A DNA stretch of 64,000 nucleotides from NCBI GenBank assembly GCA_033439265.1, contig JAVTVX010000004.1:24499201-24563200 (forward strand). The letters run 5' to 3'. Shown one piece after another: positions 1 through 64,000 of the stretch; the first letter of the stretch is position 1, and each line of letters starts with the position of its first letter. Position numbers and translations under genes: made by a program. Origin of the DNA: Dillenia suffruticosa (Eukaryota > Streptophyta > Magnoliopsida > Dilleniales > Dilleniaceae). The notes beneath the pieces were generated by a model. That model was not told the origin of the DNA and did no database searches. It saw only the letters and a list, made by a program, of their open reading frames with translations.

Positions 1-130
1 ATAGATATGGCACTAGCAACGTATACATAAGTTATGCCCAACCAAGAATCAGAATAAAAATTCATCCACCTAGATCCTTAAATTAAAATCTCAAAATCCT
101 TAAAAAGGGAGCATTTTTAATGTCGAATAC

Positions 131-679
131 CTGAGCAATGTAAACGATTTCACCACGAACTGCATACTCGCACTTCAGTACCTGAGATATCAAAAAACAG
201 GACGTGAAAAAGCTACATTAGAATTTGCAACACAAGATCAAACCGACACTCCCGTTCTTGCCGGCCCAACTCCCCTCTTTATATTTTTCCATCATTAGAG
301 ATTTTAATTTTACCCATTTTTTGAGAAAAAAAAAATATATATATATATATTGAATGAATCGGAGTGCGTAATATAACTTGAAGACTTCTGTAACCCCACT
401 CTGCCCACCCCACTCCCTAAAGCCCAGAAGAAAGGATTGATTCAAGAAAATAATCAAGCATCACAGTAAGATTAGAAATGATTTAGACCGAGACCGGGGG
501 CATACCCTGGGGTTGATGGAATCAGCAGAAAGAGCAGAAGAGGATTTAGAAGAAGAACCCATGGAATCGGCAGGAGATGAAGAACAAGTAGAGGAGAGAG
601 AGCGATGGAAGAAAGAGGAAGAAGGAGAGGTGAGAGCGAGGTAACAGTCCTTGGCTCTTCTCGCGACGATCCTCCGCAT
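131..679 (-). CDS. AlaAT: Alanine aminotransferase, mitochondrial type, exons 1-2 (partial)
   Basis: Seen: exon 1 is 679 down to 506 (58 codons). It starts MRRIVARRAKDC, is rich in Arg and Ser with no early acidic residues, and ends SADSINPR at a GTATGC donor. Exon 2 is 181 down to 131 (17 codons, VLKCEYAVRGEIVYIAQ) between a CAG acceptor and a GTATTC donor; the phase is kept. Known: plant alanine aminotransferases (class-I PLP enzymes interconverting alanine + 2-oxoglutarate and pyruvate + glutamate) carry a mitochondrial presequence followed by a segment like INPKVIKCEYAVRGEIV, which the join across this intron reproduces. The PLP-binding domain lies beyond base 1. The ATG at 679 is preceded by an in-frame stop, and this fixes the start. 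Inference: an AlaAT1/AlaAT2-type gene, apparently intact as far as visible. Intron 1 is 324 bp and carries a short A/AT tract near 327-350. Confidence 0.9.
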
Positions 680-1210
680 CTTGAGGGTCCCCTTTTTGTA
701 CTTGGCGTTGCTTGCGTCTCTGACTGCTTGCGCTGGTAATCAATCTCGGTTTCCAATTCCAAGTTGCGTGCTGCTCTTTTTCTTACCCCCGCACCGTCCC
801 CCCCGAAAAAAAATAAAAAATAAAAAATTTGGGATCTGAAACCAAAGTAAACGTAAGACGTGGATTGTAGGATTCATTGAACCAGCGGTGAGGATTGTCT
901 CGTAACTATTCCCCACTCCCAAAACCTCCCATGTTTCCTTCCTTCCTCTTGTTTTTATTTTCCTTTTTCTGTAACGTTCCCCCACAGGATCCAAAAACCA
1001 AGCCCACAGGATTAAGAAAGATTAACCATAACCAATCCCCTCTTGTCTTTATGCATCGTTCCCTCCTCTTGTGTACCGCTTCGTCCAATCCCCTCTTGTT
1101 TTTATGTATCTTTCCCTCCCCTTGTGTACCGATGCGTTTCCTTCAACCGTCTGACTTTTACCCCCACGTGTCAGTATTGCTCGATTGCCGTTACGAATAT
1201 TCTTAGGGCT
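680..1210 (-). promoter_or_regulatory. Upstream region of the alanine aminotransferase gene
   Basis: This 0.5 kb lies 5' of the AlaAT start. On the plus strand it is pyrimidine-rich, with repeated CCCTCTTGTKTTTATG-like words at about 1039-1110. A G-box/ABRE-type core (CCACGTGTC, 1164-1172) lies about 490 bp upstream of the ATG. I cannot place a TATA box or transcription start with confidence. A role for the G-box is inferred from its known binding by bZIP/bHLH factors. Confidence 0.35.
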
Positions 1211-2732
1211 ATGTTTATAGGTGGCGACCGGCGACTGGCGACAAGGTTGGGTTGGGTCATTTCGGCTGTAATGGGATAATGCTCTTTTACTGGAGAAATA
1301 ATACTGTTAATAATTTTTAAGTTATTTTATATTGTGTTAGATAAATCATAACTATAACAAATATTTTAATGTAGATTAATGTCCAAAAGTTAATTAAGAA
1401 TTTAAATAATATAATGAAAATTAAAACTCTTGGTATGTTTTAAGTTTCCAATCTAATACGGCCTGCCCCTAATTTTTCTTATTTTTTATTTTTTTGGGGA
1501 ATGTTTTAGGTTCGGGTATTTTCGAGTTCTAGTCTCAATCCAAGTACTTTAGTCATGATATAGTTGACATAGCATAATTTCCCATATGAAAGCACCTTTA
1601 GAAATATAAATATTATGTTGTTGAACCGGTGGTTAAAAACATTGCGCGTGGAGATTTTTGTATATTTTGTCCCCATGCACACTTGTATCGAAGGTCATCA
1701 ATATTGTATATAGACTATGATAATCAAGGCCTGAACCGAGGTGAAGACATGAGCTTATGCAAGAGACAGCAGGGGGGGGGGGGGAGGGGGTGGCTTTTCC
1801 CGTATGATGATGATTAAGTATAAATTAATTTCACTAAAATTATTCGTAGCATTTGGTTTTGGCAATAATTTTGTGTGCCGCTGCCAATCTGTGGACAGGT
1901 GACCACGGAAATAAGTTAGGACAAAGATTTTATAGAATGACCTTTCTCAACTGCTTAATGTGAAATTGTTTATAGATATTAAATTCGGTTAAATGTTATT
2001 TATATGTTTATATATAATAAACTAATTAATTAAAATAGAGGGTAATAATAGATTATAAGCAAAATAAATTTAAAATAAATTTTATTTTTATATATTTAAA
2101 TAAAGTTTTAAAAACCAATTAAAATAATCACTTTTCCAAACTAAGATCGCTCAGGTTTGAGCTCAAACTTAATGACTTTTCAAAACAGCCTAAATGACCC
2201 AAACCTCAAGGTGGTTCTGTCGTTCACGATCTTTAATTACCTCCGGCCAACAAGATCTGGTCCACTCATTCAATCCATATAAGCAGTCAAACGTAACAAA
2301 AGCTGTCGCCCCAAACTAAATTTATAAAAAAAAAAAAAAACAAAAACTTCACGGTACAGTTAAAAGTTCGAAGAAAATTATTTGATAGACCAAATGCATT
2401 AACACTCACCCTCATTGAACAGAAATAAATAATTAATCTGATATAAAAATTAATATATTATACTACTATTACAGTAATAATATACGTGAATTTGACACTA
2501 TAAGATAATTGGTAGAAGGGCTAAGCATCACTTAGCCAAGTTGATGTCCCCGGTCTCCCAAAAACAAAGGGAAAAAAGGGAAAACCGTTCCTACAATGAG
2601 CTAGGCAATTCAAGATCCGATATGGGAAAAGATACAACATAAGTTGTTACAAGATCAAGGAATGAGAAATTCCAAGATTGCATAAAGCATGAAACAATTA
2701 AGAAGTAACATAAAATACCATGCATTCATACC
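1211..2732. other. AT-rich intergenic spacer
   Basis: No gene is supported here. The stretch is AT-rich with short A/T runs. A G-tract (13 G, one A, then 5 G) lies at 1772-1790, followed by TGG. The open frames are short and show no family resemblance. Confidence 0.6.
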
Positions 2733-3005
2733 CTATGATTCCCTCACATAGACAAGGTGAATGCGCATTTTCATTTGGAGAGATGAATCATATGCTACTG
2801 AGGTAGCAAGCAACCAACCATCTCCTTTGAGAAAGGATCCAACGGTGTACTTAAAGGCTTGGGCCGTCCATAGGTTGGAACGTTCATCGGCCCATTTAGA
2901 TCCATTGGGAACACTGAAACCAGGCCCAGTTTTTTGGTACCCCCCATTGAAGATGGAGCCAGGTGACACTACATTATCGAACCACTCAACCCAACCAGCA
3001 GAGTT
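2733..3005 (-). pseudogene. Unrecognised coding-like fragment
   Basis: The minus strand stays open for about 90 codons, reading SAGWVEWFDNVVSPG, then SIFNGGYQKTGPGFSVPNG, then SKWADERSNLWTAQAFKY. Composition is protein-like (many W, G, N and few low-complexity runs), unlike neighbouring chance frames. It has no start methionine and no obvious splice signals, and it abuts a long T tract (3006-3022) on its 5' side. I do not recognise the family. It could be an exon of an unseen gene, or a gene piece carried and dropped beside the retroelement that begins at about 3123. No function is proposed. Confidence 0.3.
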
Positions 3006-5599
3006 TTTTTTTTTTTTTTTTTGGTTCCCGCCACTCGGAGTAACTAATCTGGTTCGGGCATTTGTGAGACTTTATTTTGGGGACGATAGTTTTTTTCATT
3101 CTCAAATTTCAAATTTGAGATTTTGGGTTCTATTGAGTGGCTAACAAACGTGGTAATGGTGAAAAAAGCGAACGACAAGCGGAGAATATGTGTCGACTTC
3201 ACTAACGTCAATAAGACATGCCCAAAGGACAAATATTTTCTCCCCAACTTTGATAAACTTGTGGGCAATTCATCAGGCCACCAACTCCTAAATTTTATGG
3301 ATGCATACTCTGGTTATCACTAGATACGCATGACCCTAGAAGATGAAAAAAAAAAATAAGTTCAATGAAGTTTGGCACCTACTATTACATGATCATTCCA
3401 TTCGATTTGAAGAACACGGGAGCAACATTCTAACAACTAGTCAACAAGGTCTTAAGTAAACAGTTCGACAGAAACATAGAGGCCTACATGGACGATATGC
3501 TTGTCAAGCGTACTAGTGTGAAAGGCCACGTAATAGATCTCAAAAAAATATTCCAGATGCCGAAACATTGAACAAGCCATCCCGTATAGAACATTAAACA
3601 AGATGTAACGTTTCATGGGACAGATTGTGGCCTTGAGTCGATTTATGTCAAAAGTGAGGGAAAAATACAAGCCCTTTTTCTTCACCTTGAAAATTTTTCA
3701 AAAATTCATGTAGACACCAGAGTGCCAAACTGCCTTTGACAAACTCAATGAGTATTTCTCATCTCTTCCTCTGCCCTCTCAGTTTATCGCTAGTGAGAAA
3801 CTCTATCTCTATTTATCTACCTCTCACTGAGCTCTCTACTTTGCACTTGTAAGACATGATACCGCCATGCAAAAGTCGAAATATTATGTTAGTAAGGTGC
3901 TCCAGGACTACGAAATTAATTACAGGCTTATCAAGAAAGTGGCGTTCGCTCTCGTCATATCCGCTCAACACTTTCATCCATACTTTTAGGAGTACACCAT
4001 TGTGATACTAACTGACCAGCCTCTAAAATAGATCCTGTAGAAAAAGCGACACATCATGCCCGCTCATATAACAGATTCCTAGATTCGAGAATGTTAGGGT
4101 TGACATACTCACCAAGCTTTCCAGTTCGAACTCGATAGGTACTAGTCAAACAGTTTACATCGAAAGCCTCACATACCCACGTATCAATGAATTAGATTCT
4201 GATGGCAGATGACTCACTGAGCTTGAAAAATCCCATCCAAACCTACCTGCGGAACGGTTAACTACTAGATTCACCACGAGAGGCAATAAAGATCAAGCGC
4301 TTGGCCGCGTATAACACCATCATCAATGGGGCCCTTCGTTAAAAATCCTTTACTTACTCTTTCCTCAAATGTCTGACGCCCAAGGAAAGGAATTATGCCC
4401 TTAGGGAAATTTATGAAGCGGTATGTGACAACCATTTGGGCACTCAAACCTAGTCAACAAGGTTTTACGTGAAAGATTCTTCTGACCCACCATGAAGGCT
4501 GACATAGAGGCTTACGTCAAACGGTGGGATAAGTGTCAGTGTTTCTCTCCGGTGCCACACCAACCCTCCTTTGAATTTGTTCAATTACAAGTTCATGGTT
4601 GTTCACACAATGAGAGATGGACATATTAGAACCATTCCCGCAAGCTATTAGACAATGAAAGTTTATCATCGTGGCCATAGATTATTTCACAAAATAGGTA
4701 AAAAATGAACCACTAGCCCAAATCATAACCGGCAAGATATAAACTTTTATCCGAGTGTCTATCATCACTAGGTTCGACCTACACCATATACTTTTCACCG
4801 ACAATGCCAAGAAATTTAGTAACAAAAGCTTCAGGGTATTATTTAGTAAGTTAGAGACCCAATATCGCTTCACCTATGTAACTTGCCCATAAGCCAATGA
4901 CTTTGTCGAGGTGACAAACCGAACAATCCTTTAAAAGCTCAAAATAGTTCTGGATAAAATGATGGGTCACTGGATAGATGAGCTCTATGGAATCTTATGG
5001 GTCTACCAAATTACGCCATGAATGGTCATAGGGGAAACAACATTTGGCTAAACTTATGGATGCAAAGCAATCATATTAGTGGAAATAGGAATCCAATCAT
5101 TATGCATAGACCAGTACCAACCAGAGTCAAACAAGCTTGTATTACACAAATGATTGGATCTCCTACCAGAATTACAAAACACCACGTCTACTCGAATGGT
5201 AGCCTATCAACAGCAAATACCCTTATAATCTAACAAAAGAGTAAAAGCCATAACGTTCAAAATTGGAGACCTAGTCCTCTAAAGAGTAGAGGCAACAGAG
5301 CAACCCCAACCGAGAGGCAAGCACAGACCGAAATGGGAAAACCTTTATCAAGTGCATTGGGTAGTGCGTCTAGGAACATATCGCTTTAGCCACTTAGATA
5401 GTTCTGCAGTATCCAGAATATGGAATTAAAAAATTTGTGTATCTATTACTAGTAACCTTTATCTCTCTCCTAATCTTAATGTTTGTCATTCCACAACTTG
5501 TTAACAAGGACATTATTCTTTTTTAAATAATGTTATGTACCAAATGGATCATGAATGTCACAAGCCCTTACACTTACCGACCCCTAGTCTACCACTTTC

Positions 5600-6370
5600 T
5601 CTTTTGCAGACTCACTCTCTCTTGACTCTACACCTCAAATGCATCATCATACGGGTTCTAATACTCGACTGGGTAGACGCGACCCACGCTCTGGACTCTA
5701 CACTTCAAAAGGGTTCTACACCCCTCTCTCTCTTGACTCTATGCTTCAAACGCATCATCATACAGGTCCTAGCACCTGATTGGGTATATGCGATCCACTC
5801 TCTTAGATCTACACCTTAAAAGGGTTCCGCATCTTCTCTCTTGGCTCTACACCTCAAACATGTCATCATATGGATTCTAGGCACCCAAATGGGTAGATTT
5901 AACCCACTCTCTCAACTCTATACTTTAAAAGGGTTCCGCATGCTCTCTCTCGGCTCTACGCTTCAAATGCGTCATCATATGAGTTCTAGCACCCGACTGA
6001 GTATACACGGCACACTCTCTTGACTTTACGCCTCAAAAGGGTTCCTCACTCTCTCCCTATCCGCTCTATGCCTCAAATGTATCATCATACGGATCCTAGC
6101 ACCTGACTAGGTAAACGTGACCTGCTTTCTCAACTTTACGCCTCAAACAGGTTCCGCACCCTCTCTCTCGGCTTTATGTCTCAAACGGGTCTGCTGCCGC
6201 TCTCTTGGCTCCACGCTATATAAGGGTTCCGTACCTACTCTTTTGACTTTATGCCTCTCACATACCTCATGGAGATCTCGGCACCCATATTTTCTCAACT
6301 TTATACCTTATGCAGGTCCTAGCAGGAAACGACACTCACTCTCTCGATTATACGCCTCGCATGGATCCTA
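5600..6370 (+). repeat. ~110-bp tandem array in the retroelement 3' region
   Basis: The word (C/G)TCATCATA recurs near 5642, 5753, 5862, 5972 and 6081, a spacing of about 108-111 bp. Each unit is composite: a CTCTCTTGACTCTAC-like block plus CTCAAA and CATCATCATA, a GGTTCTAGCACC and GACTGGGTA part, then a second CTCTCTCAACTCTAC-like block plus CTTAAAAGGGTTCCG. About five full units are followed by more degenerate ones towards 6370. The array lies downstream of the integrase piece and upstream of the LTR, as in the hypervariable 3' region of Tat elements. Confidence 0.8.
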
Positions 6371-7600
6371 GCATATGAGCGGAATTCAACCCCTATTTTC
6401 TTGATCTCAACATCTAAAAGGGGTTCTAACGACCCCTCTCATTTATAATGTAATCAGAGACAACTCAAAGTTCAAGCCTTTTGTTCCAGCACACGATCAA
6501 CAAAATAGCGAGAACACGATAATGAGAAAGAAGAAAATTCTCTACTCATTTATTCATCCAAGTTTTTATACACATGAGAGAAAGGGTTTATACAAAAGAA
6601 GGTTGCAGAAAATGACAAAGGAAATTCATTTCAATGTAATGCAATGTTTATACATTGAAGAGCACATCATTGGAGTACATAGACAGAAAAGGCCTGAGAA
6701 ATCAAAACCCTTGCCTTATCGACCAGGTACGCCCCTTATAACTAGATTCATCTAGGATGCTACTACCTACACTCAATACAACACGTGGAAAGTTTACTAA
6801 GCTCTTAATACATAGCCTATACTAACCCTCGACCAAAGAAATGCATGAAAACCTTCAAAAAAGATTTTTTTCTTCTGATACCATTGCCCAAATGCCTGTT
6901 GATAAGAGTAGAAACACCTCCAACTTCCAAAGGACTCTCCAAAAATGGAGTGAGGATGCCTCCACCCAATGCAAAACCTTTGAAACACCGATACTGAACC
7001 ATCATGACATTGGGTTTCCAAATGTCATGATGGAAACTTGCATTGATAATTTCCATACCGATGGACTCTTGTATGGATAGTTCTACCACAATATTCTAAA
7101 ATCATCTCTATTTTCACATTCCCAGCTTTTATACTTTATCGGTAAGTGATTCTTGTAATTACTCTCGCGTCACTGCACTCTTGGCCTTGCCAATATCATA
7201 GTAAATTTGTGACTCAGAACGTCTCACAATTTCTGTTTTTCACAAGCTTCGCCACTCATGAATTAGAACCTAAATGCTAGAATTTCATCTCACTAAGTAA
7301 CAAGACTTCACCAAATACACTTTACTATTTATAATGTCAGCAAGTATGTTGAATACGATTCCTAGCGATCGAAGCGGCATGCTTCACAATAATAGTGGCA
7401 CACTTCGCAATTGGAGTGTCTTGCATTTAATTCTCTACTTCCGCTTCTTTTCCAATTTCCCAAAACACCCAACTTTTCCCAACACACCCCACTTTCATGA
7501 CTTTCTAAAATCTTACCACAATAACTTTATTTTATGACTTTTCAACTCCTGTCATTTTAGAAATATGTATAATATCACTTCTTCAAAACGAGATTAGGAG

Positions 7601-8427
7601 TGATGGGTAAATAATGATAAATAATCCAACAACCCATTATCATAAAACCCAAAAACTACCAAACCTATTAGGGCCATAATCATAAAGCCTATAGACCACC
7701 AAGGAAATCTCTTGGTAAATACCCAAAATGACTGAGCACACTCTCGGTCGAGCGCTCTCTTAGCCACATACCATCTCGATCAAATATTCTTGTTTAGGTC
7801 TCTCGACCACCTCAGTCAAACCCTCTCTAGTAGACCGCTTGCTCACCTCTCAGTCGAATGTTCTCTCCACTATTACTAGCCTCCCGCCAAATAGTGCTCT
7901 CACCTGGTAAATCAAGATCATAATCACTCAATATTTAAACCTCCCATAATCTCAAGAATAATTTTTCCTAATAAGGAAGGAAATCTCTATAATCTCTTCC
8001 GATAAAATAATGAATCTCCATGACAAATTAAATTTCTCTCGATCTATGGATTCAAAATCTCGTAAAGGTATTTGATTGCACTCCTTATAATCTCGGAAGA
8101 TCCCTATCGATTTCTCCAAGGTTTCTACACCCTCAAGCAAGAGACTTACTATGTATATACATGCTATATATACTAAGTACAAGCGATCCGCTAGATATGT
8201 TCAATAACACTACATTTGTTACACAGAGACTATACATGATAATTCTAAAACTCTACTAGGTCTGTTCTTTTTCTCTATCACATCTCTTTCTAACTTGAGC
8301 ATTAGAGCTGGCTCCGGTGGGTATTTGCATGTCTCATTATCTACGAAGGTCCAAAAGATTCATCAATGTCGGTTCTCCGCTCGGGTCAGCAAAGTAATTA
8401 TTTCTGCAGCAAAACCTACCTTCAACA
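7601..8427 (+). repeat. Probable 3' LTR of the Tat-like relic
   Basis: The segment begins TGATGGGTAAATAATG after a purine-leaning stretch (a candidate polypurine tract) and ends CCTTCAACA. Near its end it reads AACTTGAGCATTAGAGCTGG, a phrase close to the conserved end of many plant Ty3/gypsy LTRs (CTTGAGCGTCGGAGTG). Boundaries are inferred from the TG...CA ends only, because no partner LTR is present. Length is about 827 bp. Confidence 0.55.
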
Positions 8428-8429
8428 CA

Positions 8430-9387
8430 TTGTATGCTATGACTATGCCTAATTATTGCTTTGTTTTCTTCCACCCATGTATTCCTTTGATCGGAATTTA
8501 AATTTGATTTCATGCATTTTTATACATAAAATACAATTATGATCTTTAAAATCTTTTAAAATTGAGTCACTATTTTTTTATATATAATAGTATAAAATAG
8601 TTTGAAAACTATTGGTAAAGTTTCGGTTTCCATAATTCAAATAACTTTAATTGTAGTGTAATTCTTATAAAATAATCAACCAATAGACTCCTTTCTTAAC
8701 CCTCAAAATCTAATAAGGGAATGATGTTTTTTCTATCATATTCATTTCTCTAACCTTTTTCAAATGAACACCAATTTTTGAATTCAAATGGTGAAGGGAA
8801 TTGAGAGTTAGTTTTTTGCGGAGTAAACTACTCCCACCCTTTCTCGAACTCAAACCAGTTGAATCTGGTTAAGCCTCCATGAGTGTCCCGGAATCCATTT
8901 TCTAACACCTTTTTTTGGTTGGTGAGACTTATTCACAGTGGTTCTCGATGAATATGAGTATATGCTAACCAAAATGTATATCTTGAAAACCTGCATGGTG
9001 TGATAATCTTTTTGATTCCATGTGCTGGTTGCGTGGCCTGCCACCTGACCATCTAAAGAATTTCAGGTCTTGTTGAAGAAACTTAAAATTATGGTTTAAT
9101 TTATTTTAACTATTTTTATTTTATTCTATTCTATTTATTATCATGGTGAGTGATTTACAATACATTACACCAAACCGCGAAGGACAGGATAGGCATCGAG
9201 CAAAATGGGAAGAATTAATGGTGTTTGCTTTCCCGTCATTCCACGGGAGTACGCTATCACTAACTCCACTACAATGAACGTCAAGATGATTTTTGATTGA
9301 TCCATTTCTTATTACTCCATGTTTCCATACTGTAATTTTGATATTTTGCGATGAATCGAGTACACACTCCACCCCAACCCATCAAAT
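8430..9387. other. Intergenic spacer
   Basis: No gene or clear repeat was seen between the LTR relic and the tRNA-like sequence. It is AT-rich, with only short chance frames. Confidence 0.5.
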
Positions 9388-9459
9388 GCGGCTGCAGTTT
9401 AGTTGAAAGAATTTCACGTTGTGGCCGTGGAGACCTGGGCTCAAATCCCAGCAGCCACA
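9388..9459 (+). tRNA. tRNA-His(GTG)-like sequence, probably decayed
   Basis: The sequence starts GCGGCTGCAGTTTAGTTGAA, has an anticodon loop TTGTGGC (anticodon GTG) closed by TCACG/CGTGG, a perfect T stem CTGGG/CCCAG, and an acceptor strand CAGCCAC. It closely follows the known plant nuclear tRNA-His pattern. Departures: an acceptor mismatch (C2 against A71), position 8 is C instead of T, and the T loop reads CTCAAAT where the standard is TTCGAAT, so the internal B box is weakened. A short T run (about 9476) follows. It lies in the 3' flank of the pectin methylesterase gene. Inference: a tRNA-His pseudogene or weakly expressed copy. Confidence 0.75.
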
Positions 9460-9651
9460 CATGGTTTCATATGGTTTTATTTTGAGCCTGCCGCTCACAT
9501 TTTGGAAACTTGATCTAAAAGCAGCACAATACAAACACACGCAAAGCCTAATTGAAGGAGGACCGACGGGGAAAAAATGATCACCAGAAAGAAGGATAGA
9601 GCCCCCCAATTACTACGCGAAAAAAGCCCTTCACTCGACACACTACAATAA

Positions 9652-12600
9652 TCAGAGAGTCAAAGAGTAGGGGAAACCAGTGGAACCGAGCCAACCACTG
9701 CCACCAATGAAATTACCAGCAGTGAAAGGCTGAGCCTCGCTAGCACTGGTAATCACCTTGTAACCCTTCCAAGTCACCCTCTTGGAAGTTGATGCACCTG
9801 GACCAGTGTTAAGATACTCTCTGTAGAACAAGGTGTCTAGGGCAAAGTTGCCATCCCACTCATGCCAACCTACCGGGTCAATAACATCACTTATTGTAGA
9901 CTGCATGATCACAGTCCTGGAGTACTCCTTCCAGGGTCTCCCCAAGTATGTGGGGAAGCTGCCCTTGACTGCCTGCAGGTCAGAGGTGGCCGCAATCCTG
10001 CACTTCTGGATCACAATGCCTGTGTTCTGGTTTGGGTCGGTTCTACCCTGTGCTGTCACCATGTTCTTCTGACCAGGACCGGGCTTGCGGGCATGGATGT
10101 CGCTGTCCTGGAACATTGCAGCTGCATTTCCAAAGATGAAATCAACGGTGCCCGCAATGAGGCAGTTGCTGAAGAACTGTCGATTGGAGTGGACATATAA
10201 GGAGTCCTGGTAAGCCAGAATGTCACATTGGTAGAATGCTGAAAGATCAGCACCGACACGCAGAGCTACAGCTTGGTGATTGGCATGCCCTGCCGTGTTT
10301 TGGAATGTAATGTCCCTCGCCAAAAACCCATCTCCTACCACAGCTGCACCCACAACACAATCGTCAATCATACTTGGTCTACTGTAATTGCATGTTCACT
10401 TTCATATATTTAATTTACCCATCTAAAAATTTGAATTAATTTCATTCCTTGTTTTTCAAACAAGCTTCCGAGTAGAACAAGAATTACCAAATACTTTGAC
10501 TAATAATCATATCTGCCGTGCTCCCATTTATTACAACTCCACTCTACTACAAAAACACATTGTCCCTAATATCATACCGGCAGAACCAACTGTACATAAG
10601 ATTTGATTGCCCGCTTTAGTGTTTCATATTTTTAAGTTATAATAATTCAATGACCTTACTCCTAAAATAAAATCACGTTACTCTTAAAATAAAATTAGAC
10701 ATTTAATAATATCTAGACCAACGTAAAAAATCCAAGTACATAACGAAAACTTACAAAGGTTGTTCACTTGTCCAATCAAAATACAATTTGTCAAAATAGA
10801 AATAAAATTATTATTAAGATGCAATTGTAACAATTCAAATCTTGCTAAAGTGTAAAAAATTTGTCGGACTCAGAGAGTGAATTCTAGAGTAAACAGATTT
10901 ACAAACTATGCAATTTCTTTTTTTTTTTTTGGATCCTATTGGAATGGCGACATCACCCCTAGAGGTATGGTATCATCTCAACCATAATGGGCAGGACGGG
11001 AAGCTCAGAGGGTCCCTCTCCGGAGCATGCCTCCTTTTCTACTTTCTCTTTCATTTTGATTGTACTTAAAAATTATTACATAAAAATTAGAGAAGCAATT
11101 AAATAATCATAATTCTAGATAAATTTTATATTAATTAACTAAATTACTCTTCAAAATGTCAAAATTTTATGCTATAATTAAGTAGAAATAATAAATAATA
11201 AAAAATAAAAATAAAGTTATAAAAATAGTAATCATTTTTTTTAATTTTTCAAAATGATATGTAAAGAAAAAAATTTAACCCTAAAGCTATACTTTAAATA
11301 AAATAGAAATGAAATAATTATCAGTATATTCTTCGGAGTGGAGGTTGACGGTGTCTGCATGGGCCCTGCTCCCTTGACATTATGGTGGGATCCTACCAAG
11401 CTCCAACAAATTCCAAGGAAAGGAAAGTTCCCTCCCAAAATAATAAGTAAATAAATAAATGAAGAAGAAGGTACGACGTACGGCTAGCGCAGGAGGACGG
11501 GATGCGACCAAAAACCAATAAATCCCACCCCTGCAATGAAATATCAAATCAAGGGCAGATATTGCGGAACACGTCTAGTGGCGTTTCCTACCCTGAAAAG
11601 TCGATTTCATATTTTAACTTCTCTTGACGTATTCAACAACGATCTACGCCGACAATCTGATCTTTAATTTTAACAATTTAGGATCGACGTACAAAGATTT
11701 AAAATAAAAAATATAAATATAAATATAAATATAAATATAAATTAAAAATTGATAAAAATAAATAAATAAATACAATAATTTAATTTTTTTATATCACTTA
11801 TTTTTATCTAAAGTTATTTTTTCGTTTAAACTCTTAACTATCATATTTTTACGAATAATTTATATCCAAATTTTCAACAATTTATCTCTTCGTTTTACTA
11901 GATCTCTTATATTCAAGTTTTCGACTATTCTAACCGATATATTTTCAGATTTTCTTTGCATATACCCAAACCATCTCAAACGACACTATCACATTTTCTC
12001 CACAATTGAACAAATTTCTAATCTTTTACGAATCTATTCATTTCTAATTTTATTTTTTCTAATTTTAACACACATCCCCCTAAATATTCTCATTTCTATT
12101 ACTGTCATTTTTTATTCTTATTGTTATTTAATAACTCAACACTCAGTATCATACAATAACACATATCTTACTACGTTTTTACAAAACTTTCTCTTCAAAT
12201 ACAGTGATATCATACGTTCATAAAGAACTCCAGATATCTTTTTCCATTTCATCCAACCAACTTGAATTCTATATTTCACATTTTCATCTATATTGTCGTT
12301 ATTTTGAATAATAGAACCAAAATATCTAAATCGTTTACTTTTTTTATACATATTATCCATCTAACCTAATCGTTTGTTTATCGTTCAGATAATTATTGCT
12401 AAACATACACATCATGTGATTAGAATTATTTTTAATGTATAAAAATAATTATTTTTTAAAAACATAATGTATAAAAACATAATTATTTTTAAAAACATAA
12501 TTATATAAAATATAAAATAATATAAAAACAGAAAATTCTAAATTCCAATTAGACTATGTTTCTTGTTTATTTATTTAGAAATTTCATGTGATTAGAAAAT

Positions 12601-14610
12601 AATAGTCAATATAAAAGAAAAGTATAAGGTAAAAAAAATAACATCTTTGTAATTATATTAGATTATTTTTTAAAAAATAGTAGCATCATCTTATATTTTA
12701 CCTAAATATTATTTATTTAAAGAGTTTAAATTAACAAAAAAATTATTATTATTATTTTATCTTTAACTCTCTCGGCTAAGGAAAATAGGTAAAAAGAAAG
12801 GTGTTTGCCTCATGAAGAACAACTTTTCTTCTGTCAATCCAGAAAGGAAATTTCGCTATCTTTGATTGCACCGCATGGCAAACTCTAGAAAAACGAGCTG
12901 GTGAAGCTTTTTGTAAAGCGAATCCAACCAAATCTATCCTTGCGTGGCATCCGCAGAAAAAGCAGCATGAAATTATGAATGTCCTTTTGAAATTATATTA
13001 TTACGATAATACCCCCCCCCCGGGCAAAAAAAAAACAAGTACAGCCACCCCTGACTCTGTACCTATCACATGTCTACGTAAAATTATAAATATGCTACTA
13101 TAGTTAAAAAAAAAAACAGAGAAAAAGAATCAAGTCGAACGAACTTTATGTTATATTAATATCAATTAATACTATAAGTATTTTGTACATTGTTATATAA
13201 GGTTTTATATTAATTTATATTTTTCTGTCATAATTCTCAAATATTACAATAAAATGAGACTCAAATTATATTAGCAGAAGAAAGAAGAGGGTAGAGGGTA
13301 GAGGGCCTTTTCACGCCTTACGCCGTGACGTTTATAAAAGAGATTAATGATATCATATAACTTACCCAAAAAAACACCGTAAGAAAAATTTTTAAATAAA
13401 TTTTTAAAAGCTTATCTTATTAATAAAATTATATTATGGAGAAAAATAATGGAAAATGAATATAGAGAGAGAGAGAGAACCAAGTTAATTTAAGTGAAGT
13501 GAGGTGAAACTGACCGACGGTGGCAGAGTGGAAGGTAGTGCTGCCGCCCTTAACACTCAAGCTACCGGTAATGATGGTGCTGGTTCTGCCGTCTCCCACA
13601 AACATTATGTTGGTCTTCTTCTTCGACACTTCCACCTTCTCCTTGTACACTCCCGCCTTTATCTTGATCACGTACCTCTTGCTGCTCTTCTCCGGTGCCG
13701 CCGCCACCGCCTCCGTCACCGTCTTATGGTCTCCGCTCCCGTCCGCCGCCACCACCACGTTCGGCGTCACCGTCGACGACTGCAGAAGCTTCCTGTCCCC
13801 GGCAGAAAGCCAGCTGGGCCAAGTATCATCACTCTCCCCCTCTTCGTTTAGCAGCAGCTTGCGCCCTGCGTTATGGGCATTTTTTGACGAGAGGCGCTGC
13901 TGTTGTTGCTGTTGGGCAACAATGTCTGTGTCCGTCATATTCTTGATCATGGCCAGCGCATTGCTGCACATGCGGTACACGTGCATTTCCCCGTTTACTA
14001 GAGCCTGTCGCACCTTCTTGTCGGCCTCGTCGTGGGAGAAACCGTCTAGGCAAGTCTCCTGGTTGGTCATGGCGGCGCTCATCAGGGTCTTGAGGTCATC
14101 CGCGTGTTGTTTCAACGACTTCTTGTTTGGGTAGCGGTCGAGGTCGTCCTTGGCCTTGCGGAGCTCGTCCAGGGTCTCGTCTATGGTCTCCAGACAGTCG
14201 TGGAGAGCCGTCTTCTCCCTCTTGGATAGGTGGGTGTTGACCTTGATAATCTTCTCCACGGCGAAGTAGTTGTGTTCCACGGCTGTGGTGGTTAGGTTGA
14301 GAGACTTCTCGATCACGTCTTTCTGAGTCAAGATCGGCTTGTCGCCGGCTGCTTCTCCGCTTTCGGATATGGCAGAGTAGCAGAGTTCTGGGTACAATGT
14401 GCTGCTGCACGATGATTTTACAATGATGTGTGCTGCTTCGGAGAGACCGCCAGTGTTGTTGCTTTTGCTGCTCGAGCTGTTTTTGTTGCGGGAGGTTACT
14501 CCTACGGCAATGCCGATAATGGAAGCTACGAGGAGTAATGAGGATAAGGCGACTAAGAAGAGCTTTCTTCTTCTCTTGTTACCCGCCATGAATTCCTTCA
14601 TCTCCTTCAT
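9652..14610 (-). CDS. PME: Pectin methylesterase with inhibitor-like pro-region (type I)
   Basis: The gene has two exons: 14610 down to 13515 and 10343 down to 9652, joined in frame (G/CT, giving ATVAVVGDGF). The intron is 3171 bp with a GTCAGT donor and a GCAG acceptor. The product is about 595 aa (606 aa if the upstream ATG at 14643 is used). Order: a basic N-terminus with a membrane/signal anchor ([18 protein letters not shown]); a PMEI-like pro-region of about 150 residues with paired cysteines; a Gln-rich stretch; two dibasic processing sites (RKLLLNEE and DRKLLQSS); then the catalytic domain. Family residues seen: [22 protein letters not shown] (Asp), [10 protein letters not shown] (Asp), [10 protein letters not shown] (Arg). 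Known: such enzymes de-esterify cell-wall homogalacturonan after Golgi processing at RKLL-like sites. The sequence most resembles the AtPME3 group. It appears intact. The intron holds a LINE relic. Confidence 0.93.
11630..12420 (-). mobile_element. RTE-like LINE fragment in the pectin methylesterase intron
   Basis: The minus strand encodes [20 protein letters not shown], followed by [20 protein letters not shown] and a YVLLYDTEC end (12360-12136). This matches the C-terminal reverse-transcriptase wording of plant RTE-type LINEs (YLGSIIQ...GWLKWR...GVLCD...YGTECW). Further broken homology (a WRKCDS..WDGLGICK-like stretch) continues to about 11930, and a degenerate form of the RTE 3' end (GATCCTAAATTGTT...GTTGTTG) lies near 11640-11700. 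An (ATAAAT)n run splits it at 11711-11744. It is 5'-truncated and non-functional. Confidence 0.7.
11711..11744. repeat. (ATAAAT)n microsatellite
   Basis: Roughly five copies of ATAAAT in a row, inside the LINE relic in the pectin methylesterase intron. Confidence 0.85.
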
Positions 14611-17046
14611 GTTTTGTTTTCTTCTGCAATACGAGTGAAGCAAATGAAGAGGACGGTGGGGATTGGAGTATTGGAGAGGTGTTTCTTATTCTTATCTTGC
14701 GCTCCCCGCTCCCCTAATAGGCAATCTCCTTTTCTTCTGGACTACGATGTGACAGTTGCTTTCTTCTTTTCCTTTAATTTAGTAAGTTTTTTAGTCGCTT
14801 ATGCTAACACAACTAATTATTGAGCCTACGTGGTCTGTTCTTCTTCTCCTGTCAAATCTTTCGCTCCAACTTGCATGATCGATTTTTTTGACAAAAAATG
14901 CTGGTGGGGTACGAATTCTACCACGTACCCTCTTCACACTGTCATCGAAGTTTTTATCACTTTAAAAATATGTAATTTGAATTATAATTTTTTTTATGAT
15001 AATAATATCAAGAATTAATAATTGAAGACTTAATCATAATATGTGACTGCAATTAAAAAGTCGAATTTGTTAGAAACACATGAGTAATAGGATTTTTGCC
15101 GCTAGAATACCATTTTAACACAATTCTCATTTTTTACGTTTCCAGGTCTAAATAGCATGATTTCTATTTATTTAGGTGAAACATTTTCCTTTTGAAACTT
15201 GTGTTCCGTGTTGGATGCTCTGACAAGTGACATTGCTATCCGCATGGCTCATATGGTACACAAGTGGGCGGGCTGAACTTGAAAAAACACCTTTACTTCT
15301 ATATGGAGTCTACAACTACATGATCTTATGGCTATGGTGAAACAGTAAAATGATGCATCCCTACCGTTTTCTTATTATCCGACATATACCTCTGCACACT
15401 GGTGGTGATTGGAACTATAAAAAGGAAATGTCTTCACAAAAATTCCTGCCCCTTACTTTGGTCTTATGTCGGGGGCAGCTGGACTACACTACAAAAGTTT
15501 GGTAAATGGGATCCTCTTTAATACATATGGAAAGCATGTTACGCGAAAATCATCGCACATCAAATGCGCTATTAATTCAGTTTTTCACTCACAATCGATC
15601 CTTTGGGCCACATCTTTCATCTGCTGCAACCTCTTTGTGAGTTGTGACACAACATATCACATGCCTCAACAACCAATTTTGGAGTTTTTCTCTTGTAACC
15701 ATGTGGCCTGGTCTAAGAAAGTTGAGGTTAAGGCAGTGATACGCGACAATTTTAATTTCTTTATGTAAAGAATTAAATTTTTTTTAATTTTCAAAATCTC
15801 ATTTTTTTTAAATATATTATTTTAGTAACATAGGATAAAACAAACTTTCAACACCTGCTCACTTGCTGAAATGTCAAATCTTTTTCGCCATTTTCTCATT
15901 CGTCGAGGTGTGGATTGCCAATGAGGGTGTTTAGAAAAGCTTAACTTATCTTAATTTTATTGAACTTATCTCTATCTCGTTTCTTTTTATTTATAATTAT
16001 TGCAATTCTTTTTAAAAGAATTATAGAATTTTACCAAAAAATTAACATTCTTTTAAAAAAATAAAATTATCATTATATCACTATTTTTTTTTTAAAAAAA
16101 AAACCCAATTTAGTTTCACTTAGATTTAGTTTAAATTTTTTCAAAATATCTCTAATTGCATAAATAATTATACATGACAAGAATATTTTACTCATAATTA
16201 TGTTTTGAGATTTTTGTATTGATTGGATGTACTATACTATGCAATTTGTTCAATATCCATGCTTAGGCTCAGCCTCAAGTTTATCTTAGATTTAATTTAT
16301 TTTTGCTTTATTTTATTTTACTTTACCATTTTTTGACTAAAGCGAAAAAATTTTTAAACATGAAATTTTTTGGAATAGAAATTAAATTTAACTATGAAAA
16401 GAATTAATGTTACTCTTAAATCAATAAGCTTTTATATTGAAATTCTTGCTTGAATTTAGTTGAGTATGATTTTAATTTTTTTTTTTCAAACACATGCTTG
16501 TTTTAATCGCAACCCATATCTAATATATCTAATACTAGGGAAATGGTTTGGAGATAGAGATCAAAGAGCTAGAGAAAACTGAACTCAGGGTAAGGAAAGA
16601 AGATGGAATTACTCTTTTCTTAACTAATGAATTATAATTCAATTGATATCATTTTATTTCCTTTTAAAGTATCAAATTCAAATCTTCCCTATGTATCAAG
16701 AAAAATTACATCAAGTGTGATAAAGCACAAGAAGAGCATCCTCAGATTTCATCCTTTATTAACATGACGTCTAACCAATTGAGTTAATAGGTCAGTAATT
16801 ATTACAAAAAAAAAAAAAAGATTTGATCCTTTATTCTTAAAGGTGATGATACGGCTGGATGCTCTGTGAGTACGTGACTTAGCTGTTCCCTCCATTCTCC
16901 ATTTTTGGCATTGGATTCGGTTTCGCAGATGGATTCCATTGAAAGAAGATGCGAAGCGTGACAAAGTGACTAATTCTCATTCCCCTTACTTCAACTTGGA
17001 CCTACATGCATGTGCGTACATACAATATATACATACTACATAAAAT

Positions 17047-17073
<27 letters not shown>
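17047..17073. repeat. (AC)n microsatellite
   Basis: About 13 uninterrupted AC dinucleotides. Confidence 0.95.
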
Positions 17074-17077
<4 letters not shown>

Positions 17078-18457
17078 CATATCATTTAGCAAAAATTGTG
17101 TTATTGAACTCATCTGGCATTAAATAAAATATCTAATATTAAAAAACTACTGATAAACTAATAATTTAAAACATTTTATTAAAAAAATTAAGTTAAACAT
17201 GCAACACACCTTCTATTTTCTACAAAAAATTTTACTTTAGTTACAAAAGATAACAAACTAAACAATACAGAGTAGAAAAATGGAGATATAGAAAGCCAGG
17301 TTGTGGTTTCCTAAATTGGGCGACACCATGATTCTTTTTCTTAAGGAGAGAGAGCAACACTAAATCATCCTGACTAGACACGGCTAACCCAAGTACGGAG
17401 GCAAGATTTTTCACAGTATTTTCGTTTCCTTTCTAAAAATACAAAACATCCGTTATCATTGATTTGACTGTAAATAAAAAAGGGGAATGGACCCTTGTTC
17501 AACTGTACAGTATAATTTCGCAAAGAATATAGATTGATCCTTTATCATACATATCTTCTCTAACAAGCAAATAAAAAATAAAAAACAAAAAACAATCTAA
17601 GTGAGTCGAAGAAAGCAATTTTCTTTTTTAGCCCTTCAAAGTTGCAATGGACGGCAAAGCAAAAGGATGGCCCTATCACCCCAAGGACCGACCAAAGCAA
17701 CAAGCGGCATATGGACTCATGTGAATTATTTGAAACCAAAGCAACAAGCGGCATATACCCCAAGAAAGAATTATTTTAATTCTCTTTTTCTTTCTTGTGT
17801 TCTTTCGCTTTACTCTTTTTTCTTTTCTTCTTGTATTTTTTCTTTAGCTTTTTGTTGGAAAGAAAATATTTATTTAGTGCACTGGGGAAAATCTATGTGA
17901 TATGGATGGTGACAAACACAAAAAGCGATGCACTAAATCAACACAGGAAACTTGGATGACGGCAATAAATATGGGTAAGAGGGTGGGGGCATTTATTAAC
18001 TAGGATCATAATGGGATGTCAGTGGATTCCATTAGGGGTCCAATGATTTTCCACAACGTGCGTGAACTACACTCATAACGGATTTTTCAAACAATTTTTA
18101 TAAATATTAATATTTGTATAATATTCAAATGTACAATATTGATGACAATTGAATAAAAGTCTAATGATTATAAATTATACACCTAGCAATAATTATGAAA
18201 ATTACGTAATGAAGTATTAGCAACAATTAAAAAAAAAAAGTCATTTGAAAATAGTAGTCAAAAAGAGAGAAAAACAAAAGGGTGGGAGGGGGGTCTCTTT
18301 GGATGCATGCAGTTGTGGGTGCTCATCATTGCCTGCCTTGCAAAGTAAAAGAAGAAAAATAAAAGAAAAAAATGAAGGGAAGGGCCAGCTTGGAGCGCCG
18401 TATCTCGCTCTTTTTCTCTTTAGCCTTCCTTGTGAATTTCCAAAGAAAGAAAAAAAA

Positions 18458-18488
18458 ATATATATATATATATATATAAATAAAGAAA

Positions 18489-18521
<33 letters not shown>
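18458..18521. repeat. Two adjacent (AT)n microsatellites
   Basis: Two AT-dinucleotide runs are separated by AAATAAAGAAAAAA. Apparent open frames across them are low-complexity artefacts. Confidence 0.95.
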
Positions 18522-18523
<2 letters not shown>

Positions 18524-18645
18524 CAACCCAAACGAATAAGGGGGAGGAATGCCAGGAAAGGTTCCCAAATGCACGGTGGGGTGGCGGCTTTTGGGGGGTG
18601 GCCGAGTGGGTTTATGCTGACTAATGCAATGTCTTCCCGTTCCCA

Positions 18646-19050
18646 TGTAACAAACAGCTCAGCTTAAGGCAGAAGACTCCATGTAACAGTTAGGAATATA
18701 GGAAGATAGTTGAGTTAGTTGAATTGTAACTGTAATCTGTTGTGAGCAGTTACGAGGGCAGTTAGGAGTTACAGAGGGAGCTAGCCTCTAAATACCTGTA
18801 AGAGTGCAAAAGAAGGGCATTGAGAAATCATTCTGAATTCTAGCCTTCACTTTCTTCTTTCTTCTCTCACTTTCTCTCTTCCTCCTTCCCCTTCTCTATT
18901 CCTTTATACTTCTTTACAAACCTCTATCTGCAGTATACTCAGCATGATCTGCAAGTTGCATTGCTGAGTATCATCCCTAAAAACATTAGTAGTTGGCACT
19001 TGTCGACTTACTCTATTGCTTCAAGTTGACACCCACCCTAGACTGTTACA
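18646..19050 (+). repeat. 5' LTR of the chromovirus
   Basis: Starts TGTAACAAACAGCTC and ends CCCTAGACTGTTACA. Length is 405 bp. It contains a long CT-rich stretch (TTCTTTCTTCTCTCACTT) downstream of the likely promoter. Confidence 0.92.
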
Positions 19051-22000
19051 AATTTGGTATCAGAGCTCTCAGATTCTTGGCCACAGTGAAACAATGGCGG
19101 AAGGAACTAGACAAAAAACTCAAGATGCAAAAACAGAAGAGCTTAAGTTGTACATGGACAAAAAGATAGAGGAAGGTGGACCAGAGAATAGACCAGAAAT
19201 TGGATGTTTTCTTGGCCAAGTTAGAAGCACGTTTCGGTGATAACTTGAAGAAACTACAAGGAGAAAAAGAGGCAGCGACCACTGCAGATCAAAATCTGAA
19301 TTCTCCACTTCTTCCTACTCCCAACGAAGCGAGAATAAGAATAGATGGAGAACATTTCTTCAACAAGAAAGATACTCAGCTTCGAAACATGATACTTCAT
19401 CAACCGAGAGTTGAGCTACCTGTCTTTTCTGGAGATAATCTATACATGTGGATCAGAAAATGCAATAAGTTCTTTGCAATTTATCAGGTATCTCATCATC
19501 AAAAAACTGAGTTAATAGAAATGTATATCAAAGGAAAAGCTGAAATTTGGTATTAAGGACTCAAAAAGATAAAGAAAGAAATAGAATGGGATGAATTTTC
19601 CAGTCTGTTGTGTCAAAGATTTGAAACTAAAGGAATGCAAGATGAAGTAGAGGAATTTAATAAGCTCTAACAACATGGGTCCTTAACTGAATACCAAGAG
19701 AAGTTTGAGAAATTGTGGGGATTAATGCTGCATAAAAATTTCTGGTTAACTGAGTCTTATTTCATTTCAAGCTTTATAAGTGGAGTCAAAGAAGACATTA
19801 AACCGGTACTGAGAATGATGAAGCCCACCACTCTCATTCAAGCTTTCGAAATAGCTACCCTACAAGAACAGTCCTTGGAGTTATCAAGGAAAGGAAGGAT
19901 CAGTATGAGCAAGCAGGGGAGGAATTGGGAAGGTAATATTGGAGTCAAAACTCCTTCAGGATTTAACAGTCCTACAGTTCCAACAGAAGGAATGAATAAG
20001 AATGCACAAGGGAGTAATGTTTTGGGGAGTTACTGGCCCAAAATAACTTCACAAGAATTACACCATAGAAGGAGTAATAATCTTTGTTTTAAGTGTGGGG
20101 AAAGATTTACTCCAGGACATAGATGCAGATTTAAACATTTGAACTTCATCTTAGCTGCTGAAGATGAAGGGAGAAATGAACTTACTGAAGACGAAAAGAA
20201 AGAAGAGGACAAGAAACAAGCTGACATTGAGGAGGGTATGCAAATCTCTCTGTGTGCATTATCCAGCTCTATGAGGAGACAAATGATAGCATTGCAAGGA
20301 GCATTATATGGACTGGAGATCACTATTCTGATAGACACAGGAAGCTCTAATAGTTTTCTACACCAAAGAACAGCAACCAAATTGAAGTTGTCAGTGGAAT
20401 CAGCTGAAAAGTTGCATGCAGAGATTGTAGATGGAAGCAGGATCACCAGTTCTACCAAAGTGCAACATGTGAAATGGTCCATTCAGAAGTACACCTTCTC
20501 CTTTGATTTAAGAGTAATAATTCTAGGAAGGTGGGATATTATATTAGGTGTGGATTGGATGTAAAATTATAGTCCCATCACATTTGATTTTAAAAGGCTA
20601 CAAGTCAGTTTCTGGTGTGAAGGAAATGAGGTTGTTTTAGAAGGGACAGTAGAGCAACCTTAATCAAATTAGTAAGAGGAAAGGCTACTAAGAGATTCAG
20701 ACAGCAACAGCTACATAATTGTGTTGCTCTAGAAGTAACCAATGAACCTAAGGAAGCAGAAATTGAACTTCCAGAAGAAATCTCGGTAGTACTTTCTGAG
20801 TTTAAGGAAGTGTTTGAAATTCCTAATAACCTTCCACCAAAAAGAACACAAGACCACTCTATTCTCTTAAAACCTGAAGCTCAACCTTTCAAACTTAAGC
20901 CATATAGATACCCTCACTCTCAAAAGACAGAAATAGAGAAGCAAGTACAAGAGATGTTAGATCATGGCACTATTAGACATAGCAATAGCCTATTCGCACC
21001 TCCTGTTTTGCTGGTAAAAAAAAAATGGAACATGGTATTTTTGTATGGATTATAGGTAACTCAATTCACTGATCACCAAGGATAAATACCCCATTCCCAA
21101 TATAGATAAATAGTTGGATGAATTACATGACTCTAAAGTTTTCTCTAAGATAGATCTTAGAGTTGGCTACCATTAGATAAGAGTCAAGCCTTGTGATATG
21201 GAGAAGACAGTCTTCCAAACTCACCATGGTCATTTTGAGTTCTTGGTTATGCCTTTTGGATTGACAAATGCCCCAACCACATTCCAATCTCTAATGAATT
21301 GCATTTTCAGCCACTTCTGAGGAAGTCAGTTCTAGTCTTCTTCGATGATATATTGATCTATAGTCTAGATATTTTTACTCATGCTCAACACCTCAAGGCT
21401 GTGCTTTTGACACTTCAACACCATGAACTCTTTGCTAAGCTATCCAAATGTATTTTTGCATAACCACAAGTAGAATATTTAGGGCATGTGATGACTGCAG
21501 AAGAAGTGAAGATGGATTCCCAGATCTTCATGGCCTACTCCCAAATCTGTCAAATCCTTGAGAGGGTTCTTGGGACTTACTGGATATTACAGGAGATTTG
21601 TGAAGGGCTATGGTATAATAACTAGGCTTTTGAATGATCTTTTGAAGAAAGATAATTTTCTGTGGTCAGAACAAGCTGAGATAGCTTTTAATCAACTGAA
21701 GACAGCCATGAGCACAGCACCTGTTATACGGCTGCCTGATTTTTCCAAGCCTTTTATTGTGGAAACTGATACTTGCTCTTTAGGATGGGGAGCAGTATTG
21801 ACGCAAGAAGGGCAGCCTATAGCATACTTGAGAAAGACATTGGGCCCTAAGAGTAGGGGATTGTCCATTTATGAGAAAGAATTATTAGCTGTGGTGATGG
21901 CTGTAACTAAGTGGAGACACTACTTGATTGGTCACCATTTCATAATTAGAACTGACCATCAAAGTCTCAAGTATTTGATGGAACAGAAGCTTACCACTTC

Positions 22001-23595
22001 ATTGCAGTACAAATGGCTAGCCAAACTACTGGGAATGGATTATGAAATACAATATAAAAAGGGGACTGAGAATAAGGTAGCAGATACTTTATCAACAAGA
22101 GGACTCCAAGAGGAAGAAGAAATAGAATCCACTCTCTCTGCTATAACCACAGTATAGCCAGTTTGGATATTAGAAGTACAGCAAAGTTACGAGCTAGATG
22201 AAGACTGTCAAAGTATTATAGCACAATTGACTCTGCAACCTGACTGTAAACCTGAATTTCAATATAAAGATGGTATCTTGAAATACAAAAGGAAGATCAT
22301 GGTAGGCAAAGGAAATCAGCTCAGACAAATAATAGTACAACAAATGCATAGTTCAGCCACAGGAGGACATTCAGGGCAGTTGGAAACTTTACAGAGAGTC
22401 AAGTCTATGTTCTATTGGCCAGCAATGAAGGAAACAGTTAATGAATTAGTTTGAGAATGTGATATTTGTCAGAGAAATAAGCATAAAAACTTACCATATC
22501 CAGGCTTGCTTCAACCTCTTCCTGTTCCTACTCAAGCATGGTCACAAGTCAGCATGGACTTCATGGAGGGGTTACCTGAATCTCATGGTTTCAATACCAT
22601 TCTTGTGGTAATTGACAAGCTTACAAAATTTGGCCACTTCATGGCTTTGCAGCATCCATATTCTGCAAGCAAAGTAGCACAATTATTCCTTGACAACATT
22701 TTTAAGCTACATGGCCTTCCTGATTCTATTATATCTGATACGGATAGGATTTTCACCAGCCTATTTTGGAAAGAAATGTTCAGACTTATGGGAATTCAAC
22801 TCAAAATGAGTAGTGCTTACCATCCTCAAACTGATGGGCAAAGTGAGAGGTTGAATCAATGTGTCGAATGCTACCTCAGATGCATGTCTTCTGACGGGCC
22901 TGCAAGATGGTTTCAATGGTTAAGCTTGACAGAGTGGTGGTACAATACAAACTACCACAGCAGCCTTCACATGACACCATTTGAGGCTTTATATGGTTAC
23001 CAACCGAGGCAGCTACCAATGGGGCCTTATGCAGAGTCTGTTACACCTGCTACGGTAGACTTCATTAAGAACAAACAAGCAATGCTTCAGATTCTGCGAG
23101 ATCACCTGCACAAAGCTCAGAACATGATGAAATTATATGCTGATCAGCATAGAACAGAAAGAGAGTTTAAGGTTGGGGATATGGTCTACTTAAAATTGTA
23201 ACCCTATAGGCAAAACTCAGTGGAGTTACGGAAACAACTTAAGTTGTCGTCGAAATTCTATGGCCCATTCCAAGTGATTGCAAGGGTGGGAAGCGTAGCT
23301 TATAAACTGCAATTACCTCCTGAATAAAAAATACACTCAATGTTTCATGTGTCACTATTAAAAAAAACGATTGGTTCTACACAATCTGCAATGCCTCAGC
23401 TTCCATTGTTGGGATCAGATAACCAGGTACTGGTTGAACCAGAGGCAGTTCTGAAGAGAAAAGTCATCTAGAGAAATAACAAGTCTGTTACTCAAGTATC
23501 GATCAAGTGGATTAATCTGAGTTTGGAAGAATCAAAACTCAATTTCCAGGTTTCAATCCTTGAGGACAAGGATTACTTTCAAAGGAGGGCATACT

Positions 23596-23999
23596 TGTAA
23601 CAAACATCTCAGCTTAAGGCAAAAGACTTCATGTAACAGTTAGAAATATAGGAAGATAGTTGAGTTAGTTGACTTGTAACTGTAATCTGTTGTGAGTAGT
23701 TAGGAGGGTAGTTAGGAGTTACAAAGAGAGCTAGCCTCTAAATACCTGTAAGAGTACAGAAGAAGGTATTGAGAAATCATTCTGAATTCTAGCCTTCTCT
23801 TTCTTCTTTCTTCTCTTACTTTCTCTCTTCCTCCTTCCCCTTCTCTATCCCTTTCTACTTCTTTACAAACCTCTATCTGCAGTATACTCAGCATGATCTG
23901 CAAGTTGCATTGCTGAGTATCATCCCTGAAAACATTAGTAGTTGGCACTTGTCAACTTACTCTATTGCTTCAAGTCGACACCCACCCTAGACTGTTACA
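23596..23999 (+). repeat. 3' LTR of the chromovirus
   Basis: Starts TGTAACAAACATCTC and ends CCCTAGACTGTTACA. Length is 404 bp. It is about 95% identical to the 5' LTR by eye, and is preceded by a purine-rich stretch (TCAAAGGAGGGC). Confidence 0.92.
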
Positions 24000-24004
24000 T
24001 CCCA

Positions 24005-25547
24005 CCCCACTCCCACTTCAGCCTCGCTCATCTCCCATTCAAACTGGTTGTGCTCCTTCCAAGGATAATGACGTGCGTGACTGTCGCCAATGAAAACCGC
24101 GACGAAAATATCCTCAAGACGTTTTTATTTATTTATTTATTTTTTATTTACAAAACTATTTTGATATTAATTCATATTTTTTTTAAAAAAACAATATTAA
24201 GTGTACGAAAGTATTTTATTTTAACCAAAATAAATATTATGTGAAATAATAAAAATGTCATACTTACAAATTAATACTTGGGTATAATATTATTTGTTTA
24301 ATTAATATGATATTTAATTTTGATAAAATGGTTCAAATTTTTTTTTTTATTTGTGCAACAACCGATAAATAATATATATTAATTTTAATAGAATGAAGAC
24401 CGCTTTATTTCAAATAAATGACATAGCTTATATTTGTTCCACGTGAATTGGGGGGTTGTCATACGTATTGTCAGTATTTTGATTAAGGCAGAGAGGAAAA
24501 AATTATAAAACTATATTATGATTATAATAAAGTAGTGATGGTATTATTTAACTAATTAATATAATCACGAGGGGTGGCTGTAGTATCCATCACTTCACGA
24601 TTATTTTAATGTTCATTGGGCCACCATTTTATTGAAACAATATAACTAGAGGACTGTTACGCTAATTTAACCAGCCGATCACACAGGCTCTCTTTGATAC
24701 AAATCAATATCTTCCCGGTCTATGATTTTTGTCTGCTAACCGATTGCATCGAACTTTACTTGTCAAGAACTCTACTTGTCGACTACACGTTTTAAGAAAG
24801 TTTCTGGTCTAGGTTTATGATCAACTGATGTTTGTTGATTAATGAATGTGAACTTTATGGGTCCTTAAGCAACTATGGACTCGAACAACCCAAAGAAAAC
24901 AAACAAAGACTCAACCAGCCTCGGAGATAATCACCAAGGTTTGGAGAAAACAATAAGAAAATACTAAAAACTAGGAAGGCTACGAAGAAGTAAGAACACA
25001 AATTAAATGAAAACGGGTGTCGGTGAAGGTTCAAATGTCTACTTTTGTTGCAAAAGCTCTACTTTTTTTATAATGTTAGGAAAGTTAAGGAATCCTTTTT
25101 AGAACATCTAAATCAGCATCACAGTCTGCCCTTCTCCAATCCTGTCCGGCTTCCTTAATCATTATCCTTTGTTATTCAAATCCGAATTCGAGAAAAACCA
25201 AGCACATCGGTTCAACAGACTCCCTTCAACCAATAACTCCGGTAGCCGACGAATTGAACTCCTACTTGGGCACTAATTCACCCACATGGCTTCCCCCAAT
25301 TGCAAATAACCCCCACCCCCCCGCCCCCCCCCCCCCCCCCCCAAAAAAAAAAACCTTATCGACTTCTGATTGCTATCGTGGCTTTATCGCTCAAATTTTG
25401 GTGTTTACTGGAACCTTTTTCAACGTGTACATGTGCAACAATGATTGACTAAAATTTCTCCCCGCTCTCTTGTTTCTCAGTTTCCTTTTGTTTTGTCTCT
25501 ATTTCTTTTATTGTTACAAAAAAAGACAACAACTACCGATACTTGTT
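24005..25547. other. AT-rich intergenic spacer with a long C tract
   Basis: No gene is supported. Short TTTA repeats lie near 24121-24150. A C-rich tract (about 25311-25342, broken by a single A and a single G) runs directly into an A tract, giving a strongly strand-asymmetric homopolymer junction. Confidence 0.5.
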
Positions 25548-25730
25548 GACGTGAGTGAATAAGATATTTTCATATCTTAATCAGATCAGGAGTTTGACTC
25601 CTCTTAGATATAAAAAAAATAATATTGGGAGACTTTTTTCTCAAATAAGACCTGATAGTCAAATCGATCTGAATTAGTCAAGATAAAATCTCAGATATCG
25701 AGTGATAATCTAACCATAGAGACAAAGAAA
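25548..25730 (+). mobile_element. tRNA-derived SINE-like unit
   Basis: A B-box-like GAGTTTGACTCCT (canonical GGTTCGANTCC) lies about 45 bp downstream of a candidate A box GTGAGTGAATAAG. A non-tRNA body follows with GTCAAATCGATCTGAATTAG and a TCTCAGATATCGAGTGATAA end. The body end resembles that of the unit at 26025-26238. No clear target duplication was found. The family is not named. Confidence 0.5.
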
Positions 25731-26024
25731 AGAAAGAAAGCAATGCCTTAAAGGAAAGAAAATAGTTGTCGGAACTCAAAATCTTTAATCAAGAGAAAAA
25801 TCCTAGGTATCATTACACCCAAAAAAATGTTGGTCTCTCTTGTTCTCTCTATCAAAAAAGGGAACTTGATGAATTATAACAGAAAAATTTATAGAAATAA
25901 ATTTCGGGGGATAAATTTCTTTCCTTATATTGATACACTCCTATCACACTGTCCTTGAAAAAAAATGAAAATGTCCACAAGAAACCCGGTTCGCTAAATA
26001 ACAGTGTTGGCAAAGCAAGGGAAA

Positions 26025-26238
26025 GCTCGTCCGATCAATTGGTCTAGTGGAATATGATATTAGATCTTTCAATCAAGGTCACCGGTTCAATTTGTAATTT
26101 GAGTATGGAGCAGACTACGTTGAGAGAGTAGCTCTCTAAATGGATCACTGTAAATTTTGAATGAAATTAATCAAAATATGATTCCGAATACCGATCAATA
26201 TAATAATAATAATAATAAATAAAAAAAAAAAAAAAAAA
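26025..26238 (+). mobile_element. tRNA-derived SINE-like unit with A-rich tail
   Basis: A box AATTGGTCTAGTGGAAT and B box CCGGTTCAATTTG are spaced as in a Pol III tRNA promoter. They are followed by TGGAGCAGACTACG, AGTAGCTCTCTAAATGG, a TTCCGAATACCGATC end, an (AAT)n run and a 17-18 A tail (to 26238). The flanks share GGCAAA on each side, too short to be a secure target duplication. Inference: an old plant SINE. Confidence 0.6.
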
Positions 26239-26923
26239 GGCAAAACCTGTTACCGGATCATGTCATAGGAGGAGCCTGGTGGGCGTTCTTACCTAGTTGC
26301 TAGATAGGATGGGCTGGGCCGAGCTGAGAATAGACGCACTCGCTGTCCTAGCCTAGCTTAGGCTGCTTCCTGATTATGGTGGCTCAACCAGATTGGCCCT
26401 TTGAGCCCGTATAGTTGAAGTTGAACCGGATATCAGCCTTCGCATGTCACGGATCACAAATCGTAAATCAAGGCCTGGCCTGCGGTGCGTTGCGTCGCGA
26501 CTGGAACTTGGTCTCCTCACTCATCGGTCCTCGACGGCCGACTGAAACTTGCGCGTACGGTGTTGTGCTGAGGCGGCGCTCTCCCCCTCTCTTTCTCTCT
26601 CAGGTTTCTGGGGGAGTTTGTCTGATTCTGAACTGAATTGGGGAGGAAACTGAAAGAGAGGGCATTTGCGCTTTTATTATGGTTGCAATTGGTTCTAAGG
26701 CTTTACCTTTACCATCAAGAGCAAGAGCCGACAATACCAGTCTCAGTCTCAGTCATACCTTAGCAGAAGAAGAGTATAGTTCCTATAACAGGGTACAAGG
26801 ATGAAAGGCATGCGAAGAAACCTCAAAGGAAAACAACCTCTGCTCATCAAGGCAGTGGCATCCGCAATGAAAACGCTCATACCCATAAAAAACCGTACAA
26901 GCCCCATCTCAGTTATTCAATCA

Positions 26924-26925
<2 letters not shown>

Positions 26926-26959
<34 letters not shown>

Positions 26960-27042
26960 GAGAGAGAGATATATATATACACGTGTGTGTGTGCGTGTGC
27001 GCGCACACACATATATCTGTGTCTGTATATATATATATATAT
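26926..27042. repeat. Compound CT/AT/GA/GT/GC dinucleotide repeat
   Basis: Successive (CT)n, (AT)n and (AG)n runs form a palindrome. They are followed by AT, then CACGTGTGTGTG, CGTGTGCGCGCACACACA, a short TCTGTGTCTG break and a final (AT)n. The GT/GC part is an alternating purine-pyrimidine tract. It interrupts the APUM23 remnant just after piece a. Confidence 0.9.
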
Positions 27043-27997
27043 TATGATTCTATCCAAGCTGAGCTAATAGTTTATGAATGCTTAATGTTGGATCTCCTCT
27101 TGCAATGTCTCAGTCTCCTCTTGCAGTGTCTATATATATGAACTTTTTTGTTAAGCAGGTGCAAGGTTATGTTCGATCTTAGAAAGCCTGGAAGGATTCT
27201 AACCTTCCTCAGAGATTTGCAGGTTGATACCATAATTATATGCTCACATCTGCACATATATGCACATCTCCGCATATATGCAATCACTTATATGTTCACG
27301 TCTAAACATATATACAATCCCTTATCTGTGTCCTGCTTTAAACATTTTTGTAGTGGATAACAGAACTATCTCGATCTGAAAGTAAAAATAACTATATCTT
27401 GTTTGCCGGGCACTGCCCTCATATCAGCTCTAGGAAGCACTTTGCTTTCTTATTTTTGTTTTGCTCATCTTAGCCAGAATTGCCCGAGTCCAAAATAGAA
27501 TTTCTTTGGCATTTGGTTGTACTCTAGTTACATGACATTCTACTTACATTTTTTTTCCCTCTATTTTTCTGCTTGCTACATTAAAGGCTGAAAGGACAAT
27601 TTGCAGAGCTCTCCATGCACTATGAGGATAATTTGTGGTCGAGAAATGCTTTAGTTCCAGTAATGTGCCACAGAGAGAAGTCATTGCATCCGAGTTGTTA
27701 GCCGTGCAAAATGAGCTGTCCAAGACAAAGCAGGGCCCTCATCTCCTACGGAGACTAGACATTAATGCGTAAGCTAGTGATTTTACTGCCAGCTTCTGCA
27801 CATTTTTTTATTTCTTCCTGTGCATAAGTTTTTCCAGTTTGATGTTTAATGGAGAAGCTGCAATTGCTCTGTGTTTCCAAGCGTGGTTATAGCCTTGGAA
27901 CTTGCACAGGCCTAGGTTCGAGGGTGTTTGGGATACCGGTATAGAAGTGCTTACAACAAATAAGTACTTTCTTTTGCATAAATTTTTAAATTTCAAA

Positions 27998-28000
<3 letters not shown>

Positions 28001-28028
<28 letters not shown>
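28001..28028. repeat. 28-base T tract
   Basis: An uninterrupted T run lies between the last two APUM23 remnant pieces. Confidence 0.95.
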
Positions 28029-28586
28029 CAAGATGTGAAAAATCATATTTTCCAGATAAAAGCTTTTTAAATGGTTAACAAAGAATATTTTGCGAACGTG
28101 TTTTTGTGAAGTTGGGCACTTGACAGATTCCACACATGGCTTGCTCAGTTTTAAAAACCAAGATACATTTTTGACACTCTTTGGATACCAGTTGGAACTT
28201 TTAAAGAACCTTTGAATAGTTATTATTAAGACAACTGAAATTCTTGAATGGTTTTATATAGAAGATTCTCGTTTTAAAGCAAATGACAGTTCCAAACACA
28301 TTGGAATTGCATTAACTGTTTTTCTTATTCTTGAGATATTTATGGGCAAAGAGTAAAATTATTAGTACAATATGAATTTTATTATATAAGCATAACATAG
28401 CAGTGCATATCAGTCGTTTTGTGTCATACTTCCTATAAAATTGAATGCATTGTTGTGGTCGTATCATATCATTTTCTTGTGACTCATATCCATGTCTATG
28501 CTTGCTAGAACATCAGGTCTGTATCAGTATAGAGTGACTTCACTGCAGCTAGTTATACAAATGCATATTTACATGATACACATATT

Positions 28587-28617
<31 letters not shown>
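28587..28617. repeat. (AT)n microsatellite
   Basis: About 15 AT dinucleotides in the spacer between APUM23 remnant pieces. Confidence 0.9.
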
Positions 28618-29424
28618 AGTATTACCCCTATCCTTTATCCATAAAATAAAAATAAATAATAAAAAAGAAAAGAAGATGATGATTGCATGAATTTTTAAAA
28701 CTAGGTAATATTTTGGTGAATAATGACATGATCCATATTTGATATGGTTGGTGGTTGTTTTATCTCACCTAGTAAGTTGAAGATTTTAGTACTTTTAGAA
28801 GTTTTTTATTTTGTTTAGTTTTCTTTTTCCTTTTTACTGCTGTAACTGTTTTGCTGCTCGACCCGATCAGTGGAGGTTGAGACAAGCATCAAAGCAATCC
28901 ACTTACAAAGAATTTTATGCAACTTTTGGTTCCAAGGATAAGAAAACAAGTGACAACTCTTGGTTGTTCAAGTAATGAAATTGAATTGGACTCCATATTT
29001 TACTCTTTGCCTGAAAAGAAAAAAAAAATCATTTTGATACTTCTCTGTTGGCAGATGCCCCCAGAATTCTTAAACAATTATAGCTTAGAAGAGTTGACGA
29101 GAGATTTGAGAGCAGGTATCTACTAGCTTTTATATTACTCTTTATTTTGGAGGATTTGTCATCCCAAGATGTTTTATACATTCTTTAATATAACTAATAC
29201 TAATTCTTTTCCTATAAATTAAAAGAAATCATTTGAAATAAGTGAATTGAATTATGCTTCATTTGTTTCCAAGCACTATATTAACCTTTCAAATTCTAGA
29301 ATAATAGAATATTGTTTTTCTTTTAAATCTCTAATGCATATATTAGCATTTTAAATACACTCTTTTCTAGAACAAATGATTAGCTGTAGAAATTCAAAAA
29401 GTGAAAATAAGACACATGAGCAAG

Positions 29425-29650
29425 GAAGAGGTGCAATTATGCAACAAAAATTGCTGCCTAGCCTATTTCTGTGTTATTTAAAAGTTTACTTATTCAGTTT
29501 AATCTTAGTAGCTATTTCTTAAGGATATATTACGGTTCAAAGAATAAAGGAAAGGAGGAGCAGTTATGCTATAAAAGTTGCTGCCTAGCCTATTTCTGTA
29601 TTATTTAAAAGTTTGTTTATTCAATTTATCTCAGTAGCATATTTGTTAAG
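29425..29650. repeat. Imperfect tandem duplication, unit about 120 bp
   Basis: TTGCTGCCTAGCCTATTTCT followed by a GTTATTTAAAAGTTT-like stretch appears twice (near 29450 and 29577), each preceded by an AATTATGC/AGTTATGC word and followed by TTAAGGATAT. A related GCTGCTGCCTAATACC stretch occurs near 60320. It lies in the non-coding gap after the APUM23 remnant; the rest of 28976-30290 shows nothing I can name. Confidence 0.7.
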
Positions 29651-30289
29651 GATATGTATTATATAAAATTAGTTTTTCATTATGAAAAAAAAGACCTCAC
29701 AATAAATATATTACGATTCAAAGAATAAAAGGAAATTCCTTCATATTTCTAAAATGCTCAACAACTATGGTTGTAATCATTTAATCATGCCATTGCAAAA
29801 TCTTGTAGTGCATTTCTTTCCCCCTTTATTTAGTCGATGCATCCAGAGTCTTGACCGCTGTAACCAGTGGGGGAAGTTTTCCTGCTTTAGGAATTTTCAA
29901 AATTAATCCGACTAATTTTGTACCTTCTTAGGATTAGCGGTGAAGATTTTCCTTCACTAATATGCTCACTTGGGATGCAAATCTAGATTTACTGATAATG
30001 TTAAAAGCTTCATTAAATTGAACTCCTATTAAAGTTTTCTGGGTAAGAAAAGTTCGTGTTCAAGTGATTTATCACTTAATGCTTTTAATCTCTAGAACTA
30101 TTGTGTTTAGGCCTCTTTTTTTAATTTGATCGACCATGTATGCTTCCCTTTCTCATATCCGTCATCAGTTCTGTTGAGCAAATGTATCTAATCTCTCCCT
30201 CCATTTTCTCACCTAAAAACTTCATCTCTTGTAAGAGTTAAAAGCTAAATAAGTCTTGCTGTTTCAAATGCCTTCTTGTCTCAAACTTG

Positions 30290-32303
30290 CTTGCTTATTC
30301 TATGGGCCCTCTTGCCTACTCATTTGCTTTGTTTAAACAGTAAAATTCCTGTAGGCCAATTATCACCATTCCATGAGCATAAACTAAATCCTCATGCTCA
30401 TTGCCTCTCGTACTTGAGCTGTACAGATTATTAAAACAGAAAATCAAGAGCAAAAATAACTTGGAATGGGGCTAAACTTGAGGTCGAACAATGGAGAGGG
30501 TTAGAGTTTAAAATCAATTTTTCTTCTGCATCAAGATAGTGAAAAGCTGCTAGAAAATAATCTTGAAAGCCTATTTGAACTAGGGAGAAGAGGAAGAAAA
30601 GAGACTATGAAGAAGGGATAGAGGTTATAAGAGAGGAAGAGGAACCGACAAAGAGGAAACCATGGGTGGGGGAGAATTTCAAATTTGTTGCATTCTGAAA
30701 ATCAAAGCCTGTCTTACATTTATCCTGATGCCTGACTTCATAGGCAAATGACCTAGGTATCAATTACATGCCAATAATTTGTTTAGTACACTCCCGTGGT
30801 GACAGGGTAACTATCAAGTTCCTTCTGCCCAGGCCAGGTGTGTTAAATATAAAGCCCTTGGAATTTTAGTTGATTACTTGGGTCTTGAAGCTGGTTTATT
30901 TTATGCACCTGTTGTTCTTTTCTCAACAACCAATGAGGATGCCTTTGTTCTTTTCTCAACAACCAATGAGGATGCCTTAAGAAAATAGAGATATGGGGAT
31001 GCACTGCACTAACATTCTTGAATTGTTAAACTTTTGGAATAGGAAACATTCTATATGGTTTTAAGACTAAATGTATTTTTCTTTTCACAGTCGGATGACA
31101 GCCCTGCTACCGGCAGTGTTACAACTACAGTTGAAGAGAAGCAGAGCCTGGCAAAGGCTTCACTAGCTTTTAATTGTAACAAGTAAGCATATGACTATAG
31201 CATTTTCTTTCTAGCTGATGCTTGCATTGCACACTTGTTATGGGTTTGGCTCTGATATGTGTCAGATGTTAACCAATAGCACAGGTAACATCTGAAATAA
31301 TTGGTTATTGTCTATCATGGATGGACCATCCTGAGATTTGGCCATTCCTTTTTTACTATTACCGATGGATGCCCCCGAGTGTTGAAAAGCAAAATCTAGT
31401 AATTGAGAAACATTTTATATTGTGGTATAATTCTTCTCATGTTTCCGTGAGAAGATTTTGTGGAATCCTGTATTCATCAGAGAGAGGACAATTTAAATTA
31501 GATGGTTTTATGCGAGTGTTTTCTGTGAGGTGATTTTGTGGGAGTTAAACTTGATATTTTAAAGATAAATTAGTGTTATAGAACATAGTTGATAGGGGAA
31601 ATTAAATTGGAAGTGTCGAATGGGAAGTTAAATTGGAAGTTTCGAAATATCAAGGAACTTGCATATTTTAACGCAAATTTTAATATAGGCCCTCATCTTA
31701 AATTATTGAAGATATTGTTGGGATAATTTTGTCATGAAAAATACGGGAGCTTCACAACTTGCAGAAGGTCAGTGTTCCCTTGATAATTGTAGCAGATAAA
31801 CCCATCTTTTTCATGTGGCTTAAGCCTTGGAAGAACTTGGTTAGTTTGACAATCAGTCAAATGGAAGACGAGCATCAGCAAAGGTTGATGCATGCCGGTG
31901 CCGTGGTTTCCCAATACCTAGATGTGCCCAACATTGCCAGATACCATTATGCGGTCTATATGTTTTTAGTTTTGATCACGAAATTTGGAGCAGTAGGCCT
32001 GAAGACCTATCTTTTTTCTTGACTGCTTTTGGGGGGGGGGGGTTTCTTTCCCGTGGGGCTTAGCCTAAGTCGTAGTTTTAAGGTACTACTGACATTTCTT
32101 TGTGATTCTCTGATTGCAGTGTCGTATTCGAAAAAATGTTCCCAGAGTACGTTGCAAAGTACAACCAACAGGCTGCTTTCTGAGCAGCCTGTTCTGGAGG
32201 AGTCACCAGTGTTGCCTCCACCTGAAAGAGTCCACTTCGTTGTTAAATGGAGAGCAGCAACAAAAGGTGAAGGAAGCAGATGTAGAACCCTAGTGTCAGA
32301 ATA
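30290..32303 (+). pseudogene. Partial broken duplicate of the 3' end of the UBC34-like gene
   Basis: Exon at 31091-31182 (92 nt, same length and phase as the intact gene's exon 40576-40667) reads DDSPATGSVTTTVEEKQSL then AKASLAFNCN. The last exon from 32120 reads VVFEKMFPEYVAKYNQQAAF and then hits a stop; a changed frame continues EQPVLEESPVLPPPERV. The initial Met codon of the first exon is TCG, and the membrane tail is absent. Flanking intron sequence also matches the intact gene (30290-31090 with about 39490-40575, including CACCATTCC...AATCCTCATG and CTGACTTC.TAGGCAAA). It is therefore a DNA-level segmental duplication, not a retrocopy. No E2 catalytic exons are present. Confidence 0.88.
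30911..30977. repeat. Near-perfect 34-bp tandem duplication
   Basis: The unit TTGTTCTTTTCTCAACAACC + AATGAGGATGCC occurs twice head to tail. The related place in the intact gene's intron (about 40436-40470) has one diverged copy, so the doubling arose after the segment duplicated. Confidence 0.85.
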
Positions 32304-32990
32304 AATAGCATAGGGCTAGTGGTGTTGTGGTGGGTCTCCTCTTCAAACCAATGTTATCCTTGGAAGACAGTGACATGTTTTCTCCAAAGAATACGATATT
32401 TGTGAAGACCTTTCTACTATTCCATGCATAAATCGGATGTTATTGATTAATTTTTGCCCGGCAAAGTAAGACAAAATACAAGATTTAAGAAGAAATAAAT
32501 ACTTTTGTGTATGGTCTCCAAAATTACCCTAAATTAGAATTCTGGAGAATAGATTGGATTTGACCAAAATTAATTATTTAAAAAGATCTAATTATAGTTG
32601 ATGGGCTATTATTCCAAATAGTGATTTTATGCAAAGGAATTGCAACTTTCATTTTCCGTTGTGCATAAAGTTTATTTTAAAAAAGAGAAATTGAAAAAGC
32701 TTTCGATTTTGAAAGAAAAAAATAAAAAATATATATATATATAAAAAAAAATTGGAGTTACGAGTGATTATTGAGAAGTTATTAAATATAAAATTGTAAT
32801 GTTAAATTTATTAAACTAGTGTCAATATTCATGTTGTGGATGAACCATGCGCTGAGGTTAAAAGCGTAATTTAGGAAGAAGCATGATTGTGTTGTAATAT
32901 GTGGGAATTAAGGGGGAAGGGGAAGGGGAAGGGGAAGGGCGTGGGGTGTGCACCGGCGGAAGGAGGGGGAAACTTCAGGAGGGAGAGAAA
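32304..32990. promoter_or_regulatory. Intergenic and promoter region of the UBC34-like gene, with a G-rich repeat
   Basis: This is the sequence between the broken duplicate and the 5' leader of the intact gene. It holds a (GGGGAA)n block at about 32911-32940, leading into GGGCGTGGGGTG. Four or more G-runs with 2-base loops make it a candidate G-quadruplex site just upstream of the likely transcription start. No TATA box was placed with confidence. Confidence 0.45.
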
Positions 32991-33059
32991 TAAGGAAGAG
33001 AAATGTCTTCATGGTCATAACTCATAACTCATAATTGAATTCCAAATCTAAACATCCTA

Positions 33060-33089
33060 CTCTCCACTCTCTCTCTCTCTCTCTCTCAG
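33060..33089 (+). other. Probable non-coding 5' leader exon end of the UBC34-like gene, (CT)n
   Basis: A (CT)n run ends CTCTCAG followed by a GTAACT donor at 33090. An AG acceptor at 34621-34623 opens the exon carrying the ATG. The pattern (CT-rich leader then intron) is common in plant 5' UTRs. The assignment as a leader exon is inferred. Confidence 0.5.
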
Positions 33090-34633
33090 GTAACTCTCCA
33101 TCACGATCCTCTTTTTTGCTCTTCTTTGAATTCTTCATACTCTGCTGTTTTCACATCTTAAGATTTTGAATTTGTAATTCTTTTGTGTAATTTTTAGTGT
33201 TTTCTTTTCCGATGATTGATTGTCGTTTTTGATTTCTACACAATCGCGAACCAATTTCACCTAAATCATGCAGTGATAGGAACATGCTCTTCGTTTCCCC
33301 AAACCTTCTCGTAAACGATTTCACCAATATGGATTCACAGTCGAGTTCTTTTAATATTATCTCCATTAACGAATGAACAAGATTCCATAGGAGGTTTCTA
33401 GGGTTATTAACTTCTCTTTTCGTGAATATAATCTTCAGAAGAATTAAATATTTCTTGGATGTTCTAGAGTCATTGATGTCATTTCAAAAGGGTAATTGAA
33501 AACTGTATTGTGTCTTCACGTGGGTATGCTGACCTTTCATCTTATGTGCTAAACTTATATAAGGATCACCTTAATTGGTATTCGAAGGAATAAAGAGGTG
33601 AAGCTTTATATAGGGGGATGTGCAATTATCTCCTTTTGGAATCGGGTCGGAACACTTCAGATTTTTCCAAACCGTTGCCCTCTTGTTCTCTGTGATGGCC
33701 TGGTTTTATTTTTGAAACCCCATTGTGATGCTATGATATGGAAGCTTTTAAATGTTTGGTATTGGAAACTATCAGGAGGGACTGTGTATGGCTTCTTTGC
33801 AGTTTACATTGATTTTTGCTTTTTCTGTTTTCTTTTCCCATTTATTAGGAGGATGCTTTATCCTCCTTTATATTTGTATTTATATATTATTCTCTTAATA
33901 GTATCTGTTCCTTTTCTCTTGAGGGGAGAAAAAAAAAAGAGGTACCTCGGTTATGTCCCTCTTGGGAAGCTTCTTCCGCCTAAGTAAAAATTTGGGTGGC
34001 CCCCATTTAGTTTTGTCAGCACTTCCCCTTTTGTCTATCGACTAGAGCTATCTTGTAGCACCATAGAGGGCTATACAAGCAATTAGCAATCCTATTCTGT
34101 TTTATACATTCACCTTTTTCACAACTGATGTAGGGAAAATTCTTATAAAACCACACATTATGGCACACTTATTTAGCTTTTCTTTGATTGATTTCTCAGT
34201 GATCTTCACCACTTTTACATGTGATCTCACATAATCGACGACAACCTATGGGTTCTTTCTTTCATAAGTGGCAGCTTCCATATGTAAGAAGTATACGGGG
34301 TGCTTTTTTTTCATAATTGTATGTTTTGATTTGTAATTACAAAATGTAGAGAATACAGGACATATTGTCAAAACATATGACAAACAAATTATTGAGGTAA
34401 AATGAAGATGCACTTCTAATTGGAAAATGATATCTCAATGTTAAAAATATCCTGCAACTTTGCTATTTTGAATGAAGTTCTTTACAGTGAATATGATATA
34501 CAGTTTTGAAGGTTATGCATGTAAGGCATGCCCGTATTTTCACTTCTTGCTTATTGACTTACAAATTCCAAATTTTGTGATGGGGGCAGCCTTCGACGCC
34601 ATCTTGGTGATATTGTCATCCAGAAGTGGTGGA

Positions 34634-37600
34634 ATGGCAGAAAAATCTTGTGTCAAGCGTCTTCAAAAAGAATATAGAGCACTTTGTAAGGTATTGTTTC
34701 CTTATTTCCTCTTTGAGTTGTCTTCATAACAATCATTATAGAATTACTGAGTTGAGGCGGATGCTTCTTCTTAGTGCTCTTTGTTTTGCCATTTTTTTCT
34801 TTCTTATCATTCAGCATCGTTTTTAATGAATGGTAAATAATCACCTTATGTTCACAAACAGGCTTTTCTGCTTCTCTACTTCTACTCCTCCTTCAAACTT
34901 GTAACTCTTGTAGTTTTATATTCACTTGGATCAGGGTGCTCTTAGTTAGTCTCTGAGTCTCCTTGATCTGTATTTATTTATTTATTTTTAGATAGAAGAT
35001 TTTTATGTTAATATTCAAGAATTGGACTGGAACAATCATCGATCCTTTCTTTCCCAATGCCCAGTGACCGTTGTTCACAATTGTTTTTAATTGCCAATAT
35101 TGGTTATGCGACAAGATTGATTTAACATTATTAGTGGAGATTGTTCATTATCTCAATATTATTTACATATCTAAGTATGGGATTTTTATAGACCTGGAGT
35201 TACTAACCTTCTTAAAGAATTCCATTGTTTGCTACTCATTACTGCATAAACCAATATTTTCCTTTTTTGCTTGCCTCTTCATCATGTTAAGTTAAGTGGA
35301 CAATCTTTTTTTTTGTCTTCTCTTTTTTTGGTCCTTTAATAGAAGAAACATTGCAGTAGGGAGAAAGGAGAAAGAAAACTAACTAAAAGGGATTTGAAAG
35401 TTGCATAAATTCCTTTTTTCTCATTCTTTCCTGTAAAAGGCAAATGACTTAGTAGTCCAGGAAGACTAGGTATTTTAGGGAAGTGTCCCTGAAAATAATG
35501 GTCTCTTTTGCCCTTCAAGGGTCCCTTTTTACTCCCTCTAGACCAACCGGGAAAGAGATAATCGTAAAACTATCCTCCTTGCTGTACAAATGCTTAAACT
35601 GCTCGAATCCAATACTCACACTATACAGAGCTCTCAAATACCCAATGAATGTGTGGAAAAGAAAATTCTTCTCCCATGGGAATGAGTCTAAAGTAGATGT
35701 TCAAGTGACTGGCTCTTTCTTGCAAAGAACACACCTAGTGACGAAAAGAAAAAGATACCCCCCAATTGAAGCTTATGTTGAGTTCAAATTCCCAATCCAT
35801 GATGTTGCCCACACGAAGGAATTTCTCTCCAGGCAGAGAGGGATGGAGAGTGGTAGAAGAGAAGACAATAAGAGAGAAGAGAAAGTGTAGGAAAAGCAGG
35901 GGAAAAAAATTGGAGAATCGCCATGGTCAAAATCTTCTTCTTTCTTCCTCTACAGCAACTATTGAAATTTTCTTGCTCTTTCTCTCTTCTTTTTGTCTTG
36001 AAGAGCCTTTAAATATCTCTTCTTTTTTCTTTTTAAATTTTAATTCTTAATATTGGCCAACTCTGATTTTGTGTTTTTTAAAAGGAAAATTCAATTAAGT
36101 CCCTATCTGCATCTCATGTATTCTGCCATATCCCCCGTGCATATCCTTTAATTTAAAATTAAGAAAATAATTGGATACTCGCGTCATTTCTGACGTGTAT
36201 CCACTTGTATCTGTGTTCATTACCAGTACTGGAGGAGTTATGGGATTTTATGTGACTCTTAGTCAGAAAGAAAATACATTATATCATAAGAGGATGGGGA
36301 CCTCTTAGAAAGAGAAAAAGAAAAATAATGGAGAAAAAAAAATTGTGCTTGATGTAATTTACTTCAGTTATTTTTCCATGTGCTTACCATTAGCACATTT
36401 AAACATTGGAGTCTCTTATATCCCTATTATCCTTCTTTGAACAACATCAGCATAATTTGAACCCAAATATACTTTTTTATGCTTTTGCTTGTACTGAATG
36501 TGAGAGTGGGCCTTAGTGCAACAAGAATGTTGCTCCATTCTGGCCCAAAAGTCACTGCTTCCAAGTTACTATATCAGCCTTTATGATTTCAAAGGTTTTG
36601 TACATTTGACCCTCATATGCTGCAATGCTGGGAGTCAGAGTCTCTTATCACTGGTTTCCTGTTTGTATTGAATGCATCAAAGTCTGGCTTTCTTTATATG
36701 GTAAGTCTCAGATTTTTTTGTCAAAAGAAAGAATTTTATTCACAACAAAAAGCAGTTATGAAACTAACATTTTGGGAGAGTTTGTGTAAATTTAGTAAGT
36801 TAATTCAATGAGATTTACATTCCCTCTGGTCACATGCTCCAACCTAACTGCCCAAGTGAGGCATGCCTGTTGCACCTGGTCACAGTCAAACCGATGGACA
36901 GTTCGAGAGGCAAAACTGGACTTTAGAAACATATAGAAAGGTATATCATAATACTCGTGGAACAAGAAATGACCAAGGGAAAGAAGACAAAGTTTTATGC
37001 AGTGCTCTAGTTTCAATCCATGCATCGATAAAGACTGCAGATATGTGTGACATGCCTTTTCTTTTCTTTTTCTTTTTCCTCCTTATGGATTGAATATGAA
37101 CTCTCCCTTTTTGACATCTTATGTTCTGCCTAACATCATCCCCTTATTATTCTTGTGGCTATTTTGTTGGACCTCTTCCTGGTGACTGAATTGGAAGCTT
37201 GTTCCTTATCAGAATTGATAGCATGAGAGGGGGCTTTCCTTATTTGTGTTATACTTGTGTGTTTCCTTGCTCCTTAGACTAAACTCTATCTTTTCAATGA
37301 ATCATAGGAACCTGTTCCCCATGTTGTGGCCCGTCCTTCTCCGACTGACATTTTAGAGTGGCGTAAGTGACCTATCTCCTCCATAGACCTGTCAACCATT
37401 TAACTTCGTCCTTTATTTTTCTGGAATTGAATTGTGCTTTCTCTATTTGCTCACAGTAAGATATAGTCCTCCTTTTAACTCTGATGGAAACCCTGCAAAA
37501 AAGAAAAAGAAAATTGAACTCACCATTGTTAAAATGTTTCTTGATAGAAATGGGGATTATTTTTGTCTCATTTTGTGATACAGCTCTTATGAAGGTATTG

Positions 37601-40600
37601 ATTTCAATTTTTTCTTTCTTTTTTCCTGGGGTTGGGGGTGTGTGGGGAGGACTTTTGGCTGAATATGCTCATGGAGGAGTTTATTTTTAGAATTTAAGGA
37701 TATTGTGAGTTTCAACACAGTTAGAGGGCTTTTGTTGGGCACAAAAGTTTATATGAATTGCTCTTACATCCCCCTGAGGAAAGCTGAATCTTTAGTACAA
37801 GTGCATGAAATAATATTGTTATTTATTATTTGCAACAACTATATGATTGCATCACCTGGTAAATGTTTTTTATGTGGGCTTGTCATCATAATTTATGGCC
37901 CTTTTCTTATTATCAAAAGAAAGAGATGAATTTTCAAGTGCCAAGAGGTGTAACCTTTGCAAATCAAAGGCACTTAGACAATGTGCTTCCAACAGCAAGT
38001 AGGATACAACAACAACAATTTGAGCCTTAATCCCAACAATTTGGGATCGGCCATTTGAGAGACAAGCATGAGAAAAAAAAATTAATAAAATGAATAGATA
38101 AAAAAATAAATATGATGGTTTAATTTGTACGGATTCTTCTACGCCATTCTTTCCAACAGCAAGTAGGATCATATTCCAACAGCAAGAAGTGCCTCTCAAC
38201 CGAAATACTCCTTTCTTTCTTTCTTAATGTGCAAAGTACTTTTTATTGATCAAAAGAATGTCTCTGCCTTTTACCATGTGCTTGCAGAGGCCTCACGATG
38301 TGTGCAGCTCATCAACTAGAAAACCTGCTGCCATATACTCAGGGCAAATAAATCAGGATCTTATATCAAAAGAAAATAAATAAATCAGGATCAACACTCT
38401 TACTCCAAAGACAATGTTGAAGAAATAATTGCTTTAATTTTTTTATTCTTCTCTTTTCTTTCCAAAAGTGCTCAGCTTCCTTTACAAGACATTATCTTCC
38501 TGTTTTGGAAAATGCCGAGCTATGTCACTATTACGAGGTGAAAAATATCGAACAATGTTACCATGTCATCATAAAAAATGGAGTACTGCTTTTTTCCTTG
38601 TTGAGTCTATGTCTTTTTTGCATTTTATGTAACTAAAACTTGATGGTGTTTTTGTCTTAATGATGTTGGTTTTTGGATTTGGTTTAACATTTCAGACTAT
38701 GTATTGGAAGGAAGTGAAGGAACACCTTTTGCAGGTTTGCTAATTTATTTCTTAAAGTTGTGGTAGCCTTTCTTTTTTCTTTTGTGTAGAATTGTGGATA
38801 TCATTTGTCTGGTGCATTCCTGACTCGGATGGTTTGCTTAATCACCTCTAATTGCACTCTCTATCATAAGGTGGTTATTACTATGGAAAGATTAAATTTC
38901 CCCCGGAGTATCCATTTAAGCCCCCTGGAATCAGGTACTCTTTTAACTGGGTACTTCAATAATTTTGAGAAATATTAAGATTGTCTCTCCCCCCCTCGTG
39001 TAACATTAATTTAAGCTGTTCTCTGTAGCATGATCACCCCAAATGGACGATTTATGACGCAAAAGAAAATATGCTTGTCCATGAGTGACTGTAAGTTTCT
39101 GAGCCAAGTGGCAAACAGTTTTTCATTTATATTGGTTGCTTGGTTTGTTTGTATATTCATTCATTTGCCAAGATTTTTGCTACAGTTCACCCTGAAAGTT
39201 GGAATCCAATGTGGTCTGTTTCAAGGTGAAGAAAAATCAATGATTTCACTTCGTCCATATGTCTAATACTCGTAAATATTTTTCTGTTATTGCATCAGCT
39301 TCCTCTTTGAGAGGGCATGTTTTATTGCTCACTTCTTCTGGTTTCTAAATCTTTTTGTCTAACTTTTTCCATGTCAATGATGCAGCATCCTTACAGGGCT
39401 TCTTTCATTCATGGTGAGTCTATTGCATTTCCCAAAAAACCAAGTGCTACAACTCTTATTTTCCTTTTTCTTTCTTCTCTCATTGTGTAATACTATGGGT
39501 CCTGCATACATTTTTGCTGTGCTTAAGTACAATACAATTCCGATAGTTCACTTTCACCATTCCTTGAATATAATCCAAATCCTCATGTTTATTGTCATTG
39601 CCTCATTCTAATAGCAGGTTGCAACCAGTTGTGGTGCAATTCTCATTGTCCTATTGTTGTTTCACAAGCAAATTTGAATAGGACGTTTAGAATCTATCAA
39701 GCTATGTGATGTGGCCAACTATGGGGTGGCATTGAGATGCTGGATAGGATTGGATTAGATTAGATTAAACATGTATTAATACTATATTTGACATTGGATT
39801 GGATAAAAGATAAAATAAGTTAGTGTACTAAATACATGAGTGTGCATGTAATGTATGTATTTATATATGTGTATACATAGTCTTACGCATAAATGTAATT
39901 ATGTATACAAATACTTAGAATCTAATTTAATCTCACTCAATCCCATGGGAATAGATGGGCTATGCTTATCCCATTACGTGCATAAAAAGTTTGTAACTTG
40001 GATAAATAGTCCCTTAACTATGATTGATACTTGCCATGACAAACATAGGTTAGACTAATTTTAATTCAATCCTCCCCTTTATCCTGCACTAAACATGACA
40101 TAAGTGAAAGTAAAAGAGAAAAGAGAGACAAAGAAGTAGAGAGAGAAACCATGATGAGAGGGGAAGGAATGAGAGGAGAAGAACCAAAACACAGAAGCAA
40201 GATGGAGAAAGACAATAGGGAGAACTCTGTACCAACTGAATGCTTATAATCGCAGCCTGTATCATTTCAACCTTGATACCTGACTTCGTAGGCAAAGAAC
40301 CTAGGAAACATTGGGCAAAGGTCTTGGTGATAAATTCCTCACTGCAACCCTCCAAAACAAATGGAGGCGGGGTAAGCAACTAAAAGACTTGATGATAAAA
40401 TCCTTAAAATTAGCTGGTTTATTTTGTGCACATCATGTTTAAACAACAATTAAGGATGCCTAATTATTAAGCAAGAACATGAGGGTGCCCTTTAATATTC
40501 TTGTATTGCTGCAATTGGAGTATTTTCGGTTACATTTTATTTGGTTGCATGACAAAAATCATTTGTCTTGCACAGATGGATGACAGCCCTACTACTGGCA

Positions 40601-42890
40601 GTGTCACAACTACAGCTGCAGAGAAGCAAAAATTGGCAAAGGTTTCCCTTGCTTTTAATTGTAAGAAGTAAGTCCATGGCAATATGTAAAATTTTCTTTG
40701 ATTCTGATGCTTGCACAGCGCACTTATATTGGTTTAGTTATTTGTCTGATTTCAAAAACAAAAGCACAGGTGATGTTCAACTATAGTGGTTGGACCACCC
40801 AAGATTTAGTCTAACCTCTTTGCTGTTATTGATGGATTGCCTGAATGTGAAGTAAAGTGAATCACAGTAATGGTCCTTTGTATGATTACTACTGCATCTT
40901 TGATTAGGTTATTTTTATTGTTGGTGCAATTGGACCAAGTTCATCCATGTAATGGCTACTGTGTCATGTTCATTCATGACAGTTGTGCATGCCTGCATGT
41001 TGGTGTTTATGGAGGATGGATGCCTCAGATAATTGTAATATAAATAAATGATAAAACCACTCCTCTCCATTAGTTCAAGCTTAAGGAGACAGGGCATTTG
41101 ACAGGTTTTGAGCTCATAGTTTGTGTGATTCCTTTAAGCCCATTTAAAATTTCACAAGAGTAGCACCCTCTTATAAAATAATCGCAGACCTTAAATTGAA
41201 CATGGGGGAAGTTTTAAGCAATAAGTTATATAGTCACTAATTTCTTTTGGCTTAAGCTTTCTTGTACTTGGTTATCTTGGCAATCAGTATAAAAGGTAGG
41301 GAAAAAAAAAAAGACCCTTCACAATAAAGTAGTAAAGTAAATGTGACTTGGAAAATTGATCTATGCTGGCATTGTGGTTTCCTGATATCTTGATGTGCCC
41401 AACACTGCCAAGTACTGTTAATTGGTTTAAATCAGGAAATTTGGGACCATTACCCTGGAGTGGGGATCTATCTTCTCTCTATAACATTGTTTTATTAAAT
41501 CCGGACCGGACTGCACTGCACAAGCTTCTGGTCCAGAAATATCTAAGGGGTGAAGTCAAAAACCGTCTTTGTTTCTGAAAATCGCCTGACCTGCTGGTCT
41601 AACTGTTTGAACTGAAAATTGGAGCCTGTTGGTCAAACAATTCAGACCGACAGTGGCCAAAAAATTTAAAAGAAAAAATTAAAAGTAGAGTAAACATACA
41701 CATGCATGCGCACACACAGAGAAACAAACAAAACAAAAGCAAGACTTGAGTTCCAGAAAGAAAAAATCTCCTCTGCCTCTTCGTTTCTCTCGCTCAAATC
41801 AGACCAACCCCTCCCCCAACAAAAAATAAACCCTAACTTCATTGCCTTTACTCCTCACTCTATCTTCAGACTTCAGTTGCAGATCTGACCAAGATTATCA
41901 GATCTCAATTCTGATGGCAGAGCTATCACAAGGCTTCTCTTCTCCTTTTTGAGCAGCAAGTCTCACATACTCGGAATCTAGATTCCAGTGGCCAAAGTAT
42001 GTAAGCCATGGGTACCTTATCTCTCATCATCTGCTTCTTCTTTCACCTTGTTGCCAGCCGAGGCACCTCATTCATCTCTACCTCTTGCCTTTTGTTGTTG
42101 ATATGGGATTTTTGTTGGTTTTTGGTTTGAGTTTTGAATTAAGATTTCATTGCAATTTCTTTCATTTTTTTAAGTGGAGATGAATCATTCTGACATTTGA
42201 AATTGTGGAATTTAATTGTCTGATGGTGGAAGGATAAAGGGAAAATTTTGCATGTTGATTGGATTGTTTTTATGTTGTGATTACACTGTCTTTAGGTTGG
42301 TCTCTACTAAATTTGTAACATTTGATTTATTTGGAAATCTGGTCTCAATTTCCTAGGAACTTTCTGGTGTGGCTGGCAGTTGGATGAACTTAATACTTCC
42401 AAAAAACAGTATTCACTGATATCTAATACGTCATGATGATGTCACCTGTTCAACCGTTGGTTGGACCAGGATGGGACCCTGTGATAGATTCTTGTTTCCA
42501 GTTTGATGTCAGTGTCTGTTTGAAAACCTAGCTATAGAGTGTTCAAGGGTCTGCTCGAGGGGCTTAGCCTAACTTGTCGGTTTAATATCCTTTCCCCCCC
42601 GTTTTGTTTCTCATTGCAGCTCAGTATTCAGGAAAATGTTTCCAGAGTATGTTGAGAAGTACAACCAACAACTGCTTTGCAAGCAGTCTGTTTTGGAGCC
42701 GGGATCACCATTGCCTCCACCTGAAGATTCCACTCCAATGTTACATAGGGCACAGCATGATGAGGTGAAGAAAGTAGAACCCTTGAATGACAGAATGAAC
42801 AACAGGAGGCAGTCATTTCCAACCTGGTTGCTGTTATTGGTGGTTTCTGTCTTTGGCATTGTAATGGCCCTCCCTTTGCTTCAACCGTGA
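34634..42890 (+). CDS. UBC34: ER-membrane ubiquitin-conjugating enzyme E2 (UBC32/33/34 group)
   Basis: Nine coding exons, all with GT-AG borders and consistent phase: 34634-34690, 37308-37362, 38696-38734, 38871-38934, 39029-39090, 39186-39225, 39386-39413, 40576-40667, 42620-42890. They total 708 nt, or 235 aa. Seen: MAEKSCVKRLQKEYRALCK, EGTPFAGGYYYGKIKFPPEY, TPNGRF, then KKICLSMSDFHPESWNP with the catalytic Cys near residue 87, ILTGLLSFM, a linker with acidic and Pro stretches, and a C-terminal membrane anchor (WLLLLVVSVFGIVMALPLL, about 213-232). Known: this is the UBC6/UBE2J type, which carries TPN where most E2s have HPN, is tail-anchored in the ER, and serves ER-associated degradation and stress responses. 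The gene looks intact. Two small insertions lie in its introns (36875-36930, 38006-38149), and its 3' half is duplicated upstream. Confidence 0.95.
36875..36930 (+). mobile_element. Tiny Ty3/gypsy integrase-like scrap in a UBC34 intron
   Basis: The frame reads GHSQTDGQFERQNWTLETY, close to the integrase phrase HPQTDGQTER.NRTLE.Y of Ty3/gypsy elements. Only about 60 bp is recognisable, so it is an old fossil and the element boundaries are unknown. Confidence 0.45.
38006..38149 (-). mobile_element. 144-bp RTE-type LINE 3' end or SINE with a 19-bp target duplication
   Basis: Perfect 19-bp direct repeats (TTCCAACAGCAAGTAGGAT, 37987-38005 and 38150-38168) flank the insert. On the minus strand it ends GGCCGATCCCAAATTGTTGG, GATTAAGGCTC and a (TTG)n tail, the hallmark 3' end of plant RTE LINEs. 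Its 5' part (GAATGGCGTAGAAGAATCC) has no matching LINE coding sequence that I recognise. It lies in the third UBC34 coding-region intron, antisense to the gene. Confidence 0.85.
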
Positions 42891-43090
42891 AAAGAATTTT
42901 CTATATTTCAGAAGAAGCTTAATTGAAGAAGGTTTGTAGAGATGCAGTCTCTTGTAGTGTTGGCAAAACTCAATTAGCATTTTATTAGACGTGCAATGTA
43001 TGTAACTGAACTTGTAGAAAAAGGGTGAATGGGAGCATAAATCGGATCCTTCAACCAATGCCTGCCTCTTTTCTCTTACAATGTTTTCAC

Positions 43091-45230
43091 AATTTTTTTT
43101 CCCTCCTTTGTGTGCGTTTCAATGTCAATATATCACCAGTCTGATCTATTGTTAATCCGCTGGGTACTGTGTATTGCTCTGGTTTCATGTATGTACCAGA
43201 GGAGCTGGAATGAGAACCACTCTCTTTTTTCCATTTTTATTCATTTCTCTGGCAGATATCTTGGAGTACTGTTATGTTGCCGACACGCAAAAGGATGATG
43301 TATTTAACTTGGCTTGCCGGGTGGTTTGGAAGCAAATTCTTCGCTGCCAACCCTACCACCTACCCAATGCCTTAGCTGTTGGCCAAAATTGAGGATTCAC
43401 TGGGAAGCTGTATGAGTGCTCATGTTAGCTTTAGAGATAACTATCATAGTCCATGGGTTCAAACCTGTTCAACCTTGCAAAACCAGTTTTTAGAAGAAAA
43501 TTATCGATCATAAATATGCAAAAGTGGGGAAAGTCTAATTATAGGGTTTAAAAATAATCACTATTTTGGGATCCTTAGCAATTTTTCCGGTTTCTAAGTC
43601 ATTATAACCTTTTTTTTTTTTCTCTGGTTATACTGAAATTTGAATTTGGAATCACTCGGGAGTGAAATTGTGACCATTAAACTGTACATCAAATTCCATT
43701 ATAACCTTTGTTTTCTCCACCAAACACGGCAACCAAAAGACTTTTTGGAAATTAATTAAATTCGGTGGGTCTATCTGAATTGAATTAAAATCAAATCAGA
43801 ATCGGATGGTTTTGGTACGGTGAGAAAATAATCGGAACTAGATTGGGACGATGGTTTTAGGTTTGGTTTTGGAATCAAAAGATTCCGGTTTGGTTTGCTC
43901 GGTACCGGTCTCGTCTTGATATTTTACGGTTCTTTTATTGTTTTTTATTTATTTTTTATGATTTTGAAGATTTTTAAAGATTGCCTCACACTTTGATTTT
44001 TGGTACTAGTTTCATCGTTCTGTAAAGGATTTCGGCTCCGATTCCAAAACTAGGAAATGAAATCAAATGAGTGGCTTGACAATTTTGGTTCCATGGGTTC
44101 TGGTTCAGTTTTGATTCAATTCCGATTCGGAACCAGAATCTTGGGCATAGCTACGATTCATATCCTAAAATTGTCAGATCAAATAATGGTTTTAAAGCAT
44201 TAGGTGAAAAAAGTTCAAAGGGTGTTGTTCCGGCCATTCAAACTACAAGGCAGGAAATAATTTGCAAGGGTTTCTAGAGTGGGGATTGCTTTAGTTTCTA
44301 ACCATAATTCGGATTTTCTGAGCAAAAGTTACGTAAATCGGAAAAGGCAAGCTATTTGTGAACTTGGGGGTATATCTCAGAACGGAGACGGACATTATAG
44401 ATACCTCAGATAACTCTCACTGTGAGAAGGCTCATGAATAATAAAATATCAAACGCACCCTATTTTCCTCCCAAGAGAAATAGGGAGGGAGTCCTCCTTA
44501 CAAGGTCCGTAAACTGCGGCGCAAATGATGGCACCTGAAAGCTTTTCAATGTCCGATTTACTTTGATCATTACCCCCACCAACACCACCATATATCTACT
44601 GTGTCTTCCCGCTTTACGTTTTGCCTTCTTTCTTTTCGGTGAAAATGTTTGATTTTCAGGGTAAAAAATTATAAATATCAGACTACTGTGAATACTTGCA
44701 AGTAGGAAACAAACTTTAAAGGTAATAAGAGTATATTTTGCATATCTCTTCGAAGCAAATCGACCAAAGCTTGAGGAATGCAATTGTGAACTTCCTCCAA
44801 CAACTTGGGTTTGGGTTGTGGTATGTGCTTCAAACCATACCTGTCGTTCATGAATCTAGATTTTTCTTGTGAGCTGTTTTCTGTTGATAAAATTCCTATA
44901 TGATTGTATAATTCCCTTTTCAAGTTAAAGTTGGGCACTTGCTTGTCCTCCCAATTAGTTGAGGTATGCATTCGCAATTGCTTTTGGTGTCCCATTCCTT
45001 ACTACAAGAACTTGTTCTGATTTCTTCTCTGCCGCCATGTGATGACATTTTAATTTGGTTGGTTGGCCTTTACATCCAGCACATGAAACGAAGCATTTAA
45101 AAGACAAGAAATAAATTTAGTTTAGGACTCATGGCAATGCCACTAAGTGGCTTATTTTCTCTTTCGAAGTATAAAACAAAGGTTTGGTTTGGGCCGCTGA
45201 CCCCATTCTTGTAGACTTAAAGAGGACCTT
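43091..45230. other. Spacer downstream of the UBC34-like gene
   Basis: No confirmed gene. It contains TGGTTCGGTTTTG-like low-complexity words (43760-44160). A minus-strand frame at 44995-44678 (starting MGHQKQLRMHTSTNWEDKQ and containing LLEEVHNCIPQALVDLLRR) is protein-like in composition but has no recognised family, splice context or partner exon. Confidence 0.4.
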
Positions 45231-45415
45231 GCTTGGGTTCTGGCGTTTCACGCATTTGGAAGAGAGAGTTCTTGAGATCAGTCATTGTCTGTCAAATTTT
45301 TATCAGTAGAAGGATTACCTCCCCGGATGCCTATCCTAGTTTCGGTTTTGATTTTTGCTCTTTTCTTGTATATAGGGTATACATTATCTTCGAGTTTTGG
45401 CCTTTTCTTATCAAA

Positions 45416-46316
45416 ATGCAGGCTGCTGCAACACACAAATATTGCGAGGGTGGGGAATACGATGGCTTTCATTTTGATCCTCAGGTGGATTTTGCACAGG
45501 TAAATTGAGCCTTTCGTTTGTCTTCTTGATCATCTTGTAATTCTCCTCTTTCCATTTTTTATACATGATAAACCAGAATCAGGTCTTGAAGGATGGTGTT
45601 TTCTAAACACTGAAAACCAGTAGACGTGTAAGGTAGAGTTTCGTCTTATGAATCCAAAGTAGTGGTCTGTCTTGTCATATAGTAAGTGTACAAAAAACGG
45701 TTTCCCATCTTTTATCTCAAGCGATGATTTGTGCCAATGCATCACCTTATCATACAATTCCAAGATGTCTTTTCCAGTCCTACACGCGCTAGGGCCAATA
45801 TTTGGGGTAGCAGAATTTGAGAAGCACCCCTGAAAAACTGAATGCTGACATCAGTATTGTGCTGCTTAATTCTTTATTCTTATAATTGTTTCTGTTGGCA
45901 TCAATCAGTTCTTGGAAGAAGCTAGAAGACATGCAAGTCGAGGGCATTTAGGTGCACATTCGTTGTGCTTACAGGAAGCGAAAAGGAAACGATCAAAGGA
46001 GAAAGAGGAGAAGAAATCATGGCAAAGTAGCCTGTTTTCTTGGTGGAAAAGAGACAGAAAGACCAAACCTTGTGAGGAACCTGCAGGTATTGCACAGAAT
46101 TCACATACAAGATGGGGTGGTTATGCCTCTGGTCCTATAATGCAAAAGGGAGAGGTGGCTAGATTTAGGCAGCAACGACCATCATCTGGACCTCTTTCCA
46201 GTACTTTCAATCCCACAAAGAAAGTGGAAGCAGACTTTCCTTATGTGTGTCTAGACCATCATCTTAACAAAACTCGGAGCACAGATTCCTATGGCCCTAT
46301 ATACCTAGTAACCTAA
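45416..46316 (+). CDS. Plant-specific small basic protein, unknown function
   Basis: Two exons: 45416-45499 (28 codons, MQAAATHKYCEGGEYDGFHF then DPQVDFAQ; GTAAAT donor) and 45909-46316 (135 codons + stop; CAG acceptor), in phase, 163 aa. Exon 2 starts FLEEARRHAS, then a Lys/Arg/Glu-rich stretch (KRKRSKEKEEKKSWQ), SSLFSWWKRDRK, a Ser/Pro/Thr-rich part (RPSSGPLSSTFNPTKKVE), and ends YGPIYLVT. I recall the motif set FLEEARRHA ... FSWWK ... SGPL..LFNPTK ... YMCLDQ ... YGPVYLVT from uncharacterised plant proteins, which supports a real gene; no biochemical role is known to me. No signal peptide or membrane segment. The basic cluster could be a nuclear signal (inference). Confidence 0.8.
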
Positions 46317-46751
46317 CGATCTGGTGTCCTAAGGAGATTGTGTGGCATGGCATGTAAATGGGATTTTCTAAATTTTGCCCTTCAAGAATGACTTCCTTCC
46401 CAATGAACAGTGTCTGCCGGAGGGTGGGAATGGAACAAATTGTATTGTGGGGCTTGCCTATGCACTCAGAGATTACAATATTGTAATGCATTTGAATTTT
46501 CTCTTGTTGAAAAAAGGAAAGTTGCTCTGCATGCAATTTGAATTAGGAAAACTGACCATGTTTGGAAAGTAAGATCGTGCTAAAAATCATCTAGATATGG
46601 AGAAAACAGTGGGAGCCCAAGCCCAGCAATGAGGTTGAGGTGGGGATGACCCCATTTATGTGAGGCAGAGACCAACAGAAACCAAGTATTGACCTGTTTA
46701 TGCATTTGAAAATCTGCTTAAACCTGTAATCTCGTATTCGAATTCTTGTAA

Positions 46752-46782
46752 AAAAATAAAATAAAATAAAATAAAATAAAAT
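46752..46782. repeat. (AAAAT)n microsatellite
   Basis: About five or six AAAAT units. The rest of 46317-47291 shows no gene. Confidence 0.85.
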
Positions 46783-47291
46783 TATGCTGAAACCTCTAAA
46801 TCAGCGGTAAGAGTTTGATCTGTCACCAGGCCTTCCCTTCGTTTTCCATTACAGGAGGACCAGGCTGGGTTAAGTTTCACGGTTCCAAATTATGTAAACC
46901 AACTCAAATAATCAAAGACAACAGAAGATTTGGGGGTCGAATTCGCATCAAGAAGATGAAGAAGTGAACTGAAAGGATGATTAATATTTTTCGGTTGTAT
47001 CATGTTAAAAGAAGTTCCTTTGAAGGTCCCGCAGCAGAGATGGATGCTGCTTTCCCCCTCATTCTCACCTTACAAGACAATACAACCAAATACAAAAGCC
47101 GAGTGAGACAAAGGATCTGCGGCTTTGCTGCAAACATTTTACTGTTTCCGTGCCAAAAAAACAATAATAAAATAATAATAACAATGACAACAATAATAAA
47201 GAATAGAAAGAAAGCAAGAGGGAGGAGGGAATGGACTTTTGCCTTCCTCTTCCCAATTCTCATCCCAACCAAAATTTGCAAGCAGGATCGC

Positions 47292-48317
47292 CTAGCTGAG
47301 GTTTGCTTGGGCCACACAGCGCAGTGGATACCCAAAAAAAAAAAAAAATCCTGTACATAGGAGGAGTGGACAGGGCATGGACGCCCACACTTGTTCAACA
47401 TCCGCAGCAGCAAGAGCAGCAGCAACAGCAGCAGCAGCAGAACAGGAAATAGAAGGAACAACCACTCTCTTGGAGCTGAGAAGCCCCCTAAGGGACCTCA
47501 GTCTGGTGCTGATTGTTGGAGATTTTGCTTCTAATTCGTCGCCACCAGTAGTACTAGGAGGAGGCGATGCTGCGGCCGCGGTGGACAAAACGCTTCCGTC
47601 CATCTCCATCTGCCTAGTAGTAGGTATGATGGTGAGGGCGTCAGTGGTCAAATTCCCAAATGGGGTGCTGCTGCCGCTGCTGCTCAAGGCAGCTGGCGGA
47701 GATGGCGATGGAGGATGACGGCCTTCTCCTCCTGGTCCTGTGGCTGTGGTTACCAGCGTCTCGTTGCTCCAGAACAACACATTGGTCGGAAAATTTGGGG
47801 AGTTGGGGTCAGGAAGGATTTGTATTACTACCGTGTCCGAGCAAGGGGTTACAATGGCGTTGCGGCAGAGGGTGCAGGTGGAGTGTGAATGAAACCACGT
47901 CAATGAAGTCCAAGTGGAAGCAGTGGTTGCACTTGGGCAGCATCCGGACCTTCTCCCCCTCCACCATCTCCGACAAACACACCGCGCATTCCTCCCTTTG
48001 CTTCGAGTCCAACGTCTCCACCGCAAGGGACTTGAGGACGGAGGGATCTAGTCCTCTGTGCTGCGGCTGGGCCCACCCCCACCTTCTGCGGCAAAGACCA
48101 AACGTTGGCGTCGTGAGCGCCGCCTCTCCCTGCCGGCCCCGCACGAGGCAGCGCGCCCCCGAAGTGGGTACCAAAACAATTTGGCGTAGATATGGAGGAA
48201 CACCACGAATGCGACCACCAGAAATAGTACGATTATGGCTCCCGCCATGATCTTTCCGGTGAGTTCCACAGCAGTCCAGTCGTGCAGCGCGTCCTTCGAC
48301 GACGGTGAGTCTCCCAT
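47292..48317 (-). pseudogene. ATL3-like RING-H2 ubiquitin ligase gene with frame changes
   Basis: The minus strand starts MGDSPSSKDALHDW at 48317. It has one membrane segment (IMAGAIIVLFLVVAFVVFLH) and a basic stretch, then changes frame near the G-rich run at about 48080. It continues RGLDPSVLKSLAVETL and a RING-H2 EECAVCLSEMVEGEKVRMLP, KCNHCFHLDFID. A 2-base loss then shifts frame (GACGTGGTTTC where GACGTGTGGTTTC is expected), followed by WFHSHSTCTLCRNAIV and a C-terminus with NFPTNVLFW, RLRSLRGLLSSKR and DVEQ, all as in the ATL3 group. The sixth zinc ligand (Cys in H..C) is Phe. Known: intact ATL proteins are single-exon, membrane-anchored E3 ligases. Two frame changes plus a lost ligand argue for a pseudogene, though the frame changes alone could be sequence errors. 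Confidence 0.8.
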
Positions 48318-49057
48318 CTCCTTCCTATCCTTTTTGTCTTTACTGCTTCTCTGCCTGTACCGACCGTACTGTACTGTACTCCAAATCCCCGCAAAGCCCC
48401 CCACCCGCCCTGGGGATGCAAATTTAGAAAGCCAAATTAATACTCTTAAAATGCCTTCAAAAAGAGCAGCAAACTCTCGCCAAAATGAAATCTTCCGTAC
48501 GTCAATCTGAGAGAGAGGATAGGAAATTTAATTTGTACGACTACAGAAGAGGATAAAAGGAATAGAAAGGAAGAGGAAGGCGTAAAAAAAACTTAAAAGG
48601 AAGGAAGAGAGAAGTAACGGGACGGAACAAAGGAAGGAAGAGGGGGAGACGGAAGGACGGGAGCAAGTAATTGAGAGAATGATGATGACTTTTTTTCTGA
48701 GACTCGTAAAATGTTGTTGGCACTGTCAGCTGCAGCCCATAATATTCAGAAGAAGAAGAAGAAGAAGAAGCATTCAAACCAAGTTCCTTCTTTTTTCGAT
48801 TCTTTCCTGCCTTGGGGTGGCGATTATCTGCTCTAGGTAGTCAAACTACCTCCCCCACCCAATATCACTTTCACGGCATTTTTAACGTTTTTTACAAATC
48901 AATGTTCTCTCGTTGATGCAATATCCCGCTCCATGCCCATGTAGTTGAATTGGGTGAGAGCGGAGCAACAACAAAATGCCCCCACGCCCCATGTAGATGT
49001 GGGTGGCGTCAACATTGACGATACAGAGAGTGGTTCCAAAAAAAAAAAAATTCAATT
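48318..49057. other. Spacer between the ATL3-like gene and the foldback element
   Basis: A purine-rich stretch (48540-48680, many GGAAG words) and an (AAG)n run (about 48752-48771) lie upstream of the ATL3-like start. This may be its former promoter. Nothing else is supported. Confidence 0.4.
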
Positions 49058-49939
49058 GCTACCGGTAGCAGAGCTTTGTACCGAAATAAACTTAAAAAAA
49101 AAATTTAAATGATATGTAGAGGAAACAAATTTCATAAATAACCCACATTTATCGCATATTAAACCCGCGACAGGGTCACGTGGTGACGCCGAAATGGCCG
49201 AAAGCGTGTCGCGTCTTAAAGACGCGACATTCCCCCTCCCCAGCTGTGGCCCCTCCCTCCACCACCCTCGACTCTCTCTTCCTCCCTCCCCCGCCCGTGG
49301 CTCTCTCTCTCCCTCTCCCCCGGCTCTGCTTCTCTTTCCCTCCCTCCCTCCCTCCCTCCCCTCGGCCCGCGGCTCTCTCTCTCCCCCCCCCCGCTCGCGG
49401 CTTTGCTCCTCCCTCCCCTCCCTTCCTCCCCCGTGGCTCTCTCTCTCTCCCTCCCTCCCCCCGTGGCTCTCTCTCTCTCCCCCGCCCGCGGCTGTCTCTC
49501 TCTCTCTCCCTCCGCGGCACTCCGCTAAGAGAAAGAGACAGTCGCGGGGAGAGGGAGGGAGAGAGAGAGAGCCGAGGGGAGGGAGGGAGAGAGGAGAGGG
49601 GAGGGATAGAGAGAGCCATGGGCAGGGGAGGGAGGGAGAGAGAAGCAGAGCCTGGGGGAGAGGAAGAGAGAGAGCCGCGGGCGGCGGGGGGAGAGAGAGA
49701 GCGTGGCGGTGGAGGGAAGGGCCGTGGCTGGGGAGGGGGAATGTCACATCTTCAAGACGTGACATGCCTTCAGTCATTCCGGTGCAGTCACGTGGTTATG
49801 TCGTGGATTCAATCCGTGACATATCTTGTTGCGGGTTTAACACACGATAAATATGGGTTATTTCCTGAATTTGTTTTCTTTACAAGTCATTTAAATTTTT
49901 TTTTTATAAATTTATTTTGGTACAAAGCTCACCGGTAGC
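49058..49939. mobile_element. Foldback (long inverted repeat) element, about 880 bp
   Basis: The left end GCTACCGGTAGCAGAGCTTT...GTACCGAAATAAA and the right end (read in reverse) GCTACCGGTGAGCTTTGTACC...AAAATAAA match, and complementarity continues inwards almost to the centre (about 49515). Shared inner words include ATAACCCA.ATTTATCG, TTAAACCCGC and CATTCCCCCTCCCCAGC. The inner 250-300 bp of the left arm is nearly all pyrimidine (CTCTCTCTCCCTCCC), the right arm nearly all purine. Each arm also holds a small 21-base hairpin (GTCGCGTCTT-A-AAGACGCGAC at 49208-49228; GTCACATCTT-C-AAGACGTGAC at 49743-49763). No transposase is present. I could not define a target duplication. Inference: a non-autonomous DNA transposon of foldback/MULE-like type. 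Open frames in it are low-complexity artefacts. Confidence 0.85.
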
Positions 49940-52737
49940 CCTCATACTTAATGATCCATTAAGACTTTGTCTTGGGATTGTGTGTGTCACAAACATAATT
50001 TGGCGAAGGGTTGAAACAATTACTAATCCATTCCCCTCCAAACTTTAGATCATTACAAAATACCCCCCGAAACTTTATATTTGAGAATAAACTATCCTAA
50101 ACTTTGATAAATTACTTCTAAAAATTTATCGGTTTTGTCATTACTTCTAAACCGATTGATATATTTGAGAATAACAAAACAACCATTGATATATTTGAGA
50201 ATAAACGATCCTCCGAGTTAAAGACCGATTTGTCAAAAAAATTGCAAGCAAACAAAGTTGTACTACTCCATTTTACCTTCCAAAGGATTTGTCATTATTT
50301 CTAAACCGATTTGTGTATCATACTTTGTTTTAGCATAGATTTCAAAAATATGTAAATTTATTCATAATATTTCATAAGTAAAAGTCTATATTTTGAAATT
50401 AAATATCAACCCTTCACTTTATGAAAATAGCACTTCTGATCTATAATTTTTAAAATAGAAAGGAGAGAACTAAGGGGAGAGAGACAGAACCAGGGATTGT
50501 TAAAAAAAAAAATAAAAATTAAATAAATTATTTTTTGTTGCATGCTACATACATGACTGTAATGGCCAATCTTAATGGACCCTAAAAGGAGAGATTAACA
50601 TTGTAACTTTTCATAATTGAGGAGAGATCTTTGCATGAAAAAAGGTGCAAATCTTAATGAACTCTAAGAAAAGACCAAGTGATTGTTTAGTTAAAGGGTA
50701 TAAAAATCAAGAATCGTAATAATATTTATATATAAATAGTTTGGATTAATAGAATAAAAATAAAAATTTAAAAATAAAACTCTCAAAATATGAGTTTTAT
50801 GAAATTAGGGCATCGGAGATGACGGGGGAGTTTGAGCAGAAGAAGAGTTACTCTAGATTTTCGGGAGATTCAAGAATGGGGAGTTTGTGGAGAAAGTCAA
50901 GTCCAGTTGGAATGGTCAGCATTTTTTTTTTTAAAGGAACGGAATATCATGGCTTTTGAATATTTTAGCGTTTTATAGAGATGAATTATTGTGGTAAGAA
51001 TTGGACGACTGTTATGGTTGAAGAACTTCACTTTCTTTTTTTTTTTTTTTTTTGGTGAGGAGGGCAAAAGGGCCACTACAAGCCTAAGCCCATACCTCTG
51101 GAAAAGCAAGACATTAGACTATTCTTGGACCTAAGAAATTTGACATCTAGAGAATTCTCTTGAAGCAGAGGGTTCATAAACAGAGGAGGAGAAGTAAATT
51201 CATGCACACCCGGGCTGCTACCATGGCCAAGGGAAGCTAAGTGATCTGCACATCTATTACCTTCAACTCATTCAGAAGGAGCCTGCAGTCTTCATTGATC
51301 TGAACTTCTCTTTCTAGATATATTGATACCTTCGCTTAATGTAGTATTTTATTATTACCAAGTAAAAAAATGTACGTTTGAGTAATTTTGTCCATGACAA
51401 TGTTTTTATTTATTTAATAAAAATATTTTAAACCTAAAAATATTTTTATTAAGGGTAAAATTAACATTTATACGAAAATATACAAATCAAATATTAACAA
51501 TGGTAATCATATCTGTTCTACAATTTAAACTAAACAGTTGATATTAGAATCAATTTTTTCATTCCACTTCTAAGATTTATTATTTTGATTCCGACTCGAC
51601 TCACTTAAAATTTTAAATTTTCTTAGTGTACAGAATTTTGCATAAAAAGAGGAGACTATTTGTATTAAACTCTAAGTTCAAGGGGGTTAGTTTTACCCTT
51701 TTCTCTAAAGAATAATTATAAGTGAATTAAATCTTTTGTAATACTTAAGTTTTTATCTTAAAATTGGGGTAATTTCCAGGCCCATGGTTTGTTTTTTTTT
51801 TTTTTTTTTTTTGGCTTGGAAAGAGGAAAAAAAGACTTAACGGAATTTGTGCAATATAAGTATTATATGAATTCAATACTTACATATCTCACATTACATT
51901 TCTTGATTTGTATGTATAAAACTTTTCATGTCTCGCGTGTTATCCCAGGCCACCTGGGAAAAGTTAGGATTTAAATAAATTATATACCTAATAAAAAGGA
52001 AGAAAAGATGGAAGTAGTAATTTTCTATTTTATTTTTCTTTGTTATTACATATCTAGTTTAAAAATATTTTCAGTCTTTAGGTTAATCTATAAAATAAAG
52101 ACAAATTTTGGGTAATGCTCGGCAGGGCAAGTACGTCTATTTTAAAAACTTAAAAGGGTGAAAATAAATATCAATAAACTATTGAAACAAAGAGAAAAAC
52201 AGAACTTTAGTACCCGTGTCAAATTTTTAGTCACGAGAGAAAGAAATAGAGTGTAAAAGGAGGGAGGGAAAAGAAAAAACGAAATCGATCAAGTCAGCAT
52301 ATAAGTGGATCAAACACCCTCGTTCCAAAAGAAGTCGAATGACCTACAAAGGTGATCCGCCCCTCGCCAGCAGTTCATGCATCTAAGTGCTACCAGATTC
52401 CTAATTAATTAAATGATGACATTTACCACACCCTTTTCTATCCATTCATAAGAAGTCATATTAGGACTTGTTGATGCCACTTCGGCTGATCATCCTTCTG
52501 TCTCGAATGGAGAACTGATGATGAAGAGACCATTATATGAACCACGACGTGCACGCCTGCAAAAAACTAGCCAGACGAGGCTCTAGAGGAGAATGTTCTT
52601 ATAGTCAAGTCAAAAAGAGCGATTTTAGAATAAAAGATCGAGAGAGTCTAACCCTGTGTAATCTCTGTGCTAAATGTATAAAAAGAGATTTGTATCTAGT
52701 ATATTGTTTTTGTTTGATATATATATATATATATATA
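49940..52737. other. AT-rich spacer
   Basis: No gene is supported. Short words such as TATTTGAGAATAAAC and CTTCTAAACCGATT recur between 50080 and 50330. T tracts lie at 51032-51053 and 51790-51812. A LINE scrap is listed separately. Confidence 0.5.
51050..51310 (-). mobile_element. LINE-derived fragment (RNase H-like end)
   Basis: On the minus strand, broken frames read VQINEDCRLLLNEL and NRCADHLASLGHGSSPGVHE followed by FTSPPLFMNPLLQ. This is the style of the C-terminal RNase H region of plant LINEs (N.CAD.LA..G...P.G.H.F..PP). Very short, no ends seen. Confidence 0.5.
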
Positions 52738-54620
52738 TTGAGAAATAGTTATTGAGCTAAATTCAGCAAGTAGTTAGTTTGTTAGTTTGTTAAGTAGTTA
52801 GTTTAATAGTTTGTTTGTTAGTTCAGCAGTTAACCATTCTATTTTTGGAAGCTGAGCAGTTGAGGTAGATAATTAGTGTTAGTTCTTACCTTGTATAAAT
52901 AGATCCCTCCTATTACAAAATGAAGGTATGACTCTATAGCAGTATTGTTGATGCTATAGATCAAAACAATATGCTCAGCTCATATTCTAACATGGTATCA
53001 GAGCCATTTGTATGAGATCTGTGTAAAAATGCAACGAATAGATCAAAATCCTACAGGAAGAAGAGAAAGGCCAGAAACTATGGAAGATTCAAACTCATAA
53101 ATTGATGTCAATCATCCACTATTCCTTCATCCTTCAGATACGCCTGGTATTCATCTTGTATCTTACCAATTAACAGGGACAGAGAACTATATTGTGTGGA
53201 GTAGAGCAATGCGAATCGCTTTATTAGCAAAGAACAAGCTAGGCTTTGTGGATGGTACTTGTATCAGGCTTTAATCCAAGCTGGTTATTGCCAAAGTAGG
53301 CATGATTATTCACTTTTTACAAAGAAGAATGGTCAAAGAATTGTGATATTATTGGTATATGTAGATGACTTGCTGATAACAAGAAATGACAAATTGATGA
53401 TTGATGAATTGAAAGAAGTATTACAAAGAAATTTCAGAATTAAAGACCTAAGTGACTTGAAATACTTTCTTGGTATCGAGGTTGTCAGATCTGATAAGGG
53501 AATAGTTCTCAATCAAAGGAAGTATGCTCTGGAACTCATTTCAGAAACACGACTTGCAGGGTCAAAACCAATCCAGTCTCCATTGGAGCAGAACCTTAAA
53601 CTGACCACAGTAGAATATGATGAAAGTAAGAAATATAAACATGCTAGTGAAGAAGACCTCTTGATTAAAGATCTCTCAAGATATCAGAGATTTGTTGGAA
53701 GATTGCTATATTTAACTACAACAAGACCAGATATTACATTTGTTGTCCAGCATTTGAGTCAGTTTATGCACAAACCAAAGCAGTCTCACTTAAATACAGC
53801 ACTAAGAATAGTTCGATATGTGAAGAATAGTCCAGGACAAGGAATTTTCTTACCATCCACGAGCAAAATGCAGATTACAGCATACTCTGACTCAGATTGG
53901 GTATCCTATCCAATGTCAAGGAGATCAGTGACAGGTTTTTGTATCAAAATTGGTGAATCCCTTATTTCATGGAAATCAAAAAAACAAAGTACAGTATCAA
54001 GATTTTCAGTTGAAGCAGAGTACAGAAGCATGGCTGCTACGGTCTCAGAAATACTATGGTTGACTGGGTTATTACATGAGCTTGGATATGAAAAATTAAG
54101 ACCTGCAAACTTATATTGTGACAACAAAGCTGCTATACATATTGCTTCAAATCCAATATTTCATGAAAGGACAAAACATATAGAAATTGATTATCATCTA
54201 GTTCGAGAAAAGGTTCAGAAAGGTCTTATTATCACAAAGCATATTTCTTCATAAGAACAAGTGGCAGATATAATGACAAAAGGTCTGGCAGCACATCAAC
54301 ACAGATATCTTCTTTCCAAGTTGGGAGTTCTAGATATATATCACTCTCCAACTTGAGGAGGAGTGTTGAGAAATAGTTATTGAGCTAAATTCAGCAAGTA
54401 GTTAGTTTGTTAGTTTGTTAAGTAGTTAGTTTAATAGTTTGTTTGTTAGTTCAGCAGTTAGCCATTCTGTTTTTGAAAACTGAGCAGTTGAGGTAGATAG
54501 TTAGTGTTAGTTCCTACCTTGTATAAATAGATCCCTCCTGTTACAAAATGAAGGTATGACTCTATAGCAGTATTGTTGATGCTGTAGATCAAAACAATAT
54601 GCTCAACTCATATTCTAACA
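52738..54620 (+). mobile_element. Short Ty1/copia element with both LTRs, incomplete interior
   Basis: Two 255-bp LTRs (52738-52992 and 54366-54620) start TTGAGAAATAGTTATTGAGC and end CATATTCTAACA. They differ at about 9 positions (about 96-97% alike), so the insertion is fairly recent. A primer site TGGTATCAGAGCC follows the first LTR. Interior parts: a gag start (LTGTENYIVWSRAMRIALLA) and a pol end with reverse transcriptase (LLVYVDDLLIT, LKYFLGIEV) and RNase H (YSDSDWVSY, LYCDNKAAIHIA). RT before RNase H at the 3' end marks Ty1/copia; the gag wording suggests Ale/Retrofit. Much of the usual interior is absent, so it is non-autonomous. It sits in an (AT)n tract, with ATATA on both sides as a possible target duplication. 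Confidence 0.88.
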
Positions 54621-55648
54621 ATATATATGGCACGTATGATAGTACTATATATGTTTGGGGTATAAATACCTTACTTGCCTTACAAAGAGACCGTGTGAGA
54701 TCTTTCCAGATTATAGAAACTGTGTTGGTAGACTTTCTATAAATTATGGATCTTTTGAAATGGGAAAACTCCTATTACAGTCGTGGGACCTATGAAGCTT
54801 TATATTATTAAGAGACTTACTAATTTATCGGAGGAGATTGCAATGAATCTGTACTAGATCGGAAAAGATTTAAATCCGTCAAAAATTTCCTTCATTTTCA
54901 AGTAATTACAGCTAAAGTTCATATGTGACAGAGATCAATTTGATAAAAATCCAGAGGAGGTTGAGAGATCAGCGCTTTCTGGGCTTGATCATAACCTGGT
55001 AGATCCATTAGACTTCGGGCTATGGCTACGGGCTGTTTGGTCATGGGCCATAGGCCCAGCATCATCGAGAGTCATTATGATAATATTGTAATTAATAAGT
55101 AATTTGAGGCAGAGCCCTGAAGTATTATGGAGTTTATTTATAAATTCTGTAACTCCACATTTTCATTTTGTTCAAAATAAGAATCCAGTTCACAGTAAAA
55201 AGGGAGCTTCAAAATTGAGTTTTGTGGTCTGAATATAAGTTGTCTACTATAGGTAGGCAAAACTGAGCCTGAATGGGGATCGAATAGGAAAGCCCAACAG
55301 CACGGCTATGACGTTGGGGTGGTGGGTTAGTTGTCACTTCCATTTGCCACAGCGACAGCACAACCTGACATGCCGGGTTGAGATTTGCGAAGCACGAGTT
55401 TAACTTCCTCCCCCTTTTTTTTTTAATACTAAACTAGAAACCTCGGTACTCCCGGAGGATCGTGATTGTGAATTTCCGTCCGTCCGAAGCCAAATTAGAT
55501 ATAAGATTTCTCTGGCACGGTAATTAGTGAGGAGCATCCCATCCGCCTACCGAACCTCTTGCTTTATTCCGCCTCGCATTTGCCGGGAAATGATTTTGAT
55601 TTTTAGCTGATACCGGTGGGGTTATGGTATTTTGAGGTGGGGTTGGAA
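54621..55648 (+). promoter_or_regulatory. Upstream region of the O-fucosyltransferase-family gene
   Basis: About 1 kb between the copia element and the ATG at 55649. No element was confidently recognised. The stretch just before the ATG is GC-richer than the surrounding spacer, as expected for a 5' leader. Confidence 0.3.
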
Positions 55649-58600
55649 ATGGACAGAGAATCGTCGGACGACGAGGAAGATCGGCGCAATCTCATAGATC
55701 AGAACGACACTAAGCCTTCCCCACCCCGCTCTGCCGCCTCCGCCTTCAGCATTGATAACCACCGCCACCCCCTCGATTTTAGTGGTCCTACTACTACTTC
55801 TTCGGCTCGTCAATTCCATTTCCAATTCAACAAGAGGTACCTCTTCGCCATCTTCCTCCCTCTCTTCATTCTCATCCTCTATTTCTCCATCGACTTCCGC
55901 AATATCTTCCCCGACGCCACTGGCACTGTATGGCCCCTCAAACTGGATTCCTCCCCTTCCGCATCCCGTATGCAAGAATCCGAGTTGCAAGCCTTGTCTC
56001 TTCTCAGGCACCAACAATTAGGGCTTTCATCCCTCTGGAATTCTTCTTCTCCAACCAATTCCACCTCTCTTGAGGATTTCAGGTCTCTCCTTCTCGAGCA
56101 AATCCAATTGAACCAACAAATTCAGCAGGTTCTCTTGTCTTCTCACCCTGCCCCTGCTGGCTCTAACTCCTCCTCCTCCTCCTCCTCCTCCGACCTTTTT
56201 GAACCTACTTTGGGACTGGGCGACATTTGCCGAAAGCGGGATCATAAGATGTCTCAGAGGAGGACCATCGAATGGAAGCCCAAACCCAACAAGTACCTTT
56301 TCGCTATTTGTGTGTCGGGGCAAATGTCCAACCACTTGATTTGCTTGGAGAAGCACATGTTCTTCGCCGCCCTTCTCGACCGCATTCTCGTCATTCCCAG
56401 CCCCAAAGTCGACTACCAGTACGGCAAGGTGCTTGACGTTGATCACGTTAATCGATGCTTGGGCAGGAAAGTGGTTGTCACTTTCGATGAGTTTGCTGAA
56501 GCTAAGAAGAATCACTTGCACATTGACAGGTTTATCTGTTACTTCTCGCTGCCTCAGCCTTGTTATGTGGACGACGAACACCTTAAGAAGATGAAGTCTT
56601 CCCTTGGTGTTTCCATGGGTAAGCTGGAGCGCGCTTGGGTCGAGGATATCAAGAAGCCAAGCAGGAGGACAGATGAAGATGTTATGGCAAAGTTTTCCAC
56701 TGGAGATGATGTTATTGCCATTGGGGATGTGTTCTACGCCAATGTGGAGCCAGAGTGGGTGATGCAGCCCGGTGGTCCCCTCGCTCACAAATGCAAAACT
56801 CTTGTTGAACCAAGTCGCTTCATCTTGCTTACGGCCCAACGCTTTATTCAAACCTTCTTAGGAAAGAACTTCATAGCACTTCATTTCCGGCGACATGGCT
56901 TCTTGAAGTTTTGGTATGTCCCTTGTTTCCTCCGATATTTCTTAATTTATTGTCATTTGTCTTCCCCCACATGACTGTACTTTTATTGGCTATAGGTTCT
57001 CAAGCTGCACTTTATTCTTGCTTTGTTCACTATGTTGGGCGTTGTATCATGAGAATGTTGTCATGATCACTCGCAAACTTCATGTCTACTGGAATTACTG
57101 TATCTCTTAAACTCCTCTTCCATATATGCATAAGCAGCATTGATTGGGAGCTCAGATTAGTATAAGAGATCTGCAAAACTTCATGTCCACTGGAATTACT
57201 GTATCTCTTATAACTCCTCTTCAGTATATGCACAAGCAGCATTGACTGGGAGCTAAAATTAGTATAAGAGATCTGCATATCTTTATGTTCGTCTAGTGAC
57301 AATCAACTTCTCTAGAAATCAAGACCATCTGCACACATCTTCCAGTGTTTTCTGGTATTAAAATTTGCGATTTTTTTTTTTTTGAGTGAAAAAGGTAAAG
57401 AATCATGGTACTTCATTGTTTTAATTGGCAATTTATGCATGTAGTAGATATTTGGTTAGTGCATCATTGCTACAATCAGATTTGGAATGAGCTGGACTGG
57501 CTCTACCGGGGGTTCTATCATTTTCCTTTTCTCCAACTAAGTTGAGCTATTTCTTTGGATGAGAATACTAAGTTGCATGTCTTTGAACCAATCCTCTTGG
57601 TGGTGTGCAGATGCAAGTGTGTTAAGAAGCAAGTCCACATACCTTGATTCAATTTCAAGTTCAAGTTTAGTTAGAAATGATGGATCTCTATGTTAATATC
57701 ATATTGCCTTAATGAAAATACTTTTGGTTAAACAACCTAGAAACCAATGATTGGTTAGTGCTGCTGCATTTATTGCAATGACATGGTTTGTGGATTAAAG
57801 ATAGAATCCTTAACTTTTTTGCTGGAACTATATGGGTTTGCTTTATTTTTTCCTTTGAAGGAAGTAAATTTGTTGTAATTTTAGTCACATGTCAAGGGGC
57901 CTGCTCAAGTGAGGCAGGTTTCTCTTGATTTGAGTAACCGCATTCCATTTCAATTGTGTTGTGAGCCTTTACATCAGTGTCCTAGCAAAGAACATTTCTG
58001 TTGGGTTGATTGGTTATTAATTCTCACTTACTTTGCAGCAACGCTAAGCAACCTAGTTGCTTTTTCCCTGTGCCTCAAGCTGCGGACTGCATTAATCGTG
58101 TGGTTGAAAAGGCCAATATGGCAGTCATATATATTTCAACAGATGCAGCAGAGAGTGAAACCAGTTTGCTGCAGTCTCTGATTGTGCGAAATGGGAAGCC
58201 TGTACCACTTGTTAAAAGACCAGCTCGTAATTCAGCTGAGAAATGGGATGCATTGCTATACAGACATGGCCTCCAGGATGATTCACAGGTGTGTTTTGGT
58301 TCTTGGCTTAGGGAGGATTGCTGATTCAATGAATTTAAATTCTATTGTGCTTAGAAGCCCTACTTTCATCTTTATTTTTGCTTAAACAAAAGAATTCATT
58401 AGGTTGTCGTTTGTTGATAGACTTCACCTCTTTATATTTCAGATAATGAGTAAATGATAGGCGGAGTACTTAGTCTGTTTCGATGTGAAGATCCTTTTAT
58501 TATGGTATTAGAGAAATAATATATTTATTTCTTGTTCTTGATTTGTACCAGTGTGCATACTAGCTGTAAATCCTAGGGCAGATTTACCAAAGAATTAGGG

Positions 58601-61478
58601 GGCAACCTGATTTATTTTTCTGACTGCTAATGTCAAAATTAGTAAAAGTTGAACAACCATAAGCCTTATTTCTAGGAATCGGGATCTGATTTGACACACT
58701 TGAATGAAAGATCAGGATCGAGATTTTTGTTCTTTTGCTTCTTGTTCGAAAGTGCCATGTGAGGAAAGGGGATAGATAACTGCTATTGTAATAGGGAATG
58801 GTACTCTTTGCAGTCTCACGCTCGCTCACTCCACTTTAGTTCTTTTTCAGTAAACTGAATTACTATCTGATAGAGTTTTCAAGCTGGATCTTAGAACTAA
58901 GCCACTATTGGAAAAGGCTAAAGAGGCTAAATGCATTAAAGGGCTCACCCGATACACAAAGTACTCCCCAGCTTAGCGTAGGGGTAGCGGAAGTGTGGGC
59001 GTATATGTACGCAGCTTTTTTCTTGCATATTTTGCAAAGAAATTGTTTCTACGTCTCGAACTTGTGACCTTGAGGTCACCAAATGAGCAACTCCACCGTT
59101 GCGCCAAGTTTCGCCCTCATGCATTGTAGCAAAATAAGCTGCTATTGACACCTTCAAGACGTGAAGAAAGACATGAACTCATATGAGTTGAAGTACGTCC
59201 AGAGCTTGCCTAAGGACAGCTTATAGATATTCAATTGGCCTTAAAACAACTTTAAGCCTTCATTACTATTTTCTAGGGGAAAATTATTCTCCTTTGAGTG
59301 TCCACCTCTTCACAAATTTCATTGGAGAATATTTTGACCCTGAAAAGCCCAAATAATTCCCCTGCTTTGGTACCAAGATTACTCCGACACCCCTCAAGAA
59401 GCTTAAAATATCTGGAAAATGCATTCTGACTCCATACAAGTTGCATGCCACATATTTTAATATCTAAAATCCTTGTGAATCATAGCCACGTATCTAATTA
59501 AAGTTCCCCTTGTTCCTAACAATTGCAAACACATTGGGGAAAAGTTCCATAAAGCAACGGGGCATACCCAATATTATGCCACTCTCCCACTTGGTTAGCA
59601 ACATTAAATGCAATTTGAGATAAAGAGACACTGGAGATTGGAATCCTTTGACATAAGTGTTGAAAGAAACAGTAATAATCATGCAAGAGGATGAGGCTTC
59701 CTTCAAGATAGAGGAAAAAAATGTAAAGCGCATAATGATCGCTCAAGAATAGTCTTTTGATATCTTTGGACATAGCAAAGAGTACTTCCCTCAAAGATCT
59801 AGTCTCCAGACTATTAGGAGGATAAGATTGCAATTTTCCTTAGAAAAATCTCGCCAAAGATGTGGTTGCTTTGCAGCCAAACATACCGATTATTGCCATT
59901 ATAACATTGTCCAAGAGGTTTTTGATGTTTTTCTTTCTTTTAAGGACTTTGAAGTTAATGGGCAAGAAATATTGACATCCTTGTATCATGAGAACCTCAA
60001 CTTTGTTGCACAACAGGCAAGAGTCTCCCACGAGTTTCAAAGAACCAAACAATGAAGAAACAATTGATTTTAAGACAAACCTTGAACGACAAATAGTACA
60101 AATATGGATTGAACAAGCCTTGTTTGAACACCTAATTTTGCAACCATTTTGTTTTCATAAAACCGCTTTGCAGCAAATTATTAGTATTAACTCTGACATG
60201 ATATGCTATATTTAGTACCTAGTTCTTAGAAATTAGCAAGTATTACTGCATGATGTTTGGCATTTGTGTCACGCAGCTGAGAACACAATGCATAGAGTAA
60301 TTGGCTATAAAAGCTGCTGCCTAATACCTTAAACTGTTTTCTCTTAAACGCATTAAACTGAATCTTTAATGTAATTTGACCCTTTCTTTTTGCCTGTCAT
60401 GTAATTTGACCTTAATTTAACATTAGAAATGCTTTGAATGATTTTGGTCAAATCTAGGCAGTAGACTGATAGCTTTTAGTCAACCATCACTTGAAGTGGT
60501 CACCGATGATAATAATAATGAAATAATAATAATAGCGAATTGTTTTGATAATCACAAGAACCATTAAGTGTCATTAATTGGGCTGTGGCAGTAGAATAAT
60601 ATTGGCAATTTACCAAGGAACAACAGTAATTAATTATATCACAAATTGGTATTGAAAAGCTTAACTCAAAATTCGAAAAACAAAAAGGTGAAAATCATGT
60701 GAGTAGCTTCAATTAGTACAAAATTGTAATATATTTGTCCTAATCACGTTATTAATAAAGTTTATCAATGGCAGAAAATTACCAGGGTCATTGTAATGCA
60801 CAGCACAAAGTGGTAATTTTGAGGTTTCACCCGTGTAATATGTATAGGAATTTTGTTCAAAAAAATAATTAAATAATCCAGGGGTTGTTGTAACAATATC
60901 CTCCTCCCCGAACATCACAGAGGAAATTCTGATCAATATATTATGCAACTGAATATCCATATCAGGTGAGTCAATAGCATTTTGGTTCTCTTGGTTGTAG
61001 ATTAGTTTCTTCAGTAAGAGCATAGTTTAGGTTTCTCTAAATTTGTCCATAAGTTGGATTCGCAGCTTCCTTTAGATGCCCTGTCCACTCACAAGTAATC
61101 TTCTATGAAATTGCTAGGCCTTCCTGTTCTGTAGCGGGAGCAGGACACTAATAAATAGTCTACAACTTCTAACAGAAGTGCTCAGGACCCTAATAAATAA
61201 TCATGGAGAAGCTTTGAAGCCTCATAGCTTTTTTGCATAATTTTCGCTTGGCAATTCTAGATTATAACTTTCCCTATTAGCTTTTATTTGTTTATGTGAA
61301 GGTGGAAGCTATGCTGGATAAGACAATATGTGCAATGTCTTCTATCTTCATTGGATCCTCTGGATCCACATTCACAGAGGACATCCTGCGGCTAAGGAAG
61401 GATTGGGAATCAGCATCAGTCTGTGATGAATATCTTTGCCAAGAGGAACAGCCAAATATCATTGCTGATGATGAATGA
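55649..61478 (+). CDS. O-fucosyltransferase family protein, type II membrane
   Basis: Three exons: 55649-56913, 58039-58288 and 61302-61478, phase-consistent and giving 563 aa (introns 1125 and 3013 bp; acceptors GCAG and GAAG). Seen: an acidic N-terminus MDRESSDDEEDRRNLIDQND, one membrane segment at about 64-80 (LFAIFLPLFILILYFS), a Ser-rich stem, then the catalytic-type domain with LFAICVSGQMSNHLICLEKH, VIPSPKVDY, FIALHFRRHGFLKFC, and, across the second exon, CFFPVPQAADCI, VIYISTDAAESET and GSSGSTFTEDILRLRKDW. Known: the plant GDP-fucose O-fucosyltransferase-like family acts in the Golgi; the closest relative I recall is At1g17270, whose acceptor substrate I do not know. The ATG at 55649 fits the family start; a longer frame begins at 55616 without ATG. 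Intact in this window. Confidence 0.93.
57073..57285. repeat. ~104-bp tandem duplication in O-fucosyltransferase intron 1
   Basis: AACTTCATGTCTACTGGAAT...GTATCTCTTA...CTCCTCTTC...CAAGCAGCATTGA.TGGGAGCT...AGTATAAGAGATCTGCA occurs twice in tandem, with a few substitutions and one small indel. Confidence 0.9.
58935..59122 (-). mobile_element. Au-like tRNA-derived SINE in O-fucosyltransferase intron 2
   Basis: On the minus strand it reads GGCGCAACGGTGGAGTTGCT, GTGACCTCAAGGTCACAAG, TTCGAGACGTAGAAACAAT, then AAGCTGCGTACATATACGCC and GCTTAG-like wording in the 3' part. This follows the angiosperm Au SINE pattern (GCGCAACGGTAAAGTTG...GGTCAC.GGTTCGAG.CGTGGAAACA...AAGGCTGCGTACA). Boxes A and B are present but mutated. 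Target duplications not resolved. Confidence 0.75.
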
Positions 61479-62274
61479 AGAAAATACATCATTTTGCTTA
61501 TTGTGGTCATCATGTTGTTGGCGCTCGTCCAGCGGGCTGGTCCATTGCCGCAGATTATTGATATGGCCTAAATGTATCATCGCGACTTCTAGTGTATGAT
61601 AATAGCAGATGTGATTCCAACTTGATATTTCATTTGTATTCCATTTATATACTTAAATTCAAGTTGATATTGTTATTCTTTGCCTCAGTCATTAGGCGTT
61701 CAATTCTAGCATTGCCGGAACATCTATGATTCATCAATTGGAAATGGAATTATGAAATCAGCTGTGAAATGGCCATTTATTAATCTGTCCTTTTCCCTGT
61801 ATCTCCCTTTTTTGGCTGACTTGGTGATTTAAAATGGTGAAACCTGGACTGCTATTGTAAAAGGGTTTTGGGGTTAGGTAAAGGACAATTTTTCTGATGA
61901 AATTGTCTTATTACACGGCAACTTCTTTTCGATATATATGCATTATATTTTTCTCTAAGGTAAAATTGTCATCCATGGCATCGGTCTTGGATTCTTTTGC
62001 TTCAAACACCAAAATTTAAATGGAGGATACACGTCACGTCCAACTGAACCACGGACGTCAAAAAAGTTTATTACTCGGGATAAATTTAGTTACATATGGA
62101 ACATATCGTGAGGGTTGCTCTATTCCTCTCCATCTTGGTGACCCTGATCTGTTCCTCTCTCAAAACTTGGAGTTAAAAAGAATACCACACAATGTTTCAT
62201 TGTTCATACAACGAGGGTGTATGTTATGGCTGTGTCACCATTATATTTGATAATTAAAGTTTGGAAGTTGAAGT
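61479..62274 (+). other. 3' flank of the O-fucosyltransferase gene and spacer
   Basis: The first ~200 bp probably includes the 3' UTR (T-rich, no exact AATAAA placed). No other gene is seen before the LTR at 62275. Confidence 0.4.
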
Positions 62275-64000
62275 TGATGTGAAATAATTAGGGCTTTTTT
62301 CAGAATATGCTAAAGTCTTACTTTACTAGGAAAAGAAAAGAAAGACGTGTTAATAAGAGATTTAATCAATAGAGTCAATCAAGAAATCAATATCAAATGG
62401 AGCAAGTCAATTCGGAAATCAAGGGGATTCTATCAATCTACAAGTAAATTCAGAAATAAAGGGATTCTATCAATTAGCTAGTCAACTAAAAAATCAAGAG
62501 ATTCTATCACTTTGTCTTATCGTACCTCGTACATAATTAGACTACCATAAATAGAATATATAGATTAGGAATGAGAGAAGATCATGACTGTAATTTAAAA
62601 ACTTTCTTGAATTATTTCTGTACAATTTTCTATATTTATGGAATAACAAGGGAAAAGAAACTCATTCAGACAAATTGACATGGTATCAGAGTCTTCTATC
62701 AAAATCTAAACTAGTCTTTTTTTTTTTGCTCTAGGGGCTCTCAAATATCTTTGGTTCAGTTCTAGGGACTTTAGTGTCCTTCTTGTTTCAGCCCTAAGGG
62801 CTGTCGAATATTTGGTTTTCTTATTTTTTTTGTTTAGTCGTTTTGATTTTGGAATTATTTCCAGATCATATATTGTGAGATTTCTATTTCGGAGAGTTAT
62901 ACACTTTTGAGTTTTTTTTAGATCACTATGACAATAGAAAACTTTTCTGTTCGGTTCAGCAAAAAGAACTATTCGGTTTGAGAGTTTCAATTCATGATGT
63001 ATGTCAAAGGCAAGGGACTTTGGGGACATATTGATGGGTCCTCTACTGCACAAAATGACAAAATTGGCCTTACTACGTGGGAGACAAAAGATGCTCAAAT
63101 TATTTCTTGGATCTTGGGATCTATTGAGCCACACATGGTCAACAAATTACGCTCTTTTACAACAATCAAGTAAATGTGAGAATATTTTGAAATGTATTTA
63201 TAATCAAGACAATAATGCAAAACACTTTCAGTTGGAGCTCGATATTGCAAAGTACAGGCACGGTAATCTTTGAATTCAAGAATATTATTCTGGTTTTCTT
63301 AATTTATGGATAGAACATTCAGCCATTATACATGATAAAGTACCACGAGAGACACTGTCTGTTCTCAAAGACGTTTATGACACTAGTCGGCGGGATCAGT
63401 TTCTTATGAAACTTAGACCAGAATTTGAGGTTGCAAGGGCTGCTTTGCTGAACCGAGATCCAATTCCCTCTCTGGACGTGTGTGTTGGAGAATTACTCTA
63501 GGAAAAGCTGCGATTAATCACTCAAAAAGCTATGACACAAGACAAACTTACTTCAAAATTTGTAATAGTTGCCTACGCTGCTCAAGCGAAGAGAAAATGA
63601 AGAGATATGAAGTAGATTCAGTGTTATTCATGCAAGAATTTTGGACATATTGCTCAAAATTGCAATCGAAAATTCTGTAATTATTGCAAACAACGTGGTC
63701 ACATTATTAAAAAATGTCCAACACGACCAGATAATCGTCCAACCAAAGCCTTCCATGCTGCGGTTCATTCTTCTTCCCCTACAGAGCTAATAGATCAGGG
63801 TCCCATGACAGCACCTCCGGTAGTCTCTAATCAAGTTGTCTTGACTCCAAAAATGGTGCAACAAATGATTATCTCAACATTCTCTGCCTTGGGCATTCAA
63901 GGTACGACTAAACATACTCTTCAACATTGATTTGTTGACTCTGTGGTTCGAATCATATGATTGGTACTTCTGATTATTTGCACAATGTTCGACCCTATTG
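62275..64000 (+). mobile_element. Ty1/copia-type element, 5' LTR and gag region (runs off right edge)
   Basis: An LTR of about 406 bp (62275-62680) starts TGATGTGAAATAATTAGGGC and ends CAAATTGACA, followed by the primer site TGGTATCAGAGT. Downstream gag pieces read YVKGKGLWGHIDGSS, TTWETKDAQIISWILGSIEP and two zinc-knuckle units (CYSCKNFGHIAQNC and FCNYCKQRGHIIKKCP), the copia gag style. Several interruptions make this a broken copy. Age cannot be judged because the other LTR lies outside. The LTR holds three ~38-bp tandem units (62405-62517). Confidence 0.8.

Follow-up and report, generated by a model that had tools for sequence, protein, structure and literature searches.

A probable foldback-type Mutator-like element with subterminal palindromic units in Dillenia suffruticosa

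The window, a stretch of 64,000 nucleotides of contig JAVTVX010000004.1 in a 596-Mb, 37-contig host assembly, is plant DNA containing pectinesterase, RING-finger and retrotransposon genes. A pectinesterase gene with an inhibitor domain is found on the minus strand at 9652-14685 as two ORFs, split by an intron or an insertion. Gypsy-like polyprotein pieces lie at 19170-23201, with an integrase match just below the Pfam cut-off. At 52738-54620 there is a Copia-type fragment, in which an RVT_2 ORF (53205-54254) is flanked by two 255-bp direct repeats, 96% identical, that are probably LTRs. At 5610-6185 a unit of 108-110 bp is repeated in tandem about five times, and Rfam finds a tRNA at 9388-9459 that is absent from the bacterial-mode ARAGORN output. 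In the RING-finger ORF (47809-48324, minus strand), the ATG at 48317 was chosen by eye as a candidate start codon. The element analyzed here lies upstream of this putative gene, to which it may bring methylation; the distance between the candidate ATG and the left duplication of the element is 744 bp.

No other inverted repeat of the window comes near the one at 49058-49939, which has a bit score of 457 (E 7.6e-129) in the window self-comparison; the next-best one outside the element scores 59. The RNA of 49071-49930 folds at -618 kcal/mol, against a shuffle mean of -322 (n=20, z -35.7), and 0 of the 20 shuffles equalled it. Both results confirm the near-complete palindrome that a first-pass annotation had described as an element spanning 49058-49939. 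This extent holds for the palindrome, but the outer arms GCTACCGGT...ACCGGTAGC are not the ends of the element. Family copies and their duplications place the termini at GAGCTTTGTACC (49071) and GGTACAAAGCTC (49930), which gives a foldback MULE-type element of 860 bp (49071-49930, no strand assigned); 49058-49070 and 49931-49939 lie outside it, in duplicated target. The direct repeat ACCGGTAGC stands directly outside GAGCTTTGTACC...GGTACAAAGCTC. By flank-repeat comparison, the left target-site duplication ACCGGTAGCA (49061-49070, plus strand) matches the right one, ACCGGTAGCC (49931-49940, plus strand), at 9 of 10 bases, a score attained by 9 of 20,000 pairs of places drawn at random. The outermost bases seemed inverted because the target GCTACCGGTAGC is itself palindromic.

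As in foldback elements, the inverted repeats are very long, nearly meet in the middle and contain internal tandem repeats. The left outer terminal inverted repeat begins GAGCTTTGTACCGAAATAAAC and covers 49071-49149 on the plus strand, as defined by an alignment of 50 arms and by 41 genome matches to 49062-49160; its right counterpart (49850-49930, minus strand) was defined by the same alignment. Next to these, the unit scan located a decayed first palindromic unit in the left arm (TATCGCATATTAAACCCGCGACA, 49150-49172, plus strand) and another in the right arm (49827-49849, minus strand). Further inward, a mini-palindrome with 11/11 pairs is found at 49207-49229 (plus strand) and one with 10/11 pairs at 49742-49764 (minus strand). 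The right arm also carries a second unit at 49799-49821 (minus strand, 9/11 pairs), which has no counterpart in the left arm; units occupy this place in relatives. The mini-hairpins noted in the first pass, including the extra one on the right, are thus present, though as 23-mers (11+1+11). In single-strand DNA folding, 49207-49229 and 49799-49821 beat 200 of 200 shuffles, and 49742-49764 was equalled by 9 of 200.

The inner arms were characterized by composition and by a tandem-repeat scan. The left one (49236-49520, plus strand) is pyrimidine-rich, with 86% CT and degenerate tandem units, and the right one (49523-49740, plus strand) is purine-rich, with 85% AG; they are not nearly pure CT and GA, as had been supposed. 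Both are degenerate tandem repeats with periods of 18-29 bp, and also of 64 and 70. H-DNA needs mirror symmetry. The arms are inverted, not mirror, and a scan for exact mirrors detected no long homopurine mirror repeat, the best arm being 11 nt (49338-49360); the earlier suggestion of triplex (H-) DNA is therefore doubtful. Four-run guanine motifs occur once on the plus strand and twice on the minus strand. ORFs of 191-266 aa span the element and are judged to be by-products of the low-complexity arms.

The same ends recur elsewhere in the host genome. With the 99-bp left end (49062-49160) as query and 40 of 74 candidates scored, at least 41 matches were found, a lower bound that includes two to the element itself. 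The other 39 matches were fetched as 35 loci, of which 24, chosen by hand, were taken as two-ended; together with the window copy they form a set of 25 copies. The 11 excluded loci either have a single end or lack a complete second one. Two-ended copies measure about 0.7-1.1 kb and lie in varied targets, and the left-end search, the two-ended loci and the 50-arm alignment all identify the terminal inverted repeats as common to the family. The nearest arm was the copy's own opposite arm in only 8 of 50 cases, and mean identity was 0.83 to the own arm and 0.78 to others, so that the arms of the family look old and scarcely homogenised.

The mini-hairpins can also be seen as a feature of the family: each is a copy of a palindromic unit of 23 bp, and the units often recur with a 28-bp period. 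Scanning the 25 copies by the left half (TGTCGCG, at most 2 transitions) gave 111 units, 87 with at least 7/11 pairs and 9 perfect. A scan by palindromy only gave 125 units, compared with a mean of 32.4 and a maximum of 45 in 20 shuffled rounds. Among the 111 units, a spacing of 28 bp is commonest (24 times), followed by 57 bp (10) and 60 bp (4). Twenty of them start 100-119 from the end, which matches the place of the right-arm unit 49799-49821; it is therefore likelier that the left arm of the window copy lost the corresponding unit than that the right arm gained it. Assignment by nearest type shows two dominant inner classes, the TCTT/AAGA palindromes (44 units) and the GGTT/AACC palindromes (32), the remainder being 16 hybrids and 19 ties.

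Units of this kind are abundant in the host genome. The TCTT palindrome was found at 1,091 places with at most 2 mismatches, and its reversed control at 0. The hybrid pattern gave 1,079 places at the same threshold; the two sets overlap because the patterns differ at only two bases and two mismatches were allowed for each. Exact hybrid units, with two inner mispairs, occupy at least 100 genome places. In a hand count of the exact matches listed from C1 to C26:6714728, 68 were hybrid and 50 were TCTT-palindrome places. Hybrids are thus common genome-wide, though they are a minority in the 25 copies of the family.

Pairing within the 111 units exceeds the shuffled level mainly at the inner positions: 65 versus 42.6 at pair 8, 63 versus 36.1 at pair 9 and, slightly, 98 versus 91.3 at pair 10. 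Jointly, the inner four pairs reach 2.85/4 versus 2.30, more than in any of 2,000 swaps. Since the units fall into two classes by nearest type, this inner covariation marks the classes. Outer pairs 2 and 4-7 pair at the shuffled level and show no covariation, in a test that is limited by the preselection of left halves. A maintained hairpin structure, which was also considered, is unsupported, as these outer pairs are no better than shuffled and imperfectly pairing hybrids are common. The right halves of the 87 better-paired units, which were picked partly by pairing, deviate from CGCGACA by 92 changes, 61 of them transitions affecting the four CpG bases. This is the pattern expected from decay of methylated DNA, and the window copy likewise looks old and methylation-decayed.

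These data bear on the view that the locus is an inverted repeat kept for hairpin RNA, whose small RNAs would target either the RING-type gene nearby or other copies. The strong fold (z -35.7) and the location of the element, upstream of the putative RING gene and 744 bp from its ATG, speak for it. However, mobile-element anatomy suffices without a host role, the arms are only 85% identical, with longest unbroken matches of 23, 20 and 19 bp (one global alignment, G-U uncounted), and the CpG-rich outer pairs of the family units decay without compensation. This explanation is therefore improbable.

Mobility is indicated by the flanks of the copies. Direct repeats abutting the ends reach a score of at least 7 in 18 of the 25 copies and of at least 8 in 13, whereas left flanks paired with right flanks taken from other copies reach these scores in 2/600 and 0/600 cases; offsets of up to 4 bases were permitted in copies and controls alike. 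The duplications have the length known from MULEs (about 8-11 bp). Perfect 10-mers flank six copies (L012, L017, L022, L041, L043 and, with ends moved by two bases, L027), and perfect 9-bp duplications flank the window copy, L025 and L046. The best match is 8 bp in L021, L031 and L039. Some accepted duplications are of low complexity, such as poly-T in L026 and a CT-rich one in L030, and in 7 of the 25 copies (L014, L015, L016, L019, L037, L042, L044) no convincing duplication was found (score <7). The two checks proposed in the first pass, for further copies with the same ends and for a target duplication, both gave positive results, and its idea of a mobile foldback element with subterminal mini-hairpins was right: dispersed copies share the ends, and duplications flank them.

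When the 11 excluded loci were refetched at 9.9 kb, L053 and L057 displayed, at a distance of about 7.2 kb, another end that faces inward, and thus represent two 7.2-kb elements, 81% identical over 6.6 kb. The element at L057:2386-9580 has the same ends and a 9/9 duplication, TGTCTACTC, which is offset from the left end by one base. In L053 no duplication was found within 12 bases of the ends, and the right end deviates from the family. The element at L050 measures 1.9 kb and has a 10/11 duplication. One of the two large elements contains a MULE transposase domain (L053:5206-5847; Pfam PF10551, 39.5 bits against a cut-off of 27.6, E 7.9e-10). Among the six ORFs scanned with Pfam, the only other match was a zinc knuckle in L057, below the cut-off. 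The transposase-like frame of L057, read by eye, is broken, and no intact transposase of the lineage was found. In the outer 1,200 bp of the arms, units with at least 7/11 pairs number 7 and 1 in L057 and 3 and 2 in L053. At least 150 MULE-domain matches are present in the host genome (150 of 737 candidates scored), counted irrespective of ends.

A hAT-type or other terminal-inverted-repeat element, with an 8-bp or other duplication, has even less probability than the hairpin-RNA locus. If its boundary is moved outward by two bases, the left end reads as CAGAG, in the manner of hAT ends, and plant genomes commonly contain hAT MITEs. The best duplications, however, are mostly of 9-10 bp rather than the 8 bp of hAT MITEs, with six perfect at 10 bp, three perfect at 9 bp and three best at 8, and the large relative L053 bears a MULE transposase domain. 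Long palindromes are often misassembled, but an origin as a local inverted duplication or as an artefact of the assembly or library is scarcely credible here, as the arms have diverged by 15% with private indels and as 24 further loci, whose flanks differ, carry the family ends in both orientations. The alignment of the two halves shows 85% identity (328 identical, 45 transitions, 13 transversions and 88 gap columns) and many indels private to one arm, which makes a fold-back assembly error, the artefact considered in the first pass, unlikely; the many dispersed copies also speak against it.

The shared ends, the duplications at 18 of 25 copies and the two 7.2-kb relatives with the same ends and subterminal units, one of which has a MULE domain, suggest, with a probability of about nine in ten, that the element is a non-autonomous, foldback-type Mutator-like element (MULE). 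It would mostly be an ordinary jumping-gene copy with no enzyme of its own, although its arm design is unusual. The first-pass view that it could be assigned to no named family is correct only in part, for the element fits a Mutator-like foldback kind in which subterminal tandem repeats have been described (Muta1, PMC5225508; Tm1, PMC3169594).

Ends that are modular or repeated, together with duplications of 8-10 bp, are already known from foldback MULEs, as the available descriptions of MuTAnT, Muta1 and Tm1 indicate. MuTAnT/AutoMuTAnT of Medicago truncatula (PMC4486113) is likewise a plant MULE with modular foldback non-autonomous copies, long inverted repeats, a larger coding relative and, in the few copies that lie outside perfect TA repeats, 9-nt duplications. 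Unlike the present family, with copies of about 0.7-1.1 kb and varied targets, it is described as targeting TA microsatellites, 90% of it being 200-300 bp long; the arms here also differ in their 23-bp palindromic units and frequent CT/AG stretches. Muta1, classed by its authors as a type 2 Foldback element, and other MULEs of Aedes (PMC5225508) share long inverted repeats, subterminal tandem repeats and 8-9-bp duplications, and their derivatives vary in repeat number. Their subterminal units are, however, tandem and of 9-15 bp, with no alternating inverted half-sites mentioned in the portions available, they belong to an animal host, and activity was shown for them. Tm1 of root-knot nematodes (PMC3169594) is a MULE/foldback element with composite ends, repeats of about 14 bp, 9-bp duplications and a purine-rich motif that closes the repeat on its inner side. 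It differs in its asymmetric outer 7-bp motifs and in the length of the purine motif, 12 bp against an arm of 200-300 bp here, and the accessible account reports no palindromic units. FARE of Arabidopsis (Windsor and Waddell 2000) is a plant foldback element classed with MULEs according to PMC4486113, and is also referred to in PMC3169594. From MuTAnT, Muta1 and Tm1 as described, the present family differs in its inverted half-sites of alternating orientation and in CT/AG arms 200-300 bp long. The end pattern had 0 matches in viral contigs, where a looser A-rich pattern matched 3 contigs, and the unit pattern had 0 matches in bacterial genomes. Among the papers listed by full-text literature searches with the end sequence and unit strings, all look unrelated by title. 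No description of these ends was seen among the papers listed on plant foldback MULEs, a weak negative because most subscription papers lie outside the coverage of the search.

If the element is a foldback MULE, a MULE transposase made elsewhere would bind both arms and move it in trans, inserting it where the target strands are cut with a stagger of 9-10 bp. Inverted TGTCGCG half-sites stand in a row, for the most part 70-250 bp inward of each end, and may together serve as a multiple docking array for the transposase or a host protein. Such candidate docking sites have an analogue in Galileo of Drosophila (PMC3688188), which belongs to the P superfamily and not to the MULEs; its long, internally repetitive ends are reported to contain multiple binding sites for the THAP domain of the transposase, of which the outermost lies some 70 bp inward. 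Against docking stand the outer pairs 2 and 4-7, no better than shuffled, and the many hybrid units in the genome. A broader proposal, for which the odds are rather low, is that the half-sites form a general docking code of the host's MULE-type elements, on which a transposase or host chromatin protein assembles as a multimer. Such a code would take in more than 1,000 genome places, in alternating orientation and often with a 28-bp period (two 14-bp halves), and unit number would set the strength of transposition or silencing. The family allows repeated subterminal units to be read as inverted half-sites in both small copies and 7.2-kb relatives, and makes it possible to ask in a plant MULE whether, as for Galileo, long repetitive ends provide many transposase sites.

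The CT/AG arms are a frequent internal module of the short copies and not a requirement. At least one inner half, split at the midpoint, reaches 70% CT (left) or AG (right) in 20 of 25 copies, and both reach 75% in only 8. L031, L037 and L043 (about 1.05-1.1 kb) have no CT/AG arms, and none were found in the sampled stretches of the 7.2-kb elements L053 and L057. The CT/AG arms may be the filler module of one subfamily, grown through tandem duplication.

At L019:1293-1312 a second family end stands back to back with the right end of the copy, without a duplication. A second foldback structure with 80% arm identity lies beside the copy in L025 (1564-2501) and runs to the end of the locus. Exact hybrid units are also found in oppositely oriented pairs about 0.5-0.9 kb apart, as at C24:5263070-5263822 and C18:20284888-20285715, hinting at further foldback subfamilies.
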